A stretch of 64,000 nt of DNA from Nodularia spumigena CCY9414 (GTDB taxonomy: Bacteria > Cyanobacteriota > Cyanobacteriia > Cyanobacteriales > Nostocaceae), in NCBI RefSeq assembly GCF_000340565.2, contig NZ_CP007203.1, positions 536,297 to 600,296 of the forward strand, given 5' to 3'. The notes beneath the pieces were generated by a model. That model was not told the origin of the DNA, did no database searches, and was given only the letters and a program-made list of their open reading frames with translations. This document shows positions 1 through 64,000 of the stretch, piece after piece (within the stretch, counting starts at the first letter, position 1; the number at the start of each line of letters is the position of its first letter). The position numbers and the translations under genes were made by a program.

Positions 1-677
1 TTTTTAATACTCGTTTGTGCTGTATTCCCTAACAAGGAGTTAAAGGTAGTATCTGATAAATTTCCTGTACCGAATTTCAGCGAGATTACCTTATTTTCCA
101 ATCTTTCAATCCAAATTCTATTACCATATAAATCTCTATATTCTCGCCAGAGTTTATCTATTTGGTCGCTGGCTTTCGCAAAGCATTGGGTTTGTTGTTC
201 ACCAGTCAATGATTGACAAGGACGAAGTAAAGAACCAGCTATTTCTTCCGCCAAACTCATATTCAGTGCTTGCTGATAATTTTTTTCCGCATCTGCTGTA
301 GTAACTACTTGCTGATTGACTGTATTGATAAAGTTTCTTACCCCCAATGTCAAATTAGAAAGTATGCTACCATCTCCACCATTACTTAATAATAAGACTA
401 CGATAAAAGGCCAAATTAAACCCGTTATCGGACGTGAATATTCACTGTAGATAACATCTTTGAGCCATTGCATCATAAAAAATAATAAAGTGCCTACAGC
501 GAAAAATACACCCAGATTTGTGAGCGCTCCATATAAATTGTTACTGGTATTATTCTGTAATAAATCTAGCCATTGATTATCCCAACTTTCAGTCATGCTT
601 CTTGCCGTTGCAGCACCACTATCGAAAGTTTCATTGATACCAATTTCAGGAAATATTTGTAAAATATAAAGCTGCAT
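1..677 (-). CDS. VirB6/TrbL-like polytopic membrane protein, partial
   Basis: Reading from the ATG at 677, the frame stays open to the left edge of the window, giving about 225 residues of a longer protein whose C-terminus lies outside. Two hydrophobic segments are visible, around residues 55-75 and 85-105, followed by a soluble stretch with the pair of cysteines in RPCQS and TQCF. It starts 17 nt after the stop of the VirB5-like gene and is the last visible member of that run. The VirB6/TrbL call rests on gene order (it follows VirB2/3/4/5-like genes) and on being polytopic; I see no diagnostic motif. It could be another inner-membrane component. Confidence 0.5.
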   Translation of the reverse strand, partial: MQLYILQIFPEIGINETFDSGAATARSMTESWDNQWLDLLQNNTSNNLYGALTNLGVFFAVGTLLFFMMQWLKDVIYSEYSRPITGLIWPFIVVLLLSNGGDGSILSNLTLGVRNFINTVNQQVVTTADAEKNYQQALNMSLAEEIAGSLLRPCQSLTGEQQTQCFAKASDQIDKLWREYRDLYGNRIWIERLENKVISLKFGTGNLSDTTFNSLLGNTAQTSIK

Positions 678-693
678 TTTTGTTCACAATATC

Positions 694-1464
694 CTAATTC
701 TCTTCTCTACCAAACAAATCTATTTGAGCAGTAGTACGAATGAGTCTTGCAGTCTCTGTTGCGCTATCTACTCGACGCGAGCGATTCATTTCATCCATTT
801 GCTGAGAAATACTTGCTAAATTTAAATTAGAGTATTGCAAAGATTGATTTGTTTGGATTGTTTGAGCTAGATTTGCACTGCTAATTCTTGCTTGTTCTTG
901 TTGAATTTTAATAGCTTGTAACTGCAAATTGGCTTGATCACCTTCCAGTGCTTGTTTTAAAGGTTCTGTAGGATATAATGACGTGAGGGTGTTAGCAATT
1001 TGATTGAAAATATTATCAGATTGTTGAGAAAAATCTTCGATATTATCCAGAATAATTTCAGTATTCTGTAATTGTGATTTTAAGCGAATTTGTCCCTCTC
1101 TACCCATAAAACTCTCTATGGAACTACGGGTAATTAAACGATTAATTTCATTAGTTACCGCATTAGATTGGACAACGGGATTGTTTTCAAATTTATCTGT
1201 TGTTGGGTTAAAAAATAAATCTTGGCGCAAACTCTTTCCAGCCTCAACTGGATTCGGTATATTCAATTCTCCTGTAGAATTATTCAGTGCAGTTTGACTT
1301 CTAATTTCTAAAGGTCTTAAAGTTTCACTCAAGTTCTGTCTCAGATAATTTTGCATATCTACAGAGTAAAGTTGAAATTCTGTCCAAACTTTACCTAATT
1401 GTGCCATTGCTGGTAAGACTAATAAGCAGGAAAGGGTCAGGGTGAAGAATGTAGTTTTCTGCAT
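694..1464 (-). CDS. VirB5/TrbJ-like exported protein
   Basis: I place the start at the ATG at 1464 because the protein then begins with a clean signal peptide (MQKTTFF, hydrophobic core, cleavage near PAMAQ). An upstream ATG at 1518 would add 18 residues of non-signal sequence. The mature part, about 235 residues, is hydrophilic, mostly helical and Gln/Asn-rich, with coiled-coil character around residues 120-220. This fits the periplasmic minor-pilin/TrbJ family found next to VirB4 and VirB6 genes, but that family is poorly conserved in sequence, so the call leans on context. It lies about 150 nt downstream of the VirB4-like ATPase gene and is probably cotranscribed with it. Confidence 0.5.
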   Translation of the reverse strand: MQKTTFFTLTLSCLLVLPAMAQLGKVWTEFQLYSVDMQNYLRQNLSETLRPLEIRSQTALNNSTGELNIPNPVEAGKSLRQDLFFNPTTDKFENNPVVQSNAVTNEINRLITRSSIESFMGREGQIRLKSQLQNTEIILDNIEDFSQQSDNIFNQIANTLTSLYPTEPLKQALEGDQANLQLQAIKIQQEQARISSANLAQTIQTNQSLQYSNLNLASISQQMDEMNRSRRVDSATETARLIRTTAQIDLFGREEN

Positions 1465-1612
1465 ATATTTTGAAGATATGAGGAACGTTCGCGTAGCGCA
1501 TACCGCCAAGTACGCCAAGGAAGAAGGAAGGAAAGAAATTCAGTGCAGTTATTAAAATCCAAATTTAACTCTCTGCTCCTGGTGCGCCTGGTGCGTGAGA
1601 TTCATTCCTCTT

Positions 1613-4360
1613 TCAACTCCCACGTAAAGAAGCTATTAGCTGACGTGCAAATACAGAAATTGCTTCATATTTATCCCTGTGTTGTAACATGGCTTTTTGG
1701 CGTGCAGTTTGTTCATTAGGATTATTAGCAACTACAGCTAATTGCTCGAATCCTGGATAGTAACGGCAAAAGGTATAAATCCCGTTATCATCTAATAACC
1801 ATTGGCTGTAAATGCCTTCTTTGCGAGGAAAAAAGCTTTCTGTAGCATTACGAGAAATAATATCACGGGGATATTTTAAAATGCTCACAAAACTATCTAC
1901 TGCTACTGGTTGAATACGCCCAATCAATCGTGTTGATAAGTTTTGTAAAATTTTCGATGCTGCTTTGGATTTGGCGATGGTATCGGGGTCTTGGGCTGAT
2001 AAAATAACTCTGATACCAGCTTTGGCTCCATTGGCGCAAATTCTCCCCACTAAATCAGCAATTTGGTCAAATTCAAATAAAATTGGGGCTTCGTCAATAA
2101 AGAAAATAGAAGCTGGACTACTTAACGCCCGTCGCAAAGCTGCGGAATAAGCACTTAAAGACAGTACGGCCGCATCTTCGTTATCTGAGAGGTTCCGCAG
2201 TGCAAAAACTAAAAGTTGTGCATCGGTGGGAAAGCTAGATGGTGCAGAAATCGATTGTCCGACGCGACTCGAAAGCCAAAACCGTAACCGCAGTTGAATT
2301 TGACTGAGTGCGTCATCTACCCTACCACTCAGAGAGTCTAATTGCAGATGTTCTGGGGAACAGAAATAAAGGAAGTCTTTTAATGTGGGGGTTTTTTGCC
2401 AAGCTTGACTACCAAATCCGCCGGCGATCGCTTGTTTATATCGCTCTTGAATCCCTACATCTGCAAAGAAAGCGCTTAAAGCCAAGTTTATCAGGGAACG
2501 CACTGTTTGGGAGAGCAGTTGGTTTTCGGTGGATGAGCCTAAAACCATTGTCATTAAAGCTGATTCTAAGAATCCAGTATAATCCAATAGGCGATCGCGT
2601 TGTTCTTCTGGAGAAAGCGATCGCAAATCAGGCTGCTCAAACAAATTATTCGATTGTTTGGAAATATCAAAATACGCCCCATTCCCCTCCATAAACTCTG
2701 TATAGTCAGTAAACGTAGATGAACCATCTGGTTTGGGAAAGTCCAAGGCGACAACAGGAATTCCATGAGCCAAAGCCTGAGTTAAAATTCCCGATACCAA
2801 AACCGATTTACCAGCACGAGTTGTCGCAAATAGTGCTAAATTTTTATGTTGGTTAAACAAATCTAGATGTATAGGAGTTCCGCCTTCTTCAGCAATCAAC
2901 TCAAAACCGTGGCTATCTCCAGCTTTCGTTAACACTAAAGGCATTAATCCCGGAACTTCACTGGTTAAATATAACTGACGACGGTTAAAAGGTTTTACCA
3001 ACAAACCTTCCCAGACTATCGGTAAAGATTGCAGCCAAATTTTCCAAGTATACTCTATTTCTCTAATTACCTGAGCCGGTCGTTGAAAACAGTTTTCAAT
3101 ATATCTTGTAGCTGCATCTAATTTTTCCACACTGGGACGATGCACAAAAATAGCTATACTCGTATATATCGGCACTGCTCCTTCATATAATTGTTCTTGG
3201 GCTGCTACGGATTTCTTTAACTTTAATTGCGCGCTCACATCAATAGTTTTACTTTTCTCTTGCGCCATAAGTGCTGTCATATTTGACTGTTTCAGCACTC
3301 GTTGTAAAGTATTTTTGACTATAGCTGGATTAGCGGCAGTTAATTCACAAAAAATTTCTGTATCTACTACCGTTTCTCTGGCTAATAATTCCCATAAATA
3401 ACGCATTTGAGCAAATTTATTCTGCCAACCACCAGGTTTTTCCAGAAACGTCAGCGCCCCAATATAGCGATTTTTCACATTCACCCAACGGCGGTCAGCA
3501 CAAGGTACATTAGACTCCATCAGCAAAGTTGTACTGTGAATATTTTCAATCAGCAATTTGGTACTAGCTAAGTCTGAATTAACTTGCTCATGCAATCCAT
3601 TTTCATCTAAATGAAGTAATTGGGGAATTTCTATTGGTTCTGTATCATTAAATTTTCTCCAAGCGTGTTCCCATAATTCATCAGCATTTAAAGGTTTGAC
3701 ATCTAACCCCATTTTGTTAGATAAAAGCTGTTCCCAACGGGAAAATCCTTGTTGGTAAGCTTTGATGATCAGAGTTTCCACCCGTTGGTTTTGAACTTCT
3801 GCCAATTCACCTTTAAATTTCAACCACCATAATTCACCTTTGGCTAAAAGTTTCTCAATCCAATCATCTGTCTGTGTAGTATTTGGTTCAATCGTATAAG
3901 TCACATAAATTCGCAGAAATTTAGGCTTACGAATACCTGAGTTAGTCAGTTCTTGAATTCTGGCTCTTTCGGCTGTTAATAAATATTTGATGTCTCGTGA
4001 TGGTGTCCGCTTTACCAAATCGGCTAATTCTGCTTGTCGTTTTTTGTCTGAACTAAATGACCCCATGTGTAAGGTCATTTTTTCACCTTCAGGAATATCT
4101 TTTAAACCTGATTCGATATTATTAAAAATTGTCTCTATCTGTTCAGACCTTAAGGTAGTATGGATACCTCGACATTCAAACCCAAACACAAAGCAAAACC
4201 GATCTTTTTGGGTTTCTTTGTTTAAAATGTAAGCGCCGATATCACGACCATCAAGCGCAATGCGGAGCATTGTCGCTAAATGTAACGCATCCTCAAATGG
4301 TGTTAATCTACTTTCTTTTCCGGCGATGCTTAGGGTTTGTTTTCCGATTTTTTGCTTCAT
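1613..4360 (-). CDS. VirB4/TraC-family type IV secretion ATPase
   Basis: A 915-residue cytoplasmic ATPase. A P-loop is visible around residue 515 (ATTRAGKS, deviating from the usual GxxGxGK[ST] at the first Gly) and a Walker B segment around residue 753 (IFFIDEAPIL). The N-terminal half (about 1-440) corresponds to the VirB4 N-terminal domain, which docks on VirB3. The C-terminal half is the RecA-like motor, with the VirB4-type Gln/Arg-rich region after Walker B (ILSAQDPDTIAKS). Length is a little above the usual 800-870. The start overlaps the end of the VirB3-like gene by 53 nt, a coupling typical of virB3-virB4. VirB4 proteins power pilus assembly or substrate transfer. No relaxase or VirD4 coupling protein is seen in this window. 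Confidence 0.75.
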   Translation of the reverse strand: MKQKIGKQTLSIAGKESRLTPFEDALHLATMLRIALDGRDIGAYILNKETQKDRFCFVFGFECRGIHTTLRSEQIETIFNNIESGLKDIPEGEKMTLHMGSFSSDKKRQAELADLVKRTPSRDIKYLLTAERARIQELTNSGIRKPKFLRIYVTYTIEPNTTQTDDWIEKLLAKGELWWLKFKGELAEVQNQRVETLIIKAYQQGFSRWEQLLSNKMGLDVKPLNADELWEHAWRKFNDTEPIEIPQLLHLDENGLHEQVNSDLASTKLLIENIHSTTLLMESNVPCADRRWVNVKNRYIGALTFLEKPGGWQNKFAQMRYLWELLARETVVDTEIFCELTAANPAIVKNTLQRVLKQSNMTALMAQEKSKTIDVSAQLKLKKSVAAQEQLYEGAVPIYTSIAIFVHRPSVEKLDAATRYIENCFQRPAQVIREIEYTWKIWLQSLPIVWEGLLVKPFNRRQLYLTSEVPGLMPLVLTKAGDSHGFELIAEEGGTPIHLDLFNQHKNLALFATTRAGKSVLVSGILTQALAHGIPVVALDFPKPDGSSTFTDYTEFMEGNGAYFDISKQSNNLFEQPDLRSLSPEEQRDRLLDYTGFLESALMTMVLGSSTENQLLSQTVRSLINLALSAFFADVGIQERYKQAIAGGFGSQAWQKTPTLKDFLYFCSPEHLQLDSLSGRVDDALSQIQLRLRFWLSSRVGQSISAPSSFPTDAQLLVFALRNLSDNEDAAVLSLSAYSAALRRALSSPASIFFIDEAPILFEFDQIADLVGRICANGAKAGIRVILSAQDPDTIAKSKAASKILQNLSTRLIGRIQPVAVDSFVSILKYPRDIISRNATESFFPRKEGIYSQWLLDDNGIYTFCRYYPGFEQLAVVANNPNEQTARQKAMLQHRDKYEAISVFARQLIASLRGS

Positions 4361-4685
4361 GGTTAATTTCTAACAAGCTTTGATAACGCGCAAAGCCTCT
4401 TGTCCAAGTGGGAACTCCAACGAATTTGCTTAAAAAGCGCCAACTCCTACCACCAGTTAAAATCCACCAAGTGGCGATTCCCCAACCTGAAATTAATGCT
4501 GTCCACAACCATTTTTGGAAATCATCTGCAAAAATTCCGCCAAAAACTCCATTGACAATAAAGTAAGAGGCTAAAACAATTACCAGCCAAGGAAAAATTT
4601 GGTCAGCAGGAATTGGTCCTAATGATGGTTGTGAGCCGAGAATTTGATTAACTGGACGAAATTTTTGATCTTGTTCTTCAGACAT
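4308..4685 (-). CDS. VirB3-like small membrane protein
   Basis: 125 residues with two closely spaced hydrophobic segments (about 30-50 and 58-78) and a very basic C-terminal tail ending RKRK. This is the size and topology of VirB3/TraL inner-membrane proteins, which bind VirB4. The last 53 nt overlap the VirB4-like gene, supporting translational coupling. Sequence similarity to VirB3 cannot be established by eye; the assignment is from topology, overlap and order. Confidence 0.5.
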   Translation of the reverse strand: MSEEQDQKFRPVNQILGSQPSLGPIPADQIFPWLVIVLASYFIVNGVFGGIFADDFQKWLWTALISGWGIATWWILTGGRSWRFLSKFVGVPTWTRGFARYQSLLEINHEAKNRKTNPKHRRKRK

Positions 4686-4733
4686 AACAAATATTGAACT
4701 TGAACTTTACTTCATCTGATCACCAAAGAGGAA

Positions 4734-5339
4734 TTACCTACTGCTTGTATCACCAATTACAAACCCTGTCAAGACATCCGCAACAGTCACAGCGACAACC
4801 ACTAACAACGGAACTCTCGCGATACTTTGCCAATCTTCATCTTTACGCACTGCATTAATCACACCAATTAGAGAAACTGCAATATAAAGTAAATAAATTG
4901 CCCTTAACACATTAAATATTAAACTGACTGCTGCTTGGCTATTGTTATTGTCTCCTGTTCCTTGAGTTAGAGTATTTCGGAAAAAATCTTCAGCTCTGCC
5001 AAAAAATTGTGCATATACAGGTGTGGCAAAATAGTCTAACCAAAATAAACAGAGAATGACAGATACTGCCAATATTTGTAATATTATAAGCCATCGCTTT
5101 GGCAAATGCACCTGTTGCCCAACTTGTTGCATGACTATTGCTATTAAACTACCCGCTAGCAAACAAAACAGCAGGATAGGACTTTTTAAACTAATGACGC
5201 TTAAAAACACAGCGCAAGCCAACAAAAATGGTACTGATTCAACTATGCTAAGATGCCATGATTTCCCACTCACTCTCAATTTGTCTGATGTTGTCGTTGA
5301 ATCTTTGCCGAGTTTTCTCACACTATAATTTTGAGGCAT
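4734..5339 (-). CDS. VirB2-like membrane protein with possible pilin module
   Basis: 201 residues and the first gene of the run. There are hydrophobic segments at about 36-50, 53-70, 82-100, 140-162 and 175-195. The sequence PVYAQFF at residues 107-113 follows a hydrophobic stretch and looks like a signal-peptidase site. Cleavage there would leave a 91-residue product with two membrane helices joined by a short basic loop, the topology of VirB2/TrbC pilins. The N-terminal 110 residues would then be an unusually long leader with its own helices. Alternatively it is an uncleaved five-helix protein of unknown role. Gene position ahead of the VirB3/VirB4-like pair supports the pilin idea. Confidence 0.45.
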   Translation of the reverse strand: MPQNYSVRKLGKDSTTTSDKLRVSGKSWHLSIVESVPFLLACAVFLSVISLKSPILLFCLLAGSLIAIVMQQVGQQVHLPKRWLIILQILAVSVILCLFWLDYFATPVYAQFFGRAEDFFRNTLTQGTGDNNNSQAAVSLIFNVLRAIYLLYIAVSLIGVINAVRKDEDWQSIARVPLLVVVAVTVADVLTGFVIGDTSSR

Positions 5340-6279
5340 TTACTAATTTCCCTGTTATCGATCACAAATATCAGTGATGTTCATTCTTAAAATTTTTACT
5401 CTAGTTTTAAAGCTGTCACCTGTCATCTGTATTTATCCAGAGATTTGATGTATTTATATTTTACATCTATAGTATATTTTCGCTTTGTTACTGTGTATTA
5501 AGGTTTAGGTAATTAATTCTTAACATTTAGTTAAATTACCACTGATTTTATTTTTGTAACGAATAATACATATTCGCCATACTTCATGAATAAATCTAGA
5601 TTTTATCTGGATTTCCGAATTTTAGATAAGAGCATAAGTACGGATATGTAAGTGTATATTTGTTAATGCGTAGTTTTGGTGATCAAGGGGGACAAACCAC
5701 TGCTCCCTTTTTGATTTGAGTCGAACTTCTTTTACAGGAAAAGAGAAACAGAGCCTTATACTTTGAGGATATTAAGCCCAAAATTCCCAAATTGTGTTTT
5801 TACCCCCTGGCTTTGTTTTTTCATCACCATCACTGATTGACAAATGATTTTTTCTCTAAACTTGTGAAGATGGATTTTACCGGGCTAAACGCATCTAATT
5901 ATCTAATTAAAGGCAAAATCAGCGCATCATTTTTTAATTACAAGTAAAAATTATTCTGGTTATACCGCGCATTTGTTGTCAAAAAAATACAATCTGTATA
6001 TCTGCTTAATCAGACAAAAATACAGGAATTATGTCTAAAGTTTCTTTGTGAAACACTTGATTTTTTCAAAGAAGTTATTAACAATAAAGATAACCTCTAA
6101 CAAGTTGTAGTCCATCTTGTTAAGAACCTAACCTTATCCAAATTTCTAAGTCCGCACCTGCGGACTTTATTTATTTGTCCTCCAATTCTAGATTTTTAGA
6201 TCAGGAATTATTTCGGAATATTTAATTCCAGAGGCTTAATTTGGGGAATTTAATCAACAGGAATAATTTAGCCAATTAA
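5340..6279. other. Intergenic region, 940 bp, AT-rich
   Basis: This is the leader of the virB2-like operon (transcribed leftward) and the downstream region of murF. No ORF with coding character or ribosome site was found. The only clear structure is the hairpin at 6148-6167. The length is unusual for a leader and leaves room for long-range regulation or an unrecognised RNA. Confidence 0.5.
6148..6167. terminator. Hairpin, likely terminator
   Basis: Perfect 8-bp stem AAGTCCGC/GCGGACTT with an ACCT loop, followed on the plus strand by TATTTATTTG. It lies 113 bp past the stop of murF (minus strand) and could terminate murF. The same core (agtccgc...gcggact) occurs in cyanobacterial dispersed repeats, so it may be a repeat remnant. 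Confidence 0.45.
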
Positions 6280-7632
6280 TTACAGGAATTCGGCGCGAAA
6301 TTGATTAACAACGCGATCAAGTCCTACGGAATGGGCGGCTTTGAATAAGATGCGATCGCCTGCTTGCACAAATGTCTTTAATCGAGCTACCAAATCAGCA
6401 TGAGTCGTAAAACACTCCGATGGAATACCCTCGGCACTTTGAGCGATCGCTTGTGCATCTTTACCATCTACTAAAACCAGCAAACCGTCTAATTGCAACC
6501 TCTGCACCGTTTCACCCACTCTTTGGTGCAATTGCAGCGATCGCTCTCCCAATTCCTTCATCGCACCTAACACAGCTATTTTGCGTTTTCCCGGTGTATC
6601 TGCTAATAATTGCAAAGCTGCGGTCATAGCTTCTGGTGCAGCATTATAAGTCTCATCTAAGAGAATAATATCATGGGGCAGGGTAAACCGTTGCGATCGC
6701 CCCGTAGGCATATTCACTTTCACGCCATTTTGCAAGGTTGACCAGTCGATGCCCAAAACCTGCGCCACTGCTAAAGCGGCTAAAAAATTACTGGCATTGT
6801 GACGACCAGGTAAGGGCAAAGGTAGCCGCATTTCCCCAACTTTTATCGTCTGGTTATCGGTCAGCACTCCTTGAATATCACCACCAGATAAGCCATAAGT
6901 TACAACTTCCCCAGACCACACTTGCTGCGCTGTAGCCATTAACAGGGGATTGTCATGATTGAGAATAGCTACACTATCTTCAGGCATTTCGGCTAATAAT
7001 TCACATTTAGCACGAGCGATCGCTTCTTCAGAACCCAGTAATTCAATATGTGCGGTTCCCACATTCGTAATTACCCCAATATTCGGACGGGCTATTTGCG
7101 TGAGTTCACGGATTTGTCCTTCACCCCGCATCGCCATTTCCACCACCGCATAGTCATGTTCTGTATCCAGTTCTAACAAGGTTTTGGGAACGCCAATTTC
7201 GTTATTAAAATTGCCAAAAGTCTTGTGAACTCGTCCCTCAGTTGCTAACACTGCGGCGATGAGTTCCTTCGTTGTGGTTTTCCCCACAGAACCTGTCACC
7301 CCAATGACTGGAATATTCAGGCGATCGCGCCACCATCTCCCCAGTTGCTGATATGCTTGTAAAGTGTCTCTTACTTGCAATACAGCTACATCTGCATTTT
7401 CATAATCAGAATCCACAATAGCCGCTATTGCACCTTGAGCGATCGCATGGGAAACAAAATCGTGTCCATCAAAATTTTCTCCTCTTAAAGCCAAAAACAC
7501 TTCCCCAGGTTTGATCCTCCGGGTATCTGTTTGGATAGTGCTGCTGACTTGTGTTAAAGCAGCTTCAGATAAATTGATAGGTTGAGCGCACAGAACTTCT
7601 AACAATTGGGAGATGCTAACAGACCAAGGCAT
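6280..7632 (-). CDS. murF: UDP-N-acetylmuramoyl-tripeptide--D-alanyl-D-alanine ligase
   Basis: 450 residues, normal length for MurF. It adds D-Ala-D-Ala to the UDP-MurNAc tripeptide in the cytoplasm, the last soluble step of peptidoglycan precursor synthesis. Visible are the N-terminal substrate-binding domain (DTRRIKPGEVFLALRG), the ATP-binding loop GVTGSVGKTTTKE, the NFNNEIGVP segment characteristic of MurF, the Mur-ligase central block (EMAMRGEGQIREL) and the C-terminal DETYNAAPEAM motif. Upstream lies the 190-bp repeat region, so its promoter is probably within 7633-7740. Confidence 0.95.
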   Translation of the reverse strand: MPWSVSISQLLEVLCAQPINLSEAALTQVSSTIQTDTRRIKPGEVFLALRGENFDGHDFVSHAIAQGAIAAIVDSDYENADVAVLQVRDTLQAYQQLGRWWRDRLNIPVIGVTGSVGKTTTKELIAAVLATEGRVHKTFGNFNNEIGVPKTLLELDTEHDYAVVEMAMRGEGQIRELTQIARPNIGVITNVGTAHIELLGSEEAIARAKCELLAEMPEDSVAILNHDNPLLMATAQQVWSGEVVTYGLSGGDIQGVLTDNQTIKVGEMRLPLPLPGRHNASNFLAALAVAQVLGIDWSTLQNGVKVNMPTGRSQRFTLPHDIILLDETYNAAPEAMTAALQLLADTPGKRKIAVLGAMKELGERSLQLHQRVGETVQRLQLDGLLVLVDGKDAQAIAQSAEGIPSECFTTHADLVARLKTFVQAGDRILFKAAHSVGLDRVVNQFRAEFL

Positions 7633-7740
7633 AATGATGAACTAATTTTTCAAGTTAAATGAGCCAAACCCAAAGTATACAAATTTTCTCGTGCTTAGTC
7701 CCATCATTTCTTTCAACTGAAGTAGAAATTTATTTGTATT

Positions 7741-8214
7741 TAATCAACATATTATGATATGATAGATAAGTTAGCAGGCAGGTAAGTAAATGTGCCACGC
7801 CAACCCTACACCCTACTAAACTAAACGGTTTAGTCTAGAAGCAAGTTTTATCCCAACCCCAAACCCAACCCAACTACAGACTTCACTATTGATCTCTGCT
7901 ATATCCATCTGTTTGTATTTAACTGTGATTTAATCAACATATTATGATATGATAGATAAGTTAGCAGGCAGGTAAGTAAATGTGCCACGCCAACCCTACA
8001 CCCTACTAAACTAAACGGTTTAGTCTAGAAGCAAGTTTTATCCCAACCCCAAACCCAACCCAACTACAGACTTCACTATTGATCTCTGCTATATCCATCT
8101 GTTTGTATTTAACTGTGATTTAATCAACATATTATGATATGATAGATAGGTTAGCAGGCAGGTAAGTAAATGTGCCACGCTAACCCTACACCCTACTAAA
8201 CTAAACGGTTTAGT
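7741..8214. repeat. 190-bp tandem repeat, 2.5 copies
   Basis: The unit starts at 7741, 7931 and 8121, each beginning TAATCAACATATTATGATAT. Copies 1 and 2 are nearly identical. The third is cut after the TTTAGT at 8214 and has a few substitutions. Each copy carries the inverted repeat ACTAAAC-G-GTTTAGT and an AT-rich promoter-like block (TATTATGATATGATAG). The array fills most of the gap between murF and dnaK (both minus strand), upstream of murF and downstream of dnaK. Confidence 0.9.
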
Positions 8215-8228
8215 ATAAAAATACCAAA

Positions 8229-8319
8229 TATAGCAACCGCCAAGGTTGTGAGGACATGGCAAAAGCCTAAAACCCAGTCACAGCGAGTCTTTGACTTTTG
8301 ACTTTTGACTTTTGCTATA
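8229..8319. repeat. Dispersed element with TATAGCAA termini (copy 1)
   Basis: About 91 bp bounded by TATAGCAA and TTGCTATA. The left end continues CCGCC. It contains a short TTGACTTTTGACTTTTGACT heptamer-like run. A second member with the same ends and left interior is at 42929-43133. Non-coding; resembles a small MITE-like repeat. Confidence 0.55.
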
Positions 8320-8320
8320 T

Positions 8321-8349
8321 CACCCCTCCTCGCTTGCACAGGAGGGGTG
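8321..8349. terminator. Hairpin downstream of dnaK
   Basis: Perfect 10-bp stem CACCCCTCCT/AGGAGGGGTG with the 9-nt loop cgcttgcac, 15 nt past the dnaK stop. No long U-run follows on the minus strand. The same stem-loop core recurs at 20206-20230, so it is both a plausible terminator and a repeat family member. Confidence 0.5.
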
Positions 8350-8363
8350 GGAAATGGGTTCTT

Positions 8364-10247
8364 TTATTTACTTTCCACAAAATCGGCATCAATCACATCT
8401 TCACCTGTGGGGCTTTCGCCTGTAGTTCTGCCATCACCTCCACCAGCTTGAGCATAAACAGCACTACCAACTTGCATCAAGGCTTGCTGTAACTCATTCG
8501 TCAGAGACTTCATGCGCTCAAAATTATCTTGATTAATCGCCTCCCGTAAATCTTGTACTAACCCTTCAACTCGGCTACGATCCTCAGAACTCACCTTATC
8601 ACCCAAGTCTTGCAGTTGCTTCTGGGCTTGATAAGCCAAAGAATCTGCCATGTTCTTCGTATCAATTTGTTCACGGCGTTTGCGGTCTGACTCAGCGTGG
8701 GCTTCTGCATCCCGCACCATGTTTTCCACATCCCCCTTATCGAGAGTGGAAGCACCTGTAATCGAAATCGACTGCTGTTTACCTGTAGCCTTATCTTGAG
8801 CAGTCACGGAAAGAATACCGTTAGCATCGATATCAAATGTCACCTCAATTTGTGGTACACCTCTAGGTGCTGCCGGAATTCCATCTAGGCGGAAAGTTCC
8901 CAAACTCTTGTTATCTTTAGCGAATTCTCTCTCACCTTGGAGAGCATGAACTTCGACATTTGTTTGACCATCAGCCGCAGTCGAGAAAATTTCCGACTTT
9001 TTCACCGGGATAGTAGTATTACGGCTAATAATCTTCGTCATCACACCACCGAGAGTTTCCACACCCAAAGACAAGGGAGTGACATCTAACAGCAGGATAT
9101 CTTTCACCTCACCTGATAACACACCCGCTTGAATAGCAGCACCAATCGCCACAACTTCATCAGGGTTCACACCTTGACAAGGATCTTTACCAATAATTCG
9201 CCGCACTAATTCTTGCACAGCCGGAATCCGAGTTGAACCACCCACTAATACAACTTCATCAATTTCCGCATTACTCAGTTTGGCATCTTGCAGAGCTTGC
9301 TGCACAGGTTTTCGACAACGGTCTAAAAGATCCGCCGTCATTTCCTCAAACTTAGCCCTTGTCAAAGTTGTATCTAGGTGTTTTGGTCCCGCTTGAGTCG
9401 CGGTAATAAAGGGGAGGTTAATATTGGTTTGAGTCGCACTGGAAAGTTCAATTTTGGCTTTTTCTGCGGCTTCAGTTAGTCTTTGTAAAGCTTGCTTATC
9501 TTTACGGAGGTCAACACCTTCATTACGTTGAAATTCAGTCGCCATCCAATCTACAATCTTTTTATCAAAGTCGTCACCACCTAAATGGGTGTCCCCACTG
9601 GTAGATTTTACTTCAAATACACCGTCTCCTACTTCCAAAATGGAAACGTCAAAAGTCCCACCACCCAAGTCAAAGACTAAGATAGTTTCGTTGGTCTTTT
9701 TATCTAAACCATAAGCCAGTGCTGCTGCTGTCGGTTCGTTGATAATCCGGAGAACTTCCAAACCGGCAATTTTACCCGCGTCTTTGGTAGCTTGGCGTTG
9801 GGAGTCATTGAAGTAAGCTGGAACCGTAATTACAGCTTGGGTAACTTTTTCTCCCAGATATTTACTGCTATCATCAACCAACTTCCGCAGAACTTGGGCG
9901 GAAATTTCTTCCGGTGCAAATTGTTTACCTGCTGCGGGACAGTCCAGTTTAACATTACCGTCGCGATCGCGCACAACTTTGTATGTCACCTCTGTCGCTT
10001 CATGGGTAATTTCTTCATGTTTACGCCCAATAAAGCGTTTCACAGAATAAAAGGTATTTTCCGGGTTCATCACCGCTTGTCGTCTGGCTATTTGACCCAC
10101 CAAGCGTTCACCAGACTTAGTATGAGCCACCACCGACGGAGTGACGCGTTGTCCTTCAGCGTTAGCAATGACTAAAGGTTGTCCACCTTCCATGACAGCA
10201 GCACAAGAGTTTGTCGTTCCTAAATCAATTCCAATTACTTTCGGCAT
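8364..10247 (-). CDS. dnaK: Chaperone protein DnaK (Hsp70)
   Basis: 627 residues, full length. The N-terminal ATPase domain shows [11 protein letters not shown], the phosphate-2 motif [13 protein letters not shown] and the adenosine motif [10 protein letters not shown]. It is followed by the substrate-binding domain ([14 protein letters not shown]) and a C-terminal lid ending [12 protein letters not shown], the Hsp70 co-chaperone tail. It folds and disaggregates cytosolic proteins with DnaJ and GrpE, neither of which is adjacent. Cyanobacteria carry several DnaK paralogues; length and tail fit the main housekeeping type (DnaK2), but I cannot assign the paralogue firmly. No CIRCE element (TTAGCACTC-N9-GAGTGCTAA) is visible upstream. 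Confidence 0.95.
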
Positions 10248-10604
10248 ATAATCTTCCTCTCTAGCTTCGTTTCAGCAATTGTGGCGTTGAGGATAAGACA
10301 CTGGGTATCGAAAATGGGGTATTATCTAGTGGATTTAGTCTTAGGAGGTTTAATCTCAAGCGTGCTAGCTTGCAGACAACCAGTATTTTTCCTCAATCAA
10401 TCTATTAAGCTTCCTACTTCAAACATTAGACCAACTGATAATTGAGTGGGTTCGGTTTTATAGCAAGGTGCGATCGCAATAACCGTACTTTATTCTGAGA
10501 TACACAATTCGTTACAAAATCCAGATATCAATCATAAAAGTAGCCATAAATAGCTTATAATACCTGAGACATATCATTTAAATAAAAAATTAAAAATTAA
10601 TTTG
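10248..10604. other. Divergent promoter region, dnaK / methyltransferase
   Basis: 357 bp between divergent genes. It holds a short inverted repeat CAAGC-gtgcta-GCTTG at 10357-10372 and a HIP1-like site. No heat-shock operator was recognised. Confidence 0.4.
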
Positions 10605-11711
10605 ATGGCTAAAAAATATATTCCTAACGCTTTTATAAAAGTCGAAGATTCTCAGTTATATGCAATCTTTGCTTGGAGTCAGCGCACCGCCGAAATCATT
10701 CCGGCTAAATCATGGTTAACGCTCCTCGAAATATTTGTCCATGAACATTCACTAGAAAGTGCATACCAAATCTTTCAAAAAATTCAATTCGCTTCACTTG
10801 CAGATAAATTCATTGAGGAACTAGATAAATATCAACCTTTATCTCAAGATGCCATAGTATTTTTAGCAGACGGTAGCCTGACAATTTTTGGTAAAGGCTT
10901 TCGTAGCTTTATTGAAAAAGATATGCAATTTGAACTGGGGGAATTAAGTCAAGCAACTTACCAAGTTCTACCGCAATTGTTTTCTCAGTATCAATTAAAA
11001 GATGATTTAGACTCTATTCAAAGTTTAGAAGACTTCCGCAAATTAGTAGAAAAACTAGAAACCATAGGTTTATTATCACCTGCAACAGGTTCTATAGATT
11101 GGGGTGACTTGAAAAAAGCAGTTCCCATTTGTCAAGCATTTGGATTAACCAGAGGAAAACCAGTTGATAGATACTATCTGGGCAAATTTATTGCAGAGAT
11201 TAAATCTCAGATTGTCGGTAATATCCTCGAAATAGGAGGAACACCAAAAGACAAAGATTTTTATCAAATTAATCCAGGGACATCATATAAAATTCTCAAC
11301 ATAGAAGCCGGCGCTGGTGTAGATATAGTTGGGGATGTGCATGATGTATCAATCATCAAACCAGAATCTTTTGATTCCGTGATTATTTTTAATGTCTTAG
11401 AACATTGTTATGCACCCTGGATAGCAGTTGAAAATATTCTCACTTGGTTAAAACCAGGAGGAAAATGTTTTGCAATGGTTCCCAGTGCCATTAGACTTCA
11501 TGCTACTCCCGCCGATTATTGGCGACCTTTACCAGATGCTTTTACATACATATTTAGGGAATATAGTCAACAGCAATTATATGTATATGGTAATCCCACA
11601 AGTGCGATCGCTAGTTATCATGGAATCGCCGTAGAAGAACTGACAACAGCAGAACTAGATGCTTTTCATCCAGATTATCCCGTTGCTACTTGTATCATGG
11701 CTGAAAAATAA
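10605..11711 (+). CDS. Class I SAM-dependent methyltransferase domain protein
   Basis: 368 residues from the ATG at 10605; the codon before it is TTG, a less likely start. The C-terminal half carries a methyltransferase core: a modified motif I (GNILEIGGTPKDKDFY, about residues 205-220), an acidic motif II (ILNIEAGAGVDIVGDVHD) and the FNVLEHCYAPW / WLKPGGKCF segments typical of Methyltransf_11. The N-terminal 190 residues are helical and unrecognised. Substrate unknown. It is followed by a glycosyltransferase and a sugar-binding lipoprotein, suggesting glycan or cell-surface work, but the gaps (165 bp with a repeat) argue against a tight operon. Confidence 0.7.
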   Translation: MAKKYIPNAFIKVEDSQLYAIFAWSQRTAEIIPAKSWLTLLEIFVHEHSLESAYQIFQKIQFASLADKFIEELDKYQPLSQDAIVFLADGSLTIFGKGFRSFIEKDMQFELGELSQATYQVLPQLFSQYQLKDDLDSIQSLEDFRKLVEKLETIGLLSPATGSIDWGDLKKAVPICQAFGLTRGKPVDRYYLGKFIAEIKSQIVGNILEIGGTPKDKDFYQINPGTSYKILNIEAGAGVDIVGDVHDVSIIKPESFDSVIIFNVLEHCYAPWIAVENILTWLKPGGKCFAMVPSAIRLHATPADYWRPLPDAFTYIFREYSQQQLYVYGNPTSAIASYHGIAVEELTTAELDAFHPDYPVATCIMAEK

Positions 11712-11719
11712 AACTAAGG

Positions 11720-11837
11720 GACTTCCAAATAAAAAACATGACAAATTTGATTGTGGGATGGGTGTCCCCACCCGTCCTTTAATCAGGGCGGGCAAGATGC
11801 CCACCCCACAATATACATAATTTATTTCTCGGAAGTC
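11720..11837. repeat. Palindromic dispersed element
   Basis: Outer inverted repeat GACTTCC (11720-11726)/GGAAGTC (11831-11837), with a nested inverted pair ATTGTGG...CCACAAT (from 11750 and ending 11812) around GTGGGATGGGTGTCCC and GGCAAGATGCCCACC. The inner block also occurs at 22115-22138, 22186-22213 and 34932-34963. Non-coding MITE-like repeat. Confidence 0.6.
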
Positions 11838-11876
11838 GCTAAATCCTAGCTAATCTACTTTTAAATATCAAAACAA

Positions 11877-12539
11877 ATGAGCAGCATCACCTTTGACATC
11901 AATCCAGAAATAACAGTTATCTTATGCACCTATAACCGGGTAAATCACCTAAAAAACTGTATCGATAGCGTGATTAATCAAACCTTTAAAGATTGGGAAC
12001 TTGTTGTAGTAGACGATGGGAGTCAAGACAACACCTTTGAACTTGTTGATTCCTATCTGCAAAAAATCCCCAATATTCGTTATTTGAAACATCAAAATCG
12101 CAAATTAGGATATGCTAAAAATGCGGGAATTCAGGCATCTTTTGGGAACTACATTACATTTATAGACAGTGATGATGCTTACAAACCCAATCATCTAGAT
12201 TCACGTCTAGAATATATGAAAGCTAATCCAAAAATTGATTTAATTGAAGGAGGATTTGACTCGGAAGAAGAGATTTTTGTAGCAGATTATTTTCAACCAG
12301 AAAAAACAATTAACTTACGAGAATGTGTTTTAGGTCCCACATTTTTTGGTAAACGGCACATATTTTTTCAATTAAAGGGATTTCATAATATACCTTATGG
12401 AGAAGATACAGACTTTTGGGAACGGGCGGAAAAAATTTGCCAAACTCAAAAAGTCAGGGAACCAGAAACTTATATCTACACCAGAGCCGAAACGAGTATT
12501 ACTAAGAGCGTGTTAGAAAAAATTTCCTCATCTAGCTAA
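11877..12539 (+). CDS. Family 2 glycosyltransferase
   Basis: 220 residues, a compact GT-A fold enzyme that transfers a sugar from a nucleotide sugar. Visible are the start VILCTYNRVNHLKNCIDSV, the acidic VVDDGSQDNT, AKNAGIQASFGNYITFIDSDD containing the metal-binding DxD-type SDD, and a C-terminal region with YGEDTDFWERA, which carries the catalytic-base ED. No membrane helices, so probably cytosolic or membrane-associated. Only 9 nt separate it from the next gene. Acceptor unknown. Confidence 0.85.
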   Translation: MSSITFDINPEITVILCTYNRVNHLKNCIDSVINQTFKDWELVVVDDGSQDNTFELVDSYLQKIPNIRYLKHQNRKLGYAKNAGIQASFGNYITFIDSDDAYKPNHLDSRLEYMKANPKIDLIEGGFDSEEEIFVADYFQPEKTINLRECVLGPTFFGKRHIFFQLKGFHNIPYGEDTDFWERAEKICQTQKVREPETYIYTRAETSITKSVLEKISSSS

Positions 12540-12548
12540 CCAGTAGAC

Positions 12549-13874
12549 ATGAAAATTCCGCCTTTACTACACCAAATCAGCAATTCTTTTCGTCAGTTCA
12601 TTCCTTCTGCTCTTAGGCGATTATTTCTAGCAATAGTTCTAAGTTCATGTCTAATCATCTTATCAGGCTGTCAAGCTTCAGCACCGAAAGATGATGGTGT
12701 AATTCGTTTAACATTATGGCAAGGAATTAATCCCCCAGCTAATCGAGATGTGTTTCAAAAATTAGTAGATAAATTTAATCAAACTCATACTGATATCCAA
12801 GTAGAATCTATTTTTGCTGGTGGACTAGACCAACAATTGCCGAAAATTCTCGCCGCAGTTGTGGGAAATGTACCTCCAGATATTTTGAGTTTCTACCCGC
12901 AATTGACAGGTCAGTTTCGTGAACTAGATGCAATTAGACCTTTAGAAGATTGGCTGGACAAATTACCCCTGAAATCGGAAGTTAGCCCCAACTTATTGGC
13001 AGCATTAACATTAGACGATCATCTTTGGTCAGTTCCACTTTACACCAGCAACATCGGCATTTTTTACCGCCCTCAGCTTTTCCAAGCGGCGGGAATTACC
13101 GAAACGCCGAAAACTTGGTCAGAATTACGAGAAGTTGCCAAAAAATTGACCATAGACAAAAATGGCGATGGTAAACCAGAACAACATGGAATGTTATTAC
13201 CTTTAGGTAAAGGCGAATGGACTGTATTTAGTTGGTTCCCCTTTTTATGGAGTGCTGGCGGGGAGATAATTACTGATAATCGACCAAATTTAAACACCGA
13301 AGCAGCAGTGACGGCTTTGCAATTTTGGCAAGATTTAATCAAAGATGGTTCAGTGAAATTGTCTCCACCTGAGCGAGGTTATGAAGAGGATGATTTTATC
13401 GCCGGTCGCGTTGCTATGCAAATTACAGGCCCTTGGACTTATATCATGAAGTCTAATGTTGATTATCAGGTATTTCCCATGCCTGCAAGTGTGGAACAAG
13501 CTACGGTCATTGGCGATGGTAATTTCTATGTGATGAAGACTAACCCTGCCAGAGAAAAAGCTGCGCTCAAGTTTTTAGAGTTTGTTTTGAGTGAAGAGTT
13601 CCAAACAGAATGGAGTATCGGGACGGGTTTTTTGCCGGTGAATATCAAATCTGCCCAAAGTGCAGCTTATCAGAAATTCATGAACCAAAAACCTGTGTTA
13701 AAAGTTTTTCTGGATCAAATGCCTGTGGCTCGTGGTAGACCAATTATTGCTGGTTATAATAGTTTATCTGATAGTCTGGGGCGAGCTATTGAGGCGACGT
13801 TGCTGGGTGAGTCTCCCGAAAAGGCTCTGAAAACAGCCCAAGACCGTTTGGAACTGATTTGGCATCAGAATTGA
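12549..13874 (+). CDS. ABC transporter sugar-binding lipoprotein
   Basis: 441 residues. The N-terminus has a hydrophobic signal ending in the lipobox LSGC, with Cys41 as the lipidated residue. The mature part is an extracellular solute-binding protein family 1 (MalE/UgpB-like): LTLWQGINPP, a central YTSNIGIFYRPQLFQAAGI hinge segment, KNGDGKPEQHG and FLEFVLSEEFQTEWS near the end. It would capture sugars or sugar derivatives for an ABC importer, but no permease or ATPase gene lies beside it. It starts 9 nt after the glycosyltransferase. Confidence 0.88.
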   Translation: MKIPPLLHQISNSFRQFIPSALRRLFLAIVLSSCLIILSGCQASAPKDDGVIRLTLWQGINPPANRDVFQKLVDKFNQTHTDIQVESIFAGGLDQQLPKILAAVVGNVPPDILSFYPQLTGQFRELDAIRPLEDWLDKLPLKSEVSPNLLAALTLDDHLWSVPLYTSNIGIFYRPQLFQAAGITETPKTWSELREVAKKLTIDKNGDGKPEQHGMLLPLGKGEWTVFSWFPFLWSAGGEIITDNRPNLNTEAAVTALQFWQDLIKDGSVKLSPPERGYEEDDFIAGRVAMQITGPWTYIMKSNVDYQVFPMPASVEQATVIGDGNFYVMKTNPAREKAALKFLEFVLSEEFQTEWSIGTGFLPVNIKSAQSAAYQKFMNQKPVLKVFLDQMPVARGRPIIAGYNSLSDSLGRAIEATLLGESPEKALKTAQDRLELIWHQN

Positions 13875-13915
13875 TAAAGCCCAGGCGATTAGAATATTGC
13901 TAACGCAACGCCAAG

Positions 13916-14024
13916 GGCGAACGCGGCTATACAAACTAAGTTCGCCTGCGCGGACTAAGAAGCAAATCAAGGTATTTAACCCGCGCAGGCGGGTTTTGCC
14001 TGTATAGCCGCGACTTCAGTCGCC
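13916..14024. repeat. Palindromic dispersed element
   Basis: Nested inverted repeats: GGCGA/TCGCC at the ends, then a perfect 12-bp CGCGGCTATACA (13922-13933)/TGTATAGCCGCG (14001-14012), then an 11-bp CGCCTGCGCGG/CCGCGCAGGCG. It would fold into a long hairpin and resembles the small palindromic repeats common in Nostoc genomes. It occupies most of the gap before aspS. Confidence 0.75.
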
Positions 14025-14145
14025 TGGTGCAAAATATAGCTGTTTTTTCTTTAACTGAAACTACTACAATTACTATTGATGCTAGATAATGGGAAAGCTT
14101 TGACATTTATTAGCCCATCTAGCCCGACAGATAAGACTAACACCT

Positions 14146-15933
14146 ATGCGAACTCACTATTGCAGCGAACTCCGAAAAAAAGATATTGGAGAAACTGTTA
14201 CCTTGTACGGTTGGGTAGACCGTCCCCGCGATCATGGGGGCGTGATATTCTTAGATTTACGCGATCGCTCTGGCATTGTCCAAGTTGTTAGTGATCCGCA
14301 ACGCACCCCAGATTCATACGATCTAGCAAATACCCTGCGGAATGAATACGTTGTGGAAATTACTGGGACAGTAACGCAACGTCCCGAAGAATCTTTGAAT
14401 CTCCGCCTCCCCACAGGGGAAGTAGAAATCTACGCCGATAAAATTACACTCCTCAATGGCGTTAGTAAGCAATTACCGTTTCAAGTTTCCAGAGCTTACA
14501 GTGAATCTGTCCGGGAAGACTTGCGGTTAAAGTATCGTTATTTGGACTTGCGACGAGAACGCATGGCGCAAAATATGCAATTGCGTCATCAAGTCGTTAA
14601 AGCTATGCGTCGGTTCTTAGAAGATTTGGAAGGTTTCATTGAAATCGAAACCCCCATCCTCACCCGTTCCACCCCAGAAGGTGCGAGGGATTACATTTTA
14701 CCCAGTCGTTCCAATCCTGGCGAGTGGTTTGCTTTACCGCAATCACCCCAGCTATTTAAACAGATACTGATGGTATCGGGCATGGATCGATATTATCAGA
14801 TTGCCCGTTGCTTCCGTGATGAAGATTTACGCGCCGACAGACAACCAGAATTTACTCAGTTGGACATGGAAATGAGTTTCATGTCTCAAGAAGAAATTTT
14901 GGCACTGAATGAGAAGTTAGTGGCTCATATCTTTAAAACAGTTAAAGGTATTGAGTTAAACTTACCATTCCCCCGCCTGACCTACGCCGATGCCATGTCA
15001 CGCTATGGTAGCGATAAACCAGATACCCGTTATGGTTTGGAATTAGTCAATGTTTCCGATGTTTTAAAAGACTCTGGTTTTAAAGTTTTCCGGGATGCGA
15101 TCGCTCATGGTGGTATCGTGAAAATTCTACCAATTCCCCTCGGTAACGATGCCATTTCTAATGTCCGCATTAAACCAGGTGGTGACTTATTCAAGGAAGC
15201 CAGCGAAGCCGGTGCAAAAGGTTTAGCTTTCATCCGCGTCAGAGAAAATGGTGAAATTGACACCATTGGCGCGATTAAAGACAACCTCAGCGCCGAGCAA
15301 AAACAGGAAATCTTACAACGTACAGACGCAAAACCCGGACATTTGCTATTATTTGGGGCTGGTGACACTGCCACAGTTAATAAAACTTTAGACAGATTGC
15401 GGCAAGTTGTGGCTAGGGAATTTAAATTAATTAATCCCGAAAAAATCAACTTACTCTGGATTACAGATTTCCCCATGTTTGAGTGGAATGCTGACGAAAA
15501 ACGCCTAGAAGCACTGCACCACCCCTTTACTGCACCCCATCCTGAAGATGTCAGTGATTTAAAAACCGCCCGCGCCCAAGCATACGATTTAGTATTAAAC
15601 GGTTTAGAAATTGGTGGTGGAAGTCTGCGGATTTATCAAAGCGATATTCAACAGCAGGTGTTTGAAGCAATTGGTTTGTCGCCTGAAGAAGCACAAAATA
15701 AATTTGGCTTTCTCTTAGATGCCTTTGAATATGGTACACCGCCACATGGTGGCATTGCCTACGGTTTAGACCGTTTGGTAATGTTGCTAGCTGGGGAAGA
15801 ATCAATTCGAGATGTGATTGCTTTTCCCAAAACACAACAAGCCCGTTGTTTGCTCACTGATGCACCTTCAGGGGTAGATGTCAAGCAATTGAAAGACTTA
15901 CACGTTGCTTCGACTTACAAGCCAAAATCTTAA
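14146..15933 (+). CDS. aspS: Aspartate--tRNA ligase
   Basis: 595 residues, the bacterial-type length. It charges tRNA-Asp with aspartate in the cytosol. Visible are the N-terminal OB-fold anticodon-binding domain (about 1-110), the class II core with motif 1 around the [16 protein letters not shown] segment, motif 2 [20 protein letters not shown], a GAD insertion (about 285-420) and motif 3 [15 protein letters not shown]. The insertion marks the bacterial form. I cannot tell by eye whether it discriminates against tRNA-Asn. The start MRTHYC is the conserved bacterial AspRS start. Confidence 0.96.
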
Positions 15934-15956
15934 GTTAAGATAAATCATCATAGTTT

Positions 15957-15988
15957 GTAGTTGCGCTTTAGCGCTTTAGCGCAACTAC
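15957..15988. terminator. Bidirectional hairpin between convergent genes
   Basis: Perfect 11-bp stem GTAGTTGCGCT/AGCGCAACTAC with a 10-nt loop, between the convergent aspS and SLH genes. Likely terminates both, although no strong U-run is present. Confidence 0.55.
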
Positions 15989-16020
15989 GAGCCAATAGCT
16001 GAACTCTTGAACTCTTGTAT

Positions 16021-16827
16021 TTATCGAGCCGCTTGGGTAACTTCCGGACGCACAATATAGTTATGAGCTTCTACATTACTAGGCAGAGGTTCAATTCTAT
16101 CCTGAGCAACCAAAGTTTGGTGGATAAAAGCCGCCGCAGTTGCACGTCTGAGAGGTTGGTTAGGTTCTAGCGCTCTAGGATTCGGATAATTGACCACCAG
16201 ATTTTTTTGTGTCGCTATGCCTACATCATTAATAGCATACTGAGGAATTTGTTGGGCATCGACATAATAATCTTTTGCCAGTGCGGCTACAGGGGTAGTT
16301 GGCTGAGGTGCTGCTGCTACTAAAGGCTGCATTAAAGAAGTCATCGCCAGTGGTAAATATACAGGCCTTCTCACAACTCGCCGAGTTTCTGGTGCTAAAT
16401 TTAAACCTCTAGTTAAGGTAACTAACGCATCTACTCTAGAAACTGGCTGATTTGGGCGAAAGAAACCACCAGGATAACCGCTCATAAATCCTTGTTGATA
16501 GGCTGACTCAATGGCTAGAGATGCCCAATGTCCTTGAGGAACATCTTGAAAGGCACTGGCATCTTCGATTTGTCGCACTGGTTCTTGCTCAAAAGCTTGC
16601 CGAATCATTGCAGCGAATTCATCACGCTGTACAGCCTGTTCGGGTCGAAATGTGCCATCTGGATATCCCACAATAATATTTCTTTCGGCTAAACGCTCAA
16701 TAAATGGTTTAGCCCAATAATCACGGGGGACATCAGGAAAAGTATTCTGTGCTGAAGCTGAGGAAGTTAAACTTGCTGCTAACCCTAAAGTTAGCAAAGA
16801 TGCAGATAAATGAGATAAGCTAGACAT
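16021..16827 (-). CDS. Exported S-layer homology (SLH) domain protein
   Basis: 268 residues with a signal peptide ending SSASAQ. Three SLH-type repeats are visible: FPDVPRDYWAKPFIERLAER...GYPDGTFRPEQ (about 30-85), FQDVPQGHWASLAIESAYQ...GYPGGFFRPNQ (about 93-150) and a degenerate third (AINDVGIATQKN...NQPLRRATAAAFIHQ, about 195-245). SLH domains bind pyruvylated cell-wall polymers; in cyanobacteria they also anchor outer-membrane porins, but no barrel follows here. GGAGGT sits about 11 nt before the ATG. Probably an envelope-attached protein of unknown partner. Confidence 0.85.
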   Translation of the reverse strand: MSSLSHLSASLLTLGLAASLTSSASAQNTFPDVPRDYWAKPFIERLAERNIIVGYPDGTFRPEQAVQRDEFAAMIRQAFEQEPVRQIEDASAFQDVPQGHWASLAIESAYQQGFMSGYPGGFFRPNQPVSRVDALVTLTRGLNLAPETRRVVRRPVYLPLAMTSLMQPLVAAAPQPTTPVAALAKDYYVDAQQIPQYAINDVGIATQKNLVVNYPNPRALEPNQPLRRATAAAFIHQTLVAQDRIEPLPSNVEAHNYIVRPEVTQAAR

Positions 16828-17191
16828 CCAAACATACCTCCATTAATTTAAAGTAAATTAATTATTTTTAAATTTATATGTATATGATATTTTTTTATTT
16901 CTAAATAGTTATCTACCTGTCGATTCAAAGAATTGTATCTAAAGTTAGAAGTCAGATGGAATGAATACTAATTAATCTACAGCAATCAAGTTATAAACTC
17001 AAATAAACGAAAAAGTAAGACCTCAGATTGTTTGAATAATCCCAAGTTTGAGCCTTATTTTATAAACTACCTAATTAGTCACTCTACTGTAAGTAGTAAA
17101 TAGGCAATTAATTAAATTCAATCGCTAGAAAGAAGTAGTAATTTCAGATATCTTTTAGGATTGTAAATGTAGATTTTGGCAAATATAAAAT
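16828..17191. other. Divergent promoter region, SLH protein / PRC-barrel protein
   Basis: 364 bp of AT-rich sequence between divergent genes. No ORF, repeat or recognisable operator was found. Confidence 0.35.
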
Positions 17192-18124
17192 ATGGTTCTT
17201 TATAAACTTGAAGATTTGGCTGCTGACTATACAATTACTGATTCTGATAATTATGAAATCAGAGATTTTGATGTTTACTCAGACATCAATAATGAAAAAG
17301 TTGGCACGGTCAAAAATATTTTAGTGGACGAGACAGGAAGTTTTCGTTACCTAGTTGTTGATACAGGTTTTTGGATTTTTGGTAAGCAAGTGTTGTTACC
17401 AATTGGGCGTTCTCGCATTAGCTATGCAGATAGACGAGTCTACGCTACAGGACTCACCCAAGAGCAAGTAGAGAGCTTACCTGATTTTAACGACCTGGAA
17501 CGGGTTGATTATGATTATGAAGAGCAGGTCCGCGGAGTTTATCGGACTCCGTTTGCAGAAACACCTTTAGAAACTTCTACACCTGTAGAGGCTACAGCAC
17601 CTTTAGATACTCCATCGGCTTATGCCGATACTACAGCCAGAAGAACTACACCTGCACCCAGGACTGGTTATAATCGTGATACCTATACTTACGACCGGGA
17701 ACCGGATTTGTATGATACCAGTGAGCGCAATCATCAAAACTTGAAACTTTACGAAGAACGGTTAATTGCGAATAAATCCCGTGTTAAAACAGGAGAGGTA
17801 GCAGTTGGTAAGCACGTTGAAACTGAGAGAGCAAATGTTTCTGTCCCTGTTGAAAAAGAGCGTGTAGTTATTGAACGCACTACGCCAACAGATGCTGGAC
17901 GAACAGCCGCTCCTGATGAAGTTAACTTCCGCGAAGGTGAAGTTGCACGTATGGATGTTTATGAGGAGAATGCTGACATTCGGAAGGAAGCTGTTGTGCG
18001 TGAAGAAGTAAAAGTTAAAAAGGTTGTAGAAGAGGATACGGTTGAGGCTCAAGAAAACCTACGTCGAGAAGAATTAGACGTGAATAAAAGTAATGACCGC
18101 TCACAGAAAAAAAGAAGGATTTAA
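17192..18124 (+). CDS. PRC-barrel plus DUF2382 stress-type protein
   Basis: 310 residues. The first about 110 form a PRC-barrel (YEIRDFDVYSDINNEKVGTVKNILVDETG...YLVVDTGFWIFGKQVLLP). A Thr/Pro/Ala-rich linker (about 125-165) follows. The C-terminal about 110 residues match DUF2382: LKLYEERLIANKSRVKTGEV, repeated VxVEKERVVIERT and EEVKVKKVVEEDTVE strands, ending in a lysine/arginine-rich tail. Proteins of this build are widespread in cyanobacteria and often stress-induced; the molecular role is unknown. Soluble, no signal peptide. A strong terminator follows. Confidence 0.8.
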   Translation: MVLYKLEDLAADYTITDSDNYEIRDFDVYSDINNEKVGTVKNILVDETGSFRYLVVDTGFWIFGKQVLLPIGRSRISYADRRVYATGLTQEQVESLPDFNDLERVDYDYEEQVRGVYRTPFAETPLETSTPVEATAPLDTPSAYADTTARRTTPAPRTGYNRDTYTYDREPDLYDTSERNHQNLKLYEERLIANKSRVKTGEVAVGKHVETERANVSVPVEKERVVIERTTPTDAGRTAAPDEVNFREGEVARMDVYEENADIRKEAVVREEVKVKKVVEEDTVEAQENLRREELDVNKSNDRSQKKRRI

Positions 18125-18167
18125 GCAATTTTAGAGCTGATTCTGTAGTTGAATTTAGCAGTATTCT

Positions 18168-18205
18168 GGGGTTGTCAATTAAATTGGCAACCCCTTAAAA
18201 TAAAA
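18168..18205 (+). terminator. Rho-independent terminator after the PRC-barrel gene
   Basis: A 13-bp stem GGGGTTGTCAATT/AATTGGCAACCCC (18168-18194) with one G-U pair and a single-A loop, followed by an AT-rich tract (TTAAAATAAAAAA). It lies 44 nt past the stop. Confidence 0.75.
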
Positions 18206-18259
18206 AACCCGCCGCAGCTGGGTTTCACACAACAAAACTATGAACTACAAACTTTTTAT

Positions 18260-18418
18260 TTAACGGTTATATTTAATTTCAGCTTCAAGTTGATGAATTA
18301 GCTGCTCATCACTCTTAGCCTTGGCTACTTGCAAGCGATGTTCTAGACTTTTTTGAATATTCACTCTATGAGTTTCTTGTGCTTGACTCATAGCTTGTAG
18401 TTTATTCCGAGTCATCAT
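18260..18418 (-). CDS. Small hypothetical protein, 52 aa
   Basis: ATG at 18418 with an AGGAG ribosome site 6 nt upstream on the minus strand, then 52 codons to TAA. The sequence begins MMTRNKLQAMSQAQETHRVN and ends LEAEIKYNR. It is charged, Gln-rich and predicted as one long amphipathic helix with heptad-like spacing of Leu/Val/Ile, so possibly a coiled coil. The good ribosome site and even composition make it a credible gene that length cut-offs would miss. No function recognised. Confidence 0.65.
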   Translation of the reverse strand: MMTRNKLQAMSQAQETHRVNIQKSLEHRLQVAKAKSDEQLIHQLEAEIKYNR

Positions 18419-18521
18419 AATACTCCTGTTTAATTTTTATTATGTCTGGTATTCTTAACATATCATATTTTTCGTATCTGTCGATACAGAAAATTCTGTC
18501 TTAATATAATTTTATTAAGCC

Positions 18522-19325
18522 ATGCCTGAAAAACAGATAAATCAATCATCACTCGTAGCATTACTGAGCGATTTTAGCGATCGCGATGTTTATGTTAGTG
18601 TGATGAAAGGTGTTGTTTCCCAAATCAATCCCCTGCTAAGGGTGGTAGACTTAACACACCAGATTCCGCCGCAAAATATCGCCGCAGCTAGGTTTTGTCT
18701 GATGAATGCTTATTCCTATTTCCCGGTGGGTACGGTATATGTGGCAGTGGTAGATCCGGGAGTGGGCAGTAAGCGCAGAGCGATCGCGGTAGAATTTGCT
18801 CAAGGGTATCTGGTAGGGCCTGATAATGGCATATTTAGTGGGGTACTCAGTCAAAGTCCAGCCATTAACACCGTTGAACTGACAAACCCTAATTATTGGC
18901 GCACACCCGAACCCAGTAAAACTTTTCACGGTAGAGATATCTTTGCACCTGTGGGCGCTCATCTTGCTAATGGTGTCACTTTAAAACAGCTAGGACAAGA
19001 AATCGATTCCGCAACTTTGGTACAGTTGGATATAGGCGAATGTCACCAAACCAATTCCGGCGTAACAGGTTGTATTCAATATATTGATTATTTTGGCAAC
19101 TTAGTCAGCAATATTCCCGAAAAATATGTGCAAGGTAAAAATTGGTGTGTGCAAGTCGCTGGGGTAAAAATACCCGGAGGTGAAACTTATAGTGATGTTA
19201 AAGTGGGAGAAGTAGCCGCTTTAGTTGGTAGTCATGGCTGGGTAGAAGTTGCCATCAATGGCGGTAATGCCTCCTCAAAGTTGCAGATTAACTGGCAAGA
19301 TGCGTTACAAGTCTTATTTTTGTAG
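18522..19325 (+). CDS. SAM hydroxide adenosyltransferase (DUF62 family)
   Basis: 267 residues, the usual length for the SAM hydrolase/fluorinase superfamily. Visible are the N-terminal ALLSDFSDRDVYVSVMKGVV, the DPGVGSKRRAIAVE segment, the PDNGIFSG motif, HGRDIFAPVGAHLANG, and a C-terminal barrel with YIDYFGNLVSNIP. Family members convert S-adenosylmethionine plus water to adenosine and methionine. Nothing suggests a halogenase: the fluorinase-specific 23-residue loop is not evident. No gene nearby points to a pathway. Confidence 0.85.
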   Translation: MPEKQINQSSLVALLSDFSDRDVYVSVMKGVVSQINPLLRVVDLTHQIPPQNIAAARFCLMNAYSYFPVGTVYVAVVDPGVGSKRRAIAVEFAQGYLVGPDNGIFSGVLSQSPAINTVELTNPNYWRTPEPSKTFHGRDIFAPVGAHLANGVTLKQLGQEIDSATLVQLDIGECHQTNSGVTGCIQYIDYFGNLVSNIPEKYVQGKNWCVQVAGVKIPGGETYSDVKVGEVAALVGSHGWVEVAINGGNASSKLQINWQDALQVLFL

Positions 19326-19396
19326 TCAAACCACACCGCATAAAATTAATAAAATTTCATTTTCAGCTTAAATACTATTGACAAAATTAACTAAAT

Positions 19397-20053
19397 ATGA
19401 ATACACAAACAGCATCTGCATCAGAAGTTTATCAAGGTCAGTTTGGGGAATTTACAGTTGATGATAGCGATCGCACAGGCGTGATTATCTACCGGGCTGG
19501 GTTAATGGTAGCAGCACTCAGCTTTGCCATTGGTAGCGTTTTGGTTTTATTTAACAATAATCCCACGACTATAGCCGCACTCACCCCTTTATATGCCTGT
19601 TTTAGTCTGGGTCTAGGTGTCAGCTTATTAACCATTCACATCTACATGGCATTTCTGCACCGACTATTACAAGTTTGTTGGGGTATCGGCAGTATATCAG
19701 CAATAGTACTGGCATTGTCTAGTAGTGAACCTTTAGCGATCGCAGTTTACAACCAACCGCTAACTTTATTTGGCATAGGTTTTACCTTCGTAGCATTAAC
19801 AGGTATTTTCTTCAAAGAAGCTTTTTGCTTTAATCGCCTTGAAACGAAGTTATTAACTTTCTTAGTACCTGTACTTTTACTGGGACATTTGGTAGGAATT
19901 TTACCAACTCACTGGGAAGAAGTTTTATTAGGAGTTTGGGCAATTTTCTTTCTAGTATTTGCCTTGCGTAAAGTATTTCAAGCCATTCCGCCAGATATTG
20001 GCGATAAATCTGTATTTACTTATTTGAAAACGCAAAGTTTAGCCAAAATGTAA
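19397..20053 (+). CDS. DUF2301 integral membrane protein
   Basis: 218 residues with six or seven hydrophobic segments from about residue 30 to 200 and a short acidic N-terminus. Length and the motifs FNRLETKLLTFLVPVLLLGHL and the terminal KVFQAIPPDIGDKSVF fit the cyanobacterial/algal DUF2301 family. Function unknown. It follows the SAM hydrolase by 71 nt on the same strand. Confidence 0.7.
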   Translation: MNTQTASASEVYQGQFGEFTVDDSDRTGVIIYRAGLMVAALSFAIGSVLVLFNNNPTTIAALTPLYACFSLGLGVSLLTIHIYMAFLHRLLQVCWGIGSISAIVLALSSSEPLAIAVYNQPLTLFGIGFTFVALTGIFFKEAFCFNRLETKLLTFLVPVLLLGHLVGILPTHWEEVLLGVWAIFFLVFALRKVFQAIPPDIGDKSVFTYLKTQSLAKM

Positions 20054-20324
20054 TTACGCTGTCCTACTTCTTTTTAGGAAATAACGAACCACAGAGGACT
20101 CAGAGGACACAGAGTCATGAGAGTTTCAGAGATTTTATGTGTCATATCATGTTCGTAGTTTTATCACTTATTTAACCCGAACCCCTGCAAATATTAGCTT
20201 TATCTCCCCTCCTCGCTTGCACCGGAGGGGCTGGGGGTGGGGTGATTCACACAGACAAAGAAAAACCCGCCATAAAATTAATATAGCGGGAAATAATTTA
20301 AATTCTCAATTCACCATCAGCAAT
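20054..20324. repeat. Repeat-filled intergenic region with hairpin
   Basis: Contains the repeat-like string CACAGAGGACTCAGAGGACA and the stem-loop CCCCTCC/GGAGGGG at 20206-20230 with loop tcgcttgcacc, a second copy of the hairpin seen past dnaK at 8321-8349. It lies between convergent genes and may terminate both. Confidence 0.5.
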
Positions 20325-21578
20325 TTAAGCAAACCATTCTAAAACAGCTTCATCCTTAGTATTGGTATTGCGAGAAGGAGTCTCACGATTGAATTTCATT
20401 TGAATTGATCGTGTTTGTTCACCATCAGCAGCAACACCCACAATTGGATAGTCAATTAAACCATCTTGGAAGGACATCTGGAAGCGGAATGTCCCATCTG
20501 GATTCAGTTTAATTTGACGACCGCCAATAGTCACAGTTGCATCAGGTTCAGTTGCACCGTAAACAATCAACTCAGCGTCAGCAACTAACCAGAATTTGCG
20601 GGGACTCATTGGTACACCAGCCGAGAAGCCAGCACCAGACATCCCAACACCCGACATGGTTAAACCAGAAGCAGTGGGAACCGCCCACATACCTACACCA
20701 GAAGGGAAAACATAGGAACTAATCGCCTCTTCAGGACGTGCAGAACCTGGTACTTGGTGCATGGAACCGAAGATAGAACCAGCAACTCGTTGTGCTTCGG
20801 CAGATTCAGCCAAGCCAAAGATTTCTTCGTATATGGGGTTACTGTTACCATTTACTCCTGATGAAGGTGCGGCGGCTGCTTTCTTCGCAGGGGGGACTAA
20901 TTCGTAAACAGTTTTACCACGGAGGTCTTCTTCAAAGTTGACAGTAACAAAGGCATCCTCAATCCAATCAGATGGATAAACCGGAGGAATGTGTACTCTC
21001 GCAGAACGCGCCAATACTAACCAACGACCATCAGCAGTACGATAACCGATATCTATGACATAATCGCGATCGCTCACTGGAATGGGAATATACCATTCTC
21101 TAGCCAGTTCATCAGCCGGATATTCCTGAATACTGTGAGGACTTTGGTGATCAATATCGATGTCGGTAACATCGTAGATCCGTAGTGCTAGTTGCTGTCC
21201 GCCTTGCTGACGTAGTTCCGCTTTGTGTTCGTTAGGAATATCCCAATAGGTATAAGCCCACTGAGGATCGCGAGGTAAAAGTACAATTCGACTTTCACCA
21301 TAACCTTGTGGTAGGTCTGCGAGTCCTTCATCAACATCAGCCAGAGAACCACCAGTACGGTCTTCTTGACCTAATTCAAATTTTGCTGCTTCCACGGTTT
21401 CCTGTGCCTCCAATGAACGAGTTGGACTAAGCGATATTTTGCTGCGCTGGACTTCTTGAATCGCTGCCAGCAGTTGAGATTTACGCATTCGGCTATAGCG
21501 AGAGATGCTATATTCACTGGCAACTTTCCGTAATTGCCTTAATGTCATCTCTTCTAGTGGTGGGCGTTCTTTTGCCAT
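20325..21578 (-). CDS. DUF4912 protein with Rho-N-like N-terminus
   Basis: 417 residues from the ATG at 21578, chosen because GGAGG lies about 9 nt upstream and the protein then begins MAKERPPLEEMTLRQLRKVA; a longer frame to 21653 adds 25 residues without a ribosome site. Residues 8-45 resemble a Rho N-terminal/SAP-like helical domain (LRQLRKVASEYSISRYSRMRKSQLL). The DUF4912 region follows (RIVLLPRDPQWAYTYWDIP, DIDIDHQSPHS, WYIPIPVSDRDYVIDIGYR). A Gly/Ser/Met-rich low-complexity stretch and a C-terminal beta domain (FWLVADAELIVYGATEPDATVTIGG) end it. Function unknown; possibly nucleic-acid associated. Confidence 0.8.
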   Translation of the reverse strand: MAKERPPLEEMTLRQLRKVASEYSISRYSRMRKSQLLAAIQEVQRSKISLSPTRSLEAQETVEAAKFELGQEDRTGGSLADVDEGLADLPQGYGESRIVLLPRDPQWAYTYWDIPNEHKAELRQQGGQQLALRIYDVTDIDIDHQSPHSIQEYPADELAREWYIPIPVSDRDYVIDIGYRTADGRWLVLARSARVHIPPVYPSDWIEDAFVTVNFEEDLRGKTVYELVPPAKKAAAAPSSGVNGNSNPIYEEIFGLAESAEAQRVAGSIFGSMHQVPGSARPEEAISSYVFPSGVGMWAVPTASGLTMSGVGMSGAGFSAGVPMSPRKFWLVADAELIVYGATEPDATVTIGGRQIKLNPDGTFRFQMSFQDGLIDYPIVGVAADGEQTRSIQMKFNRETPSRNTNTKDEAVLEWFA

Positions 21579-22342
21579 AATTTTGGCCTCCAGTAGTGTG
21601 CAAGGTAAATGATTTCCCTGGGTTACAGAATCTTCTATAAAATAAAATTTCATCTACCCCAGATGAATTTCTGATTCTTGACTTCTGGTTTTGCCCAGTT
21701 TTTAACTTTTAAGTTTCTTCTTAAATTGAGAATCACTACCTTTCAATTCCTCGATGATGCCATGATCAGCATTTCTTTGGGATCGGAGGAGTTCTTTTGT
21801 TAAGTAAATATTAACCAGTAAACCTGGGTAGGGATCAAGGGGGTTCCAGGCACTTTTTTCCCTGTTATACGAATTTATAAGCTTTTCGGAGATCGCATTG
21901 TCATAAAACCATGACAATCTGAGGTACTTCAGTTTGAGAGCATGGAGTAAATGTCATACTTCCATAACATTTAATTTATCCATTAGCTGAAAACCTTAAT
22001 CCACAAAGAAAAAAGCCGGAGTGAAGCCCCCCAGACTCATTCACAAAACCAGGAGTAAGTACATCAAAAGAAATCAGAACTCAAGGAACACCAAAAAATA
22101 AATGATTCTCAATTGTGGGATGGGCATCTTGCCCCTCCTAAAGAAAAATCAGAACTCAGGGAACACCAAAAAATAAATGATTCCCAATGTGGGATGGGCA
22201 TCTGGCCCCTCCTGGGTGATTATCTTTACCCGCTCCACAGATAATTTTGGGATATTTTGTCATTTGGAAGTCCATCAAATCAATATTATTGCTAATAAAC
22301 CACAACATACAGACTTGATTTGAGTTTTTCCCCTTTAAAAAT
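21579..22342. other. Intergenic region, 764 bp
   Basis: Between the DUF4912 gene and ftn2 (both minus strand). It contains the 75-bp direct repeat at 22072-22213. A 71-codon frame (21702-21917, minus) lacks a ribosome site and recognisable features, so I do not call it. Otherwise nothing was seen. Confidence 0.4.
22072..22213. repeat. 75-bp direct repeat, two copies
   Basis: AATCAGAACTCA(A/G)GGAACACC starts at 22072 and again at 22147. Both copies continue through AAAAAATAAATGATT and GTGGGATGGGCATCT. The second half is the dispersed block also found at 11750-11812 and, inverted, at 34932-34963. Confidence 0.8.
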
Positions 22343-24628
22343 TCAGCCAATCTGATTAATAACTGACATATTTTGGATGCGCCAGACATCAGCTTGTCGA
22401 ATTAAAGAATATCGCACGCGCAAAGTTTCATCAGTAAAATTTCTGATTTGACCCTGGTCATAGAACTGTGTAACTTCCCTGACTGTAGCCACAACGACGG
22501 CTTGATCTGATTTTTGATCAAAATATTCCACCTTCACCGTGTGCTTATATGTCCGATAGCGGTTCTGTAACCTCTCTTGTTGGGCAAGTTGCCGCCATTG
22601 AGAAAGAGTTGCACCTGTTAAAATGTCTTCTAAACTATCCAGGTTATATTGCGGCCCTAAAGCTGCGGCTTTAGTAGATAGCCAAGTTTGAATAACTTCT
22701 TGCGCCGTCGCATCCGTCAAAGAACCTTCTGGGGGTTGCAACTTGCTACTTTTGTCTGGAATATTTATTGGTGGTTCATTCAGTTCCACAAATAACTGTT
22801 CACCTTGCAAAACTGGAGCAGGGAACAACAAATTTTTCACCCATCCAAATGTCGTTGAAACTAACAGCCAAAACACTAATATCCCGGCTAAAGAACCAAA
22901 TACAGTCCAAACCAGTTTTGTTTTCCCTTCTAAAGTCGCCGCAAAAGCTTGTTGATGTTGAGGATAACCCCGGTTGACAGCTTGACTGGGCTTTCGCCTC
23001 CGGCGCTTTTTGACTTGACCAGTGGAAGTGGGATGAGCCGCACCATTGAGATGAGGGTGAGTCGCTCCGGTGGTGCGCTGAGGATGAGAAAAATCGGCTA
23101 AATCTGGGTGTGAGTAGACATCCCCTGTAATTTTATCTGGTAGTGGATTCCCACTATTTGGGGAAAAATTGGCATTTTCAGGTTTTTTGTGAGCTGCTGT
23201 TGCTAATAAATCCGGTAATGGTGTTCTACCTTGAGCAAATTGGGGAGCAGCAGCAGTAGAATGGTCACTGTGCAGGGGAGGCTGGGAAAAAGATTGCCGA
23301 TTGATTACAGCCCATTCATGAGTGGTTTGGGCATCGTTAGGTAAGGCTTCTAAATAAGCTTGTACCTGTTGGTTAGCAAAATAATCTTTCAACGAGGCTT
23401 GCTGCGTAGCTAAATCTCGAAAGTGCAGGAATACTTCATTTTGTAACCACTGTTCCGCATACAAACATAACCCCGGTAGCAAGTCGGGAGAGTCTAGGGA
23501 TTTTTCGCGAATTAAAGCCAGGGCTTCGTATTCTTGACTCAGTTCTAAAACGCGGGTGGCTTCTTCAGTCTGTCCCAGTAGCAACGCACACAGTGATTGT
23601 TCTAAATGCACATCTTGACGTTTTCCCAAACGCATCAGCATTTGCTTGGCTTGACGAATTAAAGCCGGTTGACGTTGAGTAAATCCCCTTGCTAATAGGG
23701 CATAAACCGCCAAGTAAGTAGCAACAGCAGAAGGACGCTTGCTTTCGGCTTCAAATAGTTTATGCTGTTCAGCAACCGTTAAATAGTTGCGTAATTGCTG
23801 GATAAATCGCAAAAAATCATCTATATTTAAACCAGATTGATCATTACCAGTACCATCTATTCCACCGCGATCGCTTAAAATATCATGCAGAAATGCTAAC
23901 CCTTGTCGTCTTTGGGCAACCTTCTCTTCTGGTAATGCCAACAATTCCAAAATTCGATAAGGACGCAATTTGTACAAATCAGCCTGCATTTCCGCCTGTA
24001 CACTGGAAAATAGCCCTTCACGCCCTAGCAGTTCTTGACCAGTTTCTAGAGAAATAGCCGCATTTTCATAGTGACCTTGTTGCCAATGCTCCCGACCCAA
24101 TTCTAGACAAGCCAGAGCCACAGTCAGAACAATATCTGGGTAGTCAGAACTTTCGAGAAATTCTTCACTTGCCAGATTATTCTCTCCTCTGGCAGATGCT
24201 ACCCCGTTTTGAGTCGTGAGATAATTATGACCGAGTTTGAGTACCAGTTCATATTCCCCCAATTCTTGCAGAATCAATAAAGCACCAACTAATTCCTCCT
24301 GGGAAATGTCGATACTCAGACTCTGGATATCAGGATCAGCGTTGTTGCCTTCTTCTGTGTGGTTCCCAACTGCAACAGTAGCATTACCATTGCCGTCAGG
24401 GCCATAGGCATGGGCAAGATAAAGCTGGTCATAACTGCTACGTTCTTTAGGATTGGATAAAACCACGTAAGCTTCTTCAATGAGTTGTTTGCGAGAACAA
24501 ATTGCTGCTTGAGAATACTCTCGTCGTGGCAACTGCACAATGCGATCGCTGTATGATTGCCGCAACTGTTCATCACTTGCCGCTAACGGTAATCCCAAAA
24601 TTCGGTAGTAATCTAGCGGAATTCGCAC
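22343..24628 (-). CDS. ftn2: Cell division protein Ftn2/ZipN (ARC6 homologue)
   Basis: 761 residues. The N-terminus is a degenerate J-domain (DYYRILGLPLAASDEQLRQSYSDRI, about 5-72) lacking the HPD motif. A long helical region (about 100-460) and a basic linker (KKRRRRKPSQAV) lead to one transmembrane helix near 615-640 (VWTVFGSLAGILVFWLLVS) and a C-terminal IMS/ARC6-like domain (about 655-760, TWLSTKAAALGPQYNLDSL and VKVEYFDQKSDQAVVVATVRE). This is the domain order of cyanobacterial Ftn2/ZipN and plant ARC6, which tether FtsZ to the membrane at the division site. It is divergent from pdhA. Confidence 0.92.
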   Translation of the reverse strand: MRIPLDYYRILGLPLAASDEQLRQSYSDRIVQLPRREYSQAAICSRKQLIEEAYVVLSNPKERSSYDQLYLAHAYGPDGNGNATVAVGNHTEEGNNADPDIQSLSIDISQEELVGALLILQELGEYELVLKLGHNYLTTQNGVASARGENNLASEEFLESSDYPDIVLTVALACLELGREHWQQGHYENAAISLETGQELLGREGLFSSVQAEMQADLYKLRPYRILELLALPEEKVAQRRQGLAFLHDILSDRGGIDGTGNDQSGLNIDDFLRFIQQLRNYLTVAEQHKLFEAESKRPSAVATYLAVYALLARGFTQRQPALIRQAKQMLMRLGKRQDVHLEQSLCALLLGQTEEATRVLELSQEYEALALIREKSLDSPDLLPGLCLYAEQWLQNEVFLHFRDLATQQASLKDYFANQQVQAYLEALPNDAQTTHEWAVINRQSFSQPPLHSDHSTAAAPQFAQGRTPLPDLLATAAHKKPENANFSPNSGNPLPDKITGDVYSHPDLADFSHPQRTTGATHPHLNGAAHPTSTGQVKKRRRRKPSQAVNRGYPQHQQAFAATLEGKTKLVWTVFGSLAGILVFWLLVSTTFGWVKNLLFPAPVLQGEQLFVELNEPPINIPDKSSKLQPPEGSLTDATAQEVIQTWLSTKAAALGPQYNLDSLEDILTGATLSQWRQLAQQERLQNRYRTYKHTVKVEYFDQKSDQAVVVATVREVTQFYDQGQIRNFTDETLRVRYSLIRQADVWRIQNMSVINQIG

Positions 24629-25278
24629 AGTCTACTTCCCCTGCACCGTGATCAACATAATTCACCTAGAGCATTCGGTGGCCTGTAAAACCGTGCCATA
24701 ATAATACAGTGAATAATACCGTGGCTGACTTACAATATCAGTGTATATTGCCACAACCAATTTTGTGACTTCCTAAAATTTGAATAATATTTTCATGATA
24801 ATATTTTCCATGCCTAGAAAGCCCCAATACTTTGTGTTAATTTTGCGTATTTTTGCCTGTAAGCACTTATAGTTACTCATCGTTCCCGGATTTCCCCAGC
24901 TACGCAGTTAGAGAAACCATCGCCAAACAGATAAACTAACTAAAGACTCAGTATTATAACACAAATCAATTTAACTTACAACTATCGAACTGGATAAACA
25001 AATTTACAGGTTGATTTTTCCTAAATTGTTCATGGATATGCAGAAACCAAGCTATCCTGATTGATAGCCTATGAACAGGAGTAGGGAATGGGAAAACTCA
25101 GGGGCAAGAACCTCACAGAGCGTGGGTAGAAGCATCAAAAATTCACTCATTGTTTCACCTCTATTGCCTATAAACCTTTTTGGGGCATAAATTTTTGGGG
25201 ATGAAAAGCAGATATTGTCTTTTCGCAACTTATTTGAGATGGTAACTTTCAGTTTTACTATAGGAATACTACAAAATA
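24629..25278. other. Divergent promoter region, ftn2 / pdhA
   Basis: 650 bp with no coding frame, repeat or operator I can recognise. A long leader for pdhA is likely. Confidence 0.35.
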
Positions 25279-26313
25279 ATGGTTCAAGAACGCACGTTAC
25301 CTACATTTAATACCAAAACTACCAAAATCACCAAAGAAGAAGGATTGCGGTTGTATGAAGACATGGTACTAGGTCGCTCATTTGAAGACAAATGCGCTGA
25401 GATGTACTATAGGGGCAAAATGTTTGGTTTTGTCCACCTCTACAACGGTCAAGAAGCCGTTTCCACAGGTGTTATCCAGGCCATGCGACCGGGTGAAGAT
25501 TTTGTTTCCAGCACCTACCGCGACCACGTTCATGCTCTCAGCGCCGGTGTACCAGCCAGAGAAGTCATGGCAGAATTATTTGGGAAAGCCACAGGGTGCA
25601 GCAAAGGACGTGGTGGTTCCATGCATATGTTTTCCGCCGAGCATGGCTTACTCGGTGGTTATGCTTTTGTGGCTGAAGGTATTCCCGTAGCAGCCGGAGC
25701 CGCTTTTCAAAGCAAATACCGCCGCGAAGTTTTGAAAGACCAAAACGCTGACCAAGTAACAGCTTGCTTTTTTGGTGATGGCGCAGCTAACAACGGTCAG
25801 TTTTTCGAGACCTTAAATATGGCATCCTTGTGGAAACTGCCGATTATTTTTGTAGTCGAAAATAATAAATGGGCAATTGGGATGTCTCACGAAAGAGCAA
25901 CTTCCCAGCCAGAAATTTACAAAAAAGCCAGTGTATTTAACATGGTAGGCGTGGAAGTAGACGGGATGGACGTGCTAGCAGTGCGAGCCGTTGCTCAAGA
26001 AGCCGTCGCCCGCGCCCGTGCTGGTGAAGGTCCCACATTAATTGAAGCCCTCACCTACCGTTTCCGGGGACACTCCCTCGCAGACCCAGATGAAATGCGA
26101 AGCAAAGCCGAGAAAGAATTTTGGTTTTCCCGTGACCCCATTAAGAAGCTAGCGGCTTATCTCCTTGAGCAAAACTTAGCAGACGATGCGGAACTCAAAG
26201 CCATTGACCGGAAAATTCAAGAAGTCATCGACGAAGCCGTGAAGTTTGCCGAAAGTAGCCCCGAACCTGACCCCAGCGAGTTGTATCGCTTTGTGTTTGC
26301 AGAAGACGAGTAG
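25279..26313 (+). CDS. pdhA: Pyruvate dehydrogenase E1 component, alpha subunit
   Basis: 344 residues, plastid/cyanobacterial type. With PdhB it decarboxylates pyruvate using thiamine diphosphate and passes the acetyl group to the E2 lipoyl domain. The ThDP motif runs from [12 protein letters not shown] to IIFVVENN. The phosphorylation-loop-like [16 protein letters not shown] and the conserved [23 protein letters not shown] are present. The beta subunit and E2/E3 genes are not nearby, as is usual in cyanobacteria. Start ATG with MVQERTLP. Confidence 0.95.
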
Positions 26314-26332
26314 AGAGACAAAGAATGTAGGG

Positions 26333-26439
26333 CGTTGCTGAATTGAGATATGAATTAGTTTCACGCAAAGGCGCAAAGGCGCAAAGGAACTAAGAAAAAT
26401 CAAGGTGATTTTGGCATTTCATACTTTGATTCAGCAACG
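26333..26439. repeat. Palindromic dispersed element
   Basis: 107 bp with 11-bp terminal inverted repeats CGTTGCTGAAT (26333-26343)/ATTCAGCAACG (26429-26439) and a second matching block TATGAA/TTCATA inside. The interior has a CGCAAAGGCGCAAAGG run. MITE-like and non-coding. Confidence 0.7.
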
Positions 26440-26520
26440 TCTCTACAAGGGTTCGTCAGACGCATATTTTAATTCGGTCTATGTCTACTCTAAATTCACC
26501 CTCAATTAGGACTGAAACTT

Positions 26521-27393
26521 GTGTTTACTATCACCCTTCAAGAGCAACAATACAAAACTTACATCCTCACCGATGAAAGTGCTGGTTCTCAAATAGAAGT
26601 AGTACCAGAAAGAGGCGGTATTATCACCCGTTGGCGTATCCAGGAGCAAGAAATTTTCTATCTCGATACTGAACGCTTTACTCATCCTGATTTGAGCGTC
26701 AGAGGTGGAAATCCCATTCTGTTTCCTATCTGTGGTAACTTACCAGATAATACTTACACCCATAATGGTCAACAGTACACTCTGAAACAACACGGTTTTG
26801 CGCGTGAGTTACCTTGGGAAGTCACTGAGCAGAAAACTGAAGATAAAGCCAGCCTGACTTTGGTACTCAATAGTAACGAGCAAACTAAGGCAGTTTATCC
26901 TTTTGATTTTCAACTCATTTTTACCTATGAATTGCAAGGGAATACTCTCGCAATTCGCCAGGAGTATAAAAATCTGTCATCCACACCCATGCCTTTTTCG
27001 GCTGGTTTCCATCCTTATTTTCTCACTGGTGGTGATAAGAATCAGCTAGAGTTTCAAATTCCCTCACAGCAGTATCAAGACCAAAATACTAAGGAAATTC
27101 ACTCGTTTGACGGGAACTTCGATTTTAACCGTGATGAAATTGATGTTGCTTTTAAGGATTTAACTAGCCAATCTGCTACAGTGATAGATCATAGCCGTCA
27201 GTTAAAATTAAGTTTAGATTACGAGCCGATTTATTCTCATCTGGTGTTTTGGACAGTCAAAGGCAAAGACTTCTACTGTCTCGAACCTTGGACAGCCCCT
27301 CGTAATGCTCTCAATACTGGCGCAAACCTGACGGTAGTAGCTCCCAAGGCTAGCTGCACGGCATCTGTAAGGTTAACAGCAAATCTTTTATAA
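26521..27393 (+). CDS. Aldose 1-epimerase family protein
   Basis: 290 residues starting at GTG. A galactose mutarotase-like beta-sandwich: VVPERGGIITRWRIQ, NPILFPICGNLPDN, QHGFARELPWEV with a catalytic-type His, FSAGFHPYFLTG with the second His, and EPWTAPRNALNTG near the end. Family members interconvert sugar anomers or act on hexose-6-phosphates (YeaD-like). The closest subgroup cannot be fixed by eye. Cytosolic. Followed by tRNA-Lys. Confidence 0.85.
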   Translation: MFTITLQEQQYKTYILTDESAGSQIEVVPERGGIITRWRIQEQEIFYLDTERFTHPDLSVRGGNPILFPICGNLPDNTYTHNGQQYTLKQHGFARELPWEVTEQKTEDKASLTLVLNSNEQTKAVYPFDFQLIFTYELQGNTLAIRQEYKNLSSTPMPFSAGFHPYFLTGGDKNQLEFQIPSQQYQDQNTKEIHSFDGNFDFNRDEIDVAFKDLTSQSATVIDHSRQLKLSLDYEPIYSHLVFWTVKGKDFYCLEPWTAPRNALNTGANLTVVAPKASCTASVRLTANLL

Positions 27394-27450
27394 AATTGGT
27401 TGCAAATCTCAGATGCTCATGCTATGATGGCAAAGTTGCAAAAGAAAAAA

Positions 27451-27522
27451 GGGTCGCTAACTCAATGGTAGAGTACTCGGCTTTTAACCGATTTGTTCCG
27501 AGTTCGAGTCTCGGGCGACCCA
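27451..27522 (+). tRNA. trnK: tRNA-Lys (UUU)
   Basis: 72 nt. The acceptor stem GGGTCGC (27451-27457)/GCGACCC (27515-27521) is perfect, the discriminator is A, and 3'-CCA is not encoded. The D-arm contains AATGGTAGA, the anticodon loop CTTTTAA carries TTT at 27483-27485, and the T-arm contains GTTCGAGTC. All arms fold, with one mismatch at the base of the anticodon stem. Confidence 0.95.
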
Positions 27523-27683
27523 CTTCTAAGTCAGAATATATTTAGTTTGCCAAAATGAGCGATCGCCAGAATCTGAGGGTTTACTGGTTTTTTCATTGCT
27601 GAGGTTTAACTTGTACCTTACCCAAGTAAGAGCGGATATGGTATCGAGGATAGCGGCTACTAACTAAAGGCTTTAATGAGAGT

Positions 27684-27697
27684 GTAACTTACTGTAC
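27684..27697 (+). promoter_or_regulatory. NtcA-like site / palindrome upstream of fba
   Basis: GTA-ACTTACTG-TAC matches the NtcA consensus GTA-N8-TAC, and it overlaps the perfect palindrome TACTGTACAGTA. It lies 174 bp before the aldolase start in an otherwise featureless 348-bp gap. A TATAGG box is 16 nt downstream, closer than the usual 20-24 nt for class II NtcA promoters. The palindrome may equally serve another regulator. Confidence 0.3.
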
Positions 27698-27870
27698 AGT
27701 AGTATATGGGAAGTATAGGGCATCGTTGTGAAAGATGGCGTAAAGTTGTTCAACATAAACGCCCGTCACTAGTTATAATTTCCTATAAGTTGAAAAAAGT
27801 ATTAAGATTAGCGTAATAATAACGCTTTTCTCACGTTGATTAGCTCAAAAACAAATTAGGAGGACTATAT

Positions 27871-28950
27871 ATGGCGCTTGTACCAATGCGGCTGCTTTTG
27901 GACCACGCGGCTGAAAACGGTTACGGCATCCCAGCTTTTAACGTTAACAATTTGGAGCAGATTCAGGCAATTCTCAAGGCAGCAGCCGAGACAGATAGCC
28001 CTGTAATTCTACAAGCTTCTCGTGGCGCTCGTGCTTATGCTGGCGAAAACTTTCTGCGCCACCTGATTTTGGCAGCGACAGAAACCTATCCAGAGATTCC
28101 CATTGTCATGCACCAAGATCATGGTAATGCTCCTTCTACTTGCTACTCAGCAATTAAGAATGGCTTTACTAGTGTCATGATGGATGGTTCTTTGGAAGCT
28201 GACGCTAAAACCCCCGCTAGCTTTGAGTACAACACCAATGTCACTCGTGAAGTGGTAAATGTTGCTCATTCCTTGGGTGTCAGCGTTGAAGGTGAACTTG
28301 GTTGTTTAGGTTCTCTGGAAACCGGTGCTGGTGAAGCTGAAGATGGTCACGGTTTTGAAGGTACACTTGACCACTCTCAATTGCTGACTGACCCAGACGA
28401 AGCGGCAGAGTTTGTAGAAGCAACCCAAGTAGATGCTTTGGCTGTAGCTATCGGTACTAGTCACGGTGCTTACAAGTTTACTCGCAAGCCCACAGGCGAA
28501 ATTTTGGCAATTAGCCGCATTGAAGAAATTCACCGCCGTCTGCCTAATACTCACTTGGTAATGCACGGTTCTTCTTCTGTACCAGAAGATTTATTGGCAC
28601 TAATTAACCAATATGGTGGTGCAATTCCCGAAACCTACGGTGTACCTGTAGAAGAAATTCAAAAAGGCATCAAGTGTGGTGTACGTAAGGTTAACATTGA
28701 CACCGATAACCGTCTAGCTATCACCGCCGCCGTGCGTGAAGCTTTAGCATCAAATCCCAAAGAATTTGACCCCCGTCACTTCCTCAAGCCTTCCATTAAA
28801 TATATGCAGAAGGTTTGTTCTGACCGCTATGAGCAATTTGGCACAGCCGGCAATGCTAGCAAGATTAAGCAAATTTCTTTGGAAGATTTTGCTGCTAAGT
28901 ATGCCAAGGGCGAACTGAATATGATTACTAAGGCATCTGCTAAAGTTTAA
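27871..28950 (+). CDS. fba: Fructose-bisphosphate aldolase, class II
   Basis: 359 residues, class II (zinc) type. It cleaves or forms fructose-1,6-bisphosphate and sedoheptulose-1,7-bisphosphate in glycolysis and the Calvin cycle. Metal-site motifs are [11 protein letters not shown] and [10 protein letters not shown], with the substrate loop [14 protein letters not shown] perfect AGGAGG lies at 27858-27863, 7 nt before the ATG, fitting high expression. Length and the central [21 protein letters not shown] insert fit the cyanobacterial subgroup. Confidence 0.95.
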
Positions 28951-29004
28951 TTTTGACAAAAAATAAATAGGGGCATAAACTGCTATGCTCTTTTAATTCA
29001 ATAG

Positions 29005-29034
29005 GAGCATAGCATGGCTATGCTCTTTTAATTT
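29005..29034 (+). terminator. Rho-independent terminator after fba
   Basis: Perfect 9-bp stem GAGCATAGC/GCTATGCTC with an ATG loop, followed by TTTTAATTT, 55 nt past the aldolase stop. Confidence 0.85.
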
Positions 29035-29120
29035 ATGATGACTGGGGTAGTCGAAGCATTTCAATTTTGACTTTTGACTTGTGGTATCTATTCCCCTAAG
29101 CATTCATTGGTAAAAATTTC

Positions 29121-29678
29121 ATGGGAAGCAACTGGAAAAACCTCAAGATAGTTGCAAGTTTATTGAGCGCGATCGCTTTGACACAGTTTTGTGGGTCAAA
29201 TACCTCTGTACGTGCTGCTGATACGGTGGTTGTGCGTTTTGGCCTGTTGGCAGAATCTATCTCCCTGGCTGAGTTACACAAGGCTGCGGATACTGGGGAA
29301 TTTCCCAGGGGTTTAGAACTTTACATTGGGGGAATATCTCCAGAAAAACGCCGCAACTTTTTGAGAATGCTGAAAGTGAAAGTACCCATCGATGTTGTCA
29401 CCCTCAGTAGTTTACTGCATACTGAGATTGGCACAACGGTTCTGAGCAATCTATCTGAGGCTTTAGTCAGAGAAGATCAGGCGGGGGTACAAGCACTCAG
29501 AGCCGCATTCGTTTTAGGTGCTACCCAACCGGAAGGTCTTTCTCTACTCAGTTTTATTGCTGCTTATCCCAGCCAACGCCTAGAAATTAATGTGCTAAAG
29601 GCTTTCCAGGTGGCGAGAAGTGTCAACACCTCTTTTTGGCGCACTCCAGAAGCGATTAACTACGAGATGACAGATTGA
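29121..29678 (+). CDS. Exported DUF1400-type protein
   Basis: 185 residues with an N-terminal signal (LKIVASLLSAIALTQ, cleavage near SVRA). The mature part (VVVRFGLLAESISLAELHKAADTGEFPRGL) matches the DUF1400 pattern seen at the N-terminus of many cyanobacterial alpha/beta hydrolases. Here it stands alone with no hydrolase domain after it. Function unknown; extracytoplasmic. Confidence 0.7.
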   Translation: MGSNWKNLKIVASLLSAIALTQFCGSNTSVRAADTVVVRFGLLAESISLAELHKAADTGEFPRGLELYIGGISPEKRRNFLRMLKVKVPIDVVTLSSLLHTEIGTTVLSNLSEALVREDQAGVQALRAAFVLGATQPEGLSLLSFIAAYPSQRLEINVLKAFQVARSVNTSFWRTPEAINYEMTD

Positions 29679-30498
29679 AACAGGCGATCGCACTAAACAA
29701 ACTTTTTGCCATTTTCGTGACAGCTACATCAAGAGAATATTCTCAACAACTGCTTTGAAGACTAAATTTTCTAACTATTTTTTTCGCTTTCGCCTAGTTT
29801 AGATTTATAATAAAAAGCAAAGATAAAGATAGCGTACATAATAACAGCCTCATAGGCTAACCAATGCTAGCTCGCTGGTTATTCCTGCTGGTCTGTACAG
29901 CAGTTTGTAGCAAGCAGCAAAAATCAAGCTTTGGTGAAAAGCTAGTCAAATATTAGGCCAGTTTAACTCATCACAGCTCTTTAGCCACCTACCTCAGCCG
30001 AATTGAGGTCAGGTTTATAAGTGCATTTGTTTGTACATTCATTGTGGATAAATAACTACTGGGGGTTAGCCGTGTCTAATCTGCCCTAAATTTTTAGTTT
30101 CATCTATTAAATGACCTGATTAACTTTGGTTAATTTAAGCATTTGTACTTAAATTTATTGTTTCAGCAACCCATGATTTAGATGTTGACCCCAAGGTTTA
30201 TACATTAAAATCCTCCAGCTTCTCACACACTTTTACCTTGAGTTCAGTACCATGAAAGACTTTAATTGTATATTAAATATCTGCATTATTTCAGTAGCCT
30301 ATCTATCCAGTATTTACTTGTGGATAGCGTTTTCTCAACACTCAAATGAGTGACAAATTATTGTAAGATTGTGCAGAACAAATTTTAATCGCTGACTAGT
30401 ATAGCACGCAGTAAATAACACGCGTCTGTAAGAGGTAGTCAGCGATGATTCTTGTGCAGAATTGAGCCAAAGAGAAAATTGCATCATTCATGGGATAA
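29679..30498. other. Intergenic region, 820 bp, with structured block
   Basis: No ORF with coding character. The segment 29846-29943 holds consecutive hairpins (separate entry). A further hairpin CCTCA/TGAGG lies near 29990-30010. The rest is AT-rich leader of the first MscS gene. Confidence 0.4.
29846..29943 (+). ncRNA. Candidate structured RNA (four consecutive hairpins)
   Basis: Four stem-loops follow one another with almost no gap: AGCCT/AGGCT (29846-29858), TAACCA/TGGTTA (29858-29881), CTGCT/AGCAG (29885-29903) and AGCTTT/AAAGCT (29927-29943). A TATAAT box is at 29806-29811, about 35-40 nt upstream. No known RNA family is recognised (not tmRNA, SRP RNA, RNase P or 6S by eye). No U-run terminator directly follows. 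It could instead be the structured leader of the MscS operon. Confidence 0.3.
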
Positions 30499-31596
30499 AT
30501 GTTAGATTTTTTACCAGAAACCATTACGATTAGAGAAATCACAATTGCCTTATTGGGTTTAGTAGTTGGAACTTTCATATTCGTAATTTTTCGGTTAACT
30601 TTTGTATGGTTAAAATTACTCTTGAAACAACTAACAATTTTCCAAACTAAAGATATTTACCAAAAGTTAATTAAGCCTAATGAAATTTTTATAACTTCTG
30701 CAACTGTAATTTTATTGGTTGAGTTAATTTCAGTTCTATTACCCAAAAATAGCTGGACTAACTCCTTAGAAATAGTTATTAGTTTATCTTTAGCCATCAC
30801 TACGAGTTTATTAGCCTCTAGATTATTTAAAAACTTTTTTGATTTTTATTTATTAAATGCGGCTTTTAAAACTGGGCAGAAAATTAGCAGTGAATTCCTG
30901 ATACTCTTCAAATGGATAGCTAATATCATCATTATTTTTGTAGCTGTTCTGATCTATGCTCAAAGTCATCAAATTAATCTTTTAGGATTGTTAGCTAGTT
31001 TAGGAATTGGTGGTTTAGCAGTAGCTTTTGCGGCTCAGAAGACATTAGAGCAAGTTTTGGGTGGTATTGTGATTTATCTAGACCGTCCCTTTGTAATTGA
31101 TGATTATATCGGACTACCCGACGGTACTTTTGGCAGAGTTGAATCTATCGGTTTGAGATCCACTCGCATTCGCACCTCTGGTAAAGGAACCGTAGTCATA
31201 GTTCCCAATAGTTCCTTGACACAAGTAAATATTGAAAACTTTACGGGTGCGAAAAAAGTCATGTCTATACTTTATTTAACCTTTTATCGAGCTATCAGCA
31301 GTGAAGAAAGGGCGCTAATTCGTCAAATTATTTTAGAAAGTACAAACGGTATTTTTGGACTGGATTCACGTAATACAAACGTCACTTTTAAAAATATAAA
31401 TAATCTAGTAGATCCAGACAAAAGTCAAGCGCAAGTTTCTTTCTTTATTTTGGGTTCTGGAGATGTTTCAATGGAATTACGTCGTCAACTTTTAGATTTG
31501 GCTACTCAAAGTATGACTCAATATTTGAAAGAATATGGGATTGCATTTGAGATAGAAGAACCAACAATTTACGTTGACTCACCGATTACGATTTAG
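30499..31596 (+). CDS. MscS-family mechanosensitive channel (1)
   Basis: 365 residues. Four hydrophobic segments precede the MscS core: a pore helix GIGGLAVAFAAQKTLEQVLGG, then the beta-domain start YLDRPFVIDDYIGLPDGTFGRVESIGLRSTRIRT and VVIVPNSSLTQVNIENF. Such channels open under membrane tension to release osmolytes. No cyclic-nucleotide-binding domain is attached. It is followed after 5 nt by a paralogue ending in the same EEPTIYVDSPI motif, so the pair arose by duplication and is cotranscribed. Confidence 0.9.
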   Translation: MLDFLPETITIREITIALLGLVVGTFIFVIFRLTFVWLKLLLKQLTIFQTKDIYQKLIKPNEIFITSATVILLVELISVLLPKNSWTNSLEIVISLSLAITTSLLASRLFKNFFDFYLLNAAFKTGQKISSEFLILFKWIANIIIIFVAVLIYAQSHQINLLGLLASLGIGGLAVAFAAQKTLEQVLGGIVIYLDRPFVIDDYIGLPDGTFGRVESIGLRSTRIRTSGKGTVVIVPNSSLTQVNIENFTGAKKVMSILYLTFYRAISSEERALIRQIILESTNGIFGLDSRNTNVTFKNINNLVDPDKSQAQVSFFILGSGDVSMELRRQLLDLATQSMTQYLKEYGIAFEIEEPTIYVDSPITI

Positions 31597-31601
31597 ACAT
31601 A

Positions 31602-32732
31602 ATGAAGAACATTTCACAGATTATCCTGGAATTTTTCCAGCGTGACACCACAATATTAGCCCTATCTAGATTTGGAATATTTTTATTGTTTATCCTGCTA
31701 TCTATACTAGCTGGACGATATACTCCTACTTTTCTGCGAATTGTTATTCAACGTTTTGCACCGCAACAGGTAGCTAGTATTTATAACAATTTAATCGAAC
31801 CTATTAGAAACTTATTTAGAATCACAGGTACTTTAATTCTGATATCGTTATCCTTAGCATGGATTATCGAATATCAATCTATATATAGATTTCTTTCCCC
31901 CATTGTAGACTTAGCCGTTATTAGTAGTTTAGCTTGGCTTTGTTCTCGTCTATTTCGGCAATTTATTCGCGTATATGGTATTGAATTAGTGCGGAAATTG
32001 GGACGAGAAGTAGACGAATTACTTTTAGTATTTGAAACTTTAGCAAATGTGATGATTGGGTTTATTGCTATTATTGCTTTTGCTCAGAGTCAGCAATTTA
32101 ATTTAGTTGGTTTATTAACTGGTTTGGGTATTGGTGGATTAGCGATCGCATTTGCGGCACAAAAGACACTAGAGCAGTTGTTAGGAACAATTGTGTTGTA
32201 TTTAGATAGACCCTTTATTCCTGGGGAATATATTCGCTTACAGAAATCTGGACAAATTCCCGAAGGGTTATTTGGAAGAGTGGAATCAATTGGGATTCGT
32301 TCCAGTAAAATTCGGACTGCTGCTAAAAGTACGTTATTCATTATTCCCAATTCCATATTAGCCAACTTAGAAATTGAAAATATTACGCGAGGTAAAAAAG
32401 TGATGGTTTTACTTTACCTCGATTTTGCCACCCTGCTGGAACATCAAGAAAAAGCTTTAGTTGAGCAAGTGGTAGCCGAAAGTACTAACTCACTGTTTGG
32501 TATAGACCCAGGAAGCACCAGTATTACTTTTTTAAATCAGAATTTGGCCAAGCAGACAACTCGAACCAGAGTAACGTTCTTTATTTTAGGTTCTAGTGAT
32601 AACTCTCTCCAATTACGTAAACGTCTATTGGAGTTAGCCAATGAGAAAATTTCCAAAAAACTAGTTAGTTTTGGAATTGTGTTTACTATGCAAGAACCGA
32701 CAATTTATGTAGATTCACCAATCCCACTTTAA
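31602..32732 (+). CDS. MscS-family mechanosensitive channel (2)
   Basis: 376 residues, a tandem paralogue of the gene before it. It has the same layout: four N-terminal hydrophobic segments, pore helix GIGGLAIAFAAQKTLEQLLG, then DRPFIPGEYIRLQKSGQIPEGLFGRVESIGIRSSKIRT with a short insertion (QKSGQIPE), and IPNSILANLEIENI. It starts 5 nt after the first copy stops. The two may form separate or mixed heptamers. Confidence 0.9.
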   Translation: MKNISQIILEFFQRDTTILALSRFGIFLLFILLSILAGRYTPTFLRIVIQRFAPQQVASIYNNLIEPIRNLFRITGTLILISLSLAWIIEYQSIYRFLSPIVDLAVISSLAWLCSRLFRQFIRVYGIELVRKLGREVDELLLVFETLANVMIGFIAIIAFAQSQQFNLVGLLTGLGIGGLAIAFAAQKTLEQLLGTIVLYLDRPFIPGEYIRLQKSGQIPEGLFGRVESIGIRSSKIRTAAKSTLFIIPNSILANLEIENITRGKKVMVLLYLDFATLLEHQEKALVEQVVAESTNSLFGIDPGSTSITFLNQNLAKQTTRTRVTFFILGSSDNSLQLRKRLLELANEKISKKLVSFGIVFTMQEPTIYVDSPIPL

Positions 32733-33033
32733 CAGTTAACAGTTATCAGTTATCAGTTATCAGTTAAGGGACTTAATTGGGTTTAATTTCCTTAGCATAT
32801 GGCTGGATAAATCAAATATAGAACCTCACCCCCAGCCCCTCTCCTTACTAAGGAGAGGGGAGACTTTGACACACTAATTTCAACTGATGATGTGCTTGTA
32901 TTCCTGGCTGAAGAGGAACGCGGCGGGAAAATTGCCCTTGGCGAGAGCCTAAGTTTGACAACTCGTCTTTTGACAAAGCTATAAACTTAAGGTATATTTT
33001 CGCACTAGAAACGAGCCGCAGGAATTTATCAGA
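32733..33033. repeat. Repeat-filled gap: heptamer array and hairpin
   Basis: 32734-32766 is an array of the heptamer TTATCAG (CAGTTATCAGTTATCAG). 32836-32860 is a perfect 11-bp hairpin CCCCTCTCCTT/AAGGAGAGGGG with an ACT loop, which could terminate the MscS operon. Both are common dispersed repeats in heterocystous cyanobacteria. Confidence 0.7.
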
Positions 33034-34305
33034 ATGCTAGATTTGTCACTCATCACGATCCTGGGGTTCCTGGGCAGTTTTGGACATTGCTTTGGGATGT
33101 GTGGTCCCCTAACTGTGGCGTTTTCCCTTTCCCAGCAGCAAACAACTCCACAAACAGTTTCCTCTGAACAAACACCACCTCGGAAAATACCCAATTCGTG
33201 GCAACAGCAATTAAGATTTCATTTCTTACTGAATCTAGGGCGAATGTTGAGCTATGCTTTAGTCGGTGCTGGCATAGGGGCGCTGGGTTCGGTATTACTG
33301 CAAGGTGGTCAGTTTGCGGGCGTAGGCAGCGATTTCCGGCGCTGGATGGCAATTATTACCGGCTTAATGCTAATTTGGTTTGGGTTAGGGCAAGTCACAC
33401 CCGACTTGCTGCCACGAATTCCTGTATTACATCCCTTACTACAAGGACGTTTACACGACCGCCTGAGTACAGGGATGCTCAAGCTTTCCTACAAAACTAG
33501 ATGGTGGACACCGATGCTTTTAGGCATGACTTGGGGTTTAATGCCCTGTGGTTTTTTATATGCTGCCCAAATTAAAGCTGCGGAAACTGGTAATTTATGG
33601 ATGGGTGGAGCAACTATGCTGGCTTTTGGGCTGGGAACTCTACCCACGATGCTAGGTGTGGGTGTCTCCACTTCTTTGGTAAATAAAGATAGGCGCAGCC
33701 AGTTATTTCGTTTAGGCGGCTGGGTGACACTCACCATTGGCGTGCTTACTTTGCTGCGGACTGGTGACACAATGGTAGATTACAGTGGACACGCTGCTTT
33801 GATCTGCTTAATCTTGACACTAATTGCCCGTCCCATTAGCCGCCTGTGGGCTTCACCTTTGCGTTACCGTCGAGGTTTGGGAGTGGGTGCTTTTGTGCTG
33901 GCTGTGGTTCATACTACCCACATGATCGAACATTCATTACAGTGGCAATTTGCGGCTTTTTTCTTCTTACCCCCAGATTTTCAGTGGGGCATGGCTGCGG
34001 GTGCTGTAGCATTAGTCTTAATTACTCCGGCGGCTTTCACAAGTTTTGAATCACTGCAAAAATATTTAGGTAAGCGTTGGCGACAAATTCATCTCTTGGG
34101 TGTACCAGCTTTAGTCTTAACTGCCATTCATGCTGTATTGATTGGTTCCCATTACTTGGGTTCCTTACAATCAACATGGGGAAATAAATTAGCGGTAGTG
34201 TTGCTGGGAATTGTCACCTTTGGCGTGTTATTGCTGCGTTCACGTTTGTTTTGGTCAAAGTTAAATATAGAAAAGTTGTATGTACCCCCAACCAAATCGC
34301 CGTAA
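33034..34305 (+). CDS. UreH/SafE-like membrane protein fused to a heme-type membrane domain
   Basis: 423 residues. The first about 260 form a UreH_2 / sulfite-exporter-like (TauE/SafE) domain beginning GFLGSFGHCFGMCGPL, whose H18, C19 and C23 are the metal-type motif of this family. The C-terminal part (about 275-410) has four more hydrophobic helices with His293, His296 and His300 in one helix and His353 and His366, 13 residues apart, in another. This resembles ferric-reductase/MsrQ-like heme-binding membrane domains. Metal transport or redox handling is inferred. It overlaps the next gene by 26 nt. Confidence 0.6.
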   Translation: MLDLSLITILGFLGSFGHCFGMCGPLTVAFSLSQQQTTPQTVSSEQTPPRKIPNSWQQQLRFHFLLNLGRMLSYALVGAGIGALGSVLLQGGQFAGVGSDFRRWMAIITGLMLIWFGLGQVTPDLLPRIPVLHPLLQGRLHDRLSTGMLKLSYKTRWWTPMLLGMTWGLMPCGFLYAAQIKAAETGNLWMGGATMLAFGLGTLPTMLGVGVSTSLVNKDRRSQLFRLGGWVTLTIGVLTLLRTGDTMVDYSGHAALICLILTLIARPISRLWASPLRYRRGLGVGAFVLAVVHTTHMIEHSLQWQFAAFFFLPPDFQWGMAAGAVALVLITPAAFTSFESLQKYLGKRWRQIHLLGVPALVLTAIHAVLIGSHYLGSLQSTWGNKLAVVLLGIVTFGVLLLRSRLFWSKLNIEKLYVPPTKSP

Positions 34306-34921
34306 CAGGTATGATCAGATTCCCCGAATCATTTATTACTGCTTATTTTTGAGTTGCTTAGTCATATCAATTATTACTGCTCATCCCACTTTTGCCCATC
34401 AGGTGCAAATATCTGAAGATGTCGGTGCTACTATCCACATTGAGCCGAATGATAATCCTCGTGCTGGTGAACCCAGCCAAACCTGGTTTGCTCTTACTCG
34501 TAAAGGTGGTAAGGTAATTCCCTTGACAGAGTGCGATTGTGAATTATTGATTTATGCCGAACCCCATACACCAGGGGAACCCGCCCTCATAGAGCCATCT
34601 TTAGCACCTGTATCAGCTGAACGTTATCAAGGCATTCCCGGTGCAGAAATTACTTTTCCTAAGCCTGGACGGTATCAGTTACAGCTAAGTGGTAAACCGG
34701 CGACTGAGGCCAGTTTTAAACCGTTTCAATTTGAGTTTGAAGTCACGGTGGCAACTGGAACTGCTAAAAAATCAGCAAATGTGCCAGATGTCAATAATAA
34801 TGCACCGACTCAAGATATGAATTTCAGGTCTGGGTTGACGATTACGTTGTTAGTTTTGGCGATGCTTGTGGCTTTGGGGATTGTGTTTTTTATCCTGCGG
34901 ATGAAGAAAGGGCAGGAATAG
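34280..34921 (+). CDS. Exported, C-terminally anchored beta-sandwich protein
   Basis: 213 residues. An N-terminal signal (YYCLFLSCLVISIITAHPTFA) precedes an about 120-residue beta-rich domain, with a CDCELLIY segment and GRYQLQLSG, resembling FixH/CopC-like or fibronectin-like folds. A Thr/Asn-rich linker then leads to one C-terminal membrane helix (LTITLLVLAMLVALGIVFFIL) with a basic tail. It begins inside the end of the UreH-like gene, so the two are translated together and probably act together outside the cytoplasmic face. Substrate unknown. Confidence 0.6.
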   Translation: MYPQPNRRNRYDQIPRIIYYCLFLSCLVISIITAHPTFAHQVQISEDVGATIHIEPNDNPRAGEPSQTWFALTRKGGKVIPLTECDCELLIYAEPHTPGEPALIEPSLAPVSAERYQGIPGAEITFPKPGRYQLQLSGKPATEASFKPFQFEFEVTVATGTAKKSANVPDVNNNAPTQDMNFRSGLTITLLVLAMLVALGIVFFILRMKKGQE

Positions 34922-34931
34922 CGTTAAAGAA

Positions 34932-34963
34932 AGGCGGGCAAGATGCCCACCCCACAATATTTA
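34932..34963. repeat. Dispersed GGGCAAGATGCCCACC block
   Basis: GGCGGGCAAGATGCCCACCC followed by CACAATA. Same block as the right half of the element at 11720-11837 and the inverse of the block in 22072-22213. Contains the small palindrome GGGCaagatGCCC. Confidence 0.55.
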
Positions 34964-35003
34964 TAACACTGGATGTTTAGTTTAATACTAATAAATTCGG
35001 TAA

Positions 35004-36002
35004 TTACAGATGTCGCTTTTGATGCCATTGCCAGGCATGGGTGACAATATTTTTGATGTCTGGGTATTGCGGTTGCCAGTTGAGGATTTTTCGGGCTTTC
35101 TCGCCACTACCAATGAGAGATGGGGGATCTCCGGGGCGGCGATCGCACTCTTCAACTGGTATGGTTAGTCCAGTTACTTCTTTGGCAGCTGCAATCACTT
35201 CTCTGACGGAGAAGCCGTTACCGTTACCTAAGTTGAAAACTTCGCTGTCGCCATTTTCTAATAGATATTGCAATCCCAAAACATGGGCATCTGCCAAGTC
35301 ATTAACATGAATATAATCGCGAATACAAGTACCATCAGGGGTGGGGTAATCTGTACCAAAAATGGAAATAGATTTTCTTTTACCTAAAGCTGTCAGCAGT
35401 ACTAAGGGGATTAAGTGGGTTTCTGGTTGATGATCTTCGCCTAATAAGCCACCCGGATGAGCGCCAGCTGCATTAAAGTAGCGAAAACGTACCGATTTCA
35501 AACCGTAAGCTACATCAAAATCAGACAGAATTCGCTCTACCATTAGCTTGGTAGCCCCGTAAGGATTAATGGGGTTTTGGGGGTGGTTTTCGGGGATAGG
35601 TACGATTTCGGGGACTCCATAGGTCGCACAGGTGGAAGAGAAGACGAATTTGTGAATAGATGCAGCTAGCATCGCTTCTAACAGCGTCAGTGTACCCACA
35701 ACGTTGTTCCGGTAATATTTGGCTGGGTCAGTCACCGATTCACCTACGTAGGCATAGGCGGAAAAGTGCATGACTGCCGTAATATTCCGGCTTTTAAATA
35801 AGTCATCTAACAAAGGGCGATCGCCTGTATCTCCGACTACCAATTCTACTTGCAAAACCTTTTCTACCAAGTCTTGATGCCCATAAACCAGATTATCGAG
35901 TATGACTACTTCATAACCCGCTTGCTTGAGAGCAAGTACAGTATGGGAACCAATATATCCAGCGCCCCCCGTGACTAAAATGCTGGGCTTTCCATTCGAC
36001 AT
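35004..36002 (-). CDS. galE: UDP-glucose 4-epimerase
   Basis: 332 residues, full length. It interconverts UDP-glucose and UDP-galactose with bound NAD in the cytosol. Visible are the Rossmann motif VTGGAGYIGSHTVLAL, the catalytic Ser/Thr segment FSSTCATYGVPE and YGATKLMVE (YxxxK), followed by the substrate-binding NAAGAHPGGLLGEDH and CIRDYIHVNDLADAH. Single gene with its own leader. Confidence 0.95.
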   Translation of the reverse strand: MSNGKPSILVTGGAGYIGSHTVLALKQAGYEVVILDNLVYGHQDLVEKVLQVELVVGDTGDRPLLDDLFKSRNITAVMHFSAYAYVGESVTDPAKYYRNNVVGTLTLLEAMLAASIHKFVFSSTCATYGVPEIVPIPENHPQNPINPYGATKLMVERILSDFDVAYGLKSVRFRYFNAAGAHPGGLLGEDHQPETHLIPLVLLTALGKRKSISIFGTDYPTPDGTCIRDYIHVNDLADAHVLGLQYLLENGDSEVFNLGNGNGFSVREVIAAAKEVTGLTIPVEECDRRPGDPPSLIGSGEKARKILNWQPQYPDIKNIVTHAWQWHQKRHL

Positions 36003-36306
36003 AGTTTTTCCTTTAGAGTTGACAACTGTTCAATTAATTTAGTTTACTGGTGCCACATTACTCATCCGAAAAATGACAAATAATCGACGCAGTGTGAAAA
36101 AATTGCACTAAAATCACTACGACGGTAGTCTTTGGTGTTGGGCTGGAGGTATTTGCTCTCAAGTAATAGTGCGATTACAATTTGACGAGAAAATACATCT
36201 GATGCCGAAAATCTCTAGGCTGATTTTTACGGGTGTGTCAGTCAATCATGGGGGAAACTCCTGTTTTAAACTGGCTCACAGCACAATAAAATTTGAGAGT
36301 TAATCT
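36003..36306. other. Divergent promoter region, galE / membrane protein
   Basis: 304 bp. No ORF or repeat recognised. Confidence 0.3.
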
Positions 36307-37032
36307 ATGTTTCTATTACTAAGCCGAGTACTACTGTGGTTGCTGATTGGCACTGTTGTTTACTCTCTGTTTCAGAGATTTTATCCTTCTGGAACCTTTA
36401 TCGGGAGATTAGTTTTAGTCATTGTGTTGATTGTCATAGCTTTGTCGTTTATTAACCCTAATGAACCTGCTGTGGCATCTTTGTGGAGGGTTGTATCATT
36501 TCCCCTCAAGCCTTTGGGAGCTTCGGTGTTGCTGATGATGTTTGCTGCTCAGAGGATTAAGGGCGGTGGGATAGATAAGCCGGGTGGTTATTTGGTGGGT
36601 TGGTCGCTGACAATTTTACTGTTGGCAAGTACACCAGCGATCGCTTATTTTCTGGTGAGAGTACCCGATGTAGCAACTCAGGAAATTATTCAGAATAATC
36701 AGCTCGTTTCGGCTCTCACACCTGAAACTTCCTCCCCGGAGGCGCTTGTGGCATGGGGGACAACAACTACCCCCACGATAATTTCTGATATAGTAGGCAA
36801 TCCTATTCTGCTGAATCAAGAACAGGGTCGTGCAACCATAGCATTAAACTCTTTGGGTGTTACAGTTCCACCTTACTTGTCCCAAACTCCTCCTCAAGAT
36901 ATTGCCAATCGCGGATTGCGAATTGAAGACTTTGTACCTAGTGCTGAAACTCTGCAACTCACAACCCAAGTATGGGAAAGTTATCTTAACCAGATTTATT
37001 TCTTCTTGCGTGGTAATCAGACACCTCGCTAA
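36307..37032 (+). CDS. Hypothetical membrane protein, 241 aa
   Basis: Four hydrophobic segments lie in the first about 125 residues (MFLLLSRVLLWLLIGTVVY, LVLVIVLIVIALSF, LGASVLLMMFAAQ, WSLTILLLASTPAIAYFLV), followed by an about 115-residue soluble tail rich in Thr/Pro. The membrane half resembles the N-terminus of cyanobacterial YdcF/DUF218-type proteins, but no DUF218 catalytic region is visible, so it may be a shortened relative. Function unknown. Confidence 0.55.
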   Translation: MFLLLSRVLLWLLIGTVVYSLFQRFYPSGTFIGRLVLVIVLIVIALSFINPNEPAVASLWRVVSFPLKPLGASVLLMMFAAQRIKGGGIDKPGGYLVGWSLTILLLASTPAIAYFLVRVPDVATQEIIQNNQLVSALTPETSSPEALVAWGTTTTPTIISDIVGNPILLNQEQGRATIALNSLGVTVPPYLSQTPPQDIANRGLRIEDFVPSAETLQLTTQVWESYLNQIYFFLRGNQTPR

Positions 37033-37308
37033 AAAAGTAACTTTAGCTGGCAAAAATACGAGTCAGGAAAAATGAACCACAGATGTAGACGCGTTAGCGG
37101 CTTGCCGTAGGCTACACAGATGAACACAGATGTTTGCTTGGTGTTTATCTATTTGTATCTGTGGTTTAATCTCAACAATGTTGACAAATTGCTGCTTTAT
37201 GGGCTTCTCTATTCGCTAAAGTAGGATAGGGCGGACTGCCGAAAGTTCCATAAAATAGAGATTTATCAGCAGTTCATTCTCAGATGATTAAGTGGCAATA
37301 TCGCTTTA

Positions 37309-39060
37309 ATGGCAGAATCTCGAAGACTTGCTAAACTCGGTGCTTATTTACGTCCCCATTGGCGGGAAACGACATTAGGCATTCTCGCTTTATTATCGGT
37401 CAATGGGCTGGGTGTTTATATCCCCTGGTTGATTCGTTCAGCCGTTGACCAACTTTCGGCTAGCTTTAATTTCAACAACATATTATATTACGTAGTGCCG
37501 ATTATCTTGCTCAGTTCCGCGATGTGGCTCATCCGTATGGCTTCGCGTATCTGGCTGTTTGGGGTAGGAAGACAGGTAGAATTTGACCTGAAACAACGAA
37601 TTTTTGAACACTTACTCAAGCTGGAACCTGCTTATTTTGCTACTAACACGGCTGGAGATTTAATTAATCGGGCTACCAGTGATGTGGAAAATGTCAAGAG
37701 GTTGGTGGGTTTTGCGGTACTGAGTTTGGCAAATACTCTGTTTGCCTATGCTCTGACCCTACCAGTAATGTTAACAATTAGTGTAAATCTCACATTAGCT
37801 TCCTTGGCGGTTTATCCTTTCATGTTCTGGTTAGTGCATCTGTTTAGCAGTCGTCTCCGCAAACAGCAAGCTGTAGTCCAAGAGGAACTATCAGACATCA
37901 GTGAACTGATTCAAGAGGATGTGAGCGGTATTGCATTAATTAAAATCTACGCCCAAGAAGAAAATGAGCGTCGAGCTTTTGCTCAAAAGAATGACCAGCT
38001 ATTGGCGGCTAACCTACAACTGGCTAAAAGTCGAAATATTCTGTTTCCTTTAATCGGTGGTCTAGCTAATCTCAGTTCTCTGGTAATTATCTGGCTGGGG
38101 GCTACACAAATATCTACTGGAACCCTAGCTGTAGGTGACTTTTTGGCGCTGCTGATTTATGTAGAACGTTTAGTTTTCCCCACAGCTTTATTAGGTTTCA
38201 CAATTACAGCTTATCAACGTGGTGAAGTGAGTGTTGATCGTCTGGAGTCTATTCTTTCTGTAACACCAAAAATTCAAGACGAAGCGGATACTATACATTT
38301 GCCTTTAGCTGATATTCAAGGAAAACTCACAGCCGAAAATCTCAGCTACACTTACCCTGGTGCGACTACTCCGGCTTTAGAAAATATCAATTTTACTATT
38401 TTTCCTGGGGAAACAGTCTCGATTGTCGGGGCTATTGGTTCTGGTAAATCAACTTTGGCCAATGCTTTACCGCGTTTGTTAGATATTGCACCAGGGCAAT
38501 TGTTTGTGGATGGTATGGATATTACTAAGATATCATTGGCAGATTTACGTCAGGCGATCGCCTACGTTCCTCAAGATAGCTTTTTGTTTAGCACCACAAT
38601 TAAAAATAATATCCGTTATGCTGACCCAGTTAGTGAAGCTCAAGATGTAGAGTTTGCTGCCAAACTAGCCCAAATTGATGCCGAAATTAGCAATTTTCCG
38701 CATCAATATGAAACCATTGTTGGCGAACGCGGTATAACTCTTTCTGGTGGTCAGCGACAACGTACAGCCTTAGCTAGGGCGATGTTGGTAGAAGCTCCAA
38801 TATTAATTTTAGATGATGCCCTTTCCAGCGTGGATAATCAAACTGCTACACAAATTCTCAATAATCTTGCCAGTGATTCGACACGCAAAACCATAATTTT
38901 TATCACTCATCAGCTATCGGCGGCGGCGACGGCTGACCGCATTTTTGTCATGGAGCAGGGTAAAATTGTGCAGATAGGCAAACACTCAGAATTATTACAA
39001 ACAGAGGGTCTTTACAAAACTTTGTGGAGTCAGCATCAAGTAGAAGAGTTACTGCGTTGA
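37309..39060 (+). CDS. ABC exporter, fused membrane and ATPase domains
   Basis: 583 residues, an MsbA/MdlB-type half-transporter. Six membrane helices span about 15-300. The nucleotide-binding domain has Walker A GAIGSGKST, Q-loop YVPQDSFLF, signature LSGGQRQRTALARA, Walker B ILILDDALSSVD and the switch His in FITHQLS. The Walker B continuation is DDALS rather than DEALS/DEPTS; in exporters this Asp substitution at the catalytic Glu occurs in one half of asymmetric heterodimers, so a partner is likely but not adjacent. Substrate unknown (lipid or drug-like). Confidence 0.9.
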   Translation: MAESRRLAKLGAYLRPHWRETTLGILALLSVNGLGVYIPWLIRSAVDQLSASFNFNNILYYVVPIILLSSAMWLIRMASRIWLFGVGRQVEFDLKQRIFEHLLKLEPAYFATNTAGDLINRATSDVENVKRLVGFAVLSLANTLFAYALTLPVMLTISVNLTLASLAVYPFMFWLVHLFSSRLRKQQAVVQEELSDISELIQEDVSGIALIKIYAQEENERRAFAQKNDQLLAANLQLAKSRNILFPLIGGLANLSSLVIIWLGATQISTGTLAVGDFLALLIYVERLVFPTALLGFTITAYQRGEVSVDRLESILSVTPKIQDEADTIHLPLADIQGKLTAENLSYTYPGATTPALENINFTIFPGETVSIVGAIGSGKSTLANALPRLLDIAPGQLFVDGMDITKISLADLRQAIAYVPQDSFLFSTTIKNNIRYADPVSEAQDVEFAAKLAQIDAEISNFPHQYETIVGERGITLSGGQRQRTALARAMLVEAPILILDDALSSVDNQTATQILNNLASDSTRKTIIFITHQLSAAATADRIFVMEQGKIVQIGKHSELLQTEGLYKTLWSQHQVEELLR

Positions 39061-39114
39061 CCGAAAATAATGGGATACAAGCCCCGTCACTTCGGCAAGC
39101 TCAGTACAAGCCTT

Positions 39115-39255
39115 CTAGGACGGCTTTTTATTTGTTTTCAGTTTTCTAATCAAATCTCTAAGTACATCAGATTTCGTTCTCTGAGTCACCTTGCAGTAAC
39201 TTTCGAGATGCGCCAATTCTTCCTCGGTTAATCGAAAAAATACACTTTTGTTCAT
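39115..39255 (-). CDS. Ribbon-helix-helix (CopG-type) regulator, 46 aa
   Basis: ATG at 39255, 46 codons. The sequence MNKSVFFRLTEEELAHLESY then KVTQRTKSDVLRDLIRKLK fits a ribbon-helix-helix DNA-binding protein: a beta strand, helix A with EEELAHLESYC, and helix B with KSDVLRDLIRKL. Small RHH genes of this type accompany tnpB in cyanobacterial IS200/IS605 elements. The start codon abuts the 13-bp palindrome at 39255-39287, a probable autoregulatory operator, and the gene is divergent from the tnpB remnant. Confidence 0.75.
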   Translation of the reverse strand: MNKSVFFRLTEEELAHLESYCKVTQRTKSDVLRDLIRKLKTNKKPS

Positions 39256-39287
39256 ACTATTGTATATTCATATGATATACAATAGTA
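39255..39287. promoter_or_regulatory. Palindromic operator between RHH gene and tnpB
   Basis: Perfect 13-bp arms TACTATTGTATAT (39255-39267) and ATATACAATAGTA (39275-39287) around TCATATG. It overlaps the RHH start codon by one base. Likely the RHH binding site and promoter; it could also be a transposon-end hairpin. Confidence 0.55.
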
Positions 39288-39307
39288 GCAGTTTTGAAGG
39301 AAAAATA

Positions 39308-39579
39308 GTGAAAGCCAGATAAATTCAAATTGCTAAACTGCATAACCAAATTGCAGATACTCGTCAACATTTCCTACACAAACTATCAACTAAAGTAGTT
39401 AGGGACAACCAAGCAATTGTTTTGGAAGATTTGAATGTGTCAGGAATGGTCAGAAATCGTCAACTGGCAAGAGCAATTAGTTTACAGGGATGGCGAGAAT
39501 TCCGGGGATTTTGCGAGGCTAAAGCTGAAAAACTTCACCGTGATTTCAGGGTCATTAGCCGATGGGAACCCACCAGTCT
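39308..39579 (+). pseudogene. tnpB: tnpB fragment, central part (5' side of the iscB insertion)
   Basis: Reading frame 39308-39579 encodes VKAR, a stop (TAA at 39320), then IQIAKLHNQIADTRQHFLHK through AIVLEDLNVSGM to VISRWEPTS. This is the middle of an IS200/IS605 TnpB, including the RuvC-II glutamate (VLED). The N-terminal about 190 residues with the RuvC-I aspartate are missing, presumably deleted between the RHH gene and 39308. The frame runs into the iscB element and ends eight nucleotides later. Its continuation is at 41106. Nuclease-dead. Confidence 0.9.
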
Positions 39580-39615
39580 TTGCATTTAATCTCATAAAAT
39601 TGTAGTTGTCCGTAG

Positions 39616-40893
39616 TCAAACGTAGCTATACCCGTCACTACAATGAACCTTAGTAATATCTTTCATTGTTGAAAATTCAACTCTAAAACCATTGATAACA
39701 ATCTCACATCCGTTTTTTGTGGGAGTTTTAACACGACTTACATACTTTCCAGAAGTTATGTTTTTACGATCTTTGTGCAAAGTAGCCTTAACAAAATCTC
39801 CTGTAGAAACATGAGTGAATATTTTTTTAGGCTCAGTGCAAGGAAAACCAAATTTATTGATCCTACAGAATCTTCTGCAACTATGCCCCGTGCTTTTTAC
39901 TGTTAAAATTTTTGTTGTCAGTATTTTGAGAGTTTCAACTTTTCCTACACAAGCAGCATCAATCCAATGAGTTTTAGGCAATCCTAAACGAGTTCTATTA
40001 AACTTAGTTAAACCTCCTGAACCTGTTGTTATAGGTAATCCAGTTTCTTTTAACTTATTAAATAAAGCCCATCTCGTTGAATTTACAGCAGACGCATCTT
40101 TTAGTGGACGCTTGGCTTGGGATAAAATTTGCTTCAACAACTCAGGCTTTTTTGCTAAAAACTTCTCAATATCTTGAGTACCTTTTTTGATATTGCATTT
40201 CTCACAAGCTAGACACAAATTAGAAATTCTATTAGTTCCTCCTTTGGCTTTTGGTTTAATATGCTCAACTTGTAAAGGGACATTTTCCGCAGTACAGTAT
40301 GCACATTTTCTATTCCATTTATTCAAAAGATATTCACGGACTTCATACCCTTGTAACTCTCCCTGTTGATACTCAAAGCCTGATATCTCCGGGTTTTCTA
40401 GCTGCTGTAGGTCAAACCTAGCAAGCTCTTGAACTATGTCAGTTATTGGGGCAAAATTACATAATCTTTTAACCCAAGTGTTAATAGTTAAAACTCTATG
40501 GCTTAAAGAAGGTGCTAACCAACCTTGAGGTTTAGTGCGGTTAAGAAATCTAGCTTGACGATAACGAGTATGTCTAGAACGTCTTCCTCGCCTTACTCCT
40601 TTTCGAGTTTCTAGGCTTTCTTTAATAGCTAAACCTCTGTGTTGTAATTCCATACCCCAGATGACTTTATTATTTTGAACTAACGCAAAACCTGTAGTTT
40701 TACTCCCTGGATCTATTTTTAATTCAATCGGTTGAGTTGGAACTTCAGATTTAGGTTCTTTCAAAATTATGGTAAATGGAAATCTTCTAAATACAGCAGC
40801 TTTTTGTTGATTTAATAAAAAACGTGCATCTCCTGGATGAATTGGAGTAAGTGGTTTTTTGTTGGTATCAAGAACTAGAACAAAATTAGACAT
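39616..40893 (-). CDS. iscB: IscB RNA-guided nuclease (RuvC plus HNH)
   Basis: 425 residues, within the IscB range. In order: an N-terminal PLMP-type domain (here KKPLTPIHPGDARFLL, residues 12-27), RuvC-I KIDPGSKTTG with Asp61, an Arg-rich bridge helix RKGVRRGRRSRHTRYRQAR (97-115), RuvC-II VQELARF with Glu156, HNH with CAYC (197-200), VEHIKPKAKGG with His211, SNL with Asn225 and ACEKC (229-233), RuvC-III THWIDAACVG with His309 and Asp312, and an about 110-residue C-terminal target-interaction region. All expected catalytic and zinc residues are present, so it looks active. AAGGTG lies 8 nt before the ATG. IscB proteins nick both strands of DNA matched by an omegaRNA guide. Confidence 0.93.
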   Translation of the reverse strand: MSNFVLVLDTNKKPLTPIHPGDARFLLNQQKAAVFRRFPFTIILKEPKSEVPTQPIELKIDPGSKTTGFALVQNNKVIWGMELQHRGLAIKESLETRKGVRRGRRSRHTRYRQARFLNRTKPQGWLAPSLSHRVLTINTWVKRLCNFAPITDIVQELARFDLQQLENPEISGFEYQQGELQGYEVREYLLNKWNRKCAYCTAENVPLQVEHIKPKAKGGTNRISNLCLACEKCNIKKGTQDIEKFLAKKPELLKQILSQAKRPLKDASAVNSTRWALFNKLKETGLPITTGSGGLTKFNRTRLGLPKTHWIDAACVGKVETLKILTTKILTVKSTGHSCRRFCRINKFGFPCTEPKKIFTHVSTGDFVKATLHKDRKNITSGKYVSRVKTPTKNGCEIVINGFRVEFSTMKDITKVHCSDGYSYV

Positions 40894-41105
40894 TTAAATT
40901 TCACCTTTTCAGGGTAATGTTTGCTTCAACCTTGTTATCTGAGCTTGTTATGCTAAATACACTATCCTTGCGGATTGTTTAATAAGTAGCAACATGGCAG
41001 GGGACTAGCGAATCCCAAGGTGTTATGACCTAGATAACGTTTACTCATGTTTTGAGTAGTTTGGTTCACATAAACTACAGATTACTCCGTTTATTTATGC
41101 TCTCT
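40894..41105 (-). ncRNA. Predicted IscB omegaRNA scaffold
   Basis: The 212 nt between the element end and the iscB start, same strand, is the position where IscB omegaRNAs are encoded. It has no ORF but several stems: GGGATT-CGCT-AGTCCC (41001-41016), TACTCA-tgttt-TGAGTA (41042-41058) and GTAGTTT/AAACTAC (41056-41078, overlapping the previous one, so alternative folds). In this family the guide is the sequence immediately 5' of the scaffold, i.e. flanking DNA read from about 41121 down to 41106 (ACAACAAGAACAAGTC), which is tnpB coding sequence. Confidence 0.7.
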
Positions 41106-41355
41106 GACTTGTTCTTGTTGTGGGTATAGGTGGGGTAAGGTGGATCTCTCTATCCGTTCAGTGCTGTGTTTAAATTGCAATGCTGAACACGACAGGGACG
41201 AAAATGCTTCTAAAAACATAGAAATGGTCGGCATGGGGCATCGGCACGACCTTAAATGGACGAGGAGGGACTATCAGACTACTCCGGTAGCAAGTTGCAG
41301 TGAGTCGTCAAGTGTTTCCCCGCACTTTAAGGGCGGTGAGTATGTCAACACTTAA
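41106..41355 (+). pseudogene. tnpB: tnpB fragment, C-terminal zinc finger and RuvC-III
   Basis: In frame with 39308-39579 after removal of the iscB element. It encodes TCSCCGYRWGKVDLSIRS, CLNCNAEHDRDENASKNIEM and a tail ending HFKGGEYVNT. The CxxC...CxxC zinc finger and the RuvC-III Asp (DRDENAS) are the TnpB C-terminus. The last codons overlap the right end of the outer element and the convergent surE stop codon. Confidence 0.9.
41318..41348 (+). mobile_element. Right end of the outer IS200/IS605 (tnpB) element
   Basis: CCGC-actttaagg-GCGG hairpin followed by TGAGTATGTCAA, the usual right-end/omegaRNA-scaffold signature of cyanobacterial IS605 elements, which end ...GTCAA. The element thus ends at about 41348, four bases before the surE stop codon at 41352-41354. 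The TnpB guide would have been the adjoining sequence in surE. Confidence 0.65.
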
Positions 41356-42032
41356 ACCTTTAACTGAGTTACGGCGATATTACCGGAAAAACAGACATCA
41401 ACATCACTGCCAGGAGTGCGATCGCGTTTGCTATATTCCCCCACATAATAAAAATCATCGCCATCAATGCGATAGTTAATCGGTAACGGTTTGGTACAAG
41501 GTAGGCAAAACACCATCTGAGGATGGGGATCACCTGGTTGCAAATGTGGTAAATTCACATTCCAGAAGCTTCCCGGTTCTAAATCACGCTGGAGTAAATC
41601 AGCTAAAACTTCAGCAGTCCACTTAGCAGCCAGATCCCAATCAAGACTTTGCTTACCTTTGATATATTGGGAAATAGCAATTCCGGGAATATCTTGTGTA
41701 GCAGCTTCCCGCACAGCCGCAACAGTACCGGAAATATAAGCATCTACGCCCAAGTTTCCCCCAGCATTGATACCTGAAAGCACAAATTTGATATTTTGGC
41801 AAATTTGGCTAGTGGCGATTCTCACACAATCTGCGGGAGTACCTGCGATCGCATACTCATTTTCAGAACGCCGTTGCAGATTAATTCCACGAGTCGTAGT
41901 AACTTGATGCCCACATCCAGATTGATGGTCTCTAGGGGCGGCAATAATTGCTTTTTGATCATTTAAAGCCTTAAACAGAGCTTGAATACCAGGAGCATCA
42001 ATTCCGTCGTCATTGGTGAGCATTATCGTCAT
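41352..42032 (-). CDS. surE: 5'-nucleotidase SurE
   Basis: 226 residues. A metal-dependent phosphatase acting on nucleoside 5'-monophosphates (and often polyphosphate) in the cytosol. Family signatures are the N-terminal MLTNDDGIDAPGIQAL with the metal-binding Asp pair, GTPADCVRIA, and VLSGINAGGNLGVDAYISGTVAAVREA. Length is slightly short (usual 245-270) because the C-terminus stops at FSGNIAVTQLKV. The IS605 right end lies immediately after, so a few terminal residues could have been altered by that insertion. Confidence 0.93.
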   Translation of the reverse strand: MTIMLTNDDGIDAPGIQALFKALNDQKAIIAAPRDHQSGCGHQVTTTRGINLQRRSENEYAIAGTPADCVRIATSQICQNIKFVLSGINAGGNLGVDAYISGTVAAVREAATQDIPGIAISQYIKGKQSLDWDLAAKWTAEVLADLLQRDLEPGSFWNVNLPHLQPGDPHPQMVFCLPCTKPLPINYRIDGDDFYYVGEYSKRDRTPGSDVDVCFSGNIAVTQLKV

Positions 42033-42038
42033 AGTAAA

Positions 42039-42062
42039 CAGTTATCAGTTATCAGTTATCAA
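42039..42062. repeat. TTATCAG heptamer array
   Basis: CAGTTATCAGTTATCAGTTATC just upstream of the surE start. Same heptamer family as 32734-32766 and 53960-53997. Confidence 0.8.
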
Positions 42063-42137
42063 TTTGGCAAACATGAATTTAACCACAGACAAGGATAAAA
42101 TATCTGTGTTCATCTGTGGTTAATGTTTTTATTCAGG

Positions 42138-42872
42138 TTAGCTACTCAACGCCTTAAAAAACCGTTGCAAACTCTTGAACACACTGGGCTTTTTCGCAGG
42201 TGCAGCATCTGTCCCTGTTTGTGGTTGTCCTTGCATCACAATTACATCCAACTCATCACCCGTGGGTCTTTTCGGTAATTCCGCAACTTTTTGATACTCG
42301 CCGTTTATTTCTACCCATACTTCCCATAATCCGGGATAGCAGCGAAATACAGCCGTGGTATCATCTACAGGACGCAGGTAGTAACAAGATTCCAGAGTAC
42401 TAATAAAACGCTGGCGGGTTTGCCTGGCTGTATAACCAATACCCACCACACCAGAATCTTCCAGGCGAGGATTTAACATCACAAAAGGGCGATCGCCTAT
42501 ATTTTCACATAGCTTTTCCACTTGGGGAACCTCTACAGAAGTCGGAGCAATAAATAGGAAAATTTCATCTTCTGGCTGAATTTTCGACTGTATGGAGGCC
42601 ACCCTCCCTGTACCGATATCCAAAATTTTAAATGGTGTACCAGCCCAATCACGGTTAGCCAAAGCTGCACCACCAGCATCAGGAAAGAAAATTTTCAGGC
42701 GAGAATCATATTCTGTAAACAAAGATAAAAATTGTTCCGCCACCGGCATAAGTTTAAGTTCTGGGAACAAAAAATCAACTTGTAAGCGTGTGTAGCCATC
42801 TGCAAGGGCTGCTTGGGTAGCTATACGAGATTGAGCGATCGCTTGTTCAAGACTGTTGGGAAGTTCAGGCAT
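42138..42872 (-). CDS. DUF1995 protein
   Basis: 244 residues. MPELPNSLEQAIAQSRIATQAALADGYTRLQVDFLFPEL is the usual start of cyanobacterial and plastid DUF1995 proteins (plant relatives include LPA3, linked to photosystem II assembly). The central domain (IFLFIAPTSVEVPQVEKLCENIG and PFVMLNPRLEDSGVVGIGYTARQTRQRFISTLESCYYLRP) is intact. A basic C-terminal tail ends it (KKPSVFKSLQRFFKAL). No membrane helix. Exact role in this organism unknown. Confidence 0.8.
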   Translation of the reverse strand: MPELPNSLEQAIAQSRIATQAALADGYTRLQVDFLFPELKLMPVAEQFLSLFTEYDSRLKIFFPDAGGAALANRDWAGTPFKILDIGTGRVASIQSKIQPEDEIFLFIAPTSVEVPQVEKLCENIGDRPFVMLNPRLEDSGVVGIGYTARQTRQRFISTLESCYYLRPVDDTTAVFRCYPGLWEVWVEINGEYQKVAELPKRPTGDELDVIVMQGQPQTGTDAAPAKKPSVFKSLQRFFKALSS

Positions 42873-42928
42873 AATTGAGATATAAATTTAGGTTCTACAC
42901 AGAGATTCAACATTATCCGGTCTTAATT

Positions 42929-43133
42929 TATAGCAACCGCCAGGGTGGTTAGGAGATAACCCAGACCCGTTGGGGAGGGGTTGCAGGTTCGAGACAGCCC
43001 CAACCAAGAAAGGGGTGACAAGCCCCGTCTGTTCAAGACGATTGCATTGGTGTGGGTGACAAGCCACGACCAATGCTGTCTTCCTTACACCCTAACCCCT
43101 ACCCCCAACACCCTATTCTTGACTTTTGCTATA
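42929..43133. repeat. Dispersed element with TATAGCAA termini (copy 2)
   Basis: About 205 bp from TATAGCAACCGCC to TTTTGCTATA, the same ends as 8229-8319. The interior includes TTCAAGACGATTGCATTGG at 43032-43050, which recurs inverted at 45520-45538. It abuts the stop codon of the next gene. Confidence 0.6.
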
Positions 43134-44828
43134 CTACCCCTGCGGTATATGCGTATATAATCCTTGACCTTGGGTATTGTAAATAAAGACTGGCAGATTG
43201 GCAGAATCACCAATTACTCCTAAAGCTTCTTGTAAAATATACCAGTGGTTTGTAGTTTCAAGCTCGGTTTCAGATAACGTGGTTTGTAGCACTTGTTCAT
43301 AGTTAGGGGTAAGGGATATGACAATTCCCGTCTTATGAATGGTGAAAGTGCAAACCAGAATTTCTCGAGAACAGGTTTGATCGAGGTCATTACGAACTTG
43401 TTCCAAACGACTGAGGAATTGGAGTTCTTCTTGTGCTTGCTTCAGGGCGGTTGAATAAGGTTCAATCAGCCTCTGAGATTGATTGTAGTAAAAACTCTGT
43501 TGAGAAACTTGTTTCGCACTCTCTAAAGCCTGTGTCCAGTATGTCACTGCTACCTGCCACTGGTTTTGTTGCTCATAGATTTTGGCTTGATTGGCTGTGC
43601 TGATGGCTTGTTGATAATTGTCACTGGCTATTTTTTCTATCGTGGCGCTGATGCGTGTCTTTGCTAATCGAGGTTCATACACTAATAACAGTTCTTGTGC
43701 TTCTGGGTACGCGGGGCTAGTATGGGGAATAATCTTCAAAGCATTAATGGCTACTTGCCAAGTAGACTGTGCTTTTTGCCAGTCATTTAAAGATTTAGCA
43801 GTGGTTTCGCGCTCTTTGGCTACAATTGCTACAGCCTTAGCATCATTCAGTTTTTTTAGCCATTGTTCTTGGGCTACTAACTCCTGATTTACAGCTTGCA
43901 AACTCACACGATATTTTGATAATCTCGGTTTTACTAGCTCATAGAGTTCACTGGTAGAAGATATAGCCTCCAGTGGTGCGATCGCACCTCGCCATGAATG
44001 TTGTATATCCTGTAATCCTTCTATACTATTGGCTGTAGCTTGCATTTTTTTCTCAGCCACATCAGCCGCCTGGAAAGCTGTTAGCAACTGGTTAATTTTA
44101 GCTGACTGCATAGACAAGCTAGTTTTTAACACCTCAGCTTCTTGGTAGCGCGATGACCAACTAGGAATACTTATCAAGTCACTGGTAGCTGTTTCTAGTT
44201 GCTGTTGTATTGCTACTAATTGATTTTCCGAATTAGCACTACGCATCAGTTGTCTAGATCCCAAGTTCAATTTTTCCGCAGTTTGAAGTTCTTGACAAAA
44301 AGACATGACACAAGGACGAGTTAGCAAGTAAAAACCAGTACCAAACACCCCAATTCCCATCAAAGTTATTCCTAGCAGTAGAGATTTAACCGGGCGTTGT
44401 GACTGGGTAGTCAACACATCCGGTGTATCTTGGAAAGGATCAAACTGTTCTTCTGGTTTATCCTCTATGGGAGATGGAGTATAGGTCAGAGAAGATGAGA
44501 GAGGTATTGGTCGCCTCACTTGCTCCTGTTGCTCGATGATGAAAGAACATCTAGCATAAGGAAGTTCTTCCCCAAATCTTCTGATAAAGCACTGTACGCG
44601 CTGTTCACTGTAGATTAGTGACGACTGGAGGGCTTCTTTGAGTATGACAAAGATATGTTCAGTCTCCACACTTACACCCACTGGATGTTGAGTTAAAATC
44701 ATTAACTCGTCTTTTTTGACAGCACACTTAATTTGGAAGATTTCACCAGAGGGAATTGCTGCAAAAACTTGTTCGTGCAAACTTCTGGCTAAAACTTCTA
44801 AATCTTCCTGCTGAACTGCTACTTTCAT
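43134..44828 (-). CDS. Hypothetical membrane-anchored helical protein, 564 aa
   Basis: Residues 1-105 form a small alpha/beta domain (KVAVQQEDLEVLARSLHEQV, EHIFVILKEALQSSLIY). A Pro/Ser linker and one transmembrane helix (about 148-170, LLLGITLMGIGVFGTGFYLL) follow. Then comes a long helical region (about 180-480) with TPR-like spacing (YYNQSQRLIEPYSTALKQAQ, WQVAVTYWTQALESAK), and a C-terminal beta domain (TFTIHKTGIVISLTPNYEQVL...). The layout suggests an N-terminal cytoplasmic and C-terminal extracytoplasmic sensor or scaffold. No enzyme motif seen. The start lies 5 nt from the stop of the IscB-like remnant upstream. Confidence 0.6.
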   Translation of the reverse strand: MKVAVQQEDLEVLARSLHEQVFAAIPSGEIFQIKCAVKKDELMILTQHPVGVSVETEHIFVILKEALQSSLIYSEQRVQCFIRRFGEELPYARCSFIIEQQEQVRRPIPLSSSLTYTPSPIEDKPEEQFDPFQDTPDVLTTQSQRPVKSLLLGITLMGIGVFGTGFYLLTRPCVMSFCQELQTAEKLNLGSRQLMRSANSENQLVAIQQQLETATSDLISIPSWSSRYQEAEVLKTSLSMQSAKINQLLTAFQAADVAEKKMQATANSIEGLQDIQHSWRGAIAPLEAISSTSELYELVKPRLSKYRVSLQAVNQELVAQEQWLKKLNDAKAVAIVAKERETTAKSLNDWQKAQSTWQVAINALKIIPHTSPAYPEAQELLLVYEPRLAKTRISATIEKIASDNYQQAISTANQAKIYEQQNQWQVAVTYWTQALESAKQVSQQSFYYNQSQRLIEPYSTALKQAQEELQFLSRLEQVRNDLDQTCSREILVCTFTIHKTGIVISLTPNYEQVLQTTLSETELETTNHWYILQEALGVIGDSANLPVFIYNTQGQGLYTHIPQG

Positions 44829-44832
44829 AAGA

Positions 44833-45210
44833 TTACATGGTATGCGGGAAACTCAGAGGCTTTAGCCCTGAGAGGGAAGCGACGCAAGCGGTTTTAACCG
44901 CAGTGGAAATTAGCCCGATATAGCGTCTAATTAGTCGGACTTTGTTTTTACTGAATTGACCTAACCGTTTCCAGTTTTGGTCAGAGACAGAAACTTGTTT
45001 TTCGGTGTCGCCACTAACCCAACCTCTATATGTTTTATTGCCTTGAGTAGCTTCGACATAATCACCAACTGAACATAAAAAATACCTAATTTGTTGAATT
45101 TACCAACTGCTTTACCTTTTTTCATCCAACGTCTAGCACGACTTGGTTTAGTTGGCATCAATGGTGTATTGTCTGGGAAAGCATAAAATAAATCCGCTAC
45201 GCGGAGTCAT
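44833..45210 (-). pseudogene. Internally deleted IscB/IsrB-like (PLMP-domain) remnant
   Basis: Read leftward from about 45210, one frame gives FPDNTPLMPTKPSRARRW and GKAVGKFNKLGIFYVQL, the PLMP N-terminal domain of RRXRR/IscB-type proteins. Near 45068 the coding frame shifts and continues GDYVEATQGNKTYRGWVSGD, then QFSKNKVRLIRRY and SLSGLKPLSFPHTM, stop at 44833, a C-terminal target-interaction-type segment. The RuvC, bridge and HNH parts are missing, so about 300 residues were deleted. It belongs to a different subgroup from the intact iscB (PLMPTKPSRARRW versus PLTPIHPGDARF). Confidence 0.65.
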
Positions 45211-46008
45211 TAGCCCTGAGTCCTTAGTCTTTATTTAACCACACCCCACAATAGCTTGCGTGGCGTAGCCAGAGATATACGGTGAAAAGAGTCGTTATTC
45301 ATTAGTTTTCCAGCACACTAGAATCGGGGTATGCACCCCAAAACACTAATGACTAGTGCTAATGACTACTTAGTCATATAGTCCAACTTTTTAACATAAA
45401 TTCTGACTTTTTAGCAAAATCTTAAATATTGGTAATTTTTCACGGTCTTCAATTGTCAAAAAGAAGGGTGTGGGGGTAGGGGGTAGTGAATCCGGTATTG
45501 GACGGAGCTTGAACCCCGACCAATGCAATCGTCTTGAAAAACGAGGCTTGAAACCCTTGGGTTGTTCTCTTTGCTCTTTGTTCTCCTACACCCCACAACC
45601 CAAACCTGCAACCCCGCCCGAAGGGGGCTTGGTCAATGGAGAAACTAAAGCTACTGACTGGAGGGAGCTAAAACTCCCCAAGTGCTACAAGCTGCACCAC
45701 AAAAGTGTCTCAGGCCTGAAGGGGGGACAGAAATAACATAATATCAATTTTTTTTGACATTAATGCTGGTTTTGTTATATGCTGACAAATTCACGGAGAA
45801 TATTAATTACTCTTAGTAAGTACAGTATTCATCTTTTCATTTAAAAAATAAATTGGCATCCTTTACCGAATCCGATAGAATTAATACATAAGAAATAAAT
45901 TATTTATTATAGACGAACAAAGCTCAATTATGTAATTCTAGTGCTATTGAAAGTTAAAATCAGCACCAAACAAATGCTTTTGGAAGTGTAAATACAGGGT
46001 GCAAGTAA
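45211..46008. other. Intergenic region, about 800 bp, repeat-rich
   Basis: Leader of the sucC-like gene. 45470-45740 is GC-richer and repeat-like, including CCAATGCAATCGTCTTGAA (45520-45538), the inverted copy of 43032-43050. An open 88-codon frame here is made of repeats, not a gene. 45760-46008 is AT-rich and probably carries the promoter. The upstream end of the IscB-like remnant lies somewhere in 45210-45300. Confidence 0.45.
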
Positions 46009-47235
46009 ATGGATTTATTGGAGTACCAAGTTAAAGAATGGTTTGGGAAAATAGGCATTCCCGTATTGCCTTCCCAACGAATTGACCATCCTACAGATTT
46101 GAAACGGTTAAAAATTCGCTATCCGATTGTACTCAAGTCGCAGGTATATACGGGCGAAAGAGCAAAGGCTGGTGGAGTCAGGTTTGTAGAAACTACAATT
46201 GATGCGATCGCTGCGGCGCAAACGATCTTTAATTTGCCGATTTGGGGCGAATTACCAGAAGTTTTACTGGCAGAATCTAAGTATATTGGTGAACAAGAAT
46301 TTTATCTAGCAGTAGTTTTAGATACAGCTGTTTGTAGACCAGTGCTTTTAGGTTCCACAGAACCCGATATTGATTGGGAATCCGCAGGAGAGAAAATGCA
46401 TCATGTTGTAGTTGAACAAGAATTTTCTCCTTTCTATGCGCGGCGACTGGCGTTAAAAATGGGATTGAAAGGTACATTAATGCAGTCTGTCAGCTCGGTT
46501 GTCGAGAAAATGTACCAGTTATTTGTACAGAAAGATTTAGACTTGGTGGAAATTAATCCCTTGGCTGTGAGTGCGTCAGGTCAAGTGATGGCTCTCAATG
46601 GTAAAGTCAGTATCAACGAACGCGCCATTGGTCGCCATCGGGACTTAGCGGAAATAGCCGTCAAAATAGCTAACCGTCAGAGCAGAAGTTCCGTCAACGG
46701 TCACTTAGGCGATTGGGATGGTTTAGAATTACACGGTAAAATTGGCATTCTGGGTAATGGTACTGGTTCAATAATGGCTACCTTAGATTTAGTCACTAGT
46801 GCTGGTGGTAAAGCGGGAAGTTGTCTGAATCTGCGCCATGCTTTGGTTACAGATGTTTCACCGACGACTTTTTGCTCACGCCTAGCCAAAGGTTTAAACA
46901 TCCTCGCAGCAGATAAAAGCATTCAAGTCATACTGCTGAACCTTCTGGGTAGTGTACCTCAGACTGAGGAAGTAGCCCAAATCATTAGCAATTTTGTCCA
47001 GCACGACAAAAGCGAAATCAAATCACCAACTGTCAGACCTAGCAGCAAAACCCGCCGAGAGTCTCATTTTCCGCCCTTGGTTGTCCGGATTACTGGTTCG
47101 GAATTCGATGTTGCTAAGGATTTTTTAGCCACATTAAATACTCAAGCTGATGCTCTGACAGTAGTAGAAAATTTAGATGAGGCTGTAGCAGCAGCAGTTC
47201 GTCTAGCCAAGCCCATTGCTTACAAAAAGGCATAA
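46009..47235 (+). CDS. Succinyl-CoA synthetase beta-subunit-like protein
   Basis: 408 residues with the SucC layout: MDLLEYQVKEWFGKIGIPVLP at the start of an ATP-grasp domain, VEINPLAV with the conserved Glu, then the flavodoxin-like ligase domain. Several glycine-rich loops of true SucC are altered: TGERAKAGGV in place of GGRGKAGGV, CLNLRHALV where a DVGGG loop is expected, and NLLGSVPQTEE where NIFGGI is expected. The gene is paired with a SucD-like gene that has lost the phospho-His. It may be a repurposed or inactive paralogue. Confidence 0.75.
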   Translation: MDLLEYQVKEWFGKIGIPVLPSQRIDHPTDLKRLKIRYPIVLKSQVYTGERAKAGGVRFVETTIDAIAAAQTIFNLPIWGELPEVLLAESKYIGEQEFYLAVVLDTAVCRPVLLGSTEPDIDWESAGEKMHHVVVEQEFSPFYARRLALKMGLKGTLMQSVSSVVEKMYQLFVQKDLDLVEINPLAVSASGQVMALNGKVSINERAIGRHRDLAEIAVKIANRQSRSSVNGHLGDWDGLELHGKIGILGNGTGSIMATLDLVTSAGGKAGSCLNLRHALVTDVSPTTFCSRLAKGLNILAADKSIQVILLNLLGSVPQTEEVAQIISNFVQHDKSEIKSPTVRPSSKTRRESHFPPLVVRITGSEFDVAKDFLATLNTQADALTVVENLDEAVAAAVRLAKPIAYKKA

Positions 47236-47319
47236 CACAATTTTTGCTGAAGTCGGTACGCACAGAATTAATGAACCACAGATAAACACAGATAATTGCC
47301 AAAACTACCAAAAACTTAT

Positions 47320-48219
47320 ATGAACTTAACACCAGACAGCAAAGTATTAATCCAAGGCTTTTCTGAATTTATCTCAGCAACTCATATTGCTCAAATGAAA
47401 GCTTATGGTACAAATTTGGTTGCTGGTGTCAATCCCGGATGTGGTGGACAAAAACTCCACAACCTCCCAATATTCGATTTGGTGGAAGAGGTAGTGGCGA
47501 AATTTGGCGCAATTGACACAGCGATTATCTGCGTACACCCGTACCAAGTTTTAGATGCAGCATTAGAAGCGATCGCCTGCAATATCAACCAGATTATCAT
47601 TATCACTGGTGGCGTACCACCCTTGGATATGGTGCAATTACTTCGCAAAGCCGAAACCGGTGAAACCTTGATTGTCGGTCCCTACAGTCCCGGAATTATT
47701 GTACCGGGGAAAATTCTCTTGGGTACTCAACCTAGCGAATTGTATACACCGGGGACAGTGGGGATTGTCAGCCGGAGTAGTACCCTGACTTATGAAGTTG
47801 CTTGGGAATTAACCAAAGCTGGTTTAGGGCAATCAATTAGTGTCAGTATTGGTAGTGATGCGATCGTTGGTTCATCATTTCTGCAATGGCTGCAAATTCT
47901 CGATGAAGACGATACCACACAAGCGATCGTTTTAGTCGGTCAACCCGGCGGTGATAGTGAAGAAGCCGCCGCGCGGTATATTATTGAAGCCATTGATAAA
48001 CCAGTAATTGCCTATATTGCCGGTAGACACGCACCACGAGCCAAAAATTGGCGACAAAGTGGAACTTTAGCCACAGTTATCGGACGTGACCCTAATTTTG
48101 GCACAGCCCAAAGTAAATTAGCTGCGTTTAAAGAAGCTAAAGTTCCAGTCGCTGAACGTCCTTCTCTCATCCCAGAATTAGTTAAAAAGGGAATTAAATT
48201 AGTTGAAAAAAGTCACTAA
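47320..48219 (+). CDS. Succinyl-CoA synthetase alpha-subunit-like protein lacking the active-site His
   Basis: 299 residues from the ATG at 47320 (MNLTPDSKVLIQGF); a TTG at 47296 is a less likely start. The CoA-binding Rossmann domain (about 1-125) and ligase domain (about 150-290, GIVSRSSTLTYEVAWELT) are present. Aligned by eye with E. coli SucD, the phosphohistidine loop KRMGHAGAI reads KNWRQSGTL, placing Gln246 at His246, and IGEIGG reads VGQPGG, replacing Glu208 with Gln. The NPGCGG and GPYSPG loops are also changed. The fold looks intact, so this is not simple decay. Confidence 0.75.
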   Translation: MNLTPDSKVLIQGFSEFISATHIAQMKAYGTNLVAGVNPGCGGQKLHNLPIFDLVEEVVAKFGAIDTAIICVHPYQVLDAALEAIACNINQIIIITGGVPPLDMVQLLRKAETGETLIVGPYSPGIIVPGKILLGTQPSELYTPGTVGIVSRSSTLTYEVAWELTKAGLGQSISVSIGSDAIVGSSFLQWLQILDEDDTTQAIVLVGQPGGDSEEAAARYIIEAIDKPVIAYIAGRHAPRAKNWRQSGTLATVIGRDPNFGTAQSKLAAFKEAKVPVAERPSLIPELVKKGIKLVEKSH

Positions 48220-48239
48220 TTTGTTTGTTAAACTCGATA

Positions 48240-48500
48240 ATGAGGTGGGATATGGCTGTATTACATGAGTCGCCTTGGTATCAAGAAATATTACGCGAGG
48301 GTGAAGCACGCGGTGAAACACGCGGACAACGACAAGGAATAACTTTTAGCATTGAAACTAGCTTAGAAGCCAAATTTGGTAGCGATGGTTTGGAATTGAT
48401 GCCGCAAATTGTCGAAATATCGGATTTAGAGCGTTTAAAATTGATTTTACGGGCAATTATCACAGCAAATACAGTTGCAGAATTGCGACGACTGCTGTAA
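48240..48500 (+). CDS. Rpn/DUF4351-like C-terminal fragment or short protein
   Basis: 86 residues from the ATG at 48240. The sequence MAVLHESPWYQEILREGEAR followed by GETRGQRQGI and a helical tail (LERLKLILRAIITANTVAELRRLL) matches the C-terminal end of Rpn-type (PD-(D/E)XK) putative transposase/nuclease proteins, where a Gly/Glu/Arg linker precedes the tail. The nuclease domain is absent. It starts 21 nt after the sucD-like gene. Either a stand-alone small protein or a remnant. Confidence 0.5.
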   Translation: MRWDMAVLHESPWYQEILREGEARGETRGQRQGITFSIETSLEAKFGSDGLELMPQIVEISDLERLKLILRAIITANTVAELRRLL

Positions 48501-48669
48501 TTTTTTAGATAGGAATCCGATTTGATTATTGAAAAAATCTAAATATATGTAGTATATGTAGGGTGTGTTATGGCTTTAGCCTAACGCACCGTCTTCTGTG
48601 GTCTTGGTGCCGTACTCTCCTAGATAAACACCCTACTGCTGTAATTTTTCAGATGCGGTGTAATGGCAA

Positions 48670-50535
48670 TTAGATATTTTCTTTGTAAATTTCCAACAAT
48701 TGGGGAATATAATCATATCCATCTACACCAATAATCGCCATGATTTTCGGGCGATGTTGCTGTAATAAACTTTGGAAAGCTTCTGCTCCCATTTGTCCTT
48801 GTAAAATTGTCAGTAACCCTGCTGGTTGTCGCCATTCATTAGAAGCAATTTGCTCTAATAAATACATTCCTAAACTACCAGTATAAATCGCTTTTTCTGA
48901 ATTTTGTAAATTGTAATAAGCTTCCGATAAATAAGCTAAATTTCGCCCTTGGAGATATAAATCACCGGAAACTTGGGCGGTTTTAAAACCATTTTCTAAA
49001 TAGGGGATTGCGGCTGATGATTGACCTATAACTAAATAGGCAATACCTAAGCTACTAAAACATAAAGCTTTACTTTGAATATCGCCTAATTGTTCTGATA
49101 ACTTTAAGCCTTGTTCTAAATAATTAATAGCTGATTCATAAACTTCTGTTTCTACTTGTTCCAGCTTTTGCGCCTGCATGACTTCGCTGTAACCTAAGTT
49201 TACCAGAGCATTGGCTTCTGCTGTGCGTTCTCCGGCTTGGCGACTCAGCATTAATGCTCGTTGACTATTATTTATCGCTTCAGTATAATTTTTTTCTTGT
49301 ACATAGGTACGGCTGAGGTGGTTGAGATTGGCAAGTTCACAGGGGCGATCGCCTGCGTTTCTCGCTATCTCCAGCGCTTGCTGATGAAACTGAATAGAAC
49401 GCTCATATTGTCCTAACGCTCGTTGTGAATAGCCTAAAAGCGTGAGAATTCTCGCCTTTTCCTGGGTTCCCTCCACTCGTCGCAGTGGTTCATCGAGATA
49501 ATCTAAAGCATCTCGTAAAGAATTGCCGGCAAAAGAGGCGAAAATACCACCATACAAGGGAAAATATGGCCGCTGGGAAAAGTTTCGCAGAATCTGGAGC
49601 ATAACTTGAGAACAGCCATTACTGTATGCGGCTCTACTTTGAAAACCACTGGCTAACTGACTCCAAATCACTGCAAAGGTCAAGTAAGTGGAAATTGACA
49701 ATTTTGAGCCTGCTTGGACGTTGTAAGCTTGTTGGTCGAACCAGTTGACTAAACCCCGTTGCAGATACTGTAAAATTAACGCCACTTCTACCCAGTCACT
49801 CAGACTAATACTGCTTTGTTTTTCAGCAAATTCAATAGCAGATTCTCCCATTGCTAAGGCGCGAAACAGCGATTGGGGGACATGACTTTTCACGTGCTTT
49901 GCCCAAGTTGCCCAGGGACCACTTTCGCCGGGAACGCCACCAAAACCCAACTGTTGATTTTTCTCATACATCCAGCTTACTAAGTCGTCTTGCAGCCCTT
50001 GCCAAGTGCTTAAACCACGAGTAATTCCCTGGGAGATTTCTGGTAAATCAGCATCTACTTGAGCAAATTGTTGTAAACCTTTGGCTAACTGTTGTAGTTG
50101 TTGTGTATTTGGCGGGTGCTTTTGATTGGGGTCGATAACCCGTAAAAATATAGTCAGACGTTCATCTGTGGAAGCTGTAGTAATTTCTCTAACTGCGGTG
50201 GCGATCGCTTCTGTAGCTTTATTTTGCTCTGAATATCTTTGCCATTGACTTTGAATAGTTTTAATCGCTCGTAATTTCCGGTTCGCCTTAGATTTCTTCA
50301 GTTCGTCTGTTTCAACATCCATTTGGCTTTGAATGCTACTGAGGCGATCGCTCAAAACTAACTCAAAGACTTCCCCCGTCCCTGAAATTATATTTTTTTG
50401 CAGCATTTGATACACCATCTCTACAGAGCTAATTTTGCCCTTGAGGGTGGATTCAATAATTTCATCAATAAAAGTAAGATAGCGAACTGACAAGTCAGCG
50501 CTGGCGCTATCGCGGATTGGCAAAGATTCAGACAC
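48670..50535 (-). CDS. TPR-repeat protein, 621 aa
   Basis: The N-terminal about 150 residues are helical and charged (LTFIDEIIESTLKGKISSVEMVYQML). The C-terminal part (about 350-570) holds at least five tetratricopeptide units: LLGYSQRALGQYERSIQFHQQALEIAR, NHLSRTYVQEKNYTEAINNSQRALML, VNLGYSEVMQAQKL, SSLGIAYLVIGQSSAAIPYLENGF, AYLSEAYYNLQNSEKAIYTGSLGMYL. No signal peptide or catalytic motif. Many cyanobacteria have families of such proteins, acting as protein-interaction scaffolds; the partner is unknown. Confidence 0.75.
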   Translation of the reverse strand: MSESLPIRDSASADLSVRYLTFIDEIIESTLKGKISSVEMVYQMLQKNIISGTGEVFELVLSDRLSSIQSQMDVETDELKKSKANRKLRAIKTIQSQWQRYSEQNKATEAIATAVREITTASTDERLTIFLRVIDPNQKHPPNTQQLQQLAKGLQQFAQVDADLPEISQGITRGLSTWQGLQDDLVSWMYEKNQQLGFGGVPGESGPWATWAKHVKSHVPQSLFRALAMGESAIEFAEKQSSISLSDWVEVALILQYLQRGLVNWFDQQAYNVQAGSKLSISTYLTFAVIWSQLASGFQSRAAYSNGCSQVMLQILRNFSQRPYFPLYGGIFASFAGNSLRDALDYLDEPLRRVEGTQEKARILTLLGYSQRALGQYERSIQFHQQALEIARNAGDRPCELANLNHLSRTYVQEKNYTEAINNSQRALMLSRQAGERTAEANALVNLGYSEVMQAQKLEQVETEVYESAINYLEQGLKLSEQLGDIQSKALCFSSLGIAYLVIGQSSAAIPYLENGFKTAQVSGDLYLQGRNLAYLSEAYYNLQNSEKAIYTGSLGMYLLEQIASNEWRQPAGLLTILQGQMGAEAFQSLLQQHRPKIMAIIGVDGYDYIPQLLEIYKENI

Positions 50536-50674
50536 TGTAACTGCTGGGGAACGTCAATTTCTATTTTAGTCATTAGTCATTGGTCATTGGTCAATCAATT
50601 TTAGATTTTAGATTTTGGATTAGACGGCAATCTAAAATCGCAAATCCAAAATCCAAAATTCTTTGCTCCCCGGC

Positions 50675-51451
50675 TTACCTGACTAACTGGGCGGCGGAGT
50701 TGAAGAACTGACGGTACAATCCTCTCGTGACTAATATAGTTGTCAGCAAGTTGGAAGCCGCAACCATAAAGATAATTAAAATTTCGTAGGAAACCGCATC
50801 AATTGGTCTAATTCCGGCGATTAACTGTCCTGTGGTAATTCCGGGAATCGCCACCATCCCCACAAGGGTCATTTGATTGAGAGTGGGGAGAAATGCGGCT
50901 CTAATGGCTGCTTTGCGGTACTGGCTAACTGCTTGCTGGGGAGTTGCGCCTAAACTTAAGTGTGTTTCTATTTCCACAGATTGAGCATTCATTGTACTTA
51001 CAAGACGTTCCCCAGCGATCGCAGCTGCATTCATGGCATTACCTAATACTATCCCTGCTAGAGGAATTACATAACGGGGTTCATACCATCTGTCTGGTTG
51101 AATAATTAAGAAATTAGCATAAAGAACTGTCACAGCAGTACTAATGAAAATTGCTCCCCATACCAAGGGTAAAACTAGGGGAATTTTCGGACTGATACGG
51201 TTTCGGGCAACAATCGCTGTAATAGTGATAATTACTGCTAAAATCGCCAACACTCCCCAAACATTGTCTAAAGCAAAGATGAAGTCTAAAACGTATCCTA
51301 ATACGAGTAATTGTAAGATGGTTCTGCCTGTAGCGGTGACTAAATTCAACTCTAGTCCTAGTTTTTCCCAAGCAGATAAACCAATAGCTCCCGCCATCAA
51401 TCCTACAGCAATAGCTAAATCAACAAAATCCAGCTTGATTAAATCCTCCAT
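50675..51451 (-). CDS. FetB/UPF0014-type ABC permease
   Basis: 258 residues with seven hydrophobic segments. Conserved family stretches are TGRTILQLLVLGYVLDFIF, VIPLAGIVLGNAMNAAAIA, the ERL...ETHLSLGATPQQA coupling loop and NQMTLVGMVAIPGITTGQLIAG. E. coli FetB with the FetA ATPase exports iron and protects against peroxide. No FetA-like ATPase gene lies beside this one. Confidence 0.85.
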   Translation of the reverse strand: MEDLIKLDFVDLAIAVGLMAGAIGLSAWEKLGLELNLVTATGRTILQLLVLGYVLDFIFALDNVWGVLAILAVIITITAIVARNRISPKIPLVLPLVWGAIFISTAVTVLYANFLIIQPDRWYEPRYVIPLAGIVLGNAMNAAAIAGERLVSTMNAQSVEIETHLSLGATPQQAVSQYRKAAIRAAFLPTLNQMTLVGMVAIPGITTGQLIAGIRPIDAVSYEILIIFMVAASNLLTTILVTRGLYRQFFNSAAQLVR

Positions 51452-51901
51452 GAGTTTTCCATTTCCTGCTCACAAAAAAAACATGAAAATATTTCTGACC
51501 ACGGACCACCGACCATTCCCCATTCCCCAGAAGAAGCAGGGGCGCACCGGAGCACGGGAGCAAGGGGGAGTGAGAAATTACTTTAAAACTTCCGGTTACT
51601 TAACAACCGTTCCTCTTCTCCCCTGCCCCCTGCCCCCTGCCCCCGTTCCTCTTCTCCCCACTCCCCGTTTTCCGAATCAAACAACTTGGAACTTTAATTC
51701 CCAGACTGGGATCTTGGTTGATATGTATCACATTTTCTCCCAACCAGTGCTATCCTTAACCATAAAATAATTACAGTAAAAACCCAATTTTGATGCGTAT
51801 TCGGGGCGACAGTCGGGAGCATTGCTTTTTGAGCAAAATCCAAACAGCAAAAATAGGCAGTCGCAGCGCATCCTTTGTATCTTCAGATAAAATAAAAACT
51901 C
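51452..51901. repeat. Intergenic region with CCCCTGC/CCCCATT-type heptamers
   Basis: 450 bp. 51510-51675 contains degenerate tandem heptamers (CCATTCCCCATTCCCC, CCCCTGCCCCCTGCCCCC). The remainder is AT-rich leader of the aminotransferase gene. No gene found. Confidence 0.55.
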
Positions 51902-53050
51902 ATGTTCCAAAGTGTAAATTCTATCCCTGCCTTTGATATTAAGCAACAATACGCCACTATTGAAGCAGAAGTGAGTGCAGCAGTTTTAGAAGTTTTGGCT
52001 TCTGGGCGTTATATTGGCGGCCCTTTAGTTGAAAGTTTTGAGCAACAGTTTGCGGACTATCATCATGTAAATAATTGTATAGCTTGTAATTCTGGTACTG
52101 ATGCGCTCTACTTAGCTCTACGCGCTCTGGAAATTGGTACAGGTGATGAAGTTATTACCACACCTTTTACCTTTGTCGCCACAGCCGAAGTTATTAGTGC
52201 TGTGGGTGCGAAACCAATTTTTGTTGATATTGAAACTAATACTTTTAATATTGATTTGCCGCAAGTAGCCGCAGCCATTACACCTAAAACCAAAGCGATT
52301 ATCCCGGTTCACTTATTTGGACAACCTGTGGATATGACAGCACTGATGGACATAGCTAACGCTCACAATTTAGCAGTCATTGAAGATTGCGCTCAAGCTA
52401 CAGGTGCAAGTTGGAACAATCAAAAAGTCGGTAGCATCGGACATATTGGTTGTTTTAGTTTTTACCCTACCAAAAATTTGGGCGGTTGTGGCGATGGTGG
52501 AGCCATTACCACTAATGATCCTGAAATTGCGGCAAAAATCCGGGTACTCAAGGAACATGGGCAGAAAAATCGCTACTACTACGAAGAAATTGGTGTAAAT
52601 AGTCGTTTAGATAGTCTGCAAGCTGCTATTCTGCAAATTAAACTGCGTTATCTGGATATTTGGAATAATCAAAGACGTGCGATCGCAGCTTATTACCAAC
52701 AGTTTCTCAGTAAAATTCCCGGTATTGTTGCACCGAAAGAACTAGCCGGGGGGTTGAGTGTCTGGAATCAATATACCATTCGCGTATTAACTGAGGGAAG
52801 AAATGGTGCGAGCGCCACCTACCGAGACTCAGTGCGTCATCAACTGCAAGACCGGGGAGTAAATTCAATGGTTTACTATCCCCACCCCTTACATTTGCAG
52901 CCCGTTTATCAAAGCCTGGGTTATCAGCCAGGACAATTACCAGTAGCCGAGTTAGCAGCTCACGAGGTTCTATCTTTACCCATGTTCCCAGAACTAACAC
53001 AGGAACAGCAAGATCAGGTGATTTATGCCTTAAAAGATACCTTGGGGTAA
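51902..53050 (+). CDS. DegT/DnrJ/EryC1-family PLP aminotransferase
   Basis: 382 residues. Transfers an amino group to nucleotide-linked keto sugars (or acts as a related PLP enzyme). NSGTDALYLALRALEIGTGDEV, TPFTFVATAEVISAVGAKPIFVDI and EDCAQATGASWNNQKVGSIG are family blocks, and FYPTKNLGGCGDGGAI contains the PLP-binding Lys. MVYYPHPLHLQP near the C-terminus is typical of sugar aminotransferases. The product probably enters a surface polysaccharide, but no sugar-biosynthesis genes flank it. Confidence 0.92.
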   Translation: MFQSVNSIPAFDIKQQYATIEAEVSAAVLEVLASGRYIGGPLVESFEQQFADYHHVNNCIACNSGTDALYLALRALEIGTGDEVITTPFTFVATAEVISAVGAKPIFVDIETNTFNIDLPQVAAAITPKTKAIIPVHLFGQPVDMTALMDIANAHNLAVIEDCAQATGASWNNQKVGSIGHIGCFSFYPTKNLGGCGDGGAITTNDPEIAAKIRVLKEHGQKNRYYYEEIGVNSRLDSLQAAILQIKLRYLDIWNNQRRAIAAYYQQFLSKIPGIVAPKELAGGLSVWNQYTIRVLTEGRNGASATYRDSVRHQLQDRGVNSMVYYPHPLHLQPVYQSLGYQPGQLPVAELAAHEVLSLPMFPELTQEQQDQVIYALKDTLG

Positions 53051-53112
53051 GAGGCAGGGGGGCAGGGTGCTGGGGGCAGGGGGGAAAATATAAGAGTACC
53101 CAGTCCCCTGTA

Positions 53113-53168
53113 GGGGCGGGTTTACAGATATCATTCAAGATAAACGACAATATTACTAAACCCGCCCC
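53113..53168. repeat. Palindromic element between convergent genes
   Basis: 12-bp inverted repeat GGGGCGGGTTTA (53113-53124)/TAAACCCGCCCC (53157-53168) with a 32-bp AT-rich centre. It sits between the convergent aminotransferase and ycf23 genes and may act as a terminator for both. Confidence 0.65.
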
Positions 53169-53175
53169 AAATCAA

Positions 53176-53922
53176 CTAAACGATCGCGCGGCTGTTAGCA
53201 ATGGCTAAAGCTTCAACTAAGCCACGCACAGCAGCAATCATGGCTACTTCGCTGTTGAGTTGATTAATCGCCGAACCAACACCAACACCAGCTGCACCAG
53301 AGGCGATCGCTAGAGCTGCAGTGACGCTAGAAATACCGGAAGCACACAGTACAGGTACGGAAACTACACGAGCAATTTCATAAGCTGCGGCTAAGGTGGG
53401 GGCGGCTTTTTCAATTAATCCCAAGCTTCCAGAATGTGCAGGCTGACTGCTTGTACCGCCTTCGGTTTGAATAATATCGGCTCCAGCTTTTATCAGTTCC
53501 TCAGCTAACTGTACCTGTTGGTCGAGTTCCAGGATGTGGGGAACAGTCACAGATAGGGTGATTTCAGGCAGGAGGGCGCGGGTTTGGTGAGTTAGGGCTA
53601 AAACTTCCTCAGCTTCAAATTTGCGTCCTTGGGCGTAAAAACTATCAAAGTTACCAATTTCAATTAAATCTGCACCAGCGTTGACAGCAGCGACAAACTT
53701 TTCTGGTTCAACTGCTGAAACACAAACTGGTAAATTGATCAAGTTTTTCGCCATCTGTACTAAAGCAGCATCGGCGGCGATATCGACAAAAGTAGCACCA
53801 CCCAGTTCAGCAGCTTTGATCGTAGCAGCAACGCGATCGCGATCAAAATTGTTCAAGCCGCTAATCACTTTGAGAACGCTACGTTCAGCAAACGCACGTT
53901 GGAGAGTAGAATGTATTGTCAT
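53176..53922 (-). CDS. ycf23: Ycf23 (DUF561) family TIM-barrel protein
   Basis: 248 residues, full length. LKVISGLNNFDRDRVAATIKAAELGGATFVDIAAD at the start and NAGADLIEIGNFDSFYAQGR, AGADIIQTEGGTSS and the phosphate-site-like LCASGISSVTAALAIASGAAGVGVGSAI show a TIM barrel of the Ycf23 family, conserved in cyanobacteria and red-algal plastids. Function unknown. Convergent with the DegT aminotransferase gene. Confidence 0.9.
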   Translation of the reverse strand: MTIHSTLQRAFAERSVLKVISGLNNFDRDRVAATIKAAELGGATFVDIAADAALVQMAKNLINLPVCVSAVEPEKFVAAVNAGADLIEIGNFDSFYAQGRKFEAEEVLALTHQTRALLPEITLSVTVPHILELDQQVQLAEELIKAGADIIQTEGGTSSQPAHSGSLGLIEKAAPTLAAAYEIARVVSVPVLCASGISSVTAALAIASGAAGVGVGSAINQLNSEVAMIAAVRGLVEALAIANSRAIV

Positions 53923-53959
53923 AGTTTTTCTGTTGACGGTAAGAAATAAGACCCATTCT

Positions 53960-54089
53960 ACTATCAGTTATCAGTTATCAGTTATCAGTTATCAGTCAAG
54001 AGACATAATTTGGTTTAAGTCCCACACTTCCCACACTTCCCACACTCCCCACACTCCCCACACTTCCCACTCCCCATTCCCCATTCCCT
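53960..54089. repeat. Two adjoining heptamer arrays
   Basis: 53960-53997 is TATCAGT x about 5. 54021-54089 is CCCACACTT/CCCACACTC-type units passing into CCCCATTCCCCATTCCC. Both lie in the leader of the Tab2 gene, between it and the divergent ycf23. Confidence 0.85.
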
Positions 54090-54142
54090 CTTATCATGAA
54101 AATATAAGAAAATATAAAGTCGCCAGAATCTCACGGCAAAAC

Positions 54143-55006
54143 ATGGGTAGTATTTGGGAAATTGATTTTTACTCTCGTCCAATTTTGGACGAAAAGCAGA
54201 AAAAAGTTTGGGAAGTCTTAGTTTGCGAAAGTCCTTCGGATATCAGCACAAAACCGGAATCTTTGTTTCGTTATGCCAAGTATTGTCCCAGTACTCAGGT
54301 AAATTCGGTTTGGTTGCGGACAGCGTTACAGGAAGCAATTGACAAAGCAGGGGAAGCACCAATCAGAATCCGCTTTTTCCGCCGTCAAATGAGCAATATG
54401 ATTACTAAAGCTTGCCAGGATGTGGGTATTCCTGCTCAACCTAGCCGCCGGATTTTAGTTCTCAATCAATGGTTGAGACAACGCATGGAGGAAGTTTATC
54501 CTCAAGAACCAGGGTATCAAGGCGGGACTAATCCCTCGGTGCGCTTAGACAGCCCTTTACCTCAACGTTTACCAGATGCTTTAGAAGGGAAGCAGTGGGC
54601 ATTTGTCAGCCTACAAGCGGCTGAATTTGCGGATATGTCAGAATGGGATATTGGTTTTGGCGAAGCTTTTCCTTTGGAATTGGCTAATGTGTCCCCTGAA
54701 ACTCGCATTCCTGGTGTGTTAATTTTCTCACCCAGAGCTTTACCCATAGCAGGGTGGATGTCGGGTTTGGAGTTGGCTTGCTTAAACTTTGACACTAAAC
54801 AAGGACAGAGATTGGTTTTAGAAACTGGTGCTACTGAAAGTTGGATTTTGGCTAATATCACAAACCCCCAAACTTTAGCAGAAGCCAAAGGTTATGAGCA
54901 AGCCAAAGAAAAAGCGAATGGAGTGCATTTTATTGGTGTGCAGTCTGATCCTCAAGCAGAGTCTTTCACCGGATTTTGGCTGCTACAAAATTTAAATCTT
55001 GCGTAA
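54143..55006 (+). CDS. Tab2/Atab2-like RNA-binding protein (DUF1092)
   Basis: 287 residues from the ATG at 54143. The open frame continues upstream to 53681, but that part crosses the heptamer repeats and overlaps ycf23, so it is not coding. MGSIWEIDFYSRPILDEKQKKVWEVLVCES is the conserved start of this family. In algae and plants Tab2/Atab2 bind photosystem mRNAs and promote translation of PSI (and PSII) subunits. Further blocks: IRFFRRQMSNMITKACQDVGI, PQRLPDALEGKQWAFVSLQA, and the C-terminal ESWILANI. Confidence 0.88.
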   Translation: MGSIWEIDFYSRPILDEKQKKVWEVLVCESPSDISTKPESLFRYAKYCPSTQVNSVWLRTALQEAIDKAGEAPIRIRFFRRQMSNMITKACQDVGIPAQPSRRILVLNQWLRQRMEEVYPQEPGYQGGTNPSVRLDSPLPQRLPDALEGKQWAFVSLQAAEFADMSEWDIGFGEAFPLELANVSPETRIPGVLIFSPRALPIAGWMSGLELACLNFDTKQGQRLVLETGATESWILANITNPQTLAEAKGYEQAKEKANGVHFIGVQSDPQAESFTGFWLLQNLNLA

Positions 55007-55262
55007 GTAGGGAGTGCTTATAACTGAGTTAAATGTCAAATACTGATACAAACTAATACACAAGGACGATTTTCGGAGAATTTTGTGAGTGCATAAAACG
55101 CAGATAGATACCAATGATTTGGGATAATTGTCTGCGTCCATCTGCATTTTTAAATGGCTTTTACCAATATATGCCGACGGACACCAATGATTTGGGATAA
55201 TTACCTGCTTTTATCCATTTGCAGCAAGATTAGACCTCAAAATCCACAATTCACCGAGGGTC

Positions 55263-56573
55263 ATGGGTTCTGAAAACTTGTCACAAGATACACTAGCAGA
55301 ACAGCTGCTGGAACTAGCTATCAAATCGGGAGCAGAAGCTGCGGAGGTCTATCAGTCGCGATCGCTTTCTCGTCCCGTATTTTTTGAGGCTAACCGTCTT
55401 AAACAGCTAGAAACCAGCCAATCTGAAGGCACAGCCCTCCGACTGTGGCGCAATGGGCGACCAGGAGTGACGGTAGCTTATGGTTCTGTCGCCGCACAAA
55501 CAATGGTGGAACGAGCTTTGGCTTTGAGTCAGCTGAATCAACCAGAACCAGTGGAGTTAGTCCAGAATTCTCAGCCATCTTATCCAGACATCGGGTCAAC
55601 TGTACCATTACAATTATTGGTAAATTGGGGTAAAGAGGCGATCGCTCTGATTCGTGATGTTTATCCCGATGTGCTTTGCAGCAGTGATTGGGAGTGTGAT
55701 GTGGAAACTACTAGACTTGTCAATAGTCAAGGTTTAGATTGTTACTACACTGACACTACCCTGAATTGCTATATGTCAGCCGAATGGGTACGGGGTGATG
55801 ATTTTTTGAGTGTTGCTGATGGACAAACCCAACGGGATATTCTCCACCCTGAGAAATTAGCCCATCAAATTTTACAAAGGTTAGATTGGGCGAAAGGAAA
55901 CGTCCCACCGCCCACCGGTGGCGTTCCCGTGTTGTTTACCTCTAAAGCTGCTGATATGCTGTGGGGAACTGCACAAGCAGCTTTGAATGGGAAACGCATT
56001 TTGGAAGTAGCGTCTCCTTGGGTAGAACGCCTGGGTAAGCCAGTGATGTCATCGAGTCTCACCCTATACCAAGACCCACAGGCTGGCCCTTATAGTTGTC
56101 CCTTTGATGATGAAGGTACTCCCACAAAGCCTGTAGTATTTATTCAAGACGGAATTTTACAAAATTTTTATTGCGATCGCACCACAGGAAAACAACTAGG
56201 TATCAACACTACCGGTAATGGTTTTCGCCCTAGTTTTGGCAGTTATCCTAGCCCTGGCTTATTTAATTTCTTGATTCAGCCTGGTTCAGCATCACTACAA
56301 GACTTAATTGAGCAAATGGATGATGGCTTAATTGTGGATCAAATGTTAGGTGGTGGCAACGGTATTTCTGGCGACTTTTCCATCAACGTTGATTTGGGTT
56401 ATCGTGTTAAAAACGGTCAGATAATTGGCCGTGTCAAAGATACAATGGTTGCCGGTAATGTCTACACAGTTCTCAAACAATTAGTAGCACTAGGTAGCGA
56501 CGCTGATTGGAATGGGTCTTGTTATACCCCATCACTGATTGTAGAAGGGTTATCTACAACAGGTAGGATTTAA
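55263..56573 (+). CDS. pmbA: TldE/PmbA-family metalloprotease subunit
   Basis: 436 residues, the usual PmbA/TldE length. AEVYQSRSLSRPVFFEANRLKQLETSQSEGTALRLW is the N-terminal domain. The C-terminal beta-rich domain has GVPVLFTSKAADMLWGTAQAAL, FDDEGTPTKPVVFIQDGILQNFYCDR and GNGISGDFSINVDLGYRVKNGQI. The HExxH zinc site of TldD is absent, which identifies the TldE-type partner. TldD/TldE heterodimers unfold and cleave peptides (microcin maturation, antitoxin degradation). TldD is not in the window. Confidence 0.9.
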   Translation: MGSENLSQDTLAEQLLELAIKSGAEAAEVYQSRSLSRPVFFEANRLKQLETSQSEGTALRLWRNGRPGVTVAYGSVAAQTMVERALALSQLNQPEPVELVQNSQPSYPDIGSTVPLQLLVNWGKEAIALIRDVYPDVLCSSDWECDVETTRLVNSQGLDCYYTDTTLNCYMSAEWVRGDDFLSVADGQTQRDILHPEKLAHQILQRLDWAKGNVPPPTGGVPVLFTSKAADMLWGTAQAALNGKRILEVASPWVERLGKPVMSSSLTLYQDPQAGPYSCPFDDEGTPTKPVVFIQDGILQNFYCDRTTGKQLGINTTGNGFRPSFGSYPSPGLFNFLIQPGSASLQDLIEQMDDGLIVDQMLGGGNGISGDFSINVDLGYRVKNGQIIGRVKDTMVAGNVYTVLKQLVALGSDADWNGSCYTPSLIVEGLSTTGRI

Positions 56574-56796
56574 AAATGAGCTTTGTCAAGCTATAACTAT
56601 AACCAGGGAAAATCAACCTATGTTCAATACCTGTAAAATTATTTTTGTCACAAATTGCCGAATAAGTAGCTCAAACTTAAAAAACGCAATACTCAGATCC
56701 CCGATTTCTCTAAGAAGTCGGGGATCTATATCCTCAAGGTTTTATGTTTAATTATGTTGACCTTTGGTTAATTTAATCTGATTAATTATAATTATT

Positions 56797-59460
56797 ATGG
56801 CGATTTCTGGTCTGACTCAGCGCTTTCGCCTTTGGTTGCAACCGACAAGAGGTTTAGCGATCGCCGAAGCTTGTATTATTGGACTTGTAGCCGCCCTTTC
56901 TGCGGTGTTCCTGAAATTCGGCTCAGGATTTTTAGGAACATGGCGAGTCCAAACTAGCCAAATTGTACCAGCATTGTTAGTCTTACCTACCATTGGTCTG
57001 AGCTTTGGATTTATAGCTGGCTCTTTGGTGAATAGATTTGCACCAGAAGCTTCAGGGAGCGGTATCCCTCAAGTCAAAGCCACTCTTGCTAACGTCCCAA
57101 TTACATTATCCTGGCGAGTGGCAACGGTAAAGTTAATCAGTGCTATTATCACCCTCGGTTCAGGAATGGCTCTGGGGCGACAAGGCCCCACCGTTCATGT
57201 AGGGGCGGGTTTAGCAGCAGGAATGAGTCGCTGGGTTCCCACCTCCCCAGATCATCGACGACAGATGATTGCTGCGGGTGCTGGTGCGGGTTTAGCGGCC
57301 GCTTTCAATGCCCCAATCACTGGTGTATTGTTTATCGTAGAGGAATTACTCCAAGATTTATCAGGGCTGACTTTAGGAACCGCCATTATCGCTTCCTTTA
57401 TTGGTGGTGTAGTATCTCGGCTGTTGGGTGGGGGTAGTTTGCAACTTAACCTGGAATTGTTGCAATACGCCAGTAACTTCACTTTGCCAGAAATTCCCTT
57501 TTTTGTCTTGTTGGGGATTTTAGCAGGGTTCCTGGGTGCATTATTTAATCGTGGTTTAATCGCCAGTATTAAAATTTATCAAAATTTACACCTCAGCTTA
57601 CCGCTAAAAATGGCTTTAGCTGGATGTATTTCCGGTTTATTAGTGGCAATGCTTCCGGAATCTTTCCGTGATTATGCGGGCTTACGGGAGTACATGATTA
57701 TCAGTGAAGCTAATATAACTTTTGCGGCGATCGCCTTTTTATCTCAATTTCTGCTCACCCTGGTGGCCTTTGGTTCCGGTGCGCCTGGGGGGTTATTTGC
57801 GCCGAGTCTGATTTTGGGTTCTTGTTTAGGACATCTAGTTGGTGTATCCGCCTCTTATTTCTTAGCAGTGGATTCCCCCACAACTTACGCTTTAGCTGGT
57901 ATGGGCGGTTTTTTTAGTGCTGTTTCTAAAGTACCAATCACAGCCATAGTAATTGTCTTTGAAATGACTACAGATTTCAATTTGGTACTACCTTTGATGA
58001 TTGTATCTGTAGCTGCATACTTGGTTTCGGACAAAGTAATGCCGGGATCTTTATATGACAAACTATTACAGCTAAAAGGCATCACAATTACTAAAGCTGT
58101 TTCCCCCGAAGGAATATTAACAAAGTTAACAGCTAACGATGTCATGCAGCATCGAGTCGAAACTCTGGATGCAGATATGACATTAGAAGAAGCAATGCAA
58201 GTATTTTCCCGTTCCCATCATCGGGGCTTTCCAGTGGTAGAGAATGGCAAACTCATCGGGATTATCACACAATCGGATTTTGTCACCAAACGCGATAGTG
58301 ATTCCTACATCCTGAGTAATAGCCAGTCACCAAAGGATGTCTCATTAAGGGAGATTATGATCCACTCCCCCATAACTGTCAAACCCAAGCATCACCTCAG
58401 TAATGTTTTGTATTTGCTAGATCGCTATCAAATTAGTCGCTTACCAGTGGTGGAAGGGCGGAAATTAGTGGGGATTATTACCCGTGCAGACATCATCCGC
58501 GCCCAAGCTGAACATTTGAATTATGGCAACGTTACCCCAGAATCACAGCCGGAACCTTCTTATGTAGTTTATCAAACGCGATCGCCTAATATTGGCAGAG
58601 GTCGATTATTAGTACCAGTAGCCAATCCCGAAACCGCCGCCATTCTCTTGCAAATGGCCGCAGCTATTGCGCGCGATCGCCACTATGAAATCGAGTGTGT
58701 GCAAATAATCTTAGTATCGCGTCACAATTCCCCCTCAGAAACATCAGTCAGAACCGCCAAAAGTCGCCGCTTACTACGACAAGCCGAAGTTTTGGCTAAA
58801 AAGTGGAAAATTCCCTTACACACCCAAATTAGAGTCGCCCACGACCCAGCCGAGGCAATATTGGAAACCATCCACGAACGACATATAAACCTGATTTTAA
58901 TGGGCTGGAAAGGTGAAACTTCTACCCCTGGGCGGATTTTTGGCAATGTTGTAGATACCATCATTCGTCAAGCCACCTGCGACGTAATGCTAGTAAAACT
59001 GGGTAATACTCCCCACTCCCTACTCCCCATTCCCCATTCCCCATTCCCCACTCCCAAATTCAACCGTTGGCTAGTCACAATGGCTGGCGGTCCTAATGTC
59101 AGAGTAGCGATTAAATTATTACCTGCTTTAGCGACATTGGGGGATAATCCATACATTCGGCTGACGCAGGTGTTTAAACCATCTCAGTTAAAGCCAGACA
59201 TGACAGTTTTAGAACAAGCCATCCGGATATTAATGCGTCGCCGTAAATTATCCAGCAATGTAGTTGCTATCCCCGTCCAAGCTGATTCGGTGGCTGAAGG
59301 AGTGATTAATCTCGTGAAAACCGAAGGTTATGATGTTGTGGTTTTAGGGGCTTCTCGTGAGGGATTATTACAGCAAGCAGTTCAAGGTAATATTCCCGAA
59401 GCGATCGCCTCTGGTGTAGACTGCACAGTCATCTTAGTCAGAGGCGCGATTAGTAGTTAA
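56797..59460 (+). CDS. ClC chloride channel/transporter with CBS and two USP domains
   Basis: 887 residues. Residues 15-430 are the ClC membrane core with GSGIPQVK (87-94), GRQGPTVHVG (127-136), FIVEELLQDLSGL and GSGAPGGLFAPSL. A CBS pair follows (about 440-585, DVMQHRVETLDADMTLEEAMQVF and IMIHSPITVKPKHHLSNVLYLL). Next comes a first universal-stress-protein domain (about 610-735), a linker of heptamer-repeat origin (NTPHSLLPIPHSPFPTPKFN) and a second USP-like domain (about 758-885). The gating glutamate of ClC proteins (Glu148 in E. coli, GREGP) is Gln129 here. Carries anions across the membrane, with CBS/USP parts probably sensing nucleotides. Confidence 0.9.
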   Translation: MAISGLTQRFRLWLQPTRGLAIAEACIIGLVAALSAVFLKFGSGFLGTWRVQTSQIVPALLVLPTIGLSFGFIAGSLVNRFAPEASGSGIPQVKATLANVPITLSWRVATVKLISAIITLGSGMALGRQGPTVHVGAGLAAGMSRWVPTSPDHRRQMIAAGAGAGLAAAFNAPITGVLFIVEELLQDLSGLTLGTAIIASFIGGVVSRLLGGGSLQLNLELLQYASNFTLPEIPFFVLLGILAGFLGALFNRGLIASIKIYQNLHLSLPLKMALAGCISGLLVAMLPESFRDYAGLREYMIISEANITFAAIAFLSQFLLTLVAFGSGAPGGLFAPSLILGSCLGHLVGVSASYFLAVDSPTTYALAGMGGFFSAVSKVPITAIVIVFEMTTDFNLVLPLMIVSVAAYLVSDKVMPGSLYDKLLQLKGITITKAVSPEGILTKLTANDVMQHRVETLDADMTLEEAMQVFSRSHHRGFPVVENGKLIGIITQSDFVTKRDSDSYILSNSQSPKDVSLREIMIHSPITVKPKHHLSNVLYLLDRYQISRLPVVEGRKLVGIITRADIIRAQAEHLNYGNVTPESQPEPSYVVYQTRSPNIGRGRLLVPVANPETAAILLQMAAAIARDRHYEIECVQIILVSRHNSPSETSVRTAKSRRLLRQAEVLAKKWKIPLHTQIRVAHDPAEAILETIHERHINLILMGWKGETSTPGRIFGNVVDTIIRQATCDVMLVKLGNTPHSLLPIPHSPFPTPKFNRWLVTMAGGPNVRVAIKLLPALATLGDNPYIRLTQVFKPSQLKPDMTVLEQAIRILMRRRKLSSNVVAIPVQADSVAEGVINLVKTEGYDVVVLGASREGLLQQAVQGNIPEAIASGVDCTVILVRGAISS

Positions 59461-59463
59461 GAT

Positions 59464-59499
59464 TTGACATCTCCCCACGTCTAAAGCCGGGGGATTCTT
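59464..59499 (-). mobile_element. Orphan IS200/IS605 right end
   Basis: On the minus strand, AAGAATCCCCCGGCTTTAGA then CGTGGGGAGATGTCAA is the typical cyanobacterial IS605 right end and TnpB omegaRNA scaffold tail. It ends four bases from the stop codon of the ClC gene. No tnpA or tnpB remains upstream of it on that strand; the methyltransferase gene follows instead. Confidence 0.65.
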
Positions 59500-59520
59500 G
59501 AAGAGTCCGTAAGCAAACTT

Positions 59521-60291
59521 TCAATTTATCCTGCGAGCATAAATTAATACTTGAGGGATGTCAAAACCGCCACGAAAAACAAAGTCATATATAATTCGCC
59601 ATCCTCTACGGCTAAACAACAATTCATTGATTGATGGACTAGATTCTGGATATAACTTTCCCCAGCGCAGTAGCTCAGAACGAGTCAAAAAACACTCATC
59701 GCAATGATGCCAATCTACCGAAAATCCCGTCTTTTTCAAAAGAGCGAACATCTCCTCCTGACTAAATGCATGAAGGTGGTATCGGTCCATGTGACGTGTC
59801 TCTCCTAGTGGTACGCAGAGCAGAAATACTCCATCAGGAATCAGAAGATTATGAATGCGTTCGAGAAATTTTTCAGGATCATAGAGGTGTTCTATAGTTT
59901 CAAACGAGGTAACAATATCGAAACGCTCTGACCATTCAAACTGCTCTGCATCGGCGCTGATCAAGTCTAGATCGTTTTCTTGATAATTTTTCTTGGCATA
60001 TTCGATTGTTTGTGCCTACCTACTTACTCCTACTACAGACTTGGCTCCTGCAAGCCGAAGTATTCGACTACCGTATCCACTACCACAAGCAATGTCTAGA
60101 ACTTTTTTATCGGTAACATAGCTAGAAGCAGTTTTGTAGCGTCCAAAATGTAGATCAAGAAACTTTTGACTTGCCGAATCATTTGCTGTCTGGTTGGGAA
60201 CAATACGCTCCCAGGTTAAGGGTAGAGAGTTACTTAGGACTAATTGATTGCTAGGAAAATTGTGTTCCGATTTCATTTGTTTTTTTAACAA
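59521..60291 (-). pseudogene. SAM-dependent methyltransferase with in-frame stop
   Basis: One 257-codon frame from 60291 to 59521 interrupted by TAG at 60016-60018. The N-terminal part holds FLDLHFGRYKTASSYVTDKKVLDIACGSGYGSR (SAM motif I) up to KSVVGVSR. After the stop the frame goes on AQTIEYAKKNYQENDLDLIS, FDIVTSFETIEHLYDPEKFL and LIPDGVFLLCVPLGE (motifs post-I to III). Both halves are well preserved, and the stop falls in the acidic loop where GVD is expected. Probably a recent nonsense change or local error. A GT4 glycosyltransferase gene ends 5 nt upstream. Confidence 0.8.
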
Positions 60292-60295
60292 GTTA

Positions 60296-61615
60296 TTACT
60301 GACTTGAAAGAGTGTTTACAACAACACGCTCTTTTGTATTCTTTCGTGACGAGACCGATAATACTTCCGAAGGCTTTGATGCTTCAACAAGTTGATAGAG
60401 TTTTTCCTCTAACTTTTCCATACATCTCGACCAATCAAACTCTAGAATTGACTTACGACTACGTAGAGACATTTCTTCTTTGAGGTCAGGATTTGATAAA
60501 ATTGTGATCACCTTCTCGGCAAAATCCTTGGGATTATTGGGTTCAGCTAAAAAGCCATTAACACTAGGAAATATCTGCTCCGATGTGGATGGTGCAAAAG
60601 TAGTAACCACAGGGGTTCCAGAAGCTAATGCTTCATTGTTAGTTGTGCAGAAATTTTCGACGAAAGAGGGGTTAACAAATATATCTGCACGAGCAAACCA
60701 ACCCAAAAGTTCTGTGCCATGAGACTCTCCCCAAATCGTCACTCCGGATTTAAACTTTTGAGCAAGCCTAAGAATTTTTTCATCCTGGGGACCACTTCCA
60801 ACAATTACCAAATGGATATCAGGTATTTTTGCAGCAACGATGGGATATATCTCTAAGAGTTGAGTGACATTCTTTTCTGGGGTAATGCGTCCAACAAATA
60901 GCATCGTTGGTCTGTGGTCATCAGGAATAGGATCGTAACAAATATTTTTAGGATGGAATTTTTGGCAATCAACTCCTTGATAAGGTAGATAGACACCACG
61001 TTTAACTTGCATCTTTTTATACTGAGCAAGCTGTTCTTTAGACGAAAAGAAATTTATGTCATAAGCTTCACTAAAGCGTTTGCTCACGAGGGGAATTATC
61101 GGCTGAATCAAACGAGATAATGAATTTCCTAAGAAATATTGGATACAACCAACAGCATTAGTATGGAAAAGTGATACTGTTGGCGTACCTGTTTGATGTG
61201 CATATTCGGTTCCAATAGCGCGGCCATAACCTCCCCAAAAAAGTGAGTAAAAACCCCTCATTTGCGTTGCTTCTTCAACAAGCACAACATCAGGCTGGAA
61301 GTTTTCGAGCAACTTGGTATCGCTCCAATGCTTGTGGTGTAATGGTTCGGGAGCAGACTTGTAGTAGAAAAGTGGTTTTGTCGGGTATGCATAAGCAGAA
61401 AATTTAGGAAAAGATTTTAATTCATCTAGTCCTAGCATGGGGCGCGAGCAAACTTCTTTGGGATACTGGTCGTTGATTTGAGGGTGGATTAAAAAGACTT
61501 CATGGCCTTGCTGTAGTAACCAACGAACCCGTTGGTGTACTGCGATGGAAATCCCCGACAAAAACGGAGCATACACTGCTGTAAAAATAGCAATACGGAG
61601 AGGTTGGTTGTTCAT
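60296..61615 (-). CDS. GT4-family glycosyltransferase
   Basis: 439 residues, GT-B fold. The N-terminal acceptor domain shows AIFTAVYAPFLSGISIAVHQRVRWLLQQGHEV. The C-terminal donor domain shows FVGRITPEKNVTQLLEIYPIV, DIHLVIVGSGPQDE and the nucleotide-sugar site FVNPSFVENFCTTNNEALASGTPVV (EX7E-type). No signal or membrane helix. It is followed after 4 nt by the interrupted methyltransferase, so the pair formed one operon, plausibly for a surface glycan or glycolipid. Confidence 0.9.
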   Translation of the reverse strand: MNNQPLRIAIFTAVYAPFLSGISIAVHQRVRWLLQQGHEVFLIHPQINDQYPKEVCSRPMLGLDELKSFPKFSAYAYPTKPLFYYKSAPEPLHHKHWSDTKLLENFQPDVVLVEEATQMRGFYSLFWGGYGRAIGTEYAHQTGTPTVSLFHTNAVGCIQYFLGNSLSRLIQPIIPLVSKRFSEAYDINFFSSKEQLAQYKKMQVKRGVYLPYQGVDCQKFHPKNICYDPIPDDHRPTMLFVGRITPEKNVTQLLEIYPIVAAKIPDIHLVIVGSGPQDEKILRLAQKFKSGVTIWGESHGTELLGWFARADIFVNPSFVENFCTTNNEALASGTPVVTTFAPSTSEQIFPSVNGFLAEPNNPKDFAEKVITILSNPDLKEEMSLRSRKSILEFDWSRCMEKLEEKLYQLVEASKPSEVLSVSSRKNTKERVVVNTLSSQ

Positions 61616-62265
61616 TATTATTTAATGTGTAGTCTGATTTCTTGTTTAGAGTCAAGATAAAACTGCTGACTGCTGTATCCAAGTTCCACTTCAAAACGAA
61701 CCTTTAGAAAAAATAAAGGTACATTCTTCCACTGTTGTGATCATTTATTAGACACTATTAGGACTTACGCAAGAACTCTCTGAAACCCTCTTGACTTCGT
61801 GTCCTTTGTGTCCTTCGTGGTTCGTTTTTTCATAATTTTGCGTAAGTCCTGACTATAAAGAAGTATCTAGTAATGTTTGCATATATCAGCAGTAATGGTA
61901 ATGCAGGTTTAACTGCATTCATTTGGCTAAAAACTAGAATGCTATTTCAGCATAGAATCGAAACAATTATAACACTGTGTAATAATCACGTAAATTGTGA
62001 TTGGTGTGCGTATTATGTTAGCAAGATTTTTCCAACTCATATACAATCGTATATCGAAAGTTTTTGTTTGAAAAACTATATAAAGCCTGGTAAACGTGCT
62101 AAATACACATGGATGTGTGGCAATTTATGATTTTTCAACCATGCACAAAGTCAACACCGAAAGCCAACATAGCCGATTGTTTTTCACCGAAAATATTTCA
62201 TCGCTGTTGTTGGAATTCATATTATGCAATTGAGTATCTCATTTGCAAGCTATATGCAACTCCCA
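61616..62265. other. Intergenic region, 650 bp
   Basis: Contains the palindromic element 61760-61850. Open frames of 60-85 codons at 61873-62130 and 62109-62291 have no ribosome site or recognisable composition, so I do not call them. Confidence 0.4.
61760..61850. repeat. Palindromic MITE-like element
   Basis: 91 bp with perfect 13-bp terminal inverted repeats AGGACTTACGCAA (61760-61772)/TTGCGTAAGTCCT (61838-61850). The interior has repeat-like CTTCGTGTCCTTTGTGTCCT. Non-coding, similar in form to small IS-derived repeats of Nostocales. Confidence 0.8.
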
Positions 62266-64000
62266 TTACTCCGACACGCGCCAAATCATGATCGTGTTGT
62301 CTTCGCTAGCACTGACAAGGGACTTACCATCGGGGCTAATGGCTACTGATGTTACAGTATCTTTATGTCCCAGAAGTGTACCCATCTCCTTACCTGTGGC
62401 TAAATTCCACAGTTTAATTGTGCGCTCGCGGCTACCACTGACAAGAGTGGTATTATCTGGACTAAAAGCAATAGATGTCACCGTTTGGGCATTTTCTGCC
62501 AGTGTGTGACTTTTATGTTTTGTGGCTAAATTCCACAGTTTAATTGTGCGTAGCTTCCCGCCGTAGACATCGCGGCTAGCACTAGCCAAAGTCATACCAT
62601 CTGGACTAAAAGCAATAGATGTCACCGTTTGGGTATCTGAATTAAGTGTGTCGATAAAAACGGCTTTGTTCAGATCCCACATCTTAATCGTTTTGTCAAA
62701 ACTACCACTAACAAGAGTTATACCATCCGGGCTAATAGCCAGCGATCGCACCCAAGATGTATGTCCTCTGAGTGTGCTTCTTAAACTTCCCGTGGACATA
62801 TTCCACAGTTTAATCGTGTTGTCATCGCTACCACTAGCCAAAGTTGCACCATCGGGGCTGATAGCGATCGCCTGAATTGAATTAGAATGTCCCCTCAGCG
62901 TGCGAATTAACTCACCAGTAAACAAATCCCAAATTTTAATAGTTTGATCATCACTACCACTCACCAGAGTACGTCCATCTGGGCTAATAGCTACCACATT
63001 TACCCTTTGTTCATGGCCTTTGAGAGTAGCAATTTCTTTTCCTGTACCTAGATGCCAAACTTTAATTAGGCGCTCCCCACTACTAGCAAAAATCTGGCTA
63101 TCGGGACTAATCGCCACAGATAAAACCAAACCTTGATCAGCTTGTAAAACTTTACTTAAAGAAATGTTCTTTAAATTCAAATTGGGCGACTGATCAACAA
63201 CTGACTTTCTCGAACTACTCCGAGTTTGACTCAGCCGAGACAATAAAACAGTGTGGACACGACGATATTGCTGATACCAGGAATCTTGGATACCAAATAA
63301 CAGAATTAAAGCACTTACCAAGACAACATTTTTCAGTAAAGTATATTTAACTGGTAAAGATGAAACTTGAGTTACTGGTATTTTTCCCGAAGACTTACCT
63401 GTGGGCGGTAGTGCTAGTGGTTGTTTTGGAATCAACTCTCTAATCACTTCATCAGCTGATTGGTAACGCTGCTGGATATCTTTTCTCAATAATTTATCCA
63501 GAACATAATCCAATTCAGCACTCAAAGGACTTCGCAAATATTGTCGCCAATTAGTCACCCAGCCATAGCCATATTCCATCCACAACTGAAACGGGGAAAC
63601 TCCAGTCAGCAAATGAAAGCAAGTAGCCCCCAAACCAAACAAATCACTAGCTGGGTAAGCCTTACCATCTCTAATTTGTTCCAATGGCGAATAACCATGA
63701 GAACCAATAGATGTGCCGACTTTTTTCTGTACTCTCGCCGTTAATTGCTTCGAGGAACCAAAATCTATCAGGCTTAATCGTCCGTCACCATATCGGCGGA
63801 TAATATTTTCTGGTTTGATGTCGCGGTGAATCACACCACGATCATGGATAAACTGAAGCACAGGCAATAAATGCAGCAAAATCCCGTGGATTTCCCCAGG
63901 TTTATAAAGTTTTCGCCGTTGCAACTCGTTTAACAAATTCTGCCCATTGACAAACTGTTGTACCAAATACAAACAGTTATCTTGCTCAAAATAAGCTAAC
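62266..64000 (-). CDS. Ser/Thr protein kinase with WD40 repeats, 5' end outside window
   Basis: The frame is open to the right edge (LAYFEQDNCLYLVQQF at the boundary), so the kinase N-lobe with the ATP loop is not in the window. The visible C-lobe has HRDIKPEN, DFGSSKQL and SDLFGLGATCFHLLTG. One transmembrane helix (NVVLVSALILLFG) separates it from a C-terminal WD40 propeller with about seven units (ISPDGRTLVSGSDDQTIKIWDL, ISPDGATLASGSDDNTIKLWNM and so on), probably extracytoplasmic. One unit has an insertion (SRDVYGGKLRTIKLWNL). Hanks-type kinase-WD40 fusions are typical of filamentous cyanobacteria. Confidence 0.92.
   Translation of the reverse strand, partial: LAYFEQDNCLYLVQQFVNGQNLLNELQRRKLYKPGEIHGILLHLLPVLQFIHDRGVIHRDIKPENIIRRYGDGRLSLIDFGSSKQLTARVQKKVGTSIGSHGYSPLEQIRDGKAYPASDLFGLGATCFHLLTGVSPFQLWMEYGYGWVTNWRQYLRSPLSAELDYVLDKLLRKDIQQRYQSADEVIRELIPKQPLALPPTGKSSGKIPVTQVSSLPVKYTLLKNVVLVSALILLFGIQDSWYQQYRRVHTVLLSRLSQTRSSSRKSVVDQSPNLNLKNISLSKVLQADQGLVLSVAISPDSQIFASSGERLIKVWHLGTGKEIATLKGHEQRVNVVAISPDGRTLVSGSDDQTIKIWDLFTGELIRTLRGHSNSIQAIAISPDGATLASGSDDNTIKLWNMSTGSLRSTLRGHTSWVRSLAISPDGITLVSGSFDKTIKMWDLNKAVFIDTLNSDTQTVTSIAFSPDGMTLASASRDVYGGKLRTIKLWNLATKHKSHTLAENAQTVTSIAFSPDNTTLVSGSRERTIKLWNLATGKEMGTLLGHKDTVTSVAISPDGKSLVSASEDNTIMIWRVSE

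Follow-up and report, generated by a model that had tools for sequence, protein, structure and literature searches.

An intact iscB element inserted in a decayed tnpB gene of Nodularia spumigena

Nodularia spumigena is a bloom-forming cyanobacterium. The window analysed here, a whole stretch of 64,000 nucleotides from strain CCY9414 (C1:536297-600296 in a genome of 5,462,271 bases), contains a complete iscB gene, whose product is related to Cas9, lying within the coding sequence of tnpB, whose product is related to Cas12, so that one RNA-guided nuclease gene interrupts another. A first-pass annotation described the arrangement as one OMEGA system inserted in another and took it as a sign that "the ancestors of Cas9 and Cas12 prey on each other's genes". 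The locus therefore raises the questions of where the inserted element begins and ends, and of whether tnpB is its preferred target or simply a place where it happened to land. We found no published case of iscB inside tnpB in the open-licence PMC literature; the instance is new, while the kinds of elements and events involved are already known.

Ends of the element and decay of its host gene

The TnpB coding sequence runs to RWEPTS and resumes in the same frame as TCSCCGYRWG, and the 1526 bp in between hold a complete minus-strand IscB ORF (Table 1), just as the first-pass annotation had read it. Removing the element restores an open tnpB frame with one Leu codon at the junction (CTG, where the congeners have CAG for Gln). 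The annotation was also right that both ends can be defined, but its interval, 39580-41105, is off by 1 nt from the actual 39579-41104; the joined tnpB product is identical whichever of the two is removed. To place the ends, the joined flanks of 10 of the 12 full-length sites in the genome (L004 and L006 excluded) were searched against four congeners. The junction was spanned by 24 alignments, at seven of the ten sites. At five of these seven loci the flanks in the empty site are separated by the triplet GTC; at L012 the triplet is CTC, and at L011, where identity is about 70%, it is ambiguous. For the tnpB site itself, seven alignments to uninterrupted tnpB span the junction (four in G002, two in G004 and one in G003), and six of them read GTC-A-GACTTG there. 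A natural empty site thus exists, as had been proposed; the tnpB homologues continue across the junction, with no unrelated sequence over it, and the other copies of the iscB element share the same ends. The T at 39579 is an element base, because L003, L009 and L012, whose guide-side flanks do not begin with T, still show GTC/T. The congeneric empty sites and the flanks of the other copies therefore fix the element at 39579-41104 and assign the GTC at 39576-39578 to the chromosome. Taking the element out leaves long ORFs over the junction, for example 168 aa at L001, 198 at L005, 143 at L011 and 99 at L012.

Table 1. Coordinates of the nested features within the window
Feature	Position	Strand	Evidence or remark
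IS200/IS605-type tnpB element remnant, host of iscB	39057..41348 (ends approximate, +/- few bp)	+	Alignment to tnpB elements at unrelated congener sites
Small ORF, 46 aa, MNKSVFFRLTEEELAHLESYCKVTQRTKSDVL..., left end of tnpB element	39115..39255	-	Six-frame translation
tnpB 5' remnant, VKAR / deletion / IQIAK...RWEPTS (RuvC-II part)	39308..39578	+	PF01385 E=5.6e-11
GTC (GAC in iscB orientation), chromosomal, at iscB-3' end	39576..39578	.	19/19 distinct flanks
iscB (ISC/HEARO-type) element	39579..41104	-	1526 bp, no target-site duplication
Imperfect subterminal hairpin near iscB-3' end, ATTGTAGT...ACTACAAT	39599..39644	.	ViennaRNA fold, terminal 80 nt
IscB, 425 aa, RRXRR/RuvC + HNH	39616..40893	-	PF14239 E=8.6e-73, PF01844 E=5.5e-11
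Predicted omega-RNA scaffold region	40894..41104	-	HEARO RF02033 match 40914-41075
Subterminal hairpin near guide-side end, CATAAATAAAC...GTTTATG on minus strand	41068..41100	.	Fold, terminal 60 nt
Predicted natural guide, ~17 nt antisense to the zinc-ribbon part of tnpB, ends at element boundary	41105..41121	-	Analogy
tnpB 3' remnant, (L)TCSCCGYRWGKVDLSIRSVLCLNCNAEHDRDENAS..., zinc ribbon + RuvC-III	41105..41355	+	PF07282 E=2.4e-05

Insertion at a fixed motif without target duplication, a trait of IS200/IS605-type mobility, was found at seven of the ten loci, one of them ambiguous. The iscB element resembles IS200/IS605 TnpA elements in this respect and in its fixed flanking motif and subterminal hairpins. 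Unlike them, it has no tnpA, and no Y1 transposase gene lies inside its 1526 bp. Eight Y1_Tnp places are present in the genome, five of them carried by IS605-type elements; the ends of these elements are unlike the iscB ends, and no TnpA partner with matching ends was found among them.

The host gene is part of an element remnant whose right end reads ...GTATGTCAA and which, judged by eye, has an ABC exporter gene on one side and surE on the other. The product of the small ORF at 39115-39255 is presumably ribbon-helix-helix-like (by eye), and the corresponding end of the tnpB element is kept in congeneric copies too. Both TnpB regions, OrfB_IS605 and zinc-ribbon/TNB, were recognised in the host gene, PF07282 scoring 24.8 bits on the 71-aa 3' piece, slightly under its cut-off of 26.3. 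Comparison with uninterrupted copies bore out the view that this tnpB had decayed and showed it to be broken in a second place, separately, by a deletion of about 684 bp (682-684 by alignment; about 228 codons) at about 39321, between VKAR and IQIAK. The deletion takes out the RuvC-I stretch SIGIDLGIKTF, and an in-frame stop lies at 39320-39322. The gene consequently lacks a complete set of RuvC-I, II and III, and TnpB was or became catalytically dead, the iscB insertion aside. Uninterrupted relatives of this tnpB lie at other sites in the congeners as ORFs of 428, 428, 423, 417, 428 and 405 aa from stop to stop (L043, L045, L047, L048, L051 and L058, in this order), the last adjoining a Y1-like ORF (by eye); a seventh, L056, is cut by N. 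No second close copy of this tnpB family was found in the CCY9414 genome, where the next matches have 79% identity over 57 bp or 67%.

The IscB protein and its predicted omega-RNA

Residues D61, E156, H211, H309 and D312 of IscB align, as read by eye, with the catalytic positions of solved IscBs, those of OgeuIscB serving as reference (PMC9640706). Both nuclease domains thus retain their catalytic residues, and the HEARO/omega-RNA region lies directly upstream of the ORF. The locus matches known HEARO/IscB OMEGA systems (RF02033, PF14239) in its RuvC and HNH protein of about 425 aa, its upstream HEARO RNA and its predicted 5' guide from the flank; in such systems tnpA is rarely adjacent as well (PMC9755519). 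Against the full HEARO model (RF02033, 1-211) the RNA region scored 82.1 bits (E=3e-16), just below the gathering score of 83. The copies L002, L009 and L012 scored 82.7 and relatives 80.9, 78.1 and 88.6, the last being L131. Alignment of 16 upstream regions gave 28 predicted pairs, 20 of them with compensatory changes in one or more sequences. Judged from the flanking sequences, the GAC beside the iscB-3' end is likely to serve as both TAM and insertion motif. A TAM of the form GAC(T)(G) would differ from that of OgeuIscB, which is NNRR (PMC9640706).

A recent burst and its landing sites

BLAST with the iscB element in its own genome returned 32 matches, 12 of them at full length including the copy in the window. 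The other 11 full-length copies are 99.7-99.9% identical to it and sit at other sites. The 425-aa ORF is intact in 10 of the 12, L008 and L012 being frameshifted. Distinct flanks were recovered for 19 iscB-3' (TAM-side) ends and for 18 guide-side ends. On the plus strand all 19 TAM-side flanks end in GTC and 14 of them in CAGTC (GACTG in iscB orientation), and the guide-side flanks have T as their first base in 14 of 18 cases. The TAM-side end of L021, CAGTTCT beside an N run, stands outside the 19; its flank matches that of L026. RRXRR places number 27 in this genome, some of them pieces of one copy, versus 1, 2, 0 and 0 in the four congeners. The element has multiplied recently in this genome, through roughly nineteen insertions of which the tnpB site is one. 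The CCY9414 draft was assembled from 264 contigs (PMC3610870), and 60-N gaps border many partial iscB copies, so the copy number and some flank pairings are uncertain. We considered truncated and overlapping copies as deletions and duplications but rejected this reading, since most border 60-N gaps and are better taken as assembly breaks.

Related sequences were seen in and beyond this genome. At 852-853 kb (L022/L029) an iscB element with positions 826-1395 deleted keeps both ends, contains no N and is possibly a non-coding derivative. Within the window, a fragment of a different, decayed IscB lies 4 kb away from the nested element, at 45009-45173 on the minus strand (RRXRR E=3.2e-08, profile 8-54), and a CRISPR repeat matches Rfam CRISPR-DR28 at 13977-14000 on the minus strand (37.4 bits, cut-off 35). 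Dolichospermum relatives have the same end motifs as the iscB element. The IscB of Dolichospermum sp. UHCC 0259 (L129) is 99% identical, and G031, from another genus of the same family, holds fragments that share 97-99% identity with the element and in part lie at contig ends; we read both as recent transfer between genera.

The claim that the two nuclease lineages prey on each other's genes was not upheld by the landing sites. Only 2 of the 19 TAM-side flanks in this genome are tnpB, and the other 17 have no TnpB match at E<=0.01; by eye, other flanks include genes for an alpha/beta hydrolase, an S-formylglutathione hydrolase, a Nudix-type protein and a pentapeptide protein as well as intergenic sites. 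In other genomes, 72 IscB loci, many of them with little flanking sequence, were searched with 16 TnpB proteins; five (L148, L149, L181, L182 and L192) gave a match, and a single one, L181 of Scytonema sp. NIES-4073, has it directly beside iscB. L181 was rejected as a clean nesting: a zinc-ribbon TnpB remnant lies just upstream of iscB, with no tnpB on the other side. No clean reverse nesting, a tnpB element inside iscB, was found; the sole candidate, L014, is a truncated iscB beside a multi-copy tnpB element, and was dismissed because a 60-N gap covers the junction and the tnpB element, too, is shortened there. A preference of IscB elements for tnpB, with the nesting selected or targeted, could nonetheless be argued from the two tnpB genes, of two families, that copies of this element split in this genome. 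With 45 PF07282 places of an assumed length of about 1.1 kb, about 0.17 of the 19 sites would be expected in such genes, and the probability of at least two is about 0.013. However, the first case was picked for lying in tnpB, and one or more such sites among the remaining 18 would arise with a probability of about 0.15; dispensable DNA, moreover, gathers insertions anyway. Together with the 17 of 19 flanks and the 1 of 72 loci, this makes a preference for tnpB very improbable. The most plausible view is that the tnpB site is one of the many places where insertion of the element was tolerated, and not a preferred prey. Insertion of one element into another is well known. In Haloquadratum walsbyi, 192 element-in-element insertions have been tabulated, and there too IS605-type elements are among the targets (PMC3119063); IscB does not occur in that paper.

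The second tnpB also bears on the soundness of the assembly. At copy L009 the TAM-side flank encodes the C-terminal part (HMM 175-365) of a TnpB from another family; the N-terminal part of the same TnpB flanks L015 on its guide side, with HMM positions 103-171 in frame and 2-105 in another frame. When put together, the halves are in frame and read ...PEVEVKTGKIAGFDFG..., compared with ...PEVEIKTVKIAGFDFG... in G004. In the draft scaffold they lie 1.28 Mb apart, L009 at 755 kb and L015 at 2039 kb, either through wrong scaffold joining of repeats or through recombination between iscB copies. Such a separated pair, the 264-contig draft (PMC3610870) and the gaps in many iscB copies could suggest that the window's tnpB halves, too, were joined artificially through a repeated element. 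This is extremely unlikely, as the two flanks of 39579-41104 belong to one and the same tnpB and share its frame, both match one continuous congener sequence at once, and the locus has no N.

Predicted guide and possible homing

With a probability of roughly 85%, we consider the locus to be a non-autonomous, recently multiplied ISC/HEARO IscB element that inserted without target duplication by GAC inside a deletion-broken IS605-type tnpB, as it did at many other sites that tolerated it. The element would be excised, and inserted at (A)/GACTG-like sites, in single-stranded form by a Y1 (TnpA-like) transposase provided in trans. By analogy with IscB and TnpB work, the omega-RNA, once transcribed, would take its 5' guide from the DNA bordering the element, and IscB would then cut restored empty sites with a guide match and GAC, after which repair would copy the element back. 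The guide of this copy would equal tnpB zinc-ribbon sequence, so IscB would here cut the tnpB allele that has no insertion. Several points count against this explanation: no fitting transposase was identified, the IS605-type elements that carry five of the eight Y1_Tnp places having other ends; GACT is incompatible with the NNRR TAM of OgeuIscB; copy number and some pairings are uncertain in the gapped draft; and the TAM-side end of L021 deviates.

Since the IscB catalytic residues are intact and a HEARO/omega-RNA lies upstream, we predict that the natural guide is tnpB zinc-ribbon sequence. Following the 5' guide position of IscB omega-RNA (PMC9640706), it would consist of the roughly 17 nt that border the element on its guide side and are antisense to tnpB CTTGTTCTTGTTGTGGG. 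We searched for targets with an 18-nt seed plus GAC, allowing A or T at the TAM-adjacent base. Exact matches occur in uninterrupted tnpB copies of G002 (three), G004 (two) and G003 (one), all six of which have T at guide position 1, next to the TAM, versus A in the guide. In OgeuIscB, mismatches at positions 1-14 abolished cleavage (PMC9640706), so cutting of the congeneric tnpB copies is doubtful. With up to three mismatches, the CCY9414 genome has no intact target beyond the interrupted site itself; with at most one, only this genome, G004 (two sites), G077 and G245 match among 291 genomes of the order (own included). For the second tnpB guide, the genome again holds only the interrupted site, and G004 has one site with three mismatches.

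These targets invite a homing or gene-drive account, in which the element entered a mobile, multi-copy tnpB and its guide cuts uninterrupted copies, which are then converted or lost. Seed-plus-GAC targets do exist in G002, G004 and G003, the CCY9414 genome retains one copy only of this tnpB family and none with an intact target at up to three mismatches, and TnpB, which has been proposed to home into homologous sites at ectopic positions (PMC8612924), acts as a drive in plasmids (PMC11870625). As in those studies, the guide here would derive from the flank, the insertion motif would serve as TAM and the empty site would be the target; what was shown there concerns TnpB, whereas here the nuclease is IscB and the target itself would be tnpB. 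Nevertheless, the T against guide A at the TAM-adjacent position is shared by all six congeneric copies and by both near matches in the 291 genomes, and the search of the CCY9414 genome turned up no second copy of this tnpB that the element interrupts at this position. Congener G001 also lacks a close tnpB copy, so having one copy or none needs no drive. Homing of this kind is therefore improbable. We regard as very unlikely its fuller form, a natural anti-tnpB drive in which the element, having gained a tnpB guide within a multi-copy tnpB, converts or purges uninterrupted copies and so leaves a single interrupted one here versus one to four uninterrupted ones in some congeners.

A recently multiplied element that landed in tnpB, the reading we favour, has uses of its own. 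That an IscB may naturally carry a guide against tnpB is a curiosity open to test, and one mismatch speaks against it. The exact ends, the burst, the empty sites, the inferred TAM and the natural guide make cleavage, homing and transposase-in-trans testable in one system. As two iscB copies sit in tnpB genes, guides that occur naturally could be used to set the two RNA-guided nuclease lineages against each other experimentally.
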